From positions 2,852,001 to 2,916,000 of the forward strand of contig NC_026656.2 in assembly GCF_000004075.3 (NCBI RefSeq): 64,000 nt of DNA. Reading direction: 5' to 3'. Each line of letters opens with the position of its first letter. Position 1 is the stretch's first letter. The notes under the pieces are model-generated. The model was not told the DNA's origin. It did no database searches and was given only the letters and a program-made list of their open reading frames with translations. Source of the stretch: Cucumis sativus (Eukaryota > Streptophyta > Magnoliopsida > Cucurbitales > Cucurbitaceae). This document shows positions 1 through 64,000 of this stretch, piece by piece. Both the position numbers and the translations under genes were made by a program.

Positions 1-230
1 GGACTGAATCATATATTCATCTTTCTTCACTAAAAAAAGGTCATCTATAAAAACTTGAACTTAAGGATTCCTCCTCCCATGATCTCAGTTCAACGAATGA
101 AGGGGAAGCCAACTGAAGTAAAGTGAGTGTGATGTGAACTATAAAGAAACTAAACTGCAGAATATTAACCAAGCTCAAAATCTTTTCATCTTACATGAAT
201 TACAACTAACTAAACAACAGTAGAACTTAC

Positions 231-631
231 CCGGCATCGATAAACTTTGCTGCAACCATGATGCTGGTGATCAGAAGGCGGTGGACATTCAAAGAAGTTA
301 GGTAAACATCCGTTTTTTGAAGATACCTTTCAATGTATATGTAGGCAACAACTAAGCAAGCAGTTCCACAACACGTGTACTTCAAGATGCGATCGATATA
401 TTGTCCAATGCCCATGGTAGGAGCTCGGGAACTGTGGAAAATTGTAACACTGTCTTTCTTTTTGAGTCTTTTCAATAGCTTTTCATTTTTCTGAATCAAC
501 TTCTCGAAAACAGAGGAAAGAATTGACAAAACTTGTGGAGAACTCGAAATAAGTTTTCCAGATTCACTCAGTCCAAGAAGTGAATCTGTTTCTACTTGAA
601 AATCCATACCATTATTTGCCATTTCTCTCAT
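231..631 (-). CDS. U/P-type cyclin (PHO80-like), first coding exon, partial
   Basis: Encodes the N-terminal half of a plant U/P-type cyclin, a small PHO80-like cyclin family that partners A-type CDKs. The cyclin box is recognisable: the stretch from 'RAPTMGIGQYIDRI' through 'YIYIERYL' to 'LTSLNVHRLLIT' and 'MVAAKF' is the conserved core. The exon ends at a GTAAGT donor (complement of 225-230), just where family members switch to their second exon. The remaining bases 1-230 read as intron, so the 3' half lies outside the window. Two in-frame starts are possible, at 631 (MREMANNG) and 622 (MANNG). The second looks more natural for the family, but the first is only nine bases upstream. A 3' splice acceptor (tgtgcag, exon from 643) sits 12 bases 5' of the first ATG, implying a 5'-UTR intron. 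Family certain, subgroup not. Confidence 0.88.
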
Positions 632-2700
632 GTTTATCTAGACCTGCACATACACAAATCTTATTTACTTTAATAGCTTAATTCATACATAATCCATAGT
701 GAATGGTAAAGAAGCAATCTAATAATACCAGTGGGTCCCTTCTTAATCTGATACTAGAACCAACATTATTGCAAGGTATAAAGACTATTCCCCCAACAGA
801 TTCAAAAGCCAACTTCTAAAGCTGCATATATTCCTTAAAACTTATTCAGAAATTTGAATCATAGAGATAAGAAAACATGGTTCTTTAGATGTTTTGCAGC
901 TAAACAAATGAGATGCTTTGGTGCCACCAATTGATTCTCATCGTCAATAACTTGAAAGGGAAGAAAAGGGGAAAGGTCTCTTAGAAAATAGAAGGGTAAA
1001 AGGTTTAATTAGATTTCTGAATCCGGTACGTGCAGCAGACCCCACAGATCAGTTAATGTCACTAGAAATTTAAATGACTCTAACAATATCTGATGAGAAA
1101 TCTCATCTTTTTAGGTCGTTGAACTCTAAAGTTTAAGTAATAGCTTACAAGAGAACGATTCATTCCATCAGAAATTACCTCAAACTTAAATGGAAAAAAT
1201 AAGCTAAATCTTACCTATAATTATTTGAACGATGTCAAATTCCGGAGGCAACTGGTCATGTGCTTCAAAGAACAAAGAGGGGGTGATCTTAACGAAAATC
1301 AGACAATAACGGTATACGAAAGTGGCTCACAGACCATGAGGCAGGCAATTTTGGGGAAATATAGGAAGAAAAGAAGACATAAAATGCCTGAAATGCACCA
1401 GTAAAAAGGGCTTACAGTTTAGAGCTTCTTCAATAACCTTCTCAATCTTTATTGCTTGAGCATACTTGACTTGTCAGGCAGAAAAGCTAGGTAGTTCTTA
1501 ATAAGAAGAGAAAGAGAAAGTTGGTTTGAAAACAAGCTTATTCATAACTCTGGCCTGTAGACAGCAATTTCTCACGATTCTGGTTCGGTTCATTTCTTGG
1601 GAATATTAGAGAGGAATATGAATAAAGTAGCTTTAATCTATATTTATTCTTTCCTTTCATGTATAGTCACCAAGGACAAATATTTAATGTCATTTGGGTC
1701 CATTTGGGCACAATTATTCAAGCTTTCAAATCACAATGGAAAAGTATTAGCATTTGGAGCATTCATCTAAGAAACCTTATAGGGGAAAAAAGTATCGAAT
1801 ACTCACTGAGGTATATCCAGCACAGAGAGAGAAAGAAACAGAACATAGAGATTCCATTCTACCAGAATACTAAAGTGAAAAGCACAGATCAATCAATGGA
1901 AATTTTAAGCTATGAGCAGAGGCTGAACAAACAACAACAATAATGACTTGTTGGCAGGCCAAAAATTCCAAGAAAATCACATAAAGCTATAAAGTTTCCT
2001 TTTCGTTGGTATTAATTTGCAGGATTATCATCATCTCTTACCTTTTGGGGACCCCAAATTCGAAATCAAAATGTGGGGAAAATCATTATACAACCGAAAG
2101 TGCGGTTCAAAGTTCAAATCCAGAAGACAGAAAAACAGCAACAAGAATCATCATCACATTGCTTCATTTTTTTTTCCCTCCCTCTTCACATATTAATTAT
2201 CACAATCAGAAAAGACCCATCTGGATTCTGAAGTTGGGTAAGAAAAACTTGCTTACAGATTGATGGATTCTGAGCTATCTGATCAAATCTTGACAAGGGG
2301 TTTGCACAAAAGGATAGAGAATCCTGTTTTCAGATCAAACGGAAATGGAAAGAAAGGATTTAAAGGTGGTTCCATGGAAACGGGTGAGTGAGGTTGATTG
2401 TAGAAGTGGTGTTGGACAGATGAATTTTGTCTGTTTGCCCAGGAAAATGGGGGGAAACTTTGAGATGAAAATGAATTGGGTGGAATGGGAAAATTTTGGG
2501 GTTTGATGGGTTTCATTGGAATTTGGAGTGTAGCACAAGAAATGGGGTTTGAGAAAAAAAGCAACACACGTTCGTAAGAAATCAGATATGGGTCGGACTC
2601 TTTTGGTGTTTGTGGGATTTGTCGGATTTGATTGATTTCATACAAACTGGATTTGTATGAAAGTAAAGATGAAGTCTTTCTCTTTCCATCATCCATTTTT
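632..2700 (-). other. probable 5' UTR and long UTR intron of the cyclin gene
   Basis: No convincing protein gene lies here. On the minus strand an acceptor at 643/644 is matched by a good donor (GTAAGC, complement of 2251-2256) at the end of a pyrimidine- and C-rich stretch around 2,260-2,700. The simplest reading is a noncoding first exon, an intron of about 1.6 kb and then the ATG exon. The open frame at 2,283-2,696 (minus) is Ser/Pro/Phe-rich, resembles nothing I recognise and is more likely UTR than protein. Inference only; transcript data would settle it. Confidence 0.35.
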
Positions 2701-5700
2701 AATTAGAAAAATGGTAGACATTATTTTGATTAGAAAAAGGAAACAAATGGAAGAAGAGAAAAAGTAAAAGAAAATTTGAGAAACAAAACCGATAATAATA
2801 TTAACCAATCTATTAATTGGTTCCAAAATCCATACACTAAATTAGACAGACGAATCATTTTTAGAAAAAATAATTTATTAAAAAAAAACTCAATTCAATC
2901 CAAACATGCCCTAATGAACCTCTTAATCAAAAAGTGAAGTGTAAGACACAAATTCTGAAGCACGTGTGAACCAAAAGAATTATTAATAAATAAACGTGTG
3001 ATAAAAATCAGACTAATCCAAAAGCTTTTTTTGAAAAAGAATAATTTAAAAGATAGATTGTTGAAACTTACTTTAAAAGGGGGTTTGTTTAGTTAGAATT
3101 CAACTATGATTGCTATGGAATCATAATATGAATTACGTTATTGTTTTGTTTACCATATGATATATATTCTAACATTATCAAATGTCCGAGCATCTTAAGA
3201 TGACCATATATACAAGGGGCATCTCAAAAGCTTTGGATGCATTTAGCTTTTCTTTTACGTATTAGCTCATCATTCATCATTTTTTCTTCTTTTATTTATC
3301 GGTAATATAAGATATGAAAAGTACTATGTTACTTTTTATAGTTTAAACGTTATTTAATCTTAGTTGTTATACTTTTAAATATTTAATTTTAGTTCTTGTA
3401 TTTTTAATAAATTTTAATTTATATATTATCGTTGATTTTATTTAAAAAATTATTATCTAACTTTTAGTTACTATAAATTTTATAACATATTTACCATATA
3501 TTTTCTAACTTAAAAGTTGTTATTATTACTTAATCGTAAATTTGATTTTTAAAAAATTAATTTTGAGAAACTAACTAAAATGGAATGTTAAAAATAAAGG
3601 TTAGGGACTAAATTCATATCAAAACAGTTTTCTTGAAGTTCTATTTAACTAAATATATTTATACAAACTATTTAAATTATTAATTTAATAATTTCCTATA
3701 GATTATTTTATTCTATAAAAAAATTCACAAATAGCATGCTATCTCAATTTTATTTTTATAATAATACATATTATTGAAAATATAAATCAACTAAAAAAAT
3801 ATCAACAAATATAGTAAAATTTATAACTTGTCAATAATAAATACGAATAAACTTATGCATCTATCAATATCGTCGACAGAAGTTTATGAATGTTATCGAT
3901 AGAAGTCTATCAATGTCTAATATTGATAGATTTTAAAATTTGCTATGTTTTGTAACTATTTTGATATATTTGAAAATAATACTAAATTAATATACCGAAA
4001 TAAACGTTATTAACCATATAAATTTTCTTATTTATAAAGTAAATTGACATAATTCGAACATAGATTTAAAAGATTTAAATATCACATATATTTTTTTTTA
4101 TAAAAGTGAATTTAGCTTAATTACTCCTATCATGGCAATTGTGCAGTACTAAAGAAAAACTACAATTTTTGTAGAAAATGGTCAAAAATAGAAAAAATAG
4201 AAAAGGTTAAGTGTAATAAATTTTGTAATTCTCTTGGAGTATGGATGGTTTTGTTTTTTGTTTTTTTGTTTTCTATTTAAAGGAAAAAAAAAACCTTCTT
4301 TTTACAAACATTTCAAAACAATAATAAAATTAACTTATATTGCACAACAAAATAACAAAAAAAATAGTATTAAATTATTAAAAGAGAACAAATAGTATAT
4401 AAGTTTAAATTATTAATTAATATATAAAAAATTGTAGAAGATATAGTTGCTATGGTGTTTGTGGGTTAGGTTGCAGGACATTTTAGACTTCATAGGATAG
4501 ATTGTAAGACATTTTAGACTCAACCCAATTATTTGAATTACCATAAGCTTATTCCACTAAAATAATTCTTACAGAAAAAATTAACTCAACCATAAAATAT
4601 TTGAATTGAGTTAGTTCAAGTTATTTATTTAAAATTATGTTCTAAAATTAACAATATGAAAGCAGTTCTATGTCTTTTTAAATGATTTATATTATTGGTT
4701 TGGGATAATCTTCTTGAATAATGATTGTGATGATGATGCAAAACTTTAACTAAAAAATATATAGCACAAGAGACAAAGATAATGGTTTATATTTCTGTCA
4801 AATAAATTATAGAAAAAAATTTAAACTATTTACAAATTTTAAAAAATAAATTTAAATGAACTATAAAAAAATTTAATTACCATAATTTATAAATAGTTTC
4901 AATTTCTTTTTTATATACTTGAAAATTTTCAAACATCCTATTTTTAACATTTTAGAAAAATAAATACACAATTTTTTCTTAATATTTTAGTTTTCAATTT
5001 TTCTTGGTTAATTTGTGGATAATTTTACAATAATTTTTAAAGTTTTATAATTAAATATTAAAACTAGATTCATTATTTATATTGATGTTACAATTCAATT
5101 TGAATCTATGGATATCAAATTAATATCTAATAGGTTCTGTTAGACTCTCAATTTTGTGCCTAATTATTTATTTAATATTAATTAATTGTGTAATTATAGA
5201 AACTATTAGTTCAATTATATATTAGCGAACCATACAGTTAGAATCACGTACTAAATTATACATATTCATTGCATTTAATTAGGTAATGTGTTTTGTTCTA
5301 ACATACTATAATAACAAATTTAAGTAACCGAATTTGATCATTTTAACTGTCCCCTAAAGTTTTGATAATAGTGTTTTACTTGAATTAACAATTGGTTGGT
5401 ATTCTTTCTACGAGTTGATATGCAATAAAAGATGTGATATATGATCTATCCGTTAAATATAATATGATCATCAAAGACACATTCAAACTATATACTATCT
5501 AGATTCGTATCCTATATTCAACTATATACTTAAAATAAGATCGATAATATATAGTGTGAAGGTCGAAGGTTTTGATCATTTTCATTTTTTAGGAAGAGAT
5601 CGTGATCCTCTAGCTTGACTTGTTGTTGCTAGTTTACTATATCAAACTTGTTGTTTAATACTTGTCCATCTAGCTAGTTGTGTGGTTAGTAGTTGCGAGT

Positions 5701-6480
5701 TGAGTTTGTGTAGTGTAAATATATCTATCTGCAGGTGAAAATATTGAACATGCATGCCTTATCAGCAACATACTCGTCAAGTTACTTTTGTTTTTGGATT
5801 TCATAGAGTTAGTTTGTAATGTTTCAATAATGTTTGTCTTAGCATCAAATCATAGACTTATATTAATGACTTAGTGAATATATATAAAGTATTTGTTGTG
5901 GGTAGTATTGACCCACTTATAATTAGATTCTAGAGATTTGTAAAGTTACGTACAAAACTTAGTTGGCTTCACCCAATCGACATATGTCGTTAAGTAGCTA
6001 GAGACGAGATTTGTTGGCTTCACATTGCCTTCCTAGATCGAGAGTAGTTAATCCAGGAGAGGGTGTGACACACATCGTTTTCAACTCCCAACCTCTTTTC
6101 TATCATTTTCATGCGCTCATTTTACTAGTCCATCCTCAATTCTTTATGCATTTCAACACTCTTTAGATTTCCAAATGATCCTGCAGATATTCTAATTCTC
6201 CAATGCAGATATTCTAATTCTCCAAAACTACCCCTTAAAGTTCATCAGTACCTAATATAATGTTAATTAAGAGAGAAGAGAATTAATAAGTCAACCAACA
6301 TCATCAATACAAACCAATTACAAGTATCATCCATACAAAATCTATTGTATGGTAAGTTAATTATTAACAAAGATAAAAATCTATCACTAATAAAATGACA
6401 TGCATAAATATGATAAAAGAATTATCATATATCTAAGATATTTATATCACATCAATATCTAAAGAAAAATTAAAAAGAAT
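2701..6480. other. AT-rich intergenic region
   Basis: About 3.8 kb with no supportable gene. It holds homopolymer-rich AT DNA and a block at about 3,330-3,620 resembling the dispersed 'tttagt..cttatacttt' repeats of cucurbit intergenic DNA. Short 'tatcgatagaagtctatca' motifs lie near 3,890-3,950, a 17-bp near-direct repeat ('acattttagact') near 4,475-4,520, and a 22-25-bp tandem duplication ('gcagatattctaattctcc') at about 6,185-6,226. Confidence 0.5.
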
Positions 6481-6715
6481 TTATCACGTGACAAATTATG
6501 ATCGAACAATTTAAGAAGATATACAGAAAAAACAAAAATATTTAAAATATTTAAAAGAAGATAAAAAAATTTATCACGTGACAAATTATAATTGAACAAT
6601 TTAAGAAGATATAAAAAAATACGTGAATAAAAATATTAAAAATATCTTAAAAAAGATAAAAAAAAATTATACAATGATTAAACAATTTAAGAAGATATAC
6701 AAAAATAAGTGTAAG
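6481..6715. repeat. three-copy tandem repeat (~88 bp) with G-boxes upstream of GUX
   Basis: The shared core 'aacaatttaagaagat' recurs at about 6,505, 6,595 and 6,681, giving spacings of about 90 and 86 bp. The first two copies also begin with 'ttatcacgtgac', placing a palindromic CACGTG G-box at 6,485-6,490 and 6,575-6,580. The third copy has lost it. The block lies 280-510 bp upstream of the GUX start codon, so it could act as a duplicated promoter element. That role is inference. Confidence 0.65.
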
Positions 6716-6796
6716 TGGAAAGTACGAAACAATATTTAAATATATTTAAGTGAAAACAAACATTTCAAAATATATCTCTATCTTTATACATCTAAA

Positions 6797-6818
6797 ATAT
6801 ATATATATATATATATAT
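6797..6818. repeat. (AT)n microsatellite
   Basis: An uninterrupted AT dinucleotide run of about 22 bases, in the GUX promoter region about 175 bp before the start codon. Expected to be length-polymorphic. Confidence 0.85.
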
Positions 6819-6992
6819 AAATAAAATAAAATAAATAAAAAATAAGTAAAATGAAATAAAGAACGCAAATTCTCTTAAAACTAAATAACAACTTCAACGG
6901 CCCCTCCCGCCATGCAAAATCCCTAACGCTCATTCTCTCTCTAAAACCCACCTTCCTTTCCCTCTCCTCTCTCTAATTCCTCACCATTTTCC

Positions 6993-9900
6993 ATGGCCTT
7001 CTTCACTAAAAAGCAACCCCTTCTCAATTTCCTTTCTCAATCTCATTCTCCATCATCATCGTCCTCCTCCTCATCGCAATATCTCTTCAAATCCTCCAAT
7101 TTCATCAACAACAAACGATCAAAATCCTCCTCCATAATTCTCATCTTCCTCTCCCTCTTCTTTATCCTCCTCTGTTTTTTATTCCTCATCTCCTTCACTC
7201 TCTTCTCCTCCAACTCCAACTCCACCACCACCAACAACCTACTCGGAATCCCCACCATCATCGACAACGAATTTCAAGAAACCATCAAAATCGGTTTAAT
7301 CAACATAAGAACCGACGACAAAGACGAAATTCACGATACATTACATCTCCTCGGCTTAATCGAAAGCCGAAGAACGAGAATTGAGACGGTAACAATAGAT
7401 TTTGATAGAATCGAAAAGGAATTCGAATGGGAGAGATTGTTTCCGGAGTGGATCGATGAAGATGAGAAATACAGATCATCACCGAAATGTCCAAACATTC
7501 CGATGCCAAAAACAGAAGATTACTCTGATTTAAACGTTGTCGTTTTGAGAATACCGTGTAAGAGAGGGATTTTGATGAGTAGAGATGTATTTCGGCTTCA
7601 GGCGAATCTTGCGGCGGCGAGAGTGGCGGTGGCGAGTGGGTGGGTGGAGGAGGATATATATCGGACGGTGTACGTTGTGTTTTTGGGAGAATGTGGAGCG
7701 ATGAGAGAGATTTTTAGGTGTGATGATCTTGTGATTAAGGATGATCGGACGGTGGAGAATGTTTGGGTTTATAAACCGGAGATTAAGAGATTGAAACAAA
7801 AAATTTTGTTGCCTTTTGGATCATGCCAGCTTGCTCCTGTTTATGCTCGGACAGGTTCGTTTTTTCTCTTCTCCATTTTCCATAAAAATACACTTTCTTT
7901 CTTTTTTTATTTTATTTACCATTTTCCTTAAATTGTTATTTTTTCCCTAATTCTTCTTGTTTTTGAATTCAATTCACTGCCATTTATATGCTTACATTAT
8001 TTAGAAATTAAAAGAATAATGAACCAATTTTTTAAATTTTTTTAATGGATAATGAACAATTAATTTCATAATTAACTATACCCTATCTAGTTTCTATACA
8101 TTTTAATTTTAATTTTTTGAATCTCAAATGATGTGAATTCTTCTTTATAAATACTAATGTTTGCCTATGATTTAAAGTTATTTTTAATTTTTAGGTTCAA
8201 TTCATATGGGAGTATTATTTGGCTCATAAATTGTTTAATTTAGTATGTTACGTTTGATTTGTTGTAGACAGAAACGTTTTTCTAAAAATCTGGAGATTTT
8301 GGGAAGTCAATTATTGCTTTATTGTTTTTTGTCTTTTGCTAAGTTTGGTTAGTTATTAATTGTTAATGGGAGCCACACATATATTTTTGCACACAAAATT
8401 ACTTTCTGTTTTAACCATTTTTTCATTTCTATTGCTCTATCTGTTTCTTATTATATTAAATCAAAATATGAATCTGCTTCTTCTAAAGTTATATATATAA
8501 TTTGGTTCTTTGAAATTTAATATCCTATGTTTAGTATATATAATAACTAGAGAGAGTATATACACGCATTTGAATCTCCAATCTCAACTTAAAGAAAAAT
8601 ATGTTAATTGTTTGTAAGGGTTTAATTTTTAAAGCTAAATCTATTTTGAAGAAATTAATATTTTAAAAAGTTTTTATCGTCATTGATGATAAGAGAAGGA
8701 TAGACGTCATTATTGGGAGTAAACCCTAATGAATCAACAACACTCGATTTTGTTTAGATTATATAATATACCTACATGAAAACATTATAACTTTCTCTAA
8801 TCTCCGAAATATTTGAAAATTTTGTATTCCATGCATTTTTATTTATAGAGGTTGGAGATTCAAATTTCTTATCTTCTAATCTTTATTTTATTTTTTATAT
8901 TTGTAATTTTGACAAATTTTTATTTAAATTAAAAGACGTAGAAAAAATTAGGTAAGAAAATTTTAAATTTAGTTATATATTTATTGCCGGGAGAAGTTTT
9001 TATTTAAATTTAAGTGTTGTATGTTTATCCTTCATGGGTAAGGCTATATGGTGTAGCTCATTTGACTAATATTCAAACATTCTGAAATATTATATTAGTA
9101 GCATTAAGAATAGTGTCACACTAATGAAACTGTAGCAGATTCTAAAGGGAATTTCAACGTATTGTTTTCCATAGTTAAAATATCTCTGACTTTTCGATTC
9201 GAATCGAATCGAATCATAATAATATATAATATAGACTGTTTTTATTTTTCCAGGGAGAGAAGTATGGAGGCACTTCATGTTACGAAAACCACCAAAAACC
9301 AACTCGACAACAACCCATTACCACAGACCAAAACAAGCCTATGTGACAATCCTCCACTCCTCAGAGGCATATGTTTGTGGAGCCATCGCTTTAGCTCAAA
9401 GCCTTCTCCAAACCAACACATCCAAAGACCTCCTCCTCTTAGCCGACAACTCCATTTCCCCCAACTCTATTCAAGCACTTAAAGACGCTGGTTGGGATGC
9501 CATGAGAATTGATCGCATTCGCAGCCCGTTTTCCGAGAAAGGCTCATACAACGAATGGAACTACAGCAAGCTACGAATATGGCAGTTGACGATGTACGAA
9601 AAAATCGTGTTCATTGATGCTGATCTATTGGTTCTTAAAAACATTGATCAGTTCTTTGCTCTGCCTCAGCTCTCTGCTGCTGCTAATAATAAAATGAGGT
9701 TCAATTCAGGGGTTATGATTGTTGAGCCGTCTGCTTGTTTGTTTGAGGAATTGATGGAGAAAAGCTTTGAATTGAAGTCTTATAATGGTGGAGATCAAGG
9801 GTTTTTGAATGAAATTTTTACTTGGTGGCATAGACTTCCTTCTAGAGTCAACTATCTCAAGATCTTTCTGAAGGAAAACAGTGAAAATGATTCAGGTACG

Positions 9901-11446
9901 TACATTTATTAATCTTGACTTTGTGGGTTTATATAGTCTTAGATTTGGTCATAACTTTTAAGTTTTAGGTTTTAGAATCAGTTTCGGTGGCTATTTGGTT
10001 TTAGGGTTAAAGGTTAATTGAGCTTAGTCTTTGTTTAATTAGTTTCTAATTATTAAGATTGGATGATGAGAGATTTTAAAAGTTAAGAGATTGAGTTGAA
10101 ATCACGATAATCACTCTACTATATAATTACAATAGTCACTCTAATATACAATCTTGTATGTCAAGTTGAACTAAGTTTATTTTGACATTTTGACATTTAT
10201 GTATAGGTTAAAAACTAAAAAAATCCTATTTTCTTTCCATTTTCTTGCACCTGTTTTTAAAAAATATTTTTAATCGGATAAGAATTACATTTATGCACAG
10301 TTTAGAAGTCAATAGATATTGTGATAAAATTTTGACATTTGACATTAATTTTGCTTTTAATTTTCTGTTTTTTTTCTAAATTAGGATTGATACGACAAAC
10401 ATATATATTTTGATTTTTTTTTTCACTTTACTTAATAAAGACATTTCATCAATATAAATTTTATTATTAAAAAAATCTAAAATTTTGTTACAATTTATAA
10501 ATATTTAATTTATTTTACTCCATTCAAAAATATCCACTAATTTAAATAAGATTTAAAGAACAAAAACAAAATCAAGTTTCTAAATTCTTTTCTCCTTATT
10601 TATTTATTTGTTCAAAAATAATTAAAAGTAGATATTATAAGTTAAGAAAACTAAGCTTACTTTATACAAAAAAAAAAAAAGAAGTTATATTTATGATAGT
10701 CACTTGACTCTATTCACCTATTTTTTATTTTTATTTTTATTTACTTTATTATCTATTTTTTTAATCCACTTTAAAAGTTCTAAAAAGATTTAGAAAGTTT
10801 CTAATTTTTTTTAATCTTTTGAATTTAGCTAAGTATTGAATTAATATATTAGTAAAAATAATGAAAGAGGCTTGAATTCTATATAAAAAAAAGTAAAAAC
10901 AAACCAATAATTTTCAAAAAACCATAATCAAAACCTAAAATGACGGGAAACACATGATCATACAGAAAAATCTAATCATTATCTGAAAATCGAATAAGTT
11001 ATCAAGGACGAGGCAAAGTTTAAAACACTACACAAAAGGTTTGAATTGGATTTATTCGTGATAGGCTTTGAATAATTAATCATACTGTTTGGTATAAATA
11101 TATATGTTTATTTATTTTTGTGTAAGGTACAGATCCATATGCAATACATTATCTGGGGTTAAAGCCATGGATGTGTTACAAAGATTATGATTGCAACTGG
11201 GACATGGAAGATCACCAAATATTTGCAAGTGATTCAGCTCATGCAAAATGGTGGCAAGTTTATGAATCCATGCCCACTGAATTACAACATTTTTGTGGTC
11301 TCACAAAGAAGATGGATTCAAGAATAAGAAAATGGAGAAGTATTGCAAGAAATAACTCCACTTTTACCGATGCTCATTGGAAGATCAATATCACTGACCC
11401 TAGACGACTCCGTTTTATGGATGATCAGGCTCCTCTTCATCAATAA
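6993..11446 (+). CDS. GUX: xylan glucuronosyltransferase, GUX/PGSIP type (GT8)
   Basis: Golgi type II membrane protein that adds glucuronic acid side chains to xylan. Coding exons: 6993-7854, 9254-9895 and 11127-11446, 607 aa. A short cytosolic Ser-rich N-terminus is followed by one membrane anchor (about residues 47-71), then a GUX-specific stem and the GT8 domain. GT8 landmarks are the DxD metal-binding motif D409-A-D411 (in FIDADLL), 'FNSGVMIVEPS', 'GGDQGFLNEIF' and 'HYLGLKPW'. These occur in the usual order, so the enzyme looks intact. Length fits the family (about 560-660 aa). The first and second introns are long (about 1.4 and 1.2 kb). The last exon has two in-frame acceptors six bases apart (taag/gtacag), so the isoform may lack Gly-Thr. 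The C-terminus is short, as I expect for GUX4/5 rather than GUX1; that subgroup call is tentative. Confidence 0.93.
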
Positions 11447-12571
11447 AATTTTGCCTTCTTCTTCTTCTTCTTCTAGTAATAATTCTCTCTCTCTTTGTTT
11501 CTTTTCTTACACATATAAAAAACATACACACAGGGTTTGAACTTTAGATGATAAAAAAATAACTTGTTGATGAAATGAGAATAGTGTACAGTGGTATGGA
11601 GAAAATTTGGGAACTGATGTAATTGTAGACTTAACTAACCTTTTTCTTTTCTATTTTATTTTCATGGAAATTATGTTTTCTAACCATTTTCGAATACGCA
11701 TGGAATATGACAGTCTACAAAATATAATAAAATTCGCCTAAAATATTAGTAAATATTGATGTAAAAGTTACATTATAGATATAAGAGTTTCCATATTCAA
11801 AAGTTTAGGTCAATTAATGATGAAGTGATATCAAAAAATTATAAACACTATATATCAATTACAATAACTTAACTCCCCCACTCATCCGGAGGGTGCTTAG
11901 AGCAGAAACTTCACTGTTATAATTATATATTATTATATTTTGGTTAAGTTATATATAATAATTTATATTTAAAATATAATAATTTGTATTTGAATATAGT
12001 AAAATAGAATATGTTTAAGTATAAACTATTTTAATTGTTGAAGAAAAATAATAAACATGGAAGCAAATAAGAATTTTGAAATCGTGTTAGATTATTATTA
12101 TATAGTTTATAGAACCATTACTTCAAACATGCTGGAAGAGTAAGGAACTCGATGTTATAATAACAAACTCAACACACCAACATTAAATAGTAAAAGTCAA
12201 TTATTATGATCGTCCTAGTTTGACCTATTTATTAGACCATAAAATCTGGAGAAAATGAATAATAATAATTATCATTTCATCAGTTCTCCCCCCACCCCAC
12301 CAGAGAGTGATTCCTTCAAAATTAAAAAAAAAAAGGCACTGTCGGCTTCTTTCTCTATTTCTTATTTTCATATATATTCTTTTTAAATAATTAATTTTCT
12401 TTTCTTTATTTTTGAATATTACTCTCCACTTTCTTTTCCCTCCTCTCTCTCTCTCTCTCTCTCCCCCTTTCGATTCTAATTTTTTCTTGCCGACCGCCAT
12501 TAAATCAAAACTCTCCATTTCCTCTTACAATTCACTCTTCTTCTTCTTCTTCTTCTTCACTGATTCCTCAA
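11447..12571. other. GUX 3' region and MAPKKK promoter
   Basis: No gene seen. The first part is the GUX 3' UTR with a TTC/CT-rich stretch at 11,456-11,500. From about 11,700 to 12,230 it is plain AT-rich spacer. The last 150 bases hold a (CT)n run near 12,440-12,465 and a (TTC)n run at about 12,538-12,557, the pyrimidine-rich 5' leader of the following kinase gene. I found no AACGG element here, unlike the next two promoters. Confidence 0.5.
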
Positions 12572-15500
12572 ATGCAAGATATCTTCGCTTCTGTTCGCCG
12601 ATCATTGGTCTTTCGTCCTCCTCTCGACAACGATGATTCCCATTCCCCTGCAATTGGTGTTGGAGCCCTAGTTGATAAGATCAACTCCAGCATCCGCAAA
12701 TCCAGAGTCTTCTCTAGACACTCCCCTTCCTCTTCCTCTCTCCCTCCCATTCCTAAAGACACCGACCCTCCCATTCGATGGCGCAAAGGCGAATTGATTG
12801 GCTGTGGCGCTTTTGGTCGCGTTTATATGGGCATGAATCTTGGCTCTGGAGAGCTTCTTGCTGTCAAACAGGTTTTCCAATTTGGAGTTCCCTCTGCTGT
12901 TTTGTTGGATCTTCTTTTCATCGCCTTTTGTGTTCTTCTCTTTCAGGTTTTGATTGCTGCAAATGGTGCTTCGAAGGAGAAAGCGCAGGTTTGGATTTTT
13001 GTTTCCGCTTCTGGACCTGATTCTAATTATATGACCCTTTTTCTTTGTTTTAGAATATTGATTCTCGTATTTGAAGCTATTTAATTTCATTTTTCTAATT
13101 GGTTAAATTGATTAATTGTTCTCTATAAATAGATTGTGTTTACTTAATTAATACTCCTGGATCATAGATGGCTGATTGTAGTCTATAGGTTCCATTTGCC
13201 ACCAACCACATTTCTGTTGTATTCGCCACCAAAATTTTCTGGACATATTTCTCTTAGTTAATTCGAGTTTTTATTAATTTTGTATTTTAATTGATTTCAC
13301 TTAGATACTTGATGAAGGCTATAATCTTCAATTTTTTTGTTTAATATTTAAAGCAAATGCTAGAAATGGTTTCTTAGTCAAGGCTTCATTGTTTTTTGTT
13401 TTCTCATCTCGTGCATCATAATTTTTTTTTAATTGGTTTTTGTTTTCCTTCGTTACAATAAGAAGTTTTGAACAAATTGGTGTATATTTCATATATAAAT
13501 ATATAATATAACCTTTATCGTCAAATTTGAGTATTCTTTTGTTGTTGCAACCAGGCTCATGTTCAGGAGCTTGAGGAAGAAGTGAAACTTCTGAAGGATC
13601 TTTCTCATCCAAATATTGTTGTGAGTATGGCCTTCTGCTTCCCATTCACATAAAGAAGCCCATTAGTTTTCCCACTGAATACATTGCGTTGTTTGTTAGA
13701 GATACTTGGGCACAGTCAGAGAGGATGACTCTTTAAATATATTATTGGAATTTGTCCCTGGTGGATCGATAGCATCACTTCTGGGGAAATTTGGAGCCTT
13801 CCCTGAAGCAGTAAGTTATTTTATTTACAACTTTCAACATGTTAATGTCATATCCAGTGAGTGTATAATCCTTAACACCAACTTTATGTAGGTTTTAAGA
13901 ACATATACAAAACAGTTATTATTGGGATTGGAGTATTTACACAAGAACGGTATCATGCACAGGGACATTAAGGTCGGTTTTTATGATCCTTGTAATCTGC
14001 AGATGTTTTTCTTATTCCCCTGTCTTAGTTATAAATAGGTCAAGTTTCTTGTATTCTATTGCAGGGGGCAAATATCCTTGTAGATAACAAGGGATGCATT
14101 AAGCTTGCTGATTTTGGGGCTTCGAAACAGGTTGTCGAGCTGGTAAAGTTGATGATCCCTCACTTTCATATAGTTTGACTGATGTCTTCCTTCTGAGCAA
14201 AATCTCTTTGTTGTAGGCTACAATTTCAGGAGCAAAGTCTATGAAGGGTACTCCATATTGGATGGCTCCTGAAGTAATTCTGCAGACTGGTCATAGTTTG
14301 TAAGAACTGACTAATTTCAATTTCTACTAGAATGTACTATCTTTTTCTGAATATTTGGGTACCATTCCAATTATCAACTGTAAAATGTTGATTTCAAATC
14401 CTGTCGACAAACTTAAATTTGAATAAAATATATATTTAGTTGATAAACCAGGTTGAGCTCAATTAGGGCGGAATTTTGTATAAGTGGTGGTGCTTTGATC
14501 ACAGAGGATTTTGATTAAGATGCACATGTCAAATTTTGCTTTTGATAGGTTAATCTTCTTTCAGAAAACCCAATAATTAATAAACAAATAAATGATCTTA
14601 TGTAGCTTTGCCTTTGTCAAAATATTAAGTTGGTGAGATGGATGATCATAAGTGTGTGATAATCATTTTTAGCTCTGCTGACATATGGAGTGTTGGATGC
14701 ACCTTTATTGAGATGGCTACAGGAAAGCCTCCTTGGAGCCAACAGTATCAAGAGGTATCTTATGACTTGAAATTGCTTTAGTGCTTGGTGTATTAAATTA
14801 TTTTTTTAGAGTGAACTAACAATTCATTTCTTTTAGGTTGCTGCTCTTTTTCATATAGGGACGACAAAGTCTCATCCACCAATCCCTGAGCAGCTTTCGG
14901 TTGAAGCTAAAGATTTTCTGTTGAAATGTTTGCAGAAGTATGTTTCATTTCTTTGCATTTCTAACCCCGATGTTCAGGATTCAGGAAGCTAATCATAACT
15001 CTACAATGTTTGAACTTCGAGATTCATTTGAAATGTTCTTCTTTTGCTTCTCTTTGCCACTATTTCTCATGGAAAGTCAAATCAATGTTGGTCAAATTGC
15101 AGGGAACCAAACTTAAGACCAACTGCCTCTGAACTCTTGAAGGTAATTCTTAACTTAATTGATTTTTTTTCTTTACATAATGAAAACAAATAGGGAGATG
15201 CGGAGGCTCTAATAGTGCCTTTCCTCTTTTATTTTAGCAATGACGTGTTATACACTGACAGAAATAGTGCCAAAGGAGTGAATGTTTTAATTATCATTTA
15301 ACCTTTCTATTTTGTTGCATGCAGCATCCTTTTGTTATAGGGGAGGAGACACAATCTCAACTTATGTCACGTGATGCATGCACGGTTGAAACATCTTTCT
15401 TATAGTATTTAATAGACTTTATAATCCTGAGACAATAACCAGAATAATTATTCATGATTATTTATTTTCATGTTTATAACGGTAGATTTTCCATCATCAG

Positions 15501-17041
15501 GAGCCCCTGGAAACCCATTCACCACAATGTACTTCAGAACTTGAAATGAGGTGAATCCACAAAATCAGTGACTAGAATTTGCATTTACCTGCTTATAATT
15601 AATTAAGGTTTTTGACTTTTCCTTCCTTTTGACAGTAAAACTCCTACACATCCTGGATCAAGCGATATTTGTAATTTGGATAGTTTGAGATGCTCAAAGG
15701 TATACTCTACAAACAAACTAGAAAGTGATATGTGGGGAAGAAACAGTGATGATGAAATGTGTCAGATTGATGACAAGGATGATTTTATGTTAGATGAAGT
15801 AAAAATTGGCTCTTCTATTATACATGAGAATATGAAGGTGAGAAAAACAGTTTGTTTATTGTTCTACTCCTTTTTATTTATTTATTTTTCCCAACGTCTG
15901 TATACCACTTTAGTTCGTTCACAAAGTTCTGGAAGTTAACTCTCTTTATTTTATTTTAGTTATTTATTCTTTTTTCGTATTCTTTTGGCTGTAGAGTTAT
16001 AATCCAATTTGTGAGCCCTCTGATGATGAGGATTGCAAATTTGATAGAAGTCCAGTAGTAGACCGAGGAAGCAGTTTACATGAAGAAGCTCTTGCACCTG
16101 GAAGCTGTTCTGGAGCTTTTGACGAAGAACAAAACTTCTCATTTCCTAGTGGGCGATCACTTTCTGAAGATGAGGATGAGCTTACTGAATCAAAAATTAA
16201 AGCTTTCTTGGATGAAAAGGTTTGGTATTTCAGTTAGTGTTTAGCCATTACTTTTTCTTTCTAGTTCTCCCTTACTCTTTGCATTTTATTAAAGTAACTT
16301 GTTTGCTCAAAATTGTTATGTTTGATTTCAATGGCTTAGGCTCTTGAATTGAAGAAACTGCAGTCACCGCTTTATGAGGAGTTCTACAATAGTTTGAATG
16401 CATCCTGCTCTCCAGTTTTTATGGAGAGCAAACAAGATGAAAGCACTCCTAAATACTTGAAATTGCCCCCAAAAAGCCGGTCACCAAGTCGAAGTCCTGG
16501 TAACCCATCCCCAGCGCTTGATGCTTTTGGCACTGGTAGCCCAGGGAGCGGTAGCAGGGGTAATGCAAATGATCAAAGGTCACAACTCAACGATTGGAAA
16601 GGACTTCATGGTCAGTCAGAAGCTGGTAGCCCAAGGTTTGACTTTTGGATGTCTTTTAGCTGTCATGTCGTTTACATCTGTTGTATTCTTGATGTTTGGG
16701 TTATTGACGTTGTGTTTTATCATCTAGCAGTAAGAATTATTCTGAAATACAGAGGAAGTGGAAAGAAGAGCTTGATCAAGAGCTCGAGAGAAAACGAGGT
16801 AGATGATATTATTATTTAATGCCTCTTTAATACAAATATTACTATTGAATGAATGATCCAATGCGTTTCCAGAAGTTCGATGTCAGACACACACCATAGT
16901 GACTATTCTATTTTGCATTTTTCTTAATTGTTCACAGAGATGATGCGTCAAGCTGGCGTGGGAGCCAAAACTTCATCTCCAAAGGATAAAGCCATGGGCA
17001 GGCCAAGAGAGCGAACACGGTTTGCATCTCCATTCCGGTAG
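12572..17041 (+). CDS. NPK1: MAP kinase kinase kinase, NPK1/ANP type
   Basis: MEKK-class MAPKKK. NPK1/ANP kinases drive phragmoplast expansion at cytokinesis and act in stress and immune signalling. Seventeen exons: 12572-12871, 12947-12988, 13555-13620, 13700-13810, 13892-13972, 14065-14142, 14217-14299, 14673-14754, 14837-14937, 15103-15142, 15325-15384, 15501-15550, 15636-15837, 15995-16219, 16340-16635, 16731-16798, 16938-17041; 662 aa. Kinase domain about residues 70-335: glycine loop GCGAFGRV (77-84), catalytic K99, HRD 196-198, DFG 216-218, GTPYWMAPE ending at 245, all intact. The C-terminal half has the '[16 protein letters not shown]' region, a Ser/Pro-rich segment (SRSPSRSPG) and a basic coiled-coil end ([14 protein letters not shown]). 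Intron 11 has a weak donor (ACG/GTTGAA). The last exon ends in FASPFR-stop, as in Arabidopsis ANP1. Splicing at 17037 to 17125 would replace the stop by 16 more residues ending at 17176. Confidence 0.93.
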
Positions 17042-17873
17042 ATGTCTGAAATTCTTTTTACCTTTAAACAGCAAGTATAAACTCTATTATGGCAATCTCC
17101 ATGATTGTGAAGAACTGTTGACAGTGATGATGTGTCGGGTGCTGGGAGGGACAACAGGGAAAACTTCATCTCCTGAGGCAGTTATGAAAGATTAGCATCT
17201 TCAACGACTCCAGCTGAGTTTATCTTCTCATTTGTCATTTCCCCTCTGCTGTCCTTGTGGAGAGGACTGTCCATGAAGTGAAGAGGTCCCTTGATGACTT
17301 ACATGATCGATTCTCAACTGGGGGGAAAGAGAGGAGACATTGACGATATATGCTAATCTATTTTTGTTCCTTTTTTCTTATTGATTTTGTTGGGATGGGG
17401 AGGTTTTTAAAGGATGCATGTTTTTCAAATTTGTATCCAGTGGTGAATAGAAAGTGTATTATTAGTGTACAATATTCTATATTCTGGGTTTGATGATATA
17501 AAAATGGCACAGGTTTTCTCTTTCCAAGTCTGTTTCATTTGTAATTCATCAAACAACACATAGTTGTTGTTTGATTTGCACATTTTGTAAGTGGGGTCAG
17601 CCGTTTTTAATTGACCAAACACTTTCCGTTCATCAATCAAAGAGAATAATAAATACATTGAAAACAATATCAAAACTTTACTTTTACTACATATAATCAG
17701 AGTCTCATCTGTTAGAAGTGAAACCAAAGCTTCCTTTTATTGACAAACTGATGCACAATGTGATGAAACCAATCACATACACACAAGAATAAACCAGCTA
17801 TGGACATTGAGAAGATATCAAACAAAGAATAATTGTTCATTGAGAAACTGTTCCCCCCCCCCCCCCCTCGCTT
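17042..17873. other. intergenic space between convergent MAPKKK and TANGLED genes
   Basis: Tail-to-tail 3' region of two genes. It holds the optional last MAPKKK exon (17125-17176), the presumed MAPKKK 3' UTR up to about 17,480 and the presumed TANGLED 3' UTR on the other strand. No further gene is supported. The frame at 17,425-17,727 (minus) has no recognisable features. Confidence 0.5.
17853..17867. repeat. C15 homopolymer (G15 in the TANGLED transcript)
   Basis: Fifteen consecutive C on the plus strand, so the TANGLED mRNA would carry fifteen G starting about seven bases after its stop codon. Exact length is uncertain because homopolymers are error-prone in sequencing. Confidence 0.8.
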
Positions 17874-20497
17874 TCAAATTCTCATCTGTATGTTGTTGAT
17901 TGGTCTCTGTTTCAATCCACTCAGATTAATGTTCCCATCATACTTTTGTACACTTTTTCTGCTTTTCAGGGGAGACACCAACCTAGCAGCCAATCTTGAA
18001 GGTGAGAATGATTGTCTCAACTTGGAAGCTGTAAGTTTTGCAGGTGAAAATGGTTGTCTCAGCTTGGAAGCTACCAGCCTTGACGGTGAAAACGACCGAC
18101 GCAGCTTGGAAACAACAGTGGATCTCTTTGGAGACAGCTTACTTGAGCTTATCTGTCTCGTTGGTGATCTTGTGATCATTACCGGTCTCGTAGGTGATCT
18201 CGTGATCACTACCGGTCTCCTAGGCGATCTTGTGATCACTACCGGTCTTGTAGGTGATCGTTTGATCACTACTGGTGGGCTAATCTTCACCTGAAACTTT
18301 GAAGCTGACACTGGAGACTTAATCAAGAACTTATGTGGAGTTTGTTGTCTTGTTTTTGCGATCACTGGAGACTTTGTTCTACAAAACTTTGGCTGTTGTG
18401 AGGGGTTATCTGATGATAGGAATAAAGGGTTTGGAAAAAGTATGGTCTTCTTCGTCCACGGTCTGTTCCTAGGTGACACTCGGTTCGCCAGATACCGTGC
18501 ATTCTCTTTATCAACAACATCTCTTTTTGTTGGAGGTGAAACAACCTTGAAGTTGATCCGGGACCGAACTCGTTGAAGTGATGGAGAATGCGATGATTCA
18601 ATTCGTTTTGATTGGAATTTTTCTTGCTTCTCTCTTTTCCTTCTTGCTCTTAATTCTGAATCTTCTAGGTTTGGTTTGCGGTTTCTTTGTCGTGTCAATG
18701 GAGTTTTCGGGTCGTCCATGGATGTATTTTTGTTGGTGCTATTATTGGTAACTGCTTCAACCATCTCTCTTGCAAACTTACTTGCAGTTAGTATTTCCCC
18801 AATGGTTTCACCTACAAGCATTGCTGGTAAAGACATCCTCTTCCACTCCCCTGTACAATGCGAGGGCAGAAAAGAAAACTCATCACTATTTTCTCAACTC
18901 ATTTTCATTTGTTCACTTTTTAATACAAGTTTTTCTGTTTCTTCTTAAGAGTGTAAAACAAGTCATTTCCATTTAAATTTTTTAAAAATTTCTTTTCATG
19001 TTTTCTCACAATTAACATTCCCACGTAAAAGAATGACATAGTTTATGATAGCACTTTAGTATTGCTCTAAAAAAAATATATAACCTTTACTCGCTAAGCT
19101 TTTAGAATACTTCATCATTATGTCCTAAAAAAACTTCATCATTAACTTTTTTTTCTAATTGAAAATAGAATTGTTATTCAGATCAATGAAGGACTTAAAG
19201 ATCTTTTTAGGTGATATTAAAAAAGTGTATTCTTTATTAATTGTGACATGCAACTTTATTCAAAAAGAAAAATAAAAAAATTGAAACATGCAACTGACCC
19301 AAAAAATAAAAGGTAAGAACTTTAAGAAGTAAAGAAAGAGACCTCCTACTGCATTTGATGGAAACTTCCCCACTGGAGATTTCTTGCCTCCATTTTTAAT
19401 CCTTCAAAGTTGAAAACAGAGAACAACCCATTTCAGTTTATAAAAAAAACAAAAGAAAAAATCTCAACTTTAGACAAAACGAACAAAAATTAATACAAAA
19501 AAAGGTTTTTTTTTTTTTTTTTTTATACCTTAAAGATTCTTGTTTACATCTAAGGCTTGTCTTAAGATATGCTCTTGTACTACGTGGGCTAAGGCTCACT
19601 CCAGAAATTACTTTGTTTCCTCCTGTTACTGTGAATTGAAGTTCTTGCAGCCTATTCATGCACATTTCCACCTTCAAACACATTGAAAACAAGGCAAATT
19701 AGTCCAAAAATGTAAGAACAAGAAGAAGCTGAAGTGTTTGCTCAATCTTGATTTTTTAATAGGAGTTGAGTTTCTCCATCCATTTATGGCTACATAGAAA
19801 GAAAACATATATTGTTCTTGCTGAAGTCATTGGGGACTGTTTGTTTTCTGAGAAAATGAATAAGAATGATTTTTTATGTTTGTTTGTTTGCATATGGCTT
19901 CTATTAGAAACAGAGAGAGAGAGAGCTAAAAGTTTGTTCAAATATCATGTGTTAATTGAATTGAGTTGAGTTTTAAATCTCAAATTTTGGATTCTTCAAA
20001 TATTGAAGATGAACATTGAGCTGGGGAAACCAAAGATCAGAGCGTTCATTTCCATAGAAAGTGAAGCAGAATTTAAAATTTTCAACCTTTGAGCTGAGAA
20101 TTTGTACTGAAAATGAAGAACTCAGATTAGAGAAATGAAACATAAAATGAAATGAAAGATAGAAACATTGCTGTCATCATGCCTTTCAAAAGAAAAAAAA
20201 ATAAAATTAAGAGACCTACCAAAGTTAAATTTTCAATAAACTGAAAGTGAAGAAAGATCTTCAATTTTCCTCCAAAAACTTAAATCACAACAAAAAGATC
20301 TCATATGCAAATCACACTCAGAACAGAAGAACTAAATGTAATTCTTTTACAAAAAATTCCCCAAATGGGAAACCAAACCATCAACTTTCCATTACCTTCT
20401 TTAGTGTTTCTCTCACTTGAACTGGATTGAGAGTGGCTGCTGCTGCTGCTGCTGATGCTACCATTTTCTTTTGTTTTGGTGGGGTTTTAGCAACCAT
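17874..20497 (-). CDS. TAN1: TANGLED, division-plane microtubule-binding protein
   Basis: TANGLED marks the cortical division site from preprophase to cytokinesis and guides the phragmoplast. Minus-strand exons: 20396-20497, 19529-19671, 19343-19401, 17874-18850; 426 aa. The start is [11 protein letters not shown], followed by a six-Ala tract. The diagnostic N-terminal region is clear: '[14 protein letters not shown]', '[17 protein letters not shown]', then '[17 protein letters not shown]'. Further on are '[14 protein letters not shown]', '[12 protein letters not shown]' and 'ILFPNPLF', all in family order. The C-terminal third is very basic and carries two tandem repeat blocks: four 10-aa units ([10 protein letters not shown]-like) and three 14-aa units ([11 protein letters not shown]-like). 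Slightly shorter than Arabidopsis TAN (about 476 aa). Intron 1 of the transcript is about 0.7 kb; intron 2 begins in a 19-base A run (sense strand). Convergent with the upstream MAPKKK. Confidence 0.94.
17990..18275 (-). repeat. two in-frame tandem repeat blocks inside TANGLED
   Basis: Block 1, about 18155-18275: four 30-bp units coding for ten residues each, of the form [10 protein letters not shown]. Block 2, about 18001-18115: three 42-bp units coding for 14 residues of the form [14 protein letters not shown]. Both are Arg/Lys/Ser/Pro-rich. Both look recently expanded, because third-codon positions are still largely shared between units. Confidence 0.85.
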
Positions 20498-20743
20498 TTT
20501 GATTGAATTGAAGAATCTCCGAAGTGGGTCTCCAAGAAAAAAAAAAAAAAACCTCTCTCTCTCTCTCTGTATTTCTCTCTCTAAATACCCATGAAAATTG
20601 AGGGGTCAAGGATGATTTGAGGGTACAAATTTTTCTCTCTCTAAAAAAAACTGAGAGAGTTATTTGAAATTCCCTTTTTGTCTCTCAAGTGGAGAAGTCA
20701 AAGGCGAAGGCTTTTTAGATAATTGGTAACGTATCTTTGTTGT

Positions 20744-20792
20744 TCCAACGGTCGATTTCTATTCAATATGAAAGCCGAAGGGCCAACGGCTA
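20744..20792. promoter_or_regulatory. two MSA-like (AACGG) elements in the TANGLED promoter
   Basis: The sites 'tccaacggtcg' (20744-20754) and 'gccaacggcta' (20782-20792) each match the mitosis-specific activator consensus YCYAACGGYYA at ten of eleven positions. They lie 250-300 bp upstream of the TANGLED ATG. MSA elements are bound by MYB3R factors and give G2/M expression, which fits the gene's role. The upstream region also has a CT/GA-rich leader at about 20,540-20,660. Binding is inferred. Confidence 0.65.
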
Positions 20793-21858
20793 CTTTTTAT
20801 TTATTTACTTTTTAAAATAATATTTGATGGGCCTTCCATGCATTCCAAATTCGGCCCACTACGCTACGTTTTGGAATTTGGTTCTTAGTTCTCTATGTGG
20901 GTCTCTTCTCCATCATCATTGAAGTAAAAAGAAACAAAAGCTAGAAATGACAAAATCTTAAAATTAGGGTTTGCTCCTTTTATTTTAAGTTTTGTCCATA
21001 AAAAGTCTAATAATGCTTCTTTTTTTTGTGAGAAATTTCTTTTTTCTATTTTTTAGTTCAAATGATTAGAAAGGGAGGATTATCTGTTCGAATTTTAGAG
21101 AAAATGATAAATATCTTTATTGGAGACGAAGAAAGTTAACCGAGGACTTTTACGATATACGATTATCTTAATTATCTTCTACGTGGATTATCAATTATAA
21201 ATTATAAATTATGTAAGTGAATGGTAGTTATAAGGGTTGAATTTTTTTGATTTAATCTTTAAATTTGAATTGTACTTAAGTTTAGTCTTTGATTTCTTCT
21301 TAAAGGTACAATAAAGGTAAGGATGAGAGACCAAATATTGGATTTAAAGGATATCTACTAAAACGTTAACATACTAATATTTTAATCATCAAATTGACTG
21401 GTGTGTGTTTGTTAAAATGAATACATAATATTTCATGTTCTACTGCATAAGAAAATTATAGGAAAGGGGAAAATAGAACCTATACCCAAGTGTTTTTACC
21501 AAAACCAAGTGTGCTCCATAAGACTGTCATTAGTTTGTATTTTTAATCTAAGTATGTATCATCAATTAATTGGTCAATTGAAGTAATTTGTAGGACTCTT
21601 TCCTCATTGTATGGATTTATTTGACTTATTTCAGGAGTTTGTCAATAGTTCACAATATTGACCAAAAGATACAAAGAAACTAACAATCTTATCTCAAGGA
21701 ATCCAAAATCAAAGTAAGACTAACTTGTTTATGAGGCTTCATTTGGTAAGCCAGAAGCATACAATTTAGCTGTAACATCCAAGAAATGAAATATTATATG
21801 AATAAAAAAAAAAAAAAAACAAATACACAGATAACTATTTGTAGACAGAGTGAAGAAG
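20793..21858. other. intergenic space between TANGLED and the kinesin
   Basis: About 1 kb with no supportable gene. AT-rich, with a 17-base A run near 21,804. A degenerate tRNA-box-B-like 'gttcgaatttta' near 21,090 could be SINE debris, but I cannot delimit it. Confidence 0.4.
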
Positions 21859-22160
21859 TTAGAGAAGAAACACTGTTGTACAAAAAGGGTTGAAGATGAT
21901 GATGTCGTCATTAAAACTTGGTGGGAAGATCGACCGATGTGATATTAAAGAATGGTATCCTTCAAGTTTCGAGCACACAACTTGAGAGGACTTCACACTG
22001 ATGGCTTTGCTTTGTTTGATGGGAGTGAGATGTTAGAGAAGAAACGACTGTCGGACAGAAAGTTGAAGATGATGTTGTCATTGAAACTCGGTTGAGGAAG
22101 GTCGTGATGGTATTAAAGATGGCCTCCTGAAAGTTTTCAGGCCTCTTAACTTGAGAGGAC
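21859..22160 (-). repeat. tandem duplication of the kinesin 3' end (~170 bp)
   Basis: Two similar units follow each other directly. One starts with 'ttagagaagaaac' at 21,859 and the other with the same word at 22,033. Both end near 'aacttgagagga' (21,979 and 22,148). The right unit contains the kinesin stop codon (22,078) and roughly its last 25 codons. The left unit is a diverged copy in the presumed 3' UTR, with substitutions and small indels that break the frame. Confidence 0.8.
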
Positions 22161-25100
22161 TCCACACAATTGGTTTTCTTTGTAATGCTATAACTTTACC
22201 ATTTCTTGAACCACCACCTTGGGTTGGAGGGCTTCCCATGAACTTGCTACTGCTCCTCATGGCAGCAATAGGTGTTGCCTCTACTGTTGTTTGGAACTCT
22301 GGTAATGGAGAGAATAGCTTCGAATATCTTGCTTTCCTTGCTGCAAATAATTGTGCCCCCAATGCAGCATTTCCATTATTGAATTTTGAGGCCGAGGCCT
22401 GGAGTGGGGTTGTCATGTGAGAATGCAACTCTGGGCGAAGTGTAGCAATTGAGACACGTCTCTTGGGTTGAAAAACCTGTGTTGTAGTTGTTGTGGTTGT
22501 TGTAGTCATTGTTGAAGTTGGCCTAACAGCTAGCGAACTTCGTCTGCCAAGACGAAGGTTTCTTGTGTTGGCTGCTGCAGTTGAGTTCATTTTGGGGACA
22601 TTTTCTTTGCCTTCTGTTGGAGGAGCAGTGTTTATAAATGAAGAGACACGTCTTTTTTTGGATGGTATGGGGGAAGTTGGCGGCACAAAATTTGTTATCT
22701 TTCTTAGGGGAAGCCTTAGCTTTGAAGGACCCAATGGCGGTTTCTTCTCTGGAATGGTTTTAAGACCTGCCAGCTTTGGAAGAGTTTGCATTGCTGAAGG
22801 CTGAGAGGCGGCACCAGCAACAGTAGCAAGAGCTCTATTTTCTTGTTTTAGTCTGGCCTTCCTCTCTTCCGCTAGTTGGCTCTCGATATCTCGAACCTGT
22901 TAGTACACAAACAATAATTTTGTGTTCACTTCGTAATGAAGATCATGTAAGCAAATTGTGCAATGATGTAAAAGAAGGCACAGCAATATGTTCAAATTTA
23001 CCTTTTCTTGAAGATTCTTGCAAGTATGTTCCTTAGCCGCGAGTCTTAACTGCAAATATTGCACATTATCTTGTAACTTCTTCATTTCCTTCTCGTCATG
23101 CTTGGACTTTTCTGCCTATAAATTTCAACAAATTGATTAAAACAAGGCCAAAACACAAAAAGAAGAACCTTTAGAAAGCACTGAAATTTCCGGTGTGTTC
23201 ATATACCATTTGCTTGAACTTGAACAGGTCTGTGAGATCTGTCTGTTTGCGAGCAGGGGCATTCTCGATCCCCCTAACACGGCTTGCAAAATTTAGTGAG
23301 CAGAGTGTCTCTCCAACATCGGCTGCACTTGGACTGATCTGTACAAACATTAGCGTTTTGCAATCTCCTCCTGCACATTGAATTGCAATTAGAGTCCACG
23401 GTAATAAAAATAAAACAAATAACAGAGGCCTCTAAATTGAAGCTCAGACGGAGACTTCAAAGTAAAGATATCAGGTAGCAAAGTATTATGGTAAAACCCC
23501 CACACCTAGAGAGCTTTGCAGCAAATGAGTGAGCTTTGAGTTTCTGTTACAAGAAAAATAAATAAAACTCAGTCCAATATTATACTAAGAAAATTTCCGA
23601 GGCAGATGGGATAGTAGGATGGAGAAATGCCTGTAAGGAACGTGAGCTGTTTTAGAAGCCAAGGCAGAGATGACATCACCAAGAGCGGAAAGTGACTTAT
23701 TAATGAATTGAGATTCCTTTAATCTTTCACCATCAACATCAATCCTCCCCACGCGCTCGCTACCAGCCAAGTCCACCAGCCAAAGATGACTCTTTGTCCT
23801 CTGTCCATTTATAAGATTCTCTCCCTTGACAGTCACCCGCAACAAGCTGCATATGTACATATGGTTATTGGCGTGCATAAGTATTTCTATCTGTCAAATC
23901 ATCTTGTAAGAAGAAAATTTACTTAACATATGCTGTTTAAGTAGTTGTTGGCATATGAAAAGTGTATCATTGTTCGTGTAAAAGATGTTAGTAGAGGATA
24001 TCTCTTAACATGTTCTTCACGATGCACATGATCAGACAAGAATATTACCAATGGGACCGGCTGCTTAGCTCATTAGCACTGGTGGACCCGACAGATCTTG
24101 CTCGGCTTCCAGATTTAAGTAGTTCCCACACTTCTTCAGTTCCATACACTTGAGCTTCAACCAGTCCAGGGACTTCCTGTGTTCCTTCGGCTGCTTGCTT
24201 AATCTCCAACCTTTAAACAAACCTCACATTAACAATTCTTTCCCATGTTTTGAACATTGCTAATCATTCAAGTGTTTCAAGTGTTCAGTAGTCGAACTTG
24301 TCTAGTGGAGAACAGCTACCAGTAAATTAGCATGTAGCAACAAATATTTTAGAGCGCTTGAAATAAAAGCATTCAACCCTACAACATTATAGACATTACC
24401 ATGTCTACAAATATGCAAGTAATATAGACATAATGGAACCATCCATTAGAAGTTACCAGCGGAAAAAACTCACTTCTTTAGATTTGGGTTGGAGTTATCT
24501 GCCAAGAGATCCCTTATCTTCTCATTGTAAACCTCCAACATACTGACGTACAAATCATATTTCACAGCACCATCTCTATCTTCTGAAATCTTAAACAGCT
24601 CTTTCAGAGTCCGGTAGTTGACTCCTCTGTTTTCGGGTGTTCCCTCCATTGTAAATGTCTTCCCTGTTCCAGTTTGTCCATAAGCAAATATGCAGACGTT
24701 ATAGCCATCCATCACTGAAGCTACAACAGGTTTAGCTTGACTGAAAACAGTTCCTGCAAATTCGGAGAGACATCGATTAATAAATTATTCACTGTAACTT
24801 AAATTAGGAACTAGTTCCCATAATCACCTTGGCTGTCCTCAGTCTTGAACACATGATCGAATTTAAACAGTTTTTTGGAAGAATCAGAAGAAAGAACTTG
24901 AATCTCATTTTCCTGAGACGAATCAAATTCAATCACAGTGGTAGATCCATTTTCTATTTCGCTTTGATTCAACGGTCTACATCGGCAGAAAACTCTTATA
25001 TTCCCTTTCAGTTCAATCACTTCATTGTAAAGTCTTTTCCTCTCAGTGGATTCTTCAAGGTATTTCTTCTTCAAACGTTCATTCTCTGTACCTAAAAGGA

Positions 25101-26162
25101 AAAAGGAACAGCCACGGATCAGTTGCTAAGAAGTAATTATTTTAAAAAATGAAGGAAAATGGTTGGTTAGCAGAAGAATACCTAGAAGGTGAAGAGTTTC
25201 TACAACTTCAGGGCCTGGAAAAGCATCAGTTTCTAGTTTGAATCGTTCAGTTAAGAGCATATGTTCATTCTTCAAATTCTGAAACCAGAAATTAACAATG
25301 TATTAATTGCCAAAGAATAAAATAAAATTTAACATTGTTATATATATTCAATAATATACAGCATGAATGATGGAATGTAATTACAAATTTACACCATATC
25401 AAGAATTTATAAGCCAGCGAATTGAAAAAAAGCCAGACCTCAAGTATTTCATACCTTAATTTTGTTGCCCAAGTCAATGACTTTTTGCAGAATTGGAAGA
25501 GTATGCTGTCCATGTGAGGATGTTAATTCGGTTTCACTGGACGATTCGTTCTCCATCTTATCAGCACATTCAAAAGGTTCGCACAAATCAATATCTGGAC
25601 CAAACAGATATTTAGTGAAATAGAACCAGAGAAAAAAGCAAACAAGTTAACGGAAAAGTTAACCCTAAACATAAGAATTGGTAATAAAGAAAGTAAATCC
25701 ATAAAATTCGCAGTTGCCAAACCGAAATCAAGACAAATCTGAAAGGAGTGGAAGTAGAAAAATAACAGAAAGAAACATACAAAGGAGAGCTCAAGTGAAG
25801 GGCAGAAAATCCTAGGGCTCTAACTTGATTGCTTTTTTCCATTACAACCATAAAAAAGAACAAAAGCAGACCCATATCATCTGGGTCGGAACAGATCCAT
25901 GAAAAGGAGCATTCTTTCCACATCGAAACCAAGAAAGAATCGTTAGGAACAAAAAAAGAAGAAAGAATTAACGAACCTGAACCGGAAATGGAAGGCAAAG
26001 ACCTTGAATCACAAGAAGGAACAGCCGGAGAGCATAATTGTGAGATGACTTCCATTACATCTGAAATCGAAACAACAAAAAGCCAATTAACAACAAAACC
26101 ATCTGGATCCACTCATTTCCTCCACAAAATCCCGACCCAGAGAGAGAGAAAGTACCTTCCAT
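22078..26162 (-). CDS. kinesin-14 with central motor (KIN-14S-like)
   Basis: KIN-14 kinesins are the minus-end-directed or microtubule-binding class expanded in plants. Twelve minus-strand coding exons: 26156-26162, 25977-26060, 25455-25594, 25182-25278, 24828-25091, 24474-24753, 24049-24210, 23631-23846, 23506-23543, 23207-23370, 23002-23115, 22078-22896; 794 aa. A short coiled coil leads into the KIN-14 neck '[14 protein letters not shown]' (about residue 136). Motor about residues 139-465: P-loop GQTGTGKT (K229), switch [10 protein letters not shown], switch II DLAGSE, all intact. After the motor come a coiled coil (about 485-550) and a basic Ser/Pro-rich tail with a Met-(Thr)9 run. The intron between exons 8 and 9 uses a GC donor (TACAG/GCATTT), required for the conserved [12 protein letters not shown] junction. 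The first coding exon holds only ATG GAA G. Exon 2 and exon 5 each have a second in-frame splice choice six bases away. Family certain, subgroup S likely. Confidence 0.92.
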
Positions 26163-26265
26163 GGCTTGAAGGAGAGATGGAGTATGTGAATTTCGAGAGA
26201 AATTCCAAGAATTTTGACGGAGAAGAAGAAGAAATGACAGAGCTGAGTGGAGAGAGAGAGAGAGA

Positions 26266-26350
26266 GCAACGGTCGCGTAGGGTTTGAGATTGAATTCAAA
26301 GATTTGAAATGGCGAGCGGGCTATTGCATCCAGCCTCTTTCAAACGGCTA
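26266..26350. promoter_or_regulatory. MSA-like (AACGG) elements in the kinesin promoter
   Basis: AACGG cores occur at 'gcaacggtcg' (26266-26275) and 'tcaaacggcta' (26340-26350), about 105-190 bp upstream of the kinesin ATG. The second matches YCYAACGGYYA except at its third base. A (GA)n run sits at about 26,249-26,266. The elements suggest G2/M expression of this kinesin, as for the adjacent TANGLED gene. Inferred from sequence only. Confidence 0.55.
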
Positions 26351-26399
26351 TAAGATAAATGTCAATATTACGTTTTCCGGAGCTCCGACTTTTCCAATC

Positions 26400-27900
26400 C
26401 TGTTCATGGACCCCCGACCCGACCCGGTAATCTCATTTAATTAATTATTATTTATTTTTATTAATTTAATTTAAATATAGTTATTATTATTTTTTATTAA
26501 CTTAAATTATTATTATTATTTTTTATTTTTAAATATAGTGCTTATCTAATTCAATTATGTTGAAATAAAAAATTTAAATCTATATACCCCGTACCTACCT
26601 ATTGTAGAAATTACGGTTTATCTTTTTAATTATATTGTAACTTTTTTAGTTGAAAAATGATCGTAAACCAACACATTATTGAAAATATTTATAAAATATA
26701 GTAAAATTTTAAAATCTATTTTGTAAATATTTTAGTTTATTTTACTATATCTGAAATTTTTTTTAAAGATTAGGTTTTAACCGTCACATAATTATTTCTT
26801 TTTTCTTTATATATATATATACATATATAATTTTAAATAATCATATGACATTTTAAATTAGAAAAATAAATTTGGAGAGACAGTAACTTTTTTTTAAATA
26901 CTTCTCATTTAAAATGTAGGTCAAAATAAAGAGAATTTTTAAAAATTGCAAATTTTACAAAATACTTGCAACCTATAGTAAATTTTATCTCTGATAGTAA
27001 TTGATATGATATTTTTATGGGTGACTTCACCAAGAGTGGAATATCTCATTCGTTTTTTTGGGTGACTTCTTCCATATTATTTTTATTCTAATTTTCTTCG
27101 TTTGTTTTTTCCTTATCGTCTTCTTCGTTTGTCTCAAATATTGCGACAATATCTCTCCACATCCATCTCCAGCGGCAAGTAATCCATCACCAGTGGCAAG
27201 TACTTCCATCACTAGCGGACGTACAGCCGGTGTTTCCACATCCATCATCGACGACAACTTCCTATCCTGGTATATTCATTCTTTTTCCCTTTCCTTTATC
27301 TTATTCTTCTATTCTTCATCTTGTTTGTGTTTCCACATCCATCACCAACATATCCACACAATTTTCTTTTGGGACATTACTTTTTCCTTTTCCTTCTTTT
27401 CTCTTTCTTTTTCTTCTCGTTCTTCTTTCTTTGCTACTACATTTTTTTTAATGTTTTAGGTTTTAATTAATTGATGCTTTGTTTTTCTTTCTGTTTTTGG
27501 TGAACTAATTTAAATTTTGTGAATTATTTTATGCAAATTGTTTATGTTTTGAGAATGTTCATTTTTATTTTTGTGTGATTCATACATATAATTAGTTCAT
27601 CATTGGCTTCAATTTCTTTCATATAATTTTGAAATTTTATTCTTTTTTTGATGTGAAGATGTAGGGTTTAGGGTTTATCTTTCGGTTATATTTTGTGTGA
27701 AAATATAGTTATCAAAATTAGTTTGCATTAGAGCTCTATCACTGATGGACAACAATTGAAGAAAAGCTAGTTTGCCAATTAAAATTTAACCTCTTGAGTT
27801 GAAAATATATCACTCAAGCAACATGAGGAATATGCAGGTTGTGATAGAACAATTTGAATTTCTTTTTCTATTTTCATTTATTAGCTCCATCCTATCAACA
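26400..27900. other. AT-rich intergenic region
   Basis: No supportable gene. The open frame at 27,058-27,459 (plus) is a hydrophobic, Phe/Ser-rich translation of T-rich DNA without family resemblance. The piece at about 26,935-27,010 ('gcaaattttacaaaata...') belongs to the dispersed 'tatcaatgatag'-associated repeats described elsewhere in this window. Confidence 0.45.
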
Positions 27901-27904
27901 ATGT

Positions 27905-28130
27905 TGAATACAATGTAATGGCCGGTGATAAACAATTCATAGTGAAGTTGAATTTTGGGATATTGTAGCTATCGAGTATGGAAATTTTATGAGATTCTTT
28001 GTTCTCATGCTCTTGCTGTTCTTCGGATACTTAACATTGTTGTCAACATATTTAGGTTGTGTGCGACAGGATGTAGTACTTGTCATGGCAAGGGTCATAA
28101 TTCTAGGACTTCAAACTACATCAAATTAAT
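27905..28130 (+). pseudogene. SWIM-domain fragment of a MULE/FAR1-type transposase
   Basis: A broken coding relic. One frame reads 'YNVMAGDKQFIVKLN' (from about 27,905) and then hits stops. From about 27,958 the neighbouring frame continues 'CSYRVWKFYEILCSHALAVLRILNI' and ends in 'CSTCHGKGHNSRTSN'. The order (beta-rich lead-in, CxC...CxHA zinc motif, then a CCHC-like knuckle) is that of the SWIM domain and C-terminus of Mutator-like transposases and the FAR1/FRS proteins derived from them. The first CxC is degraded to C-S-Y, the final knuckle cysteine is lost and a frameshift separates the halves. No terminal inverted repeats were found around it. Confidence 0.6.
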
Positions 28131-28299
28131 CAATGATGTAATAATTATATTTGTATTTTTATGTTGTATCACCAAATTGATGTATATTGAAATTTTTTAG
28201 TGTTATTTTTTCAAATTCTTTATATCAATAAAACTCGTCGATTTCTTTGTTTGTATTCATCTTTGAATTGAAACATGTGGTGTATAAACTTGTACAGTT

Positions 28300-29049
28300 A
28301 TACACATTGACACCTTTATATTAATGTCTATCAAAGTTATCACATTGAAATTCCATGTATATTTTTTAAAATTAAATCTTATGGAATTGAATCGATACAC
28401 ATTGATATATCCTGATAAAAACTAATACCTTTGTATCAGTGTCTGATAGAAAATTTAATTTTCTATCAATGATAGAACTGAGAAAAACCAATAGAAAGAA
28501 ACTTCCTCCGTGAATAGGAAGGGGGACTAATACATTTTCAACCGTATTGAACCAAAAAAACCAAAAGTCCATTCTCAATCATTTTTTTTAATAGTAGCCT
28601 CTACTCCTCTCACTTGGCCTCTCTCCAATTTTCAAGTTAAAGTCAACCTCCGTCTCTCTTTTCAAGTCAAGAAAAGGCCAGTCAAGTTTTTCTACACATG
28701 ATATATAAACTTTGATATAAATAAATATCAATTTGTACCATTGATAAAAATATATAAGTTTCTATCATTGATAGAAAAATATCATTTTGTGTGTCGAGTA
28801 TGGAAAAAGAATTGTGATTAGTTTTTGGAATTTAGGTTTTCAGGGGCATTTTGGATATTTCACAATCTATTTTGGGCTTGGGTTAAAAATTTGCTATGAG
28901 CTCCAAATTTTGCCTAATTATTCTACTTTTAAAAATCCCTTAAAATATATTATAATTATTTAAAATAATAAAAATTACTTTAATATAGAAGATATTTGGA
29001 TACCTTGTGATGTCTTCAAATATTAACAAAGAAAAATTGCACTATGTAG
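28300..29049. other. AT-rich spacer with short 'tatcaatgatag' motifs
   Basis: No gene seen. Short motifs of the form 'tatcaatgataga' and 'atcattgatagaaa' recur between about 28,380 and 28,790. Confidence 0.4.
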
Positions 29050-30011
29050 AAAATAAATATAATCTATAGCTCAAGGCAATAATATTTGCAAAAATGACAA
29101 TTTTTGACAAGTTATATGTAAATTTTTTTATAAAATGCCAATTTGCCGAAAAATTTCATTTCTCTTATTCTATCAGTGATGCCTTAAATTCCATTATTGA
29201 TGTAGTGATAAAAGTCATTATTGATAGTACGTCAATATGTTTATAATTAATAGTACGTTAGTATATCATACTAGTAGTGATGACTTCTATCAATGACATC
29301 ATGTCTAATATAACAATATGTTTTTCATAAATTTATCAAAGATAACTTGAACTTTGAATTTCAAAATGATATAAATAATGTTGATAGCATAATCTAAAAT
29401 CAAGAATTTATTTCAACAAAAAAAGTTGCAACTATATCAATTTCATGTGTACTATCAATGACAGAAGCTATCATATGGATAGTATGTTATTAGTGATTCA
29501 AAGCTATTACCAATAGCATGCTATTTCAAATTCTTTTCTTTGTCCATTTATGATAAAAACAAACAATCACAATATCACTTTAGAGTAGCATATTTAGGGA
29601 TATTGCTTATAGACGCTATCAATGATATCCTTTCTGTTGCTACCACTAATAGACGTTATAAGGTGATAACAATAGAAACATATCATTGATAGCCTAATTA
29701 AACCTTATCAATTCAAAATTGATATGTTTACCAAGGAGAGATATCCCTTATAAAAAATATCTTTCTAATGTTATCGCTTATGGTTGCTATTAGCGATATC
29801 CTTCTAATGCAGTCATTGATAATTATGTTAGTGATATCATTTTTAGTTGGTAGCAATTTAGAAAAATTACTTATAATAGCTATTAGGAATATCAATTGAT
29901 AGCAACATTGTTGATTAGAAGATATTAGTGATAGCAACTGATAATCACATTTTCTTAAATTGAAAGCTATCACGATAGTAGATAACAACTAACTATAGCA
30001 ACTGATACCAT
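29050..30011 (+). repeat. left part of a dispersed 'tatcaatgatagc' repeat element
   Basis: This block, rich in short inverted motifs such as 'gctatcaatgatagc', matches in the same orientation the block at about 52,065-52,390. It begins with a shared lead-in ('atataatctatag...') and runs to about 30,011. Its continuation is found at 31,200-31,650. No coding potential. It looks like an old noncoding transposon or satellite-like repeat. Confidence 0.55.
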
Positions 30012-31199
30012 CACTATAAGAAAAAAATGATCTCCCGACGTACAAACGTGTGTTGAAAGATGTACAAAAATGTGTTGGAAAAGGATCTTTTGACGCATAA
30101 AGACCACCCGTCGGGATTGAAGTTTAGGAAAAATGTGTCAGAAGAGAGTCAACTATTAACTGAAATATAACATGATGCATCAAGAAATCATGGAGAACTC
30201 CTGACATCATCCATATAATGTCATAATATTACCAATTTCGACGTCGTGGCGTTGGAAGTTCTCCATGATCTCCCAACGCATCATGTTGCACGTCGGGAGA
30301 TCTTTTATTTTTTTAATTTTAAATACCTTACATAATGAAATGAGTTAGTATTGATGGAGATATAAGTTGTATAAAGAGAAATCAGCTTTCTGACTGAGAA
30401 AGGATACAAACAAATTTAAGTAGCATCAATTAGCCAAAAAAAAAAAAAAAAAAACCATATTCTTATATAAAGCCTTAACATTCATCTATCAACAACTATA
30501 AAGTTTCAGAAACAAGCATGAACGAGTTGTTACACAAATGAACAGATAACCATCTTAACTAACAGAAACTAGAAGTTTAATAAGAAAATATGAGTCCAAA
30601 ACTAATTAAGATTATTTTAAAATCATTTAGTCTATTACCGTAAATCACCATATTCACATACATTCTAAAAACCGGAATAAATCTTACAAAAGTCGACATT
30701 GATGGCACGCTTGATCAGATTCAAAATACCATTATACATCTTGTAAAGAATGCTACATCTTGTAAAGAACGCTAGTAAAACGAGCAAATTAAAATACTAC
30801 TCATTATTGAAAAAGTAAAAAAAATCTAAAAATCTAATAAACCTAAAAAAATCCCCTCAGCTTTAAAGTAAAACCTATTTAAAATCATAAAATTCTTGTT
30901 AAATTCATACATAGGCAATAATATTCATGATTTTAGGAAACGAAGGGACTTTTAGGGAAAAATACAATCTAGCTTATTACATACCAAAAGAGAAAGGGTA
31001 GCGACATCAGAAGAAAAGGGCAGAGAACGGAGACACCATTTTTGTTTTTATCAAAACCCTTTCTTCTTCCCTTCCCAGATCTATTGGATTACAAATGTGG
31101 CCAGATGACTTTTTAAAGGAAAACTCCTGACGCAACCAAGTCCTCGTCCGGAGAAATGAGAGAACTCCCAACTGCGATGTTAGTGGCATTAGGAGTTCT
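30012..31199. mobile_element. degenerate non-autonomous CACTA-like insertion
   Basis: The segment begins 'cactataagaaaaaaatga' followed by 'tctcccgacgt', the form of a plant CACTA terminus (CACTA-CAAGAAAA) plus subterminal repeat. An inverted copy of the subterminal word ('acgtcgggagatc') occurs near 30,281-30,303, and related words ('ctcctgacgc', 'aggagttctctc') near 31,125-31,200. No matching 'tagtg' right end was found. The segment interrupts a repeat that is uninterrupted at 52 kb, which supports insertion. No transposase fragment is visible. Confidence 0.42.
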
Positions 31200-31650
31200 C
31201 TCAATTGCTATCAATGATAGCTTTCAATTTTAGAAAACGTAAAAAAAAAAAAAAATTGTAATGATGACAAGTTATCACTTATAGTAGATATTGGTGATAA
31301 TAACCGATAACAACTATTCGTGATATTCACTTAATAGTAGCTATTAGTGATAGCTTTCAACATAAAATAATAGAAAAGAAGTGTGTGAAATAATCATTTC
31401 TCAGTTGATAGGAAAGCTATTAGTCAGTATTAGCATATATATCACCGATAGCAAATTATCAATGATATAGATGCTATTGATGATATCTTTCAAATTGAGA
31501 AATTCGACAAGAAGGTCCAAAATGGTGGTTGGACGTGGGTATTTGTCTTTCATTATTTTCGTGTTTATATGCAATTATTTTATACGTGTGCTATGTATAC
31601 TTTTATGTTAGGTTTTTTTTTTTTTTGCCATTTTTATGCAAGTAACCCTA
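31200..31650 (+). repeat. right part of the dispersed 'tatcaatgatagc' repeat
   Basis: Matches 52,385-52,830 in the same orientation over about 450 bp. Shared landmarks include 'gctatcaatgatagctttc', 'gatgacaagttatca', 'gtgataataaccgataac', 'tatgcaattattt' and the end 'tttatgcaagta'. Together with 29,050-30,011 it makes one element split by the CACTA-like insertion. Confidence 0.6.
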
Positions 31651-31960
31651 AATATAGACATTTGAAAATTCATACAACCGAAGGTTACCGTTGGTTTAAC
31701 ATCGTTATTGGTGTCTCTATCATTAGCTAGCAGAGGGGAGAAAGTGAAGATATTGAATACCCTGGTCAAATGCAATCTTAATAAAGAGTTTGAATCGATT
31801 CACTTAATAGCAATTTAGAATTTTACTAATAAGTTTCACACTATATTTAATTGAGTGTTTAAATTGATATTAATTATCATAAAGTTTAAATTAATATATA
31901 CAAGCTCCAAAAAAAGATTAAAAGGGTGTTTAAATGTAAATTTTTACTAAAAAGTGAGCT

Positions 31961-34900
31961 TCAGAGCAAGGATGTATCAACCCTTTCAATCAGAAGCCGA
32001 ACATCACCTCTTCCGTTAAGACTGTCATAACTGCGAGAACCTGCAATCAAACGGTGGCTACCAGCAAAGTTAAATAAATCATCATAGCTCCCCGCTTTAT
32101 GAAAGAGTATCAAATAGCGTTTGGAGGATATTGTGCGGGTTGTGATATTGGTTCCTCTTTCACCATCTCCACGCTTACGGTGGTGGGACGATGACCAGGA
32201 ACCTCCATTAAACTTTCCTCCTCGAAAATGCAAAAAGCTTGTAGAATTATCTAAAGCTTCTCTTGCCCGAACGTTGTCATTTGGCCAATTAAATTTATTG
32301 CATAAAGAGTTGGCGAGTGTAGTGTCTCCCATGCCTTCCATTCCACATATAAATGTCTCACCATTATATGTTACGTGCAATGGAAATATCATAGGTTGTA
32401 TATTCGAATCGATTATTGCTTCTGGATCATAATTTGCCGCATATAACATTGCTTGGGAATTGGACCAGCACGACATTTCTTCAAAAAAGCGTTTGAGAAG
32501 AAGTTCCTCAATATCCCTATGCCATTAAACAAACATAATCATAACATACACATCTCCCCTTTGAGATCTATCATACTTCAACTCCAAACAAAAAAAAGTA
32601 AATAACTAACAAGTAAAGAATCAACTTACAGACTTTGCAATTTCTCCAGTTGATAAAAATCAGCATAATTTACCATCGGCCACTTGACATCCGTTTGTAT
32701 CGCATGGAGCTCTTCAGTGACATGGACACCATACCTTGTTATAGTTGCATTAACCTCACTATGTGCTTCATGAACCTCAAACCAGACCAAAACTTTATTC
32801 CAGTCATTCACCTCCATGGAACCCAACGCTAGAGAAGTTGTTACTAACCACATATATTCTGATTTTGAGGGAAGAAATGGTCTTGACAATGAAAAATAGA
32901 GTCTATTGCAGACGAATATATTGCATGAAATCCGGGCACCTCTTTCAGATGAATTTCCATTTACTTTGAAACTAACACAGGCAGCCAAAGTTCTTTCCAT
33001 GTCTGGATAGTGACGAAAGCTAGCACTCACCAAATTGGATGTAGTCTTATAGCTGAACCATTCTGGAATCTCAATCCCCGTTAATAAAAACTCTCTTGAA
33101 ATCTCACCCATTGTGAGGTCCTATAGAGAACAAAAATTCTCAATGCATTAATTTGTTTACAAGGTAAGAATATAAATCGAATGGAAATTAGAGGCAAACC
33201 TGTTTTTTTGATATTATATCCACAATGTTATCTGGAATTCGAGCCAACGATTCACAACCACAGGCATCCATTTTTTGTATACTCTCAGGAAGGCTTGGAA
33301 TTTCTTGAAGAAACTTACAATTCCTTAATTCAAGATTCCACAACGACATGAACTTGTGGAGACATGAGGGTAAACTAGAGAATTTGTTTTCGGACAAGCG
33401 TAGATCAGATAAGAAAGGAGCAACGTCACATAAAATATCCAAAAAATTTGCATTTGATATGTTGCAAGACTGAAGATCCAACAAAGTGATATGGGAAAAA
33501 CTTTCATTTGGTACTAGGAAATGGGGAACTTTTAAGCTCCACAAAGCAGTTTCCATCATTTTTGAAGGAGAGCATACTGGTTGGATGGTTGGGTTCCATT
33601 TATCGGGAAACATTCCAAATATAGAACAGCCACTAAGAAGAAGATTCTTAAGACTCCTTAACAAATAAATTGTATTGGGAAGGGAGATGAGGTTTGTGCA
33701 ACCATTAAGTTTTAATGTCCAAAGCTTAGTGAGATATCTAATTGATGAAGGTAACTCCTTTATGGCAGTAAAATCCAAATTCAAGGTCCTTAAAGATTTC
33801 ATGTTTTCAGCAATTGTTGGGAAGCTTTCAAGCTTACAACACCCAGAAAGTGATAAACATAGAAGAGACTTTAAGCTGAGATAGCTTGGAAGCTTTACCA
33901 GGTTAGTGCATTGTTTAAGGTACAAACCTTCAAGCTTATCCAAAGATCCAACAGATTCATGAATTACTCTTAAATTTGTGCATTCATAGATATGCAAGCT
34001 CGTAAGGTTTGATGCTGAAGATAAGTCTGGAATTTTCTCAAGTTTTTTGCAGTAAGAGAGATTCAATTTTTTAAGAGAACTTAACATGAAGTAGCCTCTT
34101 GGAAGCTTTTTAAGGTTAGAACAACCATCAAGGTTTAGGACAGTAAGCTTATCGAGAGAGAAAACAGACTTATCTATCATTCCTAAATTTGTGCAATTGG
34201 AGAGATACAACTCTTCAAGGTTTGATGCTGCAGAGAAATTAGGAATTTTCTCTAAGAAAGTAGAGTAGCTAAGATCAACAAGCTTCAACCTTTCACAATC
34301 CTAAAACACATTGGAAAATAAACCAAAAGGAAAAGAGGTATGTAATTAGCATACCAAACAAAATTTAGATAAATCAGTGCCTAAAACAATAATTGTAAAT
34401 ATAAAAAATTATAGAATAATATAGGTAAAAAAATTCTATAAATAAGCATTAATCAGTATTTAGGCAAACTAATAATAAGGGAGAAATTTTAAAAAATAGC
34501 AAATTTTACAAAATATTTACAACTTATAGCAAAATTTTTAAATTCTATCACTAATATACTACGGTGATAGAAGTTTATCAATGACTATCATTAATAGAAT
34601 CCAAAATTTTGCTATAGCTTGTAAATATTTTAATTTATTTTGCTATTTTAAAAAATGTTTATATATATATATATATAAGTATTTAATAAAGAAATTTAAA
34701 AAAGAAATAGTTATAAAAAAACAAATTATTTATAATTCAAAAAATTGCATATAGATACCTTAACTCAACTCTGCATCCTAAGTACAAACATATGAACCTA
34801 GAAAAAGCAACTCTCCACCACACACATAGACAATATAAACTCCACATCATCATATCCCAACTTAACGCCACAAAAAACTCCTTACATTCCAAAACTATTA

Positions 34901-37194
34901 TTATAGGTCTGTGTTATTTGTGAATTATTTTAAAATGTAAGTTACCCATTTATTGCATATATAGAAATAAACTTTACCTCAAGTCTTTTCCCAAATGTTT
35001 TGATGAAGCTATGTTGCAAATCTAGTCCAACAAGATTTTTCATAGTGAAGAACGAAGGAAAAGTTGGTTGACGAAATCCATGCCACTTAATCCACTTTAA
35101 GCTATCAGGTAGGTACTCAATCTTTGTAGAAAATCTTGCATTTTGAACAATAAGCAATCTCAAATTTTTCATTTTTCTAAAAGCTTGTGGATCCACATCC
35201 AGCCTCGTGGAATTAGGAAAGTCCAACTTTATGCCTTTAACTGCGTCTGTTCCCTGAAAAAGTTATATATTTAGTAACTTAACAACATTTCACAAACCTT
35301 CTTCGTTATTTGAAATATTATAAATAAGTATGTTAAAGAGAGTTACTCACTTAATTATTAACAAGCACCTCCCAAACATCCTGTACCAACCACAACCTAC
35401 TCCTCTTTCCAAGCTCAAGAGATTCACCACAAACTATTTTATGACCCATCTGTTTTATTAAATCATGCATTTGCATTATGCCATTTTCAATCGTAATAAA
35501 TGAAAGATCCGTGAGTACTATAATTCCAAAATCTAGATTTACATGACATGCACTCAACATATCCTTAACGTACTTACCTTTCTCTCCCACAAGTAAACAA
35601 GAAATATCAAGAAAGATATCCTTTACTTTGTCTTCCAGACCATCAAAACTTAATTGAAGAATATCTTTGATATCTTTGTTCAAAGAGTTTTCAAATTCAT
35701 CTAATATACTACACCATTCTACTTGATCTCTGGTACAGAGGAAAGAACCCAAAACAACGAGAGCCAAAGGATGGCCTTTACAATAACTTGTAGCACGTTT
35801 TGAAAGGTCTAAATAATTACTTGATGGATGATTTTTCTTGAAAGCATGCCAACTAAAAAGCTCAATAGCTTTGTCTTCATCCAATCCTAGAATATTTTTC
35901 ATTTCATCAAAGCCATGGCTAGAAAGTAAATGTTTGTTCCTTGTCGTCACAATGATTCTACTGCCTTGGCCAAACCAATCACGCCCGCCAACCAATGCTT
36001 CTAACTGCTCAAGCTTATCTACATCATCAAGAACTATAAGGACTTTCTTCAAACACAATCTATTCCTTATGATGTTAATTCCTCTATCAAGGTTGACAAC
36101 CTTCAAATCAACCGTTAGGATCTCATAGAGTAGGGTTTCCTGTAGTTGAGCAAGGCCATTGAATTGCTTTGAAGCTTCTCTAACATTTGATAGAAAGCAG
36201 CAACCTTCAAATTGGCTAGCAATTTTGTTGTATAAAGCTTTAGCCAAAGTTGTCTTACCAATGCCTCCAATGCCATATAAGCCCACCATGTAAACACCAG
36301 TATCAGACTCATACTCATGTTGTTTTCGATAATGGAATTTGTTGCTCTTCTCAAAAAGACTATGTGAACGAAGCTTCATATATTCTAGTTTAGAATCAAT
36401 TCCAACCGGATACTTAGCTACATATAAGGGCGTGCAAGTGCGGTTTAATACAGACAACACTTTTTTAACAAGATCTCCAATAAGATCAGCCTCCTTCCTG
36501 TTGTTAAGTGCATAATCATACCAAAATTAAAAGGGATGAACACATTTAATTATTAAATTGCATCTTGAGAGAGAATGAATCTTCTAAAATTAAAATTTGG
36601 TCTGTGTGCTTATTTACATACATACGTAAATACATACATACGTACATACATACAAATCATGGGCATAAAAATGAAATTTGGAATGGAAAAAAAAAATGTC
36701 TGTAAAAATATATACCTAGTTCCTAGATTCCAACCAGACAAGTTAGCAGCAGTAGTTAAAGCTTCCCTCCAAATTTGGGTCTTTGTTTGGAACTTAGGCT
36801 GATGTTTGGCCAGTGCTTCTCCGAAGCTACCAGTTTGTTTTCGTATATCGGACGGATCCACCTTATAGAAAACTGGGAAAACATTCTGGCCCTTGGATTT
36901 CTTACACTCAATTATGTTCACCAACTCATCCAGACACCAGGAAGAAGATGCATAATTTTGAGAGAATATAACAATAGAAATGGAAGCTTCCTGTATAGAT
37001 TTGAAAAGGGATTCAGAAATTTGCTCACCCCTTTCGAGCTTGTCGTTTATGAAGACATTGACACCCTTTTGACGCAAGGCCATATCAAGATGACTGGTGA
37101 AATTGGTGCGAGTATCCTCTCCTCTGAAACTCAAAAACACATCATAAGTCCATTTGAAAGTCGGTGATTCTGTTGCAACAGTGGAAGAATCCAT
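31961..37194 (-). CDS. TIR-NBS-LRR resistance protein (TNL-1), stop codon before LRR
   Basis: Intracellular immune receptor of the TNL class. Exons: 36716-37194 (TIR), 35351-36497 (NB-ARC), 34978-35253 (first LRR linker), 33200-34300 (LRRs), 32630-33120 (C-JID), 31961-32516 (C-terminal extension). TIR has YDVFLSFRGEDTR and the NADase glutamate E90 in WCLDEL. NB-ARC has the P-loop GGIGKTT (K241), 'VLIVLDDVD', 'IIVTTRN', 'HPLAL' and MHD, all intact. All exon phases agree (1350 codons), but codon 542, the last of the NB-ARC exon, is TAA directly before the GTGAGT donor. The paralogue has TCT there. The product is therefore either a 541-residue TIR-NBS protein or, if an upstream in-phase GT (GAG/GTGCTT) is used, a full-length TNL lacking a few residues. 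The C-JID reads 'EIPEWFSYKTTSN'. Family certain, functional state open. Confidence 0.88.
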
Positions 37195-38340
37195 CAGAAA
37201 GAAAGACCAAGACTAAACAAAAGAGAAAAAAATTGAAGAATGATGTATTAGATAAAGAGAAAAAATCAGACGCTTCAACTCTCAATATAATTTGATTCAG
37301 TTGGCACCGCCAGTAAAGAAGTTGATTGATACAGTACAGCTTCCACTTTCATCCAAAGACTTTTCTCTACCTCTCCCATTTTTCCATCAACATCGTAATT
37401 AAATTGAATGGAACATAAAAGTCAAGAAGGTGGGAAGTCTGTTTGTAGAGTTCATATTTGGTTCACATGTATGGTTTTTATTTTTTAGAAAACTGAAATT
37501 AAAAAACTAACACTTCCTTTCATAACCATTTGGCTGTTAGTTTAGGATTTTTGAAAACAAAACTTATTTTCTCCTCCAATTCTCACTGTAGTTTTTCTTT
37601 GTTCTTGAGTAACAATTTGGACTTTAGCTAATTCCATGAGTAAAAACAAGTTTTTAAATACTAATTTTAGTTTTCGAAAATTGAGTTTGTGTTTTGAAAA
37701 AATAACAGTAGAAAGTAAATGGTTAAATTTAGAAGTCAATATTCACTCTTTTATCTTTGTCTGTTTTTTTGTATATTTAACCGACTTCTCAGAAAAGCCA
37801 ATTTTATCATAAATTTTCAATTTAGTTAGATTGATGCCACAGATATTTATCTTTAAATAACATCATACTTAACATTATAATTATAATGATCATAATGTCG
37901 TATTAGCATTGCCTGTCAAATTCGTCATCCGAAACCAAAGAACAATAACTGGATTTTGGCTCTAAATAAATAATCGGAAAAAAGTAGCTAGGGGATAAAG
38001 AAGACAGGGTTCTTTTTTTGCTTCTTTTAATATAAACTTGAAGACAAAAGATGATTTGATTTCACTTTTTAATACAATATTTTTCCTTTAATCAACTATA
38101 TGTAGTAGGTTTGAATGATAGCAAAAGAAAGAAAAAAAAAACTATAGCAATTATTTAATTTCTACTTTGTTACGGGGAACAAGCGTGTATGCGTTAGTTA
38201 ATTCTTGGAAAATTCAAGGAAGATTCTAAGAAATGCATGCCTAAATATTATAGGGAAATATTTTAGAGTGTTTTGTGTAATATAGTCTTCAAACAATCGA
38301 GACTATATATTATACTTCCTTTTTTATATATATATAAATT
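37195..38340 (-). promoter_or_regulatory. TNL-1 upstream region, shared in pieces with other copies
   Basis: No gene here. The proximal half (37,217 to about 37,718) is nearly identical to 50,040-50,482. The distal half (about 37,719-38,333) matches the TNL-2 upstream region at about 47,313-47,960. A W-box core (TTGAC, complement) in 'gcctgtcaaattcgtcatcc' near 37,911 is kept in both copies (second near 47,515). W-boxes bind WRKY factors; a role here is inference. Confidence 0.55.
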
Positions 38341-38560
38341 TGACTTCTTGTGTGAATCTAACCATAGTCCCACATTCTTTAAATAAGAGGATGATCTCGA
38401 ATATATAAGTAAGGATAACTATCTTCGTTGGTATGAGACTTTTTAGGATGATACCAAAAGCAAAATCATGAGGATGTATACTCAAAGTGGATAATATCGT
38501 ACCATTGTAGAGATATTTGGTGGAGTTGTTGTCCGAACAATAATAAAATAGAATATTGCT
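38341..38560. mobile_element. possible solo LTR / TRIM-like fragment
   Basis: The words 'agtcccacattctttaaata' and 'atatataagtaaggataac' in this spacing resemble the start of the 'agtcccacat...tataagt' LTR/TRIM sequences common in dicot genomes. No internal region, primer-binding site or clear ends were found, so only a weak call is possible. Confidence 0.35.
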
Positions 38561-38849
38561 TATGAGACAAAATGCATTTCCTTCAAAAGCTCAAGTTCTA
38601 GTTCCCTTTTATCATTATCCAATTGATAACCGATTTATATGTCTACTCTAAATGTTAGCATTCATATGTTGGGGGATTTCAAACTAAGATCTGATGAACA
38701 ATGGATTTATGTTTTGACGTTTAACAATATATAATTTGGGGAAATGCTACTTCTAGTACGAGTCATCCGAAGAATACAATGCAGTTCATTGAATTTTTCT
38801 TTGATACGTTGAGTTGAGGATATACATCATGAGCCCCCATGCAAGTGTG
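38561..38849. other. spacer with no recognisable feature
   Basis: Nothing supportable. Open frames are short and non-repetitive. Confidence 0.3.
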
Positions 38850-38999
38850 CCATAAGGATTGATCAATTCTTAATTTTAATAGCAAAATCATACTTTCCTT
38901 TTACACTTCCACCTTCTGAATAATCAGATTTAATCCAACGCTCTGCTCTAACCCATGTCCCTTAATTATATTCTCTCTAACATTCAAATTTTCAAATGC
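38850..38999 (-). pseudogene. relic of TNL terminal exon
   Basis: The plus strand from 'gtgccataaggattgatcaa' to 'aacattcaaattttcaaatg' aligns in order with the 3' end of the TNL-2 last exon (about 41,150-41,305). It keeps 'aatccaacg' and 'tagcccatg'-like words, but with many substitutions and no open frame. It is a decayed third copy of the C-terminal extension. Confidence 0.55.
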
Positions 39000-39152
39000 C
39001 AAATGAAAAAGAAAAGACTTCCAACTTTATGCCTGAATCCAAATTGGTGTGTATCATGCAAATCACCAAATGAGGATATGAACCACGCCTTCATCCACTG
39101 CCCTAAAGCACAGGAATTCTGGAAGAAGTCTAAAGAGGAAATTGGGACAAGT
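39000..39152 (+). mobile_element. LINE reverse-transcriptase zinc-binding (zf-RVT) fragment
   Basis: Frame 38,955-39,167 includes 'KKRLPTLCLNPNWCVSC' and 'DMNHAFIHCPKAQEFW'. The C-x2-C...H-x4-C spacing and the closing aromatic are those of zf-RVT, the domain after reverse transcriptase in plant LINEs. Only about 45 residues remain. The upstream side fuses into a TNL relic and the downstream side is cut by the foldback element at 39,153. Confidence 0.65.
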
Positions 39153-40370
39153 ATTAAATGCACCTGATATGCTTGAACTCCTATTTATACACTTCATATA
39201 CTATTGATATACACTTGTAAACTTGATTCATATATTAATTTGATAATGATTCACTTTACTGATATGCTTTAACAATATATTATTCATATACTTGATAATG
39301 ATACACTAAGTTAAATCATTCATATACTTAATAATACTCTAATGAACTACATAATTTGAAAAAAATGAAAACATGCATTAACTATACTAGCAAATTAATA
39401 CATATAATATAAGTATATCACAAGACTAATATACGAAACTGAGACAAAGTAAAACCAAAAAATTAATGTAAAAACATAAAACAAAATCAGTTGGAATCAG
39501 ATTCAACTCAAAATACACATCGAAGAAAATAAAATAAAATCCCAAATGAAGTTAAATTACTTCAATCAACCACCATTATATTATATTTCATTTTGCAATT
39601 ATTGTACTATTGATATTTTAAAATTAAGATTAAGACATAAAGAATAAATAATTTTTCTAGTATAAGAATAAATAAATAATTAGTAGAGCATTCAAAAGAG
39701 GAAGAAAAAAAATAGGAAGAAAAATAAGTTATTGAATGGTAGTTTAGGAATAATAACAAATTTAAGATATTTTGTCATATTTGCAAAATTCTAAAACAAT
39801 GTGCTATAATTGCTAATATTCTCAAAATGTTATCCTATGCAATTTCTCAAAAATTATTTATTCTTTCGGTCTTAATCTTAATTTTAGAATATTAATAGTA
39901 CAATAATTGTAATATGAAATATAGTGGTTGTTGATCGGAGTAATTTACCTTCATTTGTGATTTTTTTTTTTTACTTTTTTCCACGTGTATTTTGAGTTGA
40001 ATTTGATTTCAAATGATTTTTTTTATATTAATTTTGTTTTGGTTTTATTTTGTCTCAGTTTTGTATATATCAGTGTTGTGATATACTTATATTATATGTA
40101 TTAGTTGGTTAATATACTTACTACGTGATTTTCATTTTTTCAAATTTTATGCAGTTCATTAGAGTATTATTAAGTTTATGAATGATGTAACTCAGTATAT
40201 CATTATCAAGTATAACAACAAAATATTATTACAAAATATCAATAAAGTAAATCATTATCGAATATATGAATCAAATTTACAAGTGTATATCAATGGTACA
40301 TCAAGTGTATATCAATGGTACATCAAGTGTATATATAAGTAGGACTTCAAGCATATCACGTGCATTTAAT
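39153..40370. mobile_element. foldback element with ~0.5-kb inverted arms
   Basis: The left arm (39,153 to about 39,656) is the reverse complement of the right arm (about 39,849-40,370). Left starts 'attaaatgcacctgatatgc' and right ends 'gcatatcacgtgcatttaat'. Inner and middle checkpoints also pair: 'gttcattagagtattatt' near 40,155 with its complement near 39,330, 'tattttgagttgaat' near 39,990 with its complement near 39,505, and 'tcttaatcttaatttta' near 39,870 with its complement near 39,625. The spacer is about 190 bp. The right arm carries an extra tandem copy of about 22 bp ('tatatcaatggtacatcaag'). There is no transposase. It is a large MITE or foldback transposon; a transcript would form a long hairpin. 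Confidence 0.82.
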
Positions 40371-40770
40371 CAATCAATTGTATAAGTGAAGAATACTAAA
40401 TGTATCTGTAGTGCATCAGGTGTATCAAACATATCATGTACATCAAACATATCAAATTTAAATTTGTTGAGTGTTCCAATGAAGCATAACAAGTTTATTA
40501 GCAGTGTATCAAACTTATAAATGAAGTCTTTAAGTATCAAAGCCTAAGTGGTATCAAATATATCAAGAAGAATCAAGTGTAACGAGGAGTATTATAATGT
40601 GTATCAAGATATTTCAGGTGTGTATCAAAAGGTATCGAATGTATAAAACAGTACCAGATGCATCAAATGTATCAATCAAATGTATCGGGTGTATAAAAAA
40701 GTATCAGGTGTATCAATGAGTATTAAGTGTATCAGACGTGTATAAGGTGTATCAAAGGTATATTAGTAAC
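40371..40770. repeat. degenerate (tgtatca)n tandem repeat
   Basis: About 400 bp dominated by variants of 'gtgtatcaa', 'tgtatcagg' and 'gtatcaaat', with no fixed period. The same words occur at the outer end of the foldback element's right arm ('aagtgtatatcaatgg'), so this may be amplified subterminal sequence. Confidence 0.65.
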
Positions 40771-41132
40771 AAAGGTATTTGTGACATTTCACCTTTTGAT
40801 GTGTGGACTGAGTTTCATTTTTTTGTCATTTTTACAAATAATAAAGTGTGTTTAGGATTAATTATTATAACTTATTCTGATATTTTTGAGGTGCCCCAAA
40901 TAAATATAAATATGTTTAGGATTGTTTATGCTTCAACATGCATGGAACAATAAAATAATTCTGGATCTCAATTTGATTTTATGGCTCTGTTTCTAGATTG
41001 TAAACATATAGAGTACATAGGGGTATAGATAAACAAAAATTAGGTGTGGCCACCTTCTACCATTTTCTAAAGACACTGGTAAGTAATTTAAACATTTGCA
41101 ACACAAACTTGGAAAATTAATTTGAGGGTGGA
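40771..41132. other. TNL-2 3' flank
   Basis: No gene. The part from about 40,890 ('tgtttaggattgttta') to 41,130 ('acacaaacttggaaaattaa') matches 51,430-51,665 and so marks the 3' flank of another TNL copy there. Confidence 0.5.
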
Positions 41133-44100
41133 TCAACGGGCCCAGGGTTGCCATAAGGATGGATCAACCCTTCTAATAATGAAATGATGATTTCTTGCAA
41201 CATCATGATCTTCAAATCTGTAAATCTCAATCCAACGAGGCTTTGCTATAGCCCATGCACTTACAAATCTGTATACTCTATCATCCAAATTTTCAAAGTA
41301 TATGTAATACATTTTGGATGATGTAATTGTACTATGGTTTGCGATAATGTTGGTCCCTTTTTTACAACCTCCACGCTTGTCGAGGCCCGAATATCTCATG
41401 AAACGGTACTGTGATTCTTCGACCAAGTAAAAGCTTGTAGGATTATCTAAAGGTTGTCTCCAATCATTATCATATGACCAATTAAATTTGTTGCATACAG
41501 AGTTGGCTAGTGCAGTTTTTGCCATGCCTTCCATTCCACATATCACTGTATCACCATTATATGATACGTGCAACGGGAAAACCATAGGTTGTACGTTGGA
41601 ACCAATTATTGCTTCTGGAGCATAACTTCCTGCATGCAACATTGCTTTGCAATTTGACAAGGAGGACATTTCTTCAAAAAAGCGTTTGACAAGAAGATCC
41701 TCAATATCCCTGTGTGCCATTAAGTTAAAACAACATATTATCATATCGGTCCATATATTAACCTAATCCTACTTTCACTCAAAAAAAAAAAAAAAAAGAG
41801 TAAACAATCAACTTACAGATTTTGCAATTTCTCCAGTTGATAAAAATCAGCATAATTTACCACCGGCCACTTGACATCCATTTGTATTATCCCATGGAGC
41901 TCTTCAGTGACATGGACACCACATCTTCTTATACTTGTATTTACCTCATCATGAACCTCAAACCAAACCAAAACTTCTTTCCAATCATTCACCTCCATGG
42001 AACCCCAAGCTAGAGAAGTTGACACTAACCACACATATTCTGATTTTGATGGAAGAAATGATCTTGAAAAAGAACAATGCAGTCTATTGCAGATGAATAT
42101 ATTGCATGAAATTCTTTCAGATGAATCTCCATTCACTGTGAAACTAACACAGGCAGCCAAAGTTCTTTCCATGTCTGGATAGTGACGAAAGCTAGCACTC
42201 ACTAAATTTGATGTAGTCTTATAGCTGAACCATTCTGGAACCTCAATGCCTGTTAGTAAGAACTCTCTTGAAATCTCACCCAATGTGAGGTCCTACAAAA
42301 TAATTGAAGAATTTTGATATGCATAAAACTTTTTACAAAATATCATAACAAATTGAATGGAAAGAAACAGAACCTGTTTTTTTGATATTATATCCCCAAT
42401 GTTATCTGGACTTTTACCCACCAATTTACAGCCATTCGCATTCAAAATTTGTATGTTTTGAGGAAGGTTCGGAATTTCTTGAAGAGACCTGCAATTTCTT
42501 AAGTCAAGTTTCAATAGGGACATTAACAAAGAAATTGTATTGGGAAGGGAGATGAGGCCTGTGCAACTGTCAAGGTTTAATCGAGATAGATTGGTAAGAT
42601 ATCCCATTGATGAAGGTAACTCCTTTATGGCAGTAAAATCCAAATCCAAGGACCTTAAAGATTTCATGCTTTCAGCAATTGTTGGGAAGCTTTCAAGCTT
42701 ACAACACCCAGAAAGTGATAAATATCGAAGAGACTTTAACCTAAGATAGCTTGGAAGCTTTACCAGGTTAGTGCATTGTCTAAGGTTCAAATGGTCAAGC
42801 TTATCCAAAGATCCAACAGATTCATGAATCACTCTTAAATTTGTGCATTCGTAGAGATGCAAGCTCGTAAGGTTTGATGCTGAAGATAAGTCTGGAATTT
42901 TCTCAAGTTTTTTGCAGTAAGAGAGATTCAATTCTTTAAGAGAACTTAACATGAAGTAGCCTCTTGGAAGCTTTTTAAGGTTAGAACAACCATCAAAGTT
43001 TAGGACAACAAGCTTATTGAGAGAGAAAATAGACTTATCTATCATTCCTAAATTTGTGCAATTGATGAGATACAACTCTTCAAGGTTTGATGCTGCAGTG
43101 AAATCAGGAATTTGCTCTAATAAAGTAGAGTAGCTAAGATCAACATACTTCAACCTTTCACAATCCTAAAACACATTGGAAAAGAAACCAAAAGAAAAAT
43201 GGGTATGTAATTGGCATACCAAACAAAATTTAGATAAAATATTGGCTAAAACAATAATTGTAAATATAGAAAAATATATAGAATATATGTTAAAAAAAGG
43301 AAAATTTTTAAAATAGAAGAATTACCAAACTATTTACCGTCCAAAATTTTAATCCAAGCCCAAAATAAATAACCAAAATTTTAATCAAGTCTAAAGTATC
43401 CATTTTCTCTCTATAGGATAGGATGTAAATACTTTCCATTTTCTTCTGCTTATGTAAATTTTCCTTAAAAAAAATCTATAATAACCATTAATTAATATTT
43501 AGGCAAACTAATAAAACTCCATATACAAAAGTAAATCGATTTGCATATCAAGATTAATCATCTATTTGCATTAATCCACAACTATTATATTGCATATATA
43601 ATAAGGAAAATTGCATTAGATGACAAAAAAAATTAGAAAAAAAGCATTTCATAGCACCTCTTTTTGACAAATATGACAATTAATTAAATATATCATACAG
43701 CTATCAGAGGACTATTTGCTTTTAAATTTGTTACTTTTGTAATTTAGAAAATGTAGTGATATAAACCCCATTATCATAAAAGTTTTTGCTATTTTTACAA
43801 ATGCCCCATAAAATAACAACACTTTTCTTTCTTTTTAAAAGGTATTGTAATTAAAGCATGAGAGAATCAAACCTCTAATATCAAAATTGATAGTACAAAA
43901 ACTATGTCAGTTGAGCTATACGTACATGTTGGCCACAACACACTTTTACAACTGTTAGTTTTAGAGATTATATGAATTTTAGTATCCAAGTTTATAAAAA
44001 TAATCATATTTGGTCCTTGAGTTTTAAAAATGTATCTTCTTACTCACTTGATTTTTAAGAAATAATAGGTTTATAACGTCCTAAAAGTACTTTATGGTTT

Positions 44101-47100
44101 TTTTAAAATAATTATATGATATTTAAAACTAGAAAAAAAAAAAGTTTTAGAGAGGATATGAATTTTAGAAGCCATATATTATTCTAATTTACAATGTCAT
44201 AGAACTATTTAAAATAAAAGCATAAAATTATTTGAAGGTCTTTTAAACCTATTTTTAAAAACTTAGGGACTAAAAGAATACATTTAGAAAACACGGGATC
44301 AAATTATTCTATTATTATAAATCTGAAATTAAAAAGGTCTACTTTTAAAACTTATGGACCAATGGCACGTATTCATGAAAACTCAGATGTTAAAAAGGTA
44401 ATTTTACATCAAATATATTATTTTGAATTTAGCAGATTGTAAACTAATTACCAACAAAATTGTAATTTAGTCAATTTATAGTGGAAATTTGGTTTCAAAT
44501 TTTAGTTTGATTTGATCTTAAATCAAATTTAATTTTTTTTAAAAAAAAGATAAAAACGTAACAAAATCAAAATTTTGGAACTTAAGGACACATTATAATT
44601 GGACAATCTTGTATGCAACAAATCTAGTTCAAGTAAGTTACATAACATAAAAAGAATCTACCCAATACATTATTTTGCATCATGATGGTTATCATACTCA
44701 AAAGGATAACACAAAAAATTACAAATTTAGAAAAAAATTAGCGGATGTTCTTAGAATTTATCCATGATAGATCATATCACTCATATGAGTTTATTAATGA
44801 TAGATTATATGACTAGTAGGAGCTATTGTTGTGCGATAGATGAATCTATCGTTAATAGATATATTTTGTAATTCTTAAAAAATATATGACTAGCAAGAGT
44901 TAATCGATGATAATTTTTGCTAATCCATGTATTTGTGATTTTTTTAAAAATATAATTAAGCTACCTATTAAAAGTTTTTAAGAAAAACAATGAAGAAACT
45001 AAACCTCATTTTCATACCTTAAGTCTTTTCCCAAATCTTTTGATGAGGCTATGTTGCAAATCAAGTCCAACAAGATTTTTGGTAATGAAGCAGGACGGCA
45101 AAGTTCGATGAGCAAATCCATGCCATTCAATCCACTTTAAGCTATTAGGTAAGTACCTAATCTTTGTACAAAATCGTGCATTTCGAATGATAAGCAATCT
45201 CAAATTTTTCATGCTTCCAAATGCCCGTGGATCTACATTTAGCCTTGTGGATTTAGGCAAGTCCAACTTTATGGCTTTAACTGCATCTGTTCCCTGCATA
45301 AAGTCATGTATTTAGTAAACACTACTTACAACTTACTTTGACAAACATTTCTTATCATGTGAAGCCTTGAAAATAAGTAAATTATCAATACTTTAGGTAA
45401 GAGAGTTACTCACAGAATTATTAACAAACACCTCCCAAATGTCGTGTTCCAACCACAGCCTACTCCTCTTTCCAGGCTCAGATGATTCATTATGAACTAT
45501 ACTACGACCCATTTGTTGTATTAACTCATGCATTTGCACTCTATCCATTTCAACCGTAATAAGTGAAAGATCCATGAGTATCATAATTCCAAAATCTATG
45601 TTCAAATGACATGCACTCAACATTTTTTTAGCACACTTGTATTCTTCTCCCACGAATAAACAAGAAATGTCAAGGAAAATATCCTTTATTTTGTCTTCAA
45701 GTCCATCAAAACTTAATTGAAGTACATCTTTAATATCTTTTCTCAAAGAGTTCTCAAATTCATCTAGCATACCATTCCATTCTTCTTTAGCTCTGCCGCA
45801 AAGGAAAGAACCCAAAACAACGAGGGCCAAAGAGAGACCTTTACAATAACTTGTAGCACGCTTTGAAAAATCTAAATAATTACTTGATGGATGACTTTTC
45901 TTAAAAGCATGCCAACTGAAAAGCTCAAGAGCATGGTCTTGATTCAATTCTTGAATTTTATGCTTTTCATCAAATCCATGGCTAGAAAGTAAATGTTCAT
46001 TCCTTGTCGTCACAATGATTTTACTACCTTGACCAAACCAATCACGCCCACCAACCAGTGCTTCTAATTGCTCAAGATCATTCACATCATCAAGAACTAT
46101 AAGAACTTTCTTTGAACACAGTCTACTTCTTATGATGTTAATTCCTCTATCACGACTGACAATAACCTTCAAATCCTCTTTTAAGATCTCATTGAGTAAG
46201 GTTTCCTGTAGTTGAACGAGCCCATGCTTCGAAGCTTCTCGTCTAACATCTTGTAGAAAGCAGCATCCTTCAAATTGGGTAGCAATTTTGTTGTACAAAG
46301 CCTTAGCCAAAGTGGTCTTACCAATGCCTCCAATGCCATACAACCCCACCAGATTAACACCCTCGGACCCAATATGAGAGACCAACTCCTCAATTTTCCT
46401 TAGTCGAGAATCAACTCCTACTTGGTGCTTGGCTACATGTAGTAATTGCATTGGATTTACTGCAGACAACACTCGTTTAACAATTTTTTGGATAAGTTCA
46501 GCCTCATCCTTGCTGTTGTAAAGTAACATCATACAAAAAGAATCAGAATTTGGAAATAGTAGATAAATTATATTTAAACTTCACTTGGACAATGAGTCTT
46601 CAAAGATTAAAAAAAAATAAAAAAAAATACCTATTTGCTAGATCCCAACCAGACAAACCAGCAGCAAAAGTCAAAGCTTCCCTCCATGGTTGAATCTTGT
46701 TGGTCAATAACTTATTAGCTTCATGTTTGGCCAATGCTTCCCCAAACCCACCGGTTTGTTTTCGAACCTCGGATGGATCCACCTTGTAGAACACTGGCCA
46801 AACTGCTTGTCCTTTGGATTTCTTACACTCAATTATTTTCACCAGTTCATCCAAACACCAAGTTGAAGATGCATAATCTTTAGAGAAAATAACGAGGGAA
46901 AGTCTAGATCGCTCTATAAATTTGAGAAGAGACTCATAAATTTGTTCACCCCTTTTGAGTTTGTCGTCTATGAAAACGTTGACTTCCTTTAGACGCAAGG
47001 CCATATGAAGATGACTGATAAAATTGGAGCGAGTATCTTCTCCTCTGAAACTAAAAAACACATCATAATCGTAATTGAAATTGGGAGAAGAAGAAAATGA

Positions 47101-47127
47101 TTCATCTCCAACAACAGAAGAACCCAT
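41133..47127 (-). CDS. TIR-NBS-LRR resistance protein (TNL-2), open throughout
   Basis: Paralogue of the downstream TNL, same strand and same exon plan: 46631-47127 (TIR), 45414-46512 (NB-ARC), 45018-45293, 42374-43165 (LRR), 41817-42292 (C-JID), 41133-41709 (extension); 1238 aa with every phase consistent. The start chosen is MGSSVVGDE at 47,127; the frame is open further upstream, but that part is hydrophobic UTR-like sequence. TIR: YDVFFSFRGEDTR and catalytic-type E94 in WCLDEL. NB-ARC: GGIGKTT (K231), VLIVLDDVN, IIVTTRN. Two motifs deviate: the GLPL motif reads GLSLAL, and the MHD motif reads MHE. The LRR exon is 264 codons against 367 in TNL-1. The intron at 43166-45017 is 1.85 kb and has picked up a SINE and AT-rich repeats. 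Probably NADase-competent by motif; whether it confers resistance cannot be told from sequence. Confidence 0.92.
43845..43940 (-). mobile_element. tRNA-derived SINE head in TNL-2 intron 3
   Basis: On the minus strand 'tagctcaactgacatagt' resembles an internal RNA polymerase III A box, and 'agaggtttgattctc' a B box (GGTTCGANTCC), about 45 bases apart. This is the layout of a tRNA-related SINE head. It is not a functional tRNA: there is no acceptor stem and the arms do not fold. Confidence 0.55.
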
Positions 47128-48098
47128 CCTCTCACAAAAAACAAAAAATGCAAAGAAAAAGAAAATAATAATCTGTTGCAGTAGCAAAGCAATGCTTTTG
47201 AGATGTTTGAATTTGAAATATGGAAACCAAAACTGAATGAGAAAAAGAATACTGCATGCAAGAAGAGAAAGTTAAATTTATAATTAATTTGAGGCCATCT
47301 AAGTTTGAAGTCAGTGGTTAAATTTAGAAGTCAATATTCAGCCTTTTTTTCTTATCTATTTTTTCTTTTGATGTGACACCCTAACAAATCTTCAATTGTC
47401 AACTTTATTGTTCATAAATTAAAATTAGATTGATGCCACAAATATTTATTTTTAAAATTTAAATAACATCATACTTGATATTATTCTACTGATCATGATG
47501 TCGAATTAGCATTGCCTGTCAAATTCGTCATCCAAAAACAAATAACAATAAGTGGATTTTGGCTCTAAATAATAGGACAAAAGTAGAAGACAAAAGTAGC
47601 TAGGGATAAAGAAGAGAGGGTCGTTCTTTTTTCTTTTTTTTCTTTCTTAAATATAAACTTGAAGACAACATATGATCTGATTTGACTTTTTCATACAATA
47701 ATTTCCTTTAATCAATTACATGTAGGCTTGAATGATAGCAATAGAGAAAAATAAAACCATAGCAATTATTTAATTTCTACTTTGTTACTGGGGAACAAGT
47801 GTGTATTTATAGGTTAGTTAATTCTTGGAAAATTAGCATAAGGAAGATTCTAAGAAATGGGTAAATGTTATAGGAAAAGAGTTTAGAGTGGTTTGTGTAT
47901 AGTCTTCAAACAATCGACATACTTTCGTCTTTTATATATATAAAAATTGACTTCTTTTAATTTCAAGCTTTTTTGTAATACCAGAAGAGAATATTGACAG
48001 TGATATATTGAAGAGTTTCATTTCAAGCTTCTTTCACAGTGACATTTTTTATATAGTCTATGTTATATTGTGATGGAATGGAAACAACTCTCTCTCTC
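47128..48098 (-). promoter_or_regulatory. TNL-2 upstream region
   Basis: No gene. Bases 47,128-47,312 are private to this copy. From about 47,313 ('gtggttaaatttagaagtca') to 47,960 the sequence follows the distal part of the TNL-1 promoter, including the 'cctgtcaaattcgtcatcc' W-box word. The proximal part of the TNL-1 promoter is missing here but present at 50.0-50.5 kb. A (CT)n run at 48,089-48,098 abuts the LTR element. Confidence 0.5.
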
Positions 48099-48319
48099 TG
48101 ATAGTGTCCAGTAGAAATTACAATATAAAAGAACAAACATGTAAAAAGAAACTCAAGAGAACACTTAAATAGAACCCTAACCCTCACGCCTTTGCCTTTC
48201 TTTTAAGGAATGTTGCAGCCTATATTACCTTCACAAAAATCTTCTCCCTTTCTTCCCTCCCCAACTTCTTATTTATAACCAACTACTTGTCCAACAAATC
48301 TAATTATATCCTTATATCA
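48099..48319 (-). repeat. 3' LTR of the retroelement
   Basis: 221 bp, begins TGATAG and ends ATATCA on the plus strand. It shares 'tagaaattacaatataaaag' and 'ggaatgttgcagcctatatt' with the right LTR, but lacks about 25 bp near its end that the other copy keeps. Confidence 0.7.
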
Positions 48320-49796
48320 CTCCCCTAGTCTTCAAAAACACATTGTTTTCAAGGTGTGCTTACAAATATGATCACAAAATTGACTATCTTTTTTTAGTTA
48401 CCATCCATTCCCAATGATCTGCTCTTCAAGTTTGAGAAATTTGAGAACAAATTTTTTCTTTTAGCTTCAAAAAACTTCTTGGCTCTGATAAGACTCATTT
48501 ACTTCAGCCCATAGCACAAAATAATCTTCTTGCACTAACCCATAAACCAACCCACTGATCAATCTTCCTTTCCCCACCTTTAGGCACGTTTTTCGTCTCT
48601 CCCATTCTCGAAAATCACCATCCACTTCATCTATACAATAATGGACCTCCACTATTTTATCTATAATAAGTTGAAGCCCACTTGAAAAGGAAAAGTCTAA
48701 GATTTTAGGGTTTATTTATCTTGTCCTAATCTTCTTTCCTATCACTTTCTACTACGTAATTGGCATCCTGACATGTGCAACTTCTTCTTCCTCACACGAT
48801 TCACTCATATTCCCAATCACTTCCTCGGACCACAGTAAACCACCACTTGTCGACGTTTTCTTTTTCCTTCACATCCAAACGACTGTCGTAGCTGTCTTCT
48901 TTTCCCATTGAAATTAAACCAAACAACTTCCAACGACTTCATTCTCCATCACAACCAACCATTTTTTGTTTCCTTGAACAACAATTTCTTTTTTACTCGA
49001 GTCTTTGTTTCGGATCCCTCCAATAATTATCGCCTAACCTTCCACGATGATTTCCTAATTGTTTGATTACTAAGAAGCATCCGCTGACAGCTTCTCCTAT
49101 CGCTAAACGGAAACGAGATAACAACCTCTGCTTCAATTCCAACCCATTCTTGAATGAATCGCCTTCCCCCAATGATTGATAACCATCTAAAGCACTTCCA
49201 ACAGAACTACTTACGCCAAACACTTGCGACTCGAACTTGTTTCGATCGCTCTCTTTCTCTTCAATTTCTATTTTGAACTTGTTTCGATCACTCACCTTTT
49301 CTGCAATTTCTATTGCCTCCATTTGTACTTTTCGTTCTCGATTCTTTTTATCGGTGTCCTTCCTCCGTCGACTGTGCTCATCATCACCGATATTTGTCAT
49401 TGTTGCCTTTTGGCTTAATTCTCTAACTTCTCTGTAACCTTCTTGCTCATCTTCGATCCCCCAATTATTTAAAGTATCGATGCTTCTCCTTGCTCTTCCT
49501 TATTCTAACTCATCTTTATTCGGCTGAATGAATCTTCTGTTTCGCTCGTTTTAGATTTCTCATGAATAATGTCTTCAATATATTTGATTAGTTAGGTTTC
49601 TCTTCTTTTTGCTTCTTCGATTTCTCTCCTTTTTGCTTCTTCCTTGGTTATTTCAACTCTCCTTTAACAACCACGGATGGTTTTCCTGGATTTGAATCCC
49701 CCTTAGATCAATCGCCTGTGCCAAGGACCTCAAAGTCTCTTCGATCTTCTTCATCATTTCTCTCTGTTTTCCAGGTTTGATGCTCTGATACCAATC

Positions 49797-50005
49797 TGAT
49801 AGAACATCAATACAGTGTCTATGCTTTATTGATATCTTCAATAGAAATTACAATATAAAAGAACAAACAAGTGAAAGGAAACTCAAGAACACTTAAAAGG
49901 AACCCCTAACCCTCTGCCCTTCCTTTCTTTCAAGGAATGTTGCAGCCTATATTACCTTCACCAAAATCTTCTCCCTCTTCAACTTCTTACTTATAACCAA
50001 CTAAC
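49797..50005 (-). repeat. 5' LTR of the retroelement, truncated
   Basis: Starts TGATAGAACATC next to the primer-binding site. Similarity to the left LTR stops at 'taaccaacta' (about 50,005), where sequence matching the TNL-1 promoter takes over within about 35 bp. The outer end is therefore lost and a target-site duplication cannot be tested. Confidence 0.7.
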
Positions 50006-50036
50006 GGCTAAAGAGAGTATATATTCGTGAAGAATA

Positions 50037-50482
50037 ATACAGAGCAAAAATTGAAGAATGATGATTTAGATAAAGAGAAAAAATCAAACGCTTCAACTCT
50101 CAATATAATTTGATTCAGTTGGCATCGCAGTAAAGAAAGTTGATTGATACAGTACAGCTTCCACTTTCATCCAAAGACTTTTCTCTACCTCTCCCATTTT
50201 TCCATCAACATCGTAATTAAATTGAAGGGAACATAAAAGTCAAGAAGTTGGGAAGTCTCTTTGTAGAGTTCATATTTGGTTCACATGTATCGTTTTTATT
50301 TTTTAGAAAACTGAAATTAAAAAACTAGCACTTCCTTTCATAACCATTTGTTTTTTAGTTTAGGATTTCTGAAAACAAAACTTTAGCCAAATTCCATAAG
50401 TAAAAGCAAGTTTTCAAATACTAATTTTAGCTTTCAAAATTTGACTTAGTTTTTTTTTAAAAAAATAACATTAGAAAGTATA
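50037..50482 (-). repeat. orphan copy of the proximal TNL-1 promoter
   Basis: Nearly identical to 37,217-37,718 in the same orientation (for example 'cttcaactctcaatataatt' and 'gattgatacagtacagcttc'). The TIR exon that should follow at lower coordinates is absent; the truncated LTR element lies there instead. The high identity suggests a recent duplication or conversion. Confidence 0.78.
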
Positions 50483-50599
50483 TAACTAAACTCCAAGTAC
50501 AAAGGTTGAAGAACTAATTTTTGTAGACATTTTTTCTCTCTTTTTCAATATTACTGTTATAATATTTTTCAATGTTTTTAAGTACAACAACTGGGTTGA

Positions 50600-51050
50600 G
50601 AATTCGAACATCCCACTTCTGAGATGAAATGTTACGCCAATACATATTATTACTGCTGATTAGCTAAGTTCACTTTGGCTTTTCGATCTTCTTTGCCATC
50701 TTATTTCCTGCAGTGGATGCCATGGATATGCCTTTTCATGCCTATCTTGATTTCTTTGGCGCTCCAAATTTTCAGAAGGGATGCAATTATATGCAGCAAC
50801 AGGCTTCACTTTTCTTCCAACAACTGCTATACCTTTGTTAGCCCTTTTTCGTTGGGATTCAGGTGAATCAGTTTCTCAATTTTGAAGCAAGAGTTCTCGA
50901 GCTTCGAGAAGGAAGAGATACTTCGGTCATTTTGCGGAATTGACCCATCAAAGCTTGATGAATTTGGATGCATCAGTTCACGTAACCAAGCTCTTCAATC
51001 TACAGCTTCATGCTCTGTGGGAAAAACTGGAAGGGCTAATAGACTGATGG
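50600..51050 (+). other. unrecognised coding-like stretch, possibly a captured gene fragment
   Basis: Less AT-rich than its surroundings. Two plus frames look protein-like in succession: one includes 'FHAYLDFFGAPNFQKGCNYM' (about 50,720-50,785), the other 'EEILRSFCGIDPSKLDEFG' and 'CSVGKTGRANRLMELGKI' (50,905-51,070). They are separated by stops and a frame change. I do not recognise the family. It ends where the TNL LRR relic begins. Confidence 0.3.
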
Positions 51051-51051
51051 A

Positions 51052-51260
51052 GCTCGGAAAGATATCCAGTTGATGAAGGTAGCTCCTTTATTGGAGTAAA
51101 ACTCAAATCCAGAACGTTAAAGATTTCATGTTTTTTCATCAATTGCTGGCAAGCTTTCAAGCTTACTACTACACCAAGAAAAGATTTAAATCTACAAGAG
51201 ACTTTAACCTGAGGATGCTTGGAAGCTCTGCAAAGGTTGGCGCATCCTCTAAAGACCAAA
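51052..51260 (-). pseudogene. LRR relic of a third TNL
   Basis: On the minus strand 'LDLSFTPIKELPSSTGYLSE' matches 'DFTAIKELPSS' of both TNLs. Upstream 'CANLCRAS' corresponds to their 'CTNLVKLPS'. The DNA aligns with 42,593-42,780 throughout, with substitutions and frame damage. No TIR or NB-ARC accompanies it. Confidence 0.75.
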
Positions 51261-51399
51261 GTATTAATTGTTGGATGAAAAAATCGATATTGGCAGATGT
51301 GTAATACACCATAGATATTATTATTATTTTACTTCTCACCATATTATATTTTAATCTTCATGTTAAAAGAAAAGGAGTTAATCAAACTGTTATTTTGAA

Positions 51400-51890
51400 A
51401 TAAATTCTTGTCTAACTTTAGATAAATATCTTTAGGATTCTTTATAAGCACACATGGAATAGTAAAATAAATTCTTGATCTTCAATTTCTTTTATGGCTC
51501 TCTTTGTGGATTGCAATCATATATAGTACATAGGGGTATAGACAAAATAAAAAGTTTAGCTGTGGTTTAAACAAAGTAAAACTTTCCCCCCTTTACCATT
51601 TGATGTAAAGACACTAGTAAGTAATTTTAAGATATGCAACACAAACTTGGAAAATTAATTGAAGGGTGAATCATCTAAAAATTTAACAATCCAGTTAAGT
51701 GATCTGTTGCATGGAGAGTTGGCGATTGCAGCGTCTCCCATGCCTTCCATTCCACATATCACACTGTTTCATCATTATATGTTATGCACAACGTTTCTTT
51801 GCAATTTGACCAAGCAGCAGTGTGTCTTGAAATAAGCATTGGGCAAGAACATCCTAAACATCCTTCAAGTGCCATTAAACAACATATAAT
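51400..51890 (-). pseudogene. relic of TNL terminal exon with its 3' flank
   Basis: Bases 51,700-51,870 align with the last exon of TNL-1/TNL-2 over the 'cccatgccttccattccaca' word and the following 'atgttatgcacaac' region. A small insertion shifts the frame next to a stop. Bases 51,430-51,665 match the TNL-2 3' flank. So this is the tail of another TNL whose body is missing to the right. Confidence 0.65.
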
Positions 51891-52064
51891 CATATCATAC
51901 ATAAAAATAGGAAAATTTTCACCCTATACCACAAATTAGAAAATAAATATAAGAAAAGTTATCTTAGATCACAAAAATACTTTTAAATTTCATACTTTTT
52001 GTAATTTAGAAAATGTATTGACACCCTATTATTATAATTTTTTTTGTTATTTTTGTAACTGTCT

Positions 52065-52717
52065 TGAATATAATCTATAGCAGACAAGGGAACACTATTT
52101 ACAAAAATGGCAATTTTTTTGTCAGTCATATGGTAATTTTTTTTCAAATGCTAATTTTGCCATTCACTTTCCTTCTTCCATCACTAATGTCATTGATAGA
52201 AGTTGAAACTATATCAATTTCATTTATACTATTAGCAATAGAGAAGCTACTGTATAAATGTTATGTTATTAATGATCAATTCGATCTTTTTTTCTAAGTT
52301 GTCCATTTATGCTTATCTTGATAACATATTTTTCAAATTAAAAGTTATTATAGTGATAACATCTATCCATGGTAGCAATGTATAACATTCTATCCATTGC
52401 TATCAATGATAGCTTTCAATTTCACAAAAATAAAAAATATATATATATATTCATAATGATGACAAGTTATCATTGATAGTAGCTATCGGTGATAATAACC
52501 GATAACAGCTATCAGTGATATTCACTAATTGTAGTTATTAGTGATAGCTTTCAAAGTAAACAAATTCAAGAAGTGTTTGAAATAATCATTTCTCAAATTG
52601 AAAGCTATTAGTAGCAGCCAGTTAATAGTGATAGGTGCTATAAGTGATAATTTTCGAATCGAGAAATCTAGAAAAAAAAATTCAAAATGACGATTGGGTG
52701 TGGGTATTTTAGTCTTT

Positions 52718-52750
<33 letters not shown>

Positions 52751-52830
52751 TGAGGTATATATGCAATTATTTTACCCTTGTGTTATGTATATAATTATTT
52801 TAAGTTCTTTTGTCATTTATGCAAGTACCC
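52065..52830 (+). repeat. second copy of the dispersed 'tatcaatgatagc' repeat, uninterrupted
   Basis: Matches 29,050-30,011 plus 31,200-31,650 in order, but without the CACTA-like segment and with a shorter left part. Contains an (AT)n run near 52,437-52,449 and a (TTA)n run near 52,727-52,750. Noncoding. Confidence 0.6.
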
Positions 52831-53408
52831 CTATAATAAAATTATAATTTATCGATAACATACATTGACTTATATTAATGTCTATTAGTGAGATTGATAA
52901 ATACTGATAGACTTATATTAATGTCTATTAGTGAAATTTATAGCAATGTCTATTGGTGACATTGATAGATACCAATAAAAGTAAGTCGATGTCTATCAAT
53001 ATCTATCGTTGATAAATTCTAAAATTTTACTACATTTGTAAATATTTTGAAAATAATTTTCTCATGAAATCTTATTTATTTAGAGGAAATGTTATGAACA
53101 GCAAAGAATGAAACTATTTACAAAATGTTCAAAAAAAAAATTCAAATGAACTAGGGAGAGTCGGATGAATTTTGCTATATTTGGTAAATTGTTTCGATAT
53201 TTTTCTATTTTTTAAAATGTCTCGTTTATTTATTTATTATCACTAAATTTTCAAAGCAAAATACTTGAGAGTAAACCAATAAAAGAAATGATGACTCAAA
53301 TTTGAAAGATTAGCGGTTAGCAATCATCACCACAAAAAAACTCAGAAACTTTGAGTGAATTCATTCTATGGCTGACAGCTTAAAGCAGATATAGCTCTCA
53401 CCTTGTTC
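52831..53408. other. spacer and promoter of the DUF1995 gene
   Basis: The first half carries further 'tgtctattagtgaaattgat' type repeats (52,855-53,040). The rest is AT-rich DNA leading to the start codon. No gene or clear promoter motif. Confidence 0.4.
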
Positions 53409-56400
53409 ATGGCTTCCTCATTCCCCAATCCTTCCTTCCCCCATTGTTCCTTCCTAATATCCAATTCAACCTCATCCACACATTTCCCCTTATCTTTTCC
53501 TCCAACTTCCCTCTCTGTCTTCCCTCAAATTTCATCTACCAAAAATGGGTCCGTTTCAAAAATTCATGGTAAGTTCGAGAAATTTCAAGGCGAGACTCCC
53601 CAAGACGATGTATTAGAAGCGAATCCGTCATTGTCGTTGCAACAACAGCTGAGTCAGGAGGTTGAAGAAGATGACAGGTTTCTCTTTTTCTCTTCCTCTT
53701 CAATATTTGTTCACTGAATCTTAGAGTTGATCATGGAAAGATTCTCTTCTGCTCTTAATTGATTGAATCATAAGTAGCTTCTAGGTTCAAAATGATGAAC
53801 TTCATTCTGCATCCAAATTTCCAGATCGGTTTGGTATGAATCTTTAAGTGATTAAATAGAATTAGAAAGTTATTTCAATATAACTAAGAGCTATGGAGAA
53901 AAAATGGTGGATAATGAAGAACTAGGAAGTAGGAGCTTGGAAATATGTGTTTGTCAAATTTGCGTGGAAAACTGTGAACCTGAAGAAAAACTACTGTCTA
54001 ATAAAAAGAAATCCGCTACAAACTGTTACGATTGCACAAATTAATTCTCTTTCAAATCCCAATTACAAGAATGCTCTCTTGAAGCTTGTGTACTATTCAC
54101 ACTCTTGAATTTCACTCTGAAATTAGAGAATTTAACTAGAGTTAGCACACTAAAGCTTAGAGTACTCCTAATTGGAACGATTAGAAACTAAATTAGTATT
54201 AGACTTCTTTTACGGTGTTTGGAGTTCATCACTTCCTTGAACCTTCTTGATATGGAAACAAATACTCTTCCAATATTGTGCCAAAACCCAATAGTTTTAA
54301 TTATTTTAAAGCTAATGGAGGATTTGTGACCTAAAGTCTCTAGGAAGTCTCAAAATACTTTTAAATTATTGTTGATCATGGTGGATGTCTTGAAGTGGGA
54401 AATTCAGTTATCCATAAGGAGTGATCCATTGAGATTTTTGGAGGAAAAGGTGATAATGGTAGTAAGATATTCTCTAATGTCCACTTCAAGTTCCTGGATA
54501 GGAAATTTGAATGATTTTAAATCTTTGTAGGTTTACCAAAGAAGGGATAGGACCCTGAGCATAATTCAAGAAGTTGACTCTCTGGTACTCGATTAGAAGA
54601 AAGAACTAACTTAAGTTTAGCAATTGAAATAAGGCTTCAACTAATTGCCTTTGTTTCAGTGTCTGGTTATCAATATGGTTATTGTCAATCACTGTGGGTT
54701 GATCTAGTGATCATTAAAGGCCATGTAAATAGTAAAGGGCTTAGAGGAAATGAGTTAAACCACGGTGGTTTCATGTCTAAGATTTAATACCCTACCAGTT
54801 TAGTCGGCAACCAAATGTAGTAACAGATGTGCGCTAGATAAACCAAACAGTAACATACATAAGAAGAAAAGAGAGATATAGCTATTGCCAAGGAACATGT
54901 CATCAATTCTTTTGCAATTAGGCTTATGCACCAAGGTCACATGATATTGTTCCCAATGTTTTTCTCTCTTTATTACGATCTCTGTTTAGTTGGTCGAATT
55001 CAAAGCTCTCCTGTTTTTACAAGCTGATTAAGCCAAGGGATGACAGATAGGAGTTGGAATTGTTCAAATCAGTCAGGTACCTAGTATCGTTGGTAAGAAG
55101 AGGACATTCTGAATTGATACGAAACTAAAAGAGGAACAGTATTGGCTTATTTTTGCTTTTTTTTTTTTTTTAATCTTTTGTGCTATTGAAATCTCCATTT
55201 TGTTGATGAATGAAAGGCTTTCTCAATGTTTTTACTCTTATTTTCAGCTGTTTGCCTTCAGACTTGGAGGGAGCAGTTAGGCAATCTGGTGAATCTGCTG
55301 GCCTGTTTGTATCTTCAGGAGGATCGAGAGCAATAGTATGATACTATTTTACTTTATGCTAATCCTTAAGAAACCTTATGTCACTGCCCTGTAAATATGC
55401 GCAAACATTATAACAGAAAATGAAATTCTCAACACGTCCAAATTTCAGCCTGCAATTGCCAGGATAGTAAGGCGTAAATTTAGATTCTTACTATAAGAAG
55501 CACTCTAATTTTCCATGTTTCATGTACCTAATTTCACCTCTATACCTAGTAGTAGAAAATCGCCCAGTCTAAAAGCTGGTTGGATTTTGAAATGCTTTTA
55601 TTGGCTCACTCTCTCCCAGTTTATATTCTTCTTTCTTTAACAGGGGTATCGAGGGCCCCATTGCCACTCTTTTGTGAAAAAACTGTTAGTATTCCTTCTC
55701 TGAAACCCAGTAAAATCCCAAACCAATAGAGAAACAGAGGCAGTATTCTGCTGTGATTCTATTGATGATAAATTCCCTATGAGTTCACAAAATATCCACA
55801 GAATACACTAAAAGAAAGCACAGTAAATTAAGAAAGAAAAGACAGAAATAAATGCCAAAGTTATTCTCCAGCTCCTTCGAGAAGGCTGGAATCTTCTCTT
55901 CAAAAGTCTCAGCAGCCTTTACCCAAAATATGACCTGATTTGCTAATCCCAAAACATTCCTTATATACCTCATCAGGGGTAGGTCCCCCCAAGAACCTCC
56001 CTTTGTAGGTGTAAATGATTGGAGGTCTAACAAAGATCTACTCAGTCGAAGGCTGGTTTTGAGAGATTTGATGACTTCCTTGATTCTTAGCGACCAAGTT
56101 TGAACTCAAATTAGATGTTTGGGTGCATCTTATGATTCCTCTTTATCCTTCAGTTTCTTGCTAATAAAGGTTTGATCCTGAACTTGTTTCTTTATCTCCC
56201 TCATCTCTATATTCTTGCATATATTCTTTTCAGGTTGAGCTTCTTATCCCCCAACTTCAGTTTCTGGATGATGAAGGTGCTCAGGCTGAACTCTGGGAGC
56301 TCTCAAGAGTTTTCTTGGAGTCACTCATGGAGGAAACAAATTGTGAGGTAAGTAGGATGTGGAAATATCACTTTAATGCCCTTTTTACAGTTTACTAATC

Positions 56401-58726
56401 AAGAATTGAATTTGAAGAACAGTTGGAATATATTATATATACCATGTGTTTCAGATTACTATTAATCTTATTTAGTGAAAATTTAAATTATATATGATGT
56501 GAAATCCACAACAGAAGTAAACAAAGAAAACTGGAAAAGATTCAAAATTTTTAGGATGTTTATTCACAAGTTAGTTTAATCATATATCTAAGTACACTCC
56601 AAATTTAATTGCTAGAAAGTTAAAGCTGTGTTTCCTGATGCTGGGGCTGCAGCACTTCTAGAATATCGATGGAAAGATGCCTCCTTCAAAATTTCCAGGT
56701 AAGTTCCATAAAACATACAATTCCTTTTCTGAAAAAACCTTGAAGATTCCATCACTAATACTGTTGATATCGATTGAAGGAAAACTTGAGACTAAGGCAA
56801 AATATATTGGTTACACATTGGATAGAATCTTTATCTATCATAATCTGTTCTAGCCACCATTTAAGTGAATGCATTACAATTTTCCAGATTAATTGTGTAC
56901 TCTAAAAAGCTAAGCCAAAGTGAGTTTGGACAATCTGATTCTATATGTTCTTTTTTTTTACCTGAATACAATTATAACTTAATGACGTATGATTGTCATT
57001 CTCAGCTTAAGTGACCGAAAACCTGTAGATATTGCAGATGAGATAGTTGTTATGGTTGTTCCTGATTACCAAATGTTGGCAAATGTAGAGAAAATTGCAG
57101 CTGCCCTCTCAGATGATCCGGTAAAAATCCAATCATTCCATTTGGTGTTGAAATCTTTGCTTCCCAAATTTTTTCTCATATTATGGTACTCAACTGCGAA
57201 AATTGGAGGTCTGCAATCATATAATGAAGCCACATAAGTTCAAATTAATATGCATTAGGTTATCTTTTATTGAGTTAACATATACTAACATAATAAGAAA
57301 AGACTATTCTTTCTGACAGTGTCGTATATCATCAGATCATTTACATATATTTGGACTGTGACAGTTTTCACTTGTACACTGAATCAAATGGACTTGGTTC
57401 CTTCCTTCCTACTTATGTTTCTACGTTGATGGCAGCCAAGGCCTCTTATCATGTGGAACCCTCGTCTCATCAGCGAAGATGTAGGGGTTGGATTTAACGT
57501 TCGAAAATTGAGAAGATACTTTTTAAGGTAAATTTCAAAACTCTCACCTTATCTAGAATACATTTAATCTAGGTATGAGTAGACATCAGCATTAAGAAAA
57601 ATAAAAGTAAAGGTTATCTTATTTGCGAAATAATTGCTTACGAAAAATGATCGTCTGTCTAATATGAAGTAAACGTCTAACCTCATACATAACAGTTGTA
57701 AAGGAGAAAAAAAGTTTCATGAGAGACTCTAAACTTTGTAATTGGTCATTAAGTTCAGGTAAGAAAGGATCTATGTTACTCAACCTCTATTTTGTTATTT
57801 TTTGTACAGCACGTTTACAACAGTCTACTCCATGAGGCCTTTGCCATCTGGAGCTGTCTTTAGAGCTTATCCTGGGTAAGAAGATTTTAACATCTTACAA
57901 GATTCTTTAAATCATCTTCTCACACTGTGCTGAAGTTGTTTATTTCTTTTATTTGACTGCTGAGCTCACTTTGGTCTGTTCAAGCCTCTAGAGAATGCTT
58001 ACAGTTAATTTAGGAACAACTCAGATGGTCCAGACTACTTTTTAGTTATATGACCTGAACAAATTTAAGAATATAATCAAATACTATGCTGTATCTTACA
58101 TGCAAGTAAGGGAATCATTGATCATTGAAGTGAAATAGTAATCGAACTCAAGGCCCAGGCCCAGGCCGCTAAATGCGCAAATACCTTTGGTTGAACTTTC
58201 TCCAGCCACTTTCTTCTTCCTCCTCTTTTTTTTTCAAAAAAAAAGGTGTGATTAACACCTTTGCAATCTTTGACCAGGTTATGGAAAGTGTTCTATGATG
58301 ACAAAGATAGGCCTGGCAGATATTTGCTAGCCAAAGAATTAATAAGCCGTCCAGATGCTGGAGACCTCGAGGTCAGTTACCTGAGAAAATAACATATGAG
58401 AAATTAGAATAAGTTAATTGTGGAGCTTTCACAATTTTTCTACTAATAAAGCTACTAATCTGTCATCTACTTTACCTCACATTATATGATCAGAAGTAAA
58501 TATATAGATTGTTTAAGTAACTTAATTGTGGAACTTTCACAATTTCAATCTTACAGTGGTTCTTAAATGAAGAAGAGATTAGTTAGATCTCTAATGTAAG
58601 TATGAGAATCTTGTGCAGATAATATTTGGAAATGTAGCAGATTCAGACCAGGACCCGTCATTTTTGGACAAAGCAGCTGGAGTTCTCTCTTCGTTAACCC
58701 GATTCATGAAGGCAATTTCAAAATGA
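53409..58726 (+). CDS. chloroplast DUF1995-domain protein
   Basis: Nine exons: 53409-53677, 55248-55335, 56234-56347, 56616-56698, 57006-57120, 57436-57527, 57810-57875, 58278-58371, 58619-58726; 342 aa, all phases consistent. The start is the first ATG (MASSFPNPS). Residues 1 to about 50 are Ser/Pro/Thr-rich with few acidic residues, as in a plastid transit peptide. The remainder is one DUF1995 domain: 'LPSDLEGAVRQSGESAG', 'VELLIPQLQFLDDEGAQAEL', 'VKAVFPDAGAAAL', 'PRPLIMWNPRLISEDVGVG' and 'FRAYPGLWKVFYDD'. The family includes LPA3, which assists photosystem II assembly; its length is similar, but I cannot claim orthology from sequence alone. Exact biochemical function unknown. The first intron (1.57 kb) contains a SINE-like piece; intron 2 has a 0.3-kb stretch at 55,785-56,040 of uncertain origin. 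Confidence 0.88.
54691..54830 (+). mobile_element. degenerate tRNA-related SINE-like repeat in intron 1
   Basis: The string from 'gtgggttgatctagtgatc' to 'ggcaaccaaatgtagtaa' has the layout of a cucurbit-type tRNA-related repeat: an A-box-like 'ttgatctagtgat', a B-box-like 'gagttaaaccacggtgg', then 'agatttaataccctacc'. Boxes are degenerate and ends are unclear. Confidence 0.4.
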
Positions 58727-60086
58727 GCAGCGCAAATTTTCCTTGATGTGTTTAAAAATAATAGGTCCTTGTATATTATGAACTCCAAACGCAATCTATT
58801 GTGTCTTTAATGAGCTACCTTAAATCTAATCATTAGTTCCAGAAACCAAAGAAGAGTCAACTTTCTTGATATATCTGTTCTTCCAATGTGTGAATTTTTT
58901 AGTTGAGTTCTTTTTAACCCCACCACCACCAACAATTATAATAAATAACAAAAATTAGCTGAATTAACTAGATAATCAAACCACAAGCCTAAGCTACCGG
59001 TTTATTTACTACATGTATATATTAAATACTTCCTAACTAGAACAAGATCGGGATATATATATTAAAGTGTAAGGAGGAAGGAATAGAAGATAAACGAAGT
59101 TCAAAACACTTGGGAACCTACCTCTTGAAAATACTAACTCAAGCCCTAAACCACTCAACTAATGCCTACCTTCACTAATAATTCACCCCTCCCTCTATTT
59201 ATAATAAGAATCAGTAACTAACTTCCAATCTAATTATCCTTAAATCCCTCATTAATATCATACTAATGTATTCCTACCTAGATACCTTACAGTATCTCAA
59301 CAAAATTCCATCAGAAGACCTTTATAATATTGATAAGTGAATCCTATGCAGATGAGACTAACAATTCAAATTTGAAGAAAAATATCTTCGACTCTGTCTT
59401 TAACTTTGTATTAAATATTAAAGCAAATATCAATTTATATCTTGAAACATTTGGGGTTTAATAATCGTATCAAGTTAGTAGTCAACTTTCGTAACTAAAT
59501 CAATGCATGTAAATAACTATCTTCACATCATTTTAGTTAAAATCAACTCAAAATCACTTAAAATAAAATTATTATTCAACAAAAATCTTGCTCAAGTAGC
59601 AAAAAAATTATTACGTAACTCCTAAAATAGAGAAAAAGTAAGATAAATAGGTGAAAAGCTAATGCTAATTTCATTACACATTTTTTTCTCTAATTTACAT
59701 TAATCCCTATACTTAAAGAAGTCTTGTACTTGTGTGATAAAAGTTCATGCATTAAGGATTTTAAAAAGAAAATTTTCATTTAAGGAGCGGTCTAAACTGA
59801 TTCACTTATAAATACAATTATTAGGTTAAGGAATATAAATTGATTTTACCCTAGAATAATTAAAAATTTAGAGGCTGTACTTTAATAGTTGAACGTATAG
59901 AAATCACCTTTTTCACCTATAATGTAGCATTCTCGCATTAACTTCGATGCTCAAGATAGTATACAACACAAATATTGAGGATATATCTGACTTCTACGCT
60001 TGCAGAGGCAAACCATGCTGTTGATGTATTTCGTCAACTGCGTTGGCTTCTTCTTAATTCTTCCCAACACGAGACTAAATCTGATT
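58727..60086. other. intergenic region between convergent genes
   Basis: Tail-to-tail space between the DUF1995 gene and the J-domain gene. Apart from the LTR-like stretch near 59,040-59,302 I see only AT-rich DNA and no open frame worth naming. Confidence 0.45.
59040..59302 (-). mobile_element. possible solo LTR
   Basis: The minus strand would begin 'tgttgagatactgtaagg' at 59,302, contain a TATA-like 'ttataaatagagggagg' near 59,190-59,205 and run to about 59,040. This is the general layout of an LTR. The other end and a target duplication could not be fixed, so this is tentative. Confidence 0.33.
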
Positions 60087-62570
60087 TCAATACCAATCCA
60101 CTTGTTCTGTTGAATTCTTTGGCTCCCTCTTTGGCTTTTTGTATCGATTATTCTCGAATTTTGATTTCACTATAAGAGAATATAGTAAATCGGCCTCTGC
60201 AGAATTATCATAAGGCACATCCAAGGCACTACACAAACAAAGATAAACTACAGTTACCAAAAGGCTAAAGAAAGGAGGGGAAAAAACTACGATCTTTCTT
60301 GGTATAAATACAACAAGTGGTTTTCAAAAATGATAATCTACTTGTATTTTCTATATTCAAAACATATATATAAATTGGAATATTGTTCTACCTGTCAAGC
60401 AGCTCTTCCAGAATGATCCTTTGCAAAGGTGTTACATAATGTATACAGCTTCTGGGGCATTGGCCAACTGCCATCTGAAGCTGATAATCCTCACTATGTC
60501 CTAATTACAAGAAATAAATCGAGAAATCACCTTTAGAATGATGCACACATCTCATAAGCCTTTTGGTTATGCACCCAAATTTGAAATTATGGTTGTGTTA
60601 TCATTCTGAACGAACCTTGAGACATGGCACGGGCTGTCCCAGTGGAAGAGGCAAAAGTGAAGACATGGGGAGCTCTATCTACACAAGAATATGGGCAGCC
60701 TGCATATTGTTATGACAACACATGTGAGAGGGGAATGAGTGGGAAGGATATCATTACTGTATTACAACATTGTAACATTCTTAAGTTGGAGCAAAGATTG
60801 TACCTTTTCCAACACAAAGAAACTCATTCACAAAGACATCAAATGCTTCACATTCTGGGTTTTCAAAAGGATCTAAACACTCCCTGAATTTCATATGTTC
60901 ATTAGTGAAAATTTCATAAAAACAAATAACAGATCTACAAATTAGAATGAATGCAGGTGGAACTGAAACTTGATATCATAAAACCACATTGAATGTCAAA
61001 GACTCAAATTATCAACAATGGAGATTTAGCCCCTAAAATATGGAGAATTTCTGTCAAACAAATTGTTATATACTACATAGCATTGTTTATTTATAAACAA
61101 AAATTTCCGTAAGCCTTCCAATCACATGGACATTACACAATTGATTCTATGATGAGTGTTACAAGAAGTTAAAAAGTTCCATACACCCTGAGATCAACAT
61201 CAAAAGCACTACGATACCTCTCAATGAACTCTGTTCGGCTGTAACTGGATAACATCTGCATATGTTACAGAGCATAGTCACTGTTGAGTTTCATTATTGA
61301 CTACAACATAGATGGCAAAACAAGTTGGCTATCAAATCAAAAACATTTCTAGCCTTGTTACGGTCTCATATGATCGAAGTCTAGAAGTTATGAGAAAGAG
61401 AGATCAAAAATCAAATAAGTACTTTTGGTGTCTCAATACTTCAATGTTGGTTTGTTTTGGTCCCTATACTTTCAAAACAACTAATAACAAACAAAAGTTG
61501 AAAGTAGAAACTAAAATGAACCTTTTGAAAACACATAAGTCAAAATGAACTAGAGTCGAAACTAACCAGCAAAATAATATTCAATCACTTTTTTCTTGAT
61601 TACTCTCTATTGCACCTTCTTTTCACTAATTTCTCTCTCTAAACACTTTATTTCGATAACTTCTAGACAATTTTTCTCACTAAATTAATGACTTCCAGTC
61701 AAACCATTCAAAGAATATCAGTAAGAACACAGAAGTTGTTTGAGAACATAAGGAGAGTTGATCAACAATCTCCTTCTCGTCTGTAAGCAGGTAAACAGCC
61801 TTATCCACTCTACTAGCACAGAAACAACAGAAAATGATTTTCAATTTCTACAATGTTAAGCATGCGGAGATAATAATTGTTGGGAATTGACTATCACTAC
61901 AATGATAGTCGTTCCCAACAACAATCAAATTAAGATCAACATAAATTATGATTGCCATGAAGCTCATCCTACTAAAAAAACAACATTAAGCATCGAGATA
62001 ACCAACACAGCACAACTTTCTTCTTGGTTCAATAAATGCATGTCTCTTTATTAGCTACCTCATAGGCTTGAATTACACGACGAATCATAGAATCCGAATC
62101 ATTGCCATTTCTATTCACGTCCGGATGAAATTGCTTCACCTAAACATCCAAAAATCAGAAGTCCAATTGAAAATCAAAACATGAAACAAAAATTCAAAAA
62201 ACCAACCTAATTACAGCCATAATCCGAAAACACAAACGTAGTCAACAACAATTCAATTGGGTTAGCAACGAAAGAAATCAAAGCGGCAAGGGGAAGAGAG
62301 AAACAGTACTTTGGCTCGAAAAGCAGCTTTGAGCTCGGATTCGGAGCAAGTTGGGTCGAGACCGAGCAATCTGTACGCAGCCATAGGACCGGAGAGAAGC
62401 GTGTCTTCTCCTTCAGTTCTTTGCCTACAAATCGGTGTGAATCGGGAGGTTGAGGAGGAAGGGAAGAGAATGGAAGATTTTGAAATGGAGGGAAAATTGG
62501 AAGTGTCATTGAAAGATCCAACGGTTTTTCGAAATGGAAGAACGGTTGTGGAGAAACAGAGCGCCTCCAT
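60087..62570 (-). CDS. plastid J-domain protein with ferredoxin-like domain (DJC77-like)
   Basis: Seven minus-strand exons: 62310-62570, 62059-62139, 61218-61255, 60804-60883, 60616-60699, 60392-60500, 60087-60228; 264 aa. The start is MEALCFSTTV. Residues 1 to about 48 are Ser/Thr-rich and look like a transit peptide. A J domain follows ('AAYRLLGLDPTCSESELKAAFRAKV', HPD at 92-94), cut short after 'IQAYEMLSSYS'. Then comes a ferredoxin-like part: 'FVNEFLCVGKGCPYSCVDRA' and 'AVGQCPRSCIHYV' give the cysteine clusters expected for an Fe-S site. The C-terminus is basic and ends QVDWY. Exon 3 must use the donor GAGAG/GTATCG to keep the IERECLDPFE junction. The DNAJ plus Fer4 combination is typical of chloroplast DJC76/DJC77 proteins; partner and substrate unknown. 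Confidence 0.88.
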
Positions 62571-63199
62571 TGTTGATTGGCCTTCCTCCAATGTTGATCT
62601 TGTTCTTAAATGCAAAAAATTTGGAAATTATTTTAAACTAACCAAATTTCAATAAAAATTTATTTGAAAGTATAACAAAGTATCACTATTTATTCTCGAT
62701 AGATCATCCATTAAAAGAAACTATTATTTGTATCTATATTTAATGTCTATGAAAATTTAATCCAATGGAAACATGTAGATTGAAATTGATTTTAATCGGT
62801 TGTTATATAATACAAGTGGTATCTCGTTTTCAAAATAAATTTCATGATAGACATTATATTGTTACTTATTTTAAAATATATGGATTAAATTATTACTTAT
62901 TAAAATTTAGATAAAAATTTTAAAATAGATAGACTAAGTTGTTATTAACTGAAATTTAAGAACTTTATTAACCGAACTTAAATTGAACCGAAGTTTAAGA
63001 ATTAAATTGTAAACTTTTTATGTTAAGTTGTTCTAAAACTACACTTTTATAAAGTGGCAGCAATAATAAGATACAAAATTGTGTTTGTGGGGGTGAGTAT
63101 AACTAATGGGAATGTCCTCCTTTACTTGAAGTTGGAAGTTGAAATTTTTATACCCAGCGGGTCGTGCTTAAAAGAATAATAATAAAAAGTAACTGGTTT
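62571..63199. other. J-domain gene promoter and PPR 3' region
   Basis: No gene seen. Plain AT-rich DNA with a 'tttaagaacttt' style dispersed repeat near 62,940-63,020. Confidence 0.4.
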
Positions 63200-64000
63200 T
63201 CAAAACAGCTCCCAAACGACTTCAGTTTCTATGGCGTTTTGATGTGTAGCTTGACCGTTATGGATTGGATCCCTCCTGTCATCATCCAAGTAGTAGAGGA
63301 TGAACTTCTTATCTGGCACATATCCTTCATCTACCATGAGTATAAACAGCTCCCACAAAACTCCATAAATCATCTCAGTTTGTGGATGCATTTTGTCTCC
63401 AACAGTAAAACTGTGTACTTTCTTGTCAATCTCAATCCAGCTGATACCAGTTTCTTTGGCCGTTCCCACCTCCTTCATCTTCCTAATTGTCCTTGCTCTT
63501 TCCTTCCAATTCCCTTCAGAAGAATATATGTTGGCTAACAAAACATATGGGACAGGACTATCCGGTGTTTCCGAAAATAGATGTTCGGCCGCATATTTGC
63601 CAATTTTAGAATCACCATATAGGCTGCAGGCGCCGAGCAATGCCTGCCACACGAGTAAACCTGGCTGCTCAGGCAGTTTCTCAATGAAGTTTCTAGCTTC
63701 AGACAGCATTCCTGCCCTACCTAACATGTCAACAACACAAGCATGGTGTTCGCTCCTTGGATTCATCCCGTGATCTTTTGTCATTGATTTGAGGAATTCC
63801 ATTCCTTTTTTAACTAACCCGGCATGGCTACAAGCATGAAGTAATGATAGAAATGTGACGTCAGTTGGCTTTGCACCTTCAAGTTGCATATCCTCATAAA
63901 GTTGTAGAGCTTTCAAGGCATCTCCATGGCGGGCAAACGCTGCAATCATGGAGTTCCATGTAACCGAGTTCCTTTCACGCATCCTATCGAAGACCTTCAT
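63200..64000 (-). CDS. PPR protein, E/E+ class, 3' end (partial)
   Basis: Organellar RNA-binding pentatricopeptide protein, of the PLS class used in C-to-U editing. The window shows about 266 C-terminal residues without an intron. P, L and S repeats are visible ('[20 protein letters not shown]', '[18 protein letters not shown]', '[18 protein letters not shown]'). The E motif follows ('[16 protein letters not shown]', '[14 protein letters not shown]', '[18 protein letters not shown]'), then an E+-like segment ('[16 protein letters not shown]'). Translation stops about 27 residues later, without a DYW deaminase domain, so it would need a separate deaminase partner or it is truncated. The 5' part continues beyond the right edge; the methionine at 64,000 is internal. 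Confidence 0.9.

What the first reader, a model, noticed from the sequence alone, without database searches (positions are those of the whole stretch)
31961..41709. P-loop-like segment in the C-terminal exon of both TNLs
The last exon of each TNL, after the C-JID, contains a short run that looks like the gene's own NB-ARC P-loop. In TNL-1, 'GMEGMGDTTLANSLCNKF' (exon 31961-32516) aligns without gaps to 'GIGGIGKTTLAKALYNKI' of its NB-ARC exon. Ten of 18 residues are identical and most others are similar; codon by codon I count 39 of 57 bases identical. In TNL-1 the catalytic Lys is Asp. In TNL-2 the sequence is 'GMEGMAKTALANSVCNKF', with Lys kept. The decayed copies keep part of it. If real, these receptors carry a second, degenerate nucleotide-binding-like motif behind the LRR, acting perhaps as an intramolecular mimic or decoy of the P-loop. 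Chance or convergent similarity remains possible because the segment is short.
Basis: partly seen in the sequence, partly recalled or inferred. Interest (0 to 1): 0.75.

Follow-up and report, generated by a model that had tools for sequence, protein, structure and literature searches.

The report
Worn NB-ARC exon ends plant receptors
The last exon of these plant immune-receptor genes is a worn-down copy of the gene family's own nucleotide-binding exon, attached behind the effector-binding end of the protein and with most of the residues for nucleotide chemistry lost; what it does there is not known.

Summary
The motif is real and is the best-preserved part of something larger. The whole terminal exon ("tail") aligns with the TNL NB-ARC exon from near the splice acceptor through P-loop and kinase-2 to RNBS-B: profile-profile probability 97.7%, 158 columns, none of 297 column shuffles near it. 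With the P-loop masked, or using only the part before or after it, the match stays in register and beats every shuffle. Intron phase (2) equals that of the NB-ARC exon. Five readable copies form one group. The P-loop lysine is D, K, G, E, E in them; Walker-B acids are lost or altered and ARC1/ARC2 are missing, so a working NTPase is unlikely. The P-loop block is the most constrained part of the tail (pN/pS 0.46 against 0.98 downstream in four copies). TNL-2 is an intact 1,238-codon model; TNL-1 has an in-frame TAA ending its NB-ARC exon, so its tail may be untranslated. AlphaFold was uninformative; the mimic/decoy idea is untested. A new variant of a known kind.

The parts
41133..41709 (-). 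TNL-2 terminal exon: degenerate NB-ARC exon copy ('tail'), open to its stop codon
   Evidence: Profile-profile match to NB-ARC exons; splice model
41664..41708 (-). TNL-2 tail DIEDLLVKRFFEEMS, counterpart of the NB-ARC exon start KDEAELIQKIVKRVLS
   Evidence: Alignment A2; coordinates
41484..41537 (-). TNL-2 P-loop-derived motif GMEGMAKTALANSVCNKF (Lys kept, preceding Gly is Ala)
41280..41327 (-). TNL-2 kinase-2 counterpart ITSSKMYYIYFENLDD (LDDV replaced by FENL)
   Evidence: Alignment A2; coordinates
41817..42292 (-). TNL-2 C-JID exon, donor CT|GTAAGT, phase 2 into the tail
   Evidence: Pfam C-JID E 1.7e-4, under the curated cut-off; splice sites
45414..46512 (-). TNL-2 NB-ARC exon (exon 2), phase-2 acceptor
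   Evidence: Pfam NB-ARC E 3.2e-33
41133..47127 (-). TNL-2 gene, six-exon model, 1,238 codons without internal stop
31961..32516 (-). TNL-1 terminal exon: degenerate NB-ARC exon copy, open
32471..32515 (-). TNL-1 tail DIEELLLKRFFEEMS, counterpart of the NB-ARC exon start
32291..32344 (-). TNL-1 P-loop-derived motif GMEGMGDTTLANSLCNKF (catalytic Lys is Asp)
32075..32131 (-). TNL-1 kinase-2 counterpart ISSKRYLILFHKAGSYDDL (LDDV replaced by FHKA)
   Evidence: PDB profile hit to ROQ1; A2
32030..32056 (-). TNL-1 RNBS-B counterpart HRLIAGSRS
32630..33120 (-). TNL-1 C-JID exon, phase 2 into the tail
   Evidence: Pfam C-JID E 0.0013, under the curated cut-off
35351..36497 (-). TNL-1 NB-ARC exon (exon 2)
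   Evidence: Pfam NB-ARC E 8.4e-30
35351..35353 (-). In-frame TAA, last codon of TNL-1 exon 2 before the GTGAGT donor
51691..51765 (-). Decayed remnant of a third tail in the window
   Evidence: tblastn 64% over 25 aa, E 4.7e-6 within the window

Best explanation
The terminal exon of these TNL genes is a captured, heavily diverged copy of a TNL NB-ARC exon (exon 2). It came to lie behind the C-JID exon of an ancestral TNL in this cluster and was spliced on in frame because the C-JID donor and the NB-ARC acceptor are both phase 2. The gene family then multiplied with it. The product is TIR-NB-ARC-LRR-C-JID plus about 190 residues matching the nucleotide-binding subdomain up to RNBS-B, without ARC1/ARC2. 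SHOWN: homology to NB-ARC exons, shared phase and near-identical exon start, one group of tails, loss of the Walker-A lysine in 4 of 5 readable copies, loss of Walker-B acids in TNL-1, local constraint on the P-loop-derived block. INFERRED: the capture route, that TNL-2's tail is translated, that it cannot hydrolyse nucleotide, and that it works (if at all) as a structural or regulatory appendage beside the C-JID rather than as a second switch.
For: hhalign of the 5-tail profile against 21 NB-ARC exons: probability 97.7%, score 87.3, tail 3-165 to NB exon 9-178; shuffled-column maximum 22.3 (297 of 300 shuffles ran). P-loop masked 43.3 (max 23.6 of 300), upstream part alone 26.2 (max 18.5 of 300), downstream part alone 30.7 (max 21.1 of 299), each in the register of the full match. 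Search of PDB sequences: best hit of the 4-tail profile is ROQ1 at its NB-ARC, P-loop to RNBS-B, E 7e-4. The TNL-1 tail alone finds a true NB-ARC exon in the 226.6 Mb genome (E 0.031, residues 11-163 of 186); the L004 tail finds four (E 0.155-1.03, among 12 matches). Tail HMM back-search over the loci held reaches 16 TNL NB-ARC exons at E 5.7e-10 to 3e-5. Acceptors: CATAG|G GAT and CACAG|G GAT (tails) against AACAG|G AAG and AACAG|C AAG (NB-ARC), all phase 2, whereas exon 3, LRR and C-JID acceptors are phase 0. Tails form one side of a branch, 100/100. The P-loop block has the lowest pN/pS of 160 windows.
Against: Single tails score weakly: Pfam gives no match for either window tail, and TNL-2 alone scores 7.9 bits against the NB profile (its shuffle maximum is 5.6). 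The TNL-2 and L066 tail searches of the genome listed no NB-ARC exon that I recognise (8 and 9 matches). The downstream half evolves near-neutrally (pN/pS 0.98). Several copies are broken: TNL-1 stop in exon 2, L003 tail interrupted near its 5' end, L066 gene without a recognisable LRR, two more only remnants. Both AlphaFold models are poor (mean pLDDT 38 and 44). No transcript evidence could be had. The source NB-ARC lineage is not resolved (long branches).
Confidence: 0.85

Rival explanations
1. Same origin, but the tail is a functionless relic: translated in some genes, tolerated, and on its way to loss. The conserved block is only the slowest part to decay.
For: In four tails the downstream part has pN/pS 0.98 and the upstream part 0.79; whole-tail Ka/Ks 0.41-1.31 over ten pairs against 0.30-0.40 over six NB-ARC pairs; most copies broken; L004's locus also holds a younger decayed NB-ARC exon lying downstream.
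Against: The P-loop-derived block keeps tail-specific residues (GMEGM, LANS) that differ from the NB-ARC consensus. Its pN/pS of 0.46 is the lowest of 160 windows; 3 of 5000 random column sets are as low. The block was bounded after seeing the alignment, and with L066 added its ratio is 0.62, so this is indicative only. The C-JID exon also evolves fast (Ka/Ks 0.31-0.92 over ten pairs), so a high ratio alone does not show loss of function.
Confidence: 0.45
2. Short chance or convergent similarity of one motif inside an unrelated exon.
For: The motif is only 18 residues; Pfam is silent on the window exons.
Against: Matches persist and stay in register with the P-loop masked or removed; shared phase and near-identical exon start; single-sequence hits to true NB-ARC exons genome-wide.
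Confidence: 0.02
3. Only the P-loop segment was copied into the tail, by local gene conversion from NB-ARC.
For: The P-loop is the strongest part of the match.
Against: Upstream and downstream parts match on their own at the right places. Residues fixed in the tails (Met, Glu, Asn, Ser) are not those of the P-loops.
Confidence: 0.03
4. The tail is a second working nucleotide-binding switch.
For: TNL-2 keeps Lys and Thr (GMEGMAKT); L004 keeps an acidic pair in the kinase-2 counterpart.
Against: The lysine is D, G, E and E in the other four; TNL-2 has Ala for the last P-loop glycine and FENL for LDDV; the tails end before ARC1/ARC2.
Confidence: 0.02
5. The tail is an effector bait or intramolecular P-loop mimic.
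For: It sits directly behind the C-JID, the effector-contacting module of ROQ1 and RPP1 (PMC8813719, passages); it keeps a P-loop-like block while losing catalytic residues.
Against: No test available; selection is weak outside the block.
Confidence: 0.12

Closest known systems
TNL NB-ARC exon 2 (PF00931 NBD), e.g. ROQ1 NB-ARC (PDB 7JLU/7JLV)
   Same: Order of elements from exon start through P-loop, kinase-2 and RNBS-B; phase-2 acceptor
   Different: Lysine lost in 4 of 5 copies, Walker-B acids lost in TNL-1, a few columns missing at RNBS-A, no ARC1/ARC2, placed behind the C-JID, below Pfam thresholds
NLRs with partial or second NB-ARC (Pib with two NB-ARC domains, PMC4917536; partial duplications noted in RefPlantNLR, PMC8559963; 'NLN' subclass in pepper, PMC11899730; RPP2A listed as TNL with 'AAA (2x)' in PMC9528084)
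   Same: A second, sometimes partial, NB-ARC-like domain in one receptor (passages read)
   Different: Here it is the terminal exon of TNLs behind a C-JID, and too diverged for domain scans. The pepper classes were assigned by Pfam, so those second domains are detectable; where the partial duplications of RefPlantNLR lie was not checked
Duplicated post-LRR (PL/C-JID) exons, Ma gene of plum and peach TNLs (PMC4851768)
   Same: Exon duplication lengthening the C-terminus of TNLs (passages)
   Different: There the repeated exon is the PL/C-JID exon; here it is the NB-ARC exon
NLRs with integrated domains (RRS1 WRKY, RGA5 HMA; review PMC9528084)
   Same: Extra domain at the C-terminus of a receptor (passages)
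   Different: The source is the receptor family's own NB-ARC, and no bait role is shown

Membership tests
NB-ARC domain (PF00931) | Profile score over the curated cut-off | tested here: not met
   No Pfam match for either window tail; NB-ARC found in 2 of 4 tails scanned, best E 0.03
NB-ARC domain (PF00931) | Common descent with NB-ARC exons | tested here: met
   hhalign 97.7%, 158 columns; 0 of 297 column shuffles reach it
NB-ARC domain (PF00931) | Walker A GxxxxGK[ST] | tested here: not met
   TNL-1 D for K; TNL-2 A-K-T; L003 G, L004 E, L066 E for K
NB-ARC domain (PF00931) | Walker B / kinase-2 LDD | tested here: not met
   TNL-1 FHKA, TNL-2 FENL, L003 FYEE; L004 FDDR partly keeps it
NB-ARC domain (PF00931) | ARC1 (GLPL) and ARC2/WHD (MHD) subdomains | tested here: not met
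   Tail aligns only to NB exon profile position 178 of 396 and ends soon after
NB-ARC domain (PF00931) | P-loop NTPase fold | tested here: inconclusive
   AlphaFold mean pLDDT 38 and 44
C-JID / post-LRR exon (PF20160) | Profile match | tested here: not met
   No C-JID match for the two window tails at E up to 10; the preceding exons do match, below the curated cut-off
NLR with integrated domain (bait) | Extra domain fused in the same reading frame | tested here: met
   TNL-2 six-exon model without internal stop, GT-AG introns; no transcript seen
NLR with integrated domain (bait) | The domain contacts an effector | not testable with these tools
   No interaction data

The most novel reading that the evidence does not exclude
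The tail is a pseudo-NBD under selection: a Walker-dead nucleotide-binding subdomain that folds behind the C-JID and either packs against the receptor's own NB-ARC to hold it off or presents a P-loop-like surface to effectors. It would be an NLR regulated or baited by a dead copy of its own switch.
Probability: 0.15. Interest if true: 0.8.

Novelty: new variant of a known kind. Interest (0 to 1): 0.5.

Why it matters
In many TNLs the C-JID is followed by regions that include ones of unknown function (PMC8813719, passages). Here one such region gets an origin that domain scans miss, and a route by which it can arise: an NB-ARC exon and the C-JID donor share intron phase, so misplacing the exon in a tandem cluster gives an in-frame fusion. 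A survey of post-C-JID regions with NB-ARC profiles becomes an obvious test. If the tail is functional, it would be a dead nucleotide-binding module used as a regulator inside an immune receptor.

Tried and rejected
Chance similarity: rejected by shuffles and by masking the P-loop. P-loop-only gene conversion: disfavoured. Jelly-roll/C-JID extension: no Pfam support. Working NTPase: disfavoured by residues. Structure prediction of the TNL-1 tail with 4 sequences and of the TNL-2 tail with 24 (5 tails and 19 of the 21 NB-ARC exons; mixing them in is partly circular) gave mean pLDDT 38.1 and 44.1; both set aside and no fold search was made. The tree could not place the tails within a particular NB-ARC lineage.

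Rows dropped: of 24 sources scanned for TNL NB-ARC exons, 4 (L045, L080, L088, L092) gave none by my motif filter and are not in the 21-exon profile; L079 and L082 were left out of alignment A2. 3 of 300 shuffles of the full tail and 1 of 300 of the downstream part failed to run. L066 was left out of the 4-tail selection figures; with it the pooled pN/pS is 0.62 (block), 0.85 (upstream), 1.06 (downstream). Tail Ka/Ks for L003 uses only its open 130-codon part, and the TNL-2 and L004 tails there include one or two codons before the acceptor; several tail Ks values exceed 1 and are near saturation.

Papers: searches, of which I saw listings (titles and starts of abstracts). Passages read; one whole section of PMC3599390. 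No paper text holds GMEGMG, GMEGMA, LANSLCNKF or TTLANSLC. In the listings I recognised no TNL with an NB-ARC-derived exon behind the C-JID; most subscription papers and all supplements are outside what I could search.
Full report
WHAT IS THERE. The two peptides named in the finding are present at 32291-32344 (-) and 41484-41537 (-). They lie in the terminal exons of two TNL genes, which I modelled with GT-AG introns. TNL-2 (47127 down to 41133) has six exons and 1,238 codons without an internal stop. TNL-1 (37194 down to 31961) is open except for a TAA that is the last codon of its NB-ARC exon, at 35351-35353. At that codon TNL-2 has TCT, and the genes of L003 and L004 have TCG. An in-frame but weak alternative donor 18 bases upstream could skip the stop (sequence); this is unproven. 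So the tail of TNL-2 is a good coding candidate, and that of TNL-1 may be untranslated.

MORE THAN A P-LOOP. The window's own genome is held (226.6 Mb, 88 contigs; window at C2:2852001-2916000). Searches with single tails found one more open copy (L004), one partly open (L003), a further one beside a C-JID (L066), two decayed ones (C1:14854131 and window 51.7 kb), and tandem fragments on C4 and C7. The 4-tail profile searched against PDB sequences had ROQ1 as best hit, at its NB-ARC, from P-loop through kinase-2 to RNBS-B (E 7e-4; 8 distinct sequences at E up to 10, two of them ROQ1). I then built a profile of 21 TNL NB-ARC exons from the same genome. Profile-profile alignment with five tails gave probability 97.7% and 158 columns, from tail position 3 (NB exon 9) to 165 (NB exon 178). 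Shuffling tail columns gave at most 22.3 against the observed 87.3. Masking the P-loop left 43.3 (shuffle maximum 23.6); the upstream part alone gave 26.2 (18.5) and the downstream part 30.7 (21.1), each in the register of the full match. The reversed tail gave 15.4.

Single sequences are much weaker: 22.1, 18.6, 14.6, 12.8 and 7.9 bits for L004, TNL-1, L003, L066 and TNL-2, against maxima of 12.0, 3.6, 2.9, 8.6 and 5.6 in 1000 shuffles each. Pfam has no match for the two window tails, and of the four tails scanned together two touch NB-ARC at E 0.03 or worse. Still, in genome-wide translated searches the TNL-1 tail alone reached a genuine NB-ARC exon (C3:33654314, E 0.031, residues 11-163 of 186, among 8 matches). 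The L004 tail reached four (E 0.155-1.03, among 12 matches). The TNL-2 and L066 tails (8 and 9 matches) listed none that I recognise. The tail HMM, run back over the loci I held, reached 16 TNL NB-ARC exons between E 5.7e-10 and 3e-5 (E-values for that small set).

EXON STRUCTURE. The tail acceptor (CATAG|G GAT ATT GAG in TNL-1, CACAG|G GAT ATT GAG in TNL-2) has the phase of the NB-ARC acceptor (AACAG|G AAG GAG in TNL-1, AACAG|C AAG GAT in TNL-2), phase 2, and the two exon starts fall within about one residue of each other in alignment A2. Exon 3, LRR and C-JID acceptors are phase 0. The C-JID donor (CT|GTAAGT) is phase 2, so an NB-ARC exon placed downstream would join in frame. The apparent stop after the C-JID (LQSL*, LQNL*) lies inside that donor. 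The locus of L004 suggests the route: 0.6 kb beyond its tail, on the same strand, lies a younger decayed NB-ARC exon, starting at its own exon start, with no TIR match between (tblastn at E up to 0.01).

HISTORY. The five readable tails lie on one side of a branch (100/100), which points to one capture before L004/L066 and TNL-1/TNL-2/L003 parted; the NB-ARC donor lineage is not resolved because of long branches. C-JID matches lie at 28 distinct places (15, 16, 3 in common; lower bounds). Tails were found beside 6 of them: TNL-1, TNL-2, L003, L004, L066 and the decayed C1:14854131. No tail was found at the other 22 by the four whole-exon tail searches. For 15 of these 22 the DNA within about 1.5 kb was also scanned with the tail HMM, giving NB-ARC fragments but no tail; for 7 it was not read.

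FUNCTION. The Walker-A lysine position is D (TNL-1), K (TNL-2), G (L003), E (L004) and E (L066); in TNL-2 the glycine before it is Ala. LDDV of kinase-2 is FHKA, FENL, FYEE and FDDR in the first four. ARC1, ARC2 and WHD are absent. A working switch is therefore unlikely. Ka/Ks over the tail is 0.41-1.31 (ten pairs), over the C-JID 0.31-0.92 (ten pairs) and over the NB-ARC exons 0.30-0.40 (six pairs). Within the tail (four copies) the 32-codon block FPLHV...NKF has pN/pS 0.46, the upstream part 0.79 and the downstream part 0.98; with L066 added the figures are 0.62, 0.85 and 1.06. The block is the lowest of 160 windows, and 3 of 5000 random column sets are as low. I drew the block after seeing the alignment, so the test is indicative. 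The conserved letters (GMEGM, LANS) are tail-specific, which argues against simple conversion from NB-ARC. My reading: an appendage beside the C-JID with weak constraint on the P-loop-derived block, or a relic; I cannot separate these with one genome. Structure prediction did not help (mean pLDDT 38.1 and 44.1).

COMPARISON. Partial or second NB-ARC domains are known: RefPlantNLR notes small NB-ARCs that look like partial duplications (PMC8559963, passages), Pib has two NB-ARC domains (PMC4917536, passages), pepper has an NLN subclass (PMC11899730, passage), and a review table lists RPP2A with 'AAA (2x)' (PMC9528084, passages). Exon duplication behind the LRR is known for the post-LRR exon of Ma (PMC4851768, passages). 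The published cucumber TIR-NBS motif table shows no such C-terminal motif (PMC3599390, section 9), and another survey reports no extensive chimeras of R-genes in sequenced cucurbits, meaning sequence exchange between homologues (PMC3679737, passages). In my searches (listings) I recognised no report of an NB-ARC exon reused as the terminal exon behind a C-JID. The scab-resistance locus Ccu was mapped to an R-gene cluster of 670 kb on cucumber chromosome 2 (PMC3599390, passage); that this window lies in it is only a guess.

Noticed in passing
window 35351-35353 (-): In-frame TAA as the last codon of TNL-1 exon 2, directly before the GTGAGT donor; the gene would encode a TIR-NB protein unless a weak in-frame donor 18 bases upstream is used.
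   Followed up: partly
L076:1419-2234 (-) (C2:2646501 + offset): A second, decayed NB-ARC exon without a TIR match, 0.6 kb downstream of the L004 tail on the same strand.
   Followed up: partly
L068 and L072 (C4:26560498-26561096), L073 (C7:13986809-13987408): Two tandem copies each of the L066-type tail, away from any C-JID hit; the two loci share about 1.8 kb at 85% identity, and L073 has an antisense ORF that looks to me ULP1-protease-like (recalled, not tested), suggesting capture by a mobile element.
   Followed up: partly
L066/L020 (C2:2847253-2848602 +): Shortened TNL in which a truncated NB-ARC exon lies directly before the C-JID exon (no LRR match), followed by a tail.
   Followed up: no
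G000 C5:6040780-6041351 (+): P-loop-bearing NB-ARC fragment about 50 bases before a C-JID-like match, a second arrangement without LRR between.
   Followed up: no
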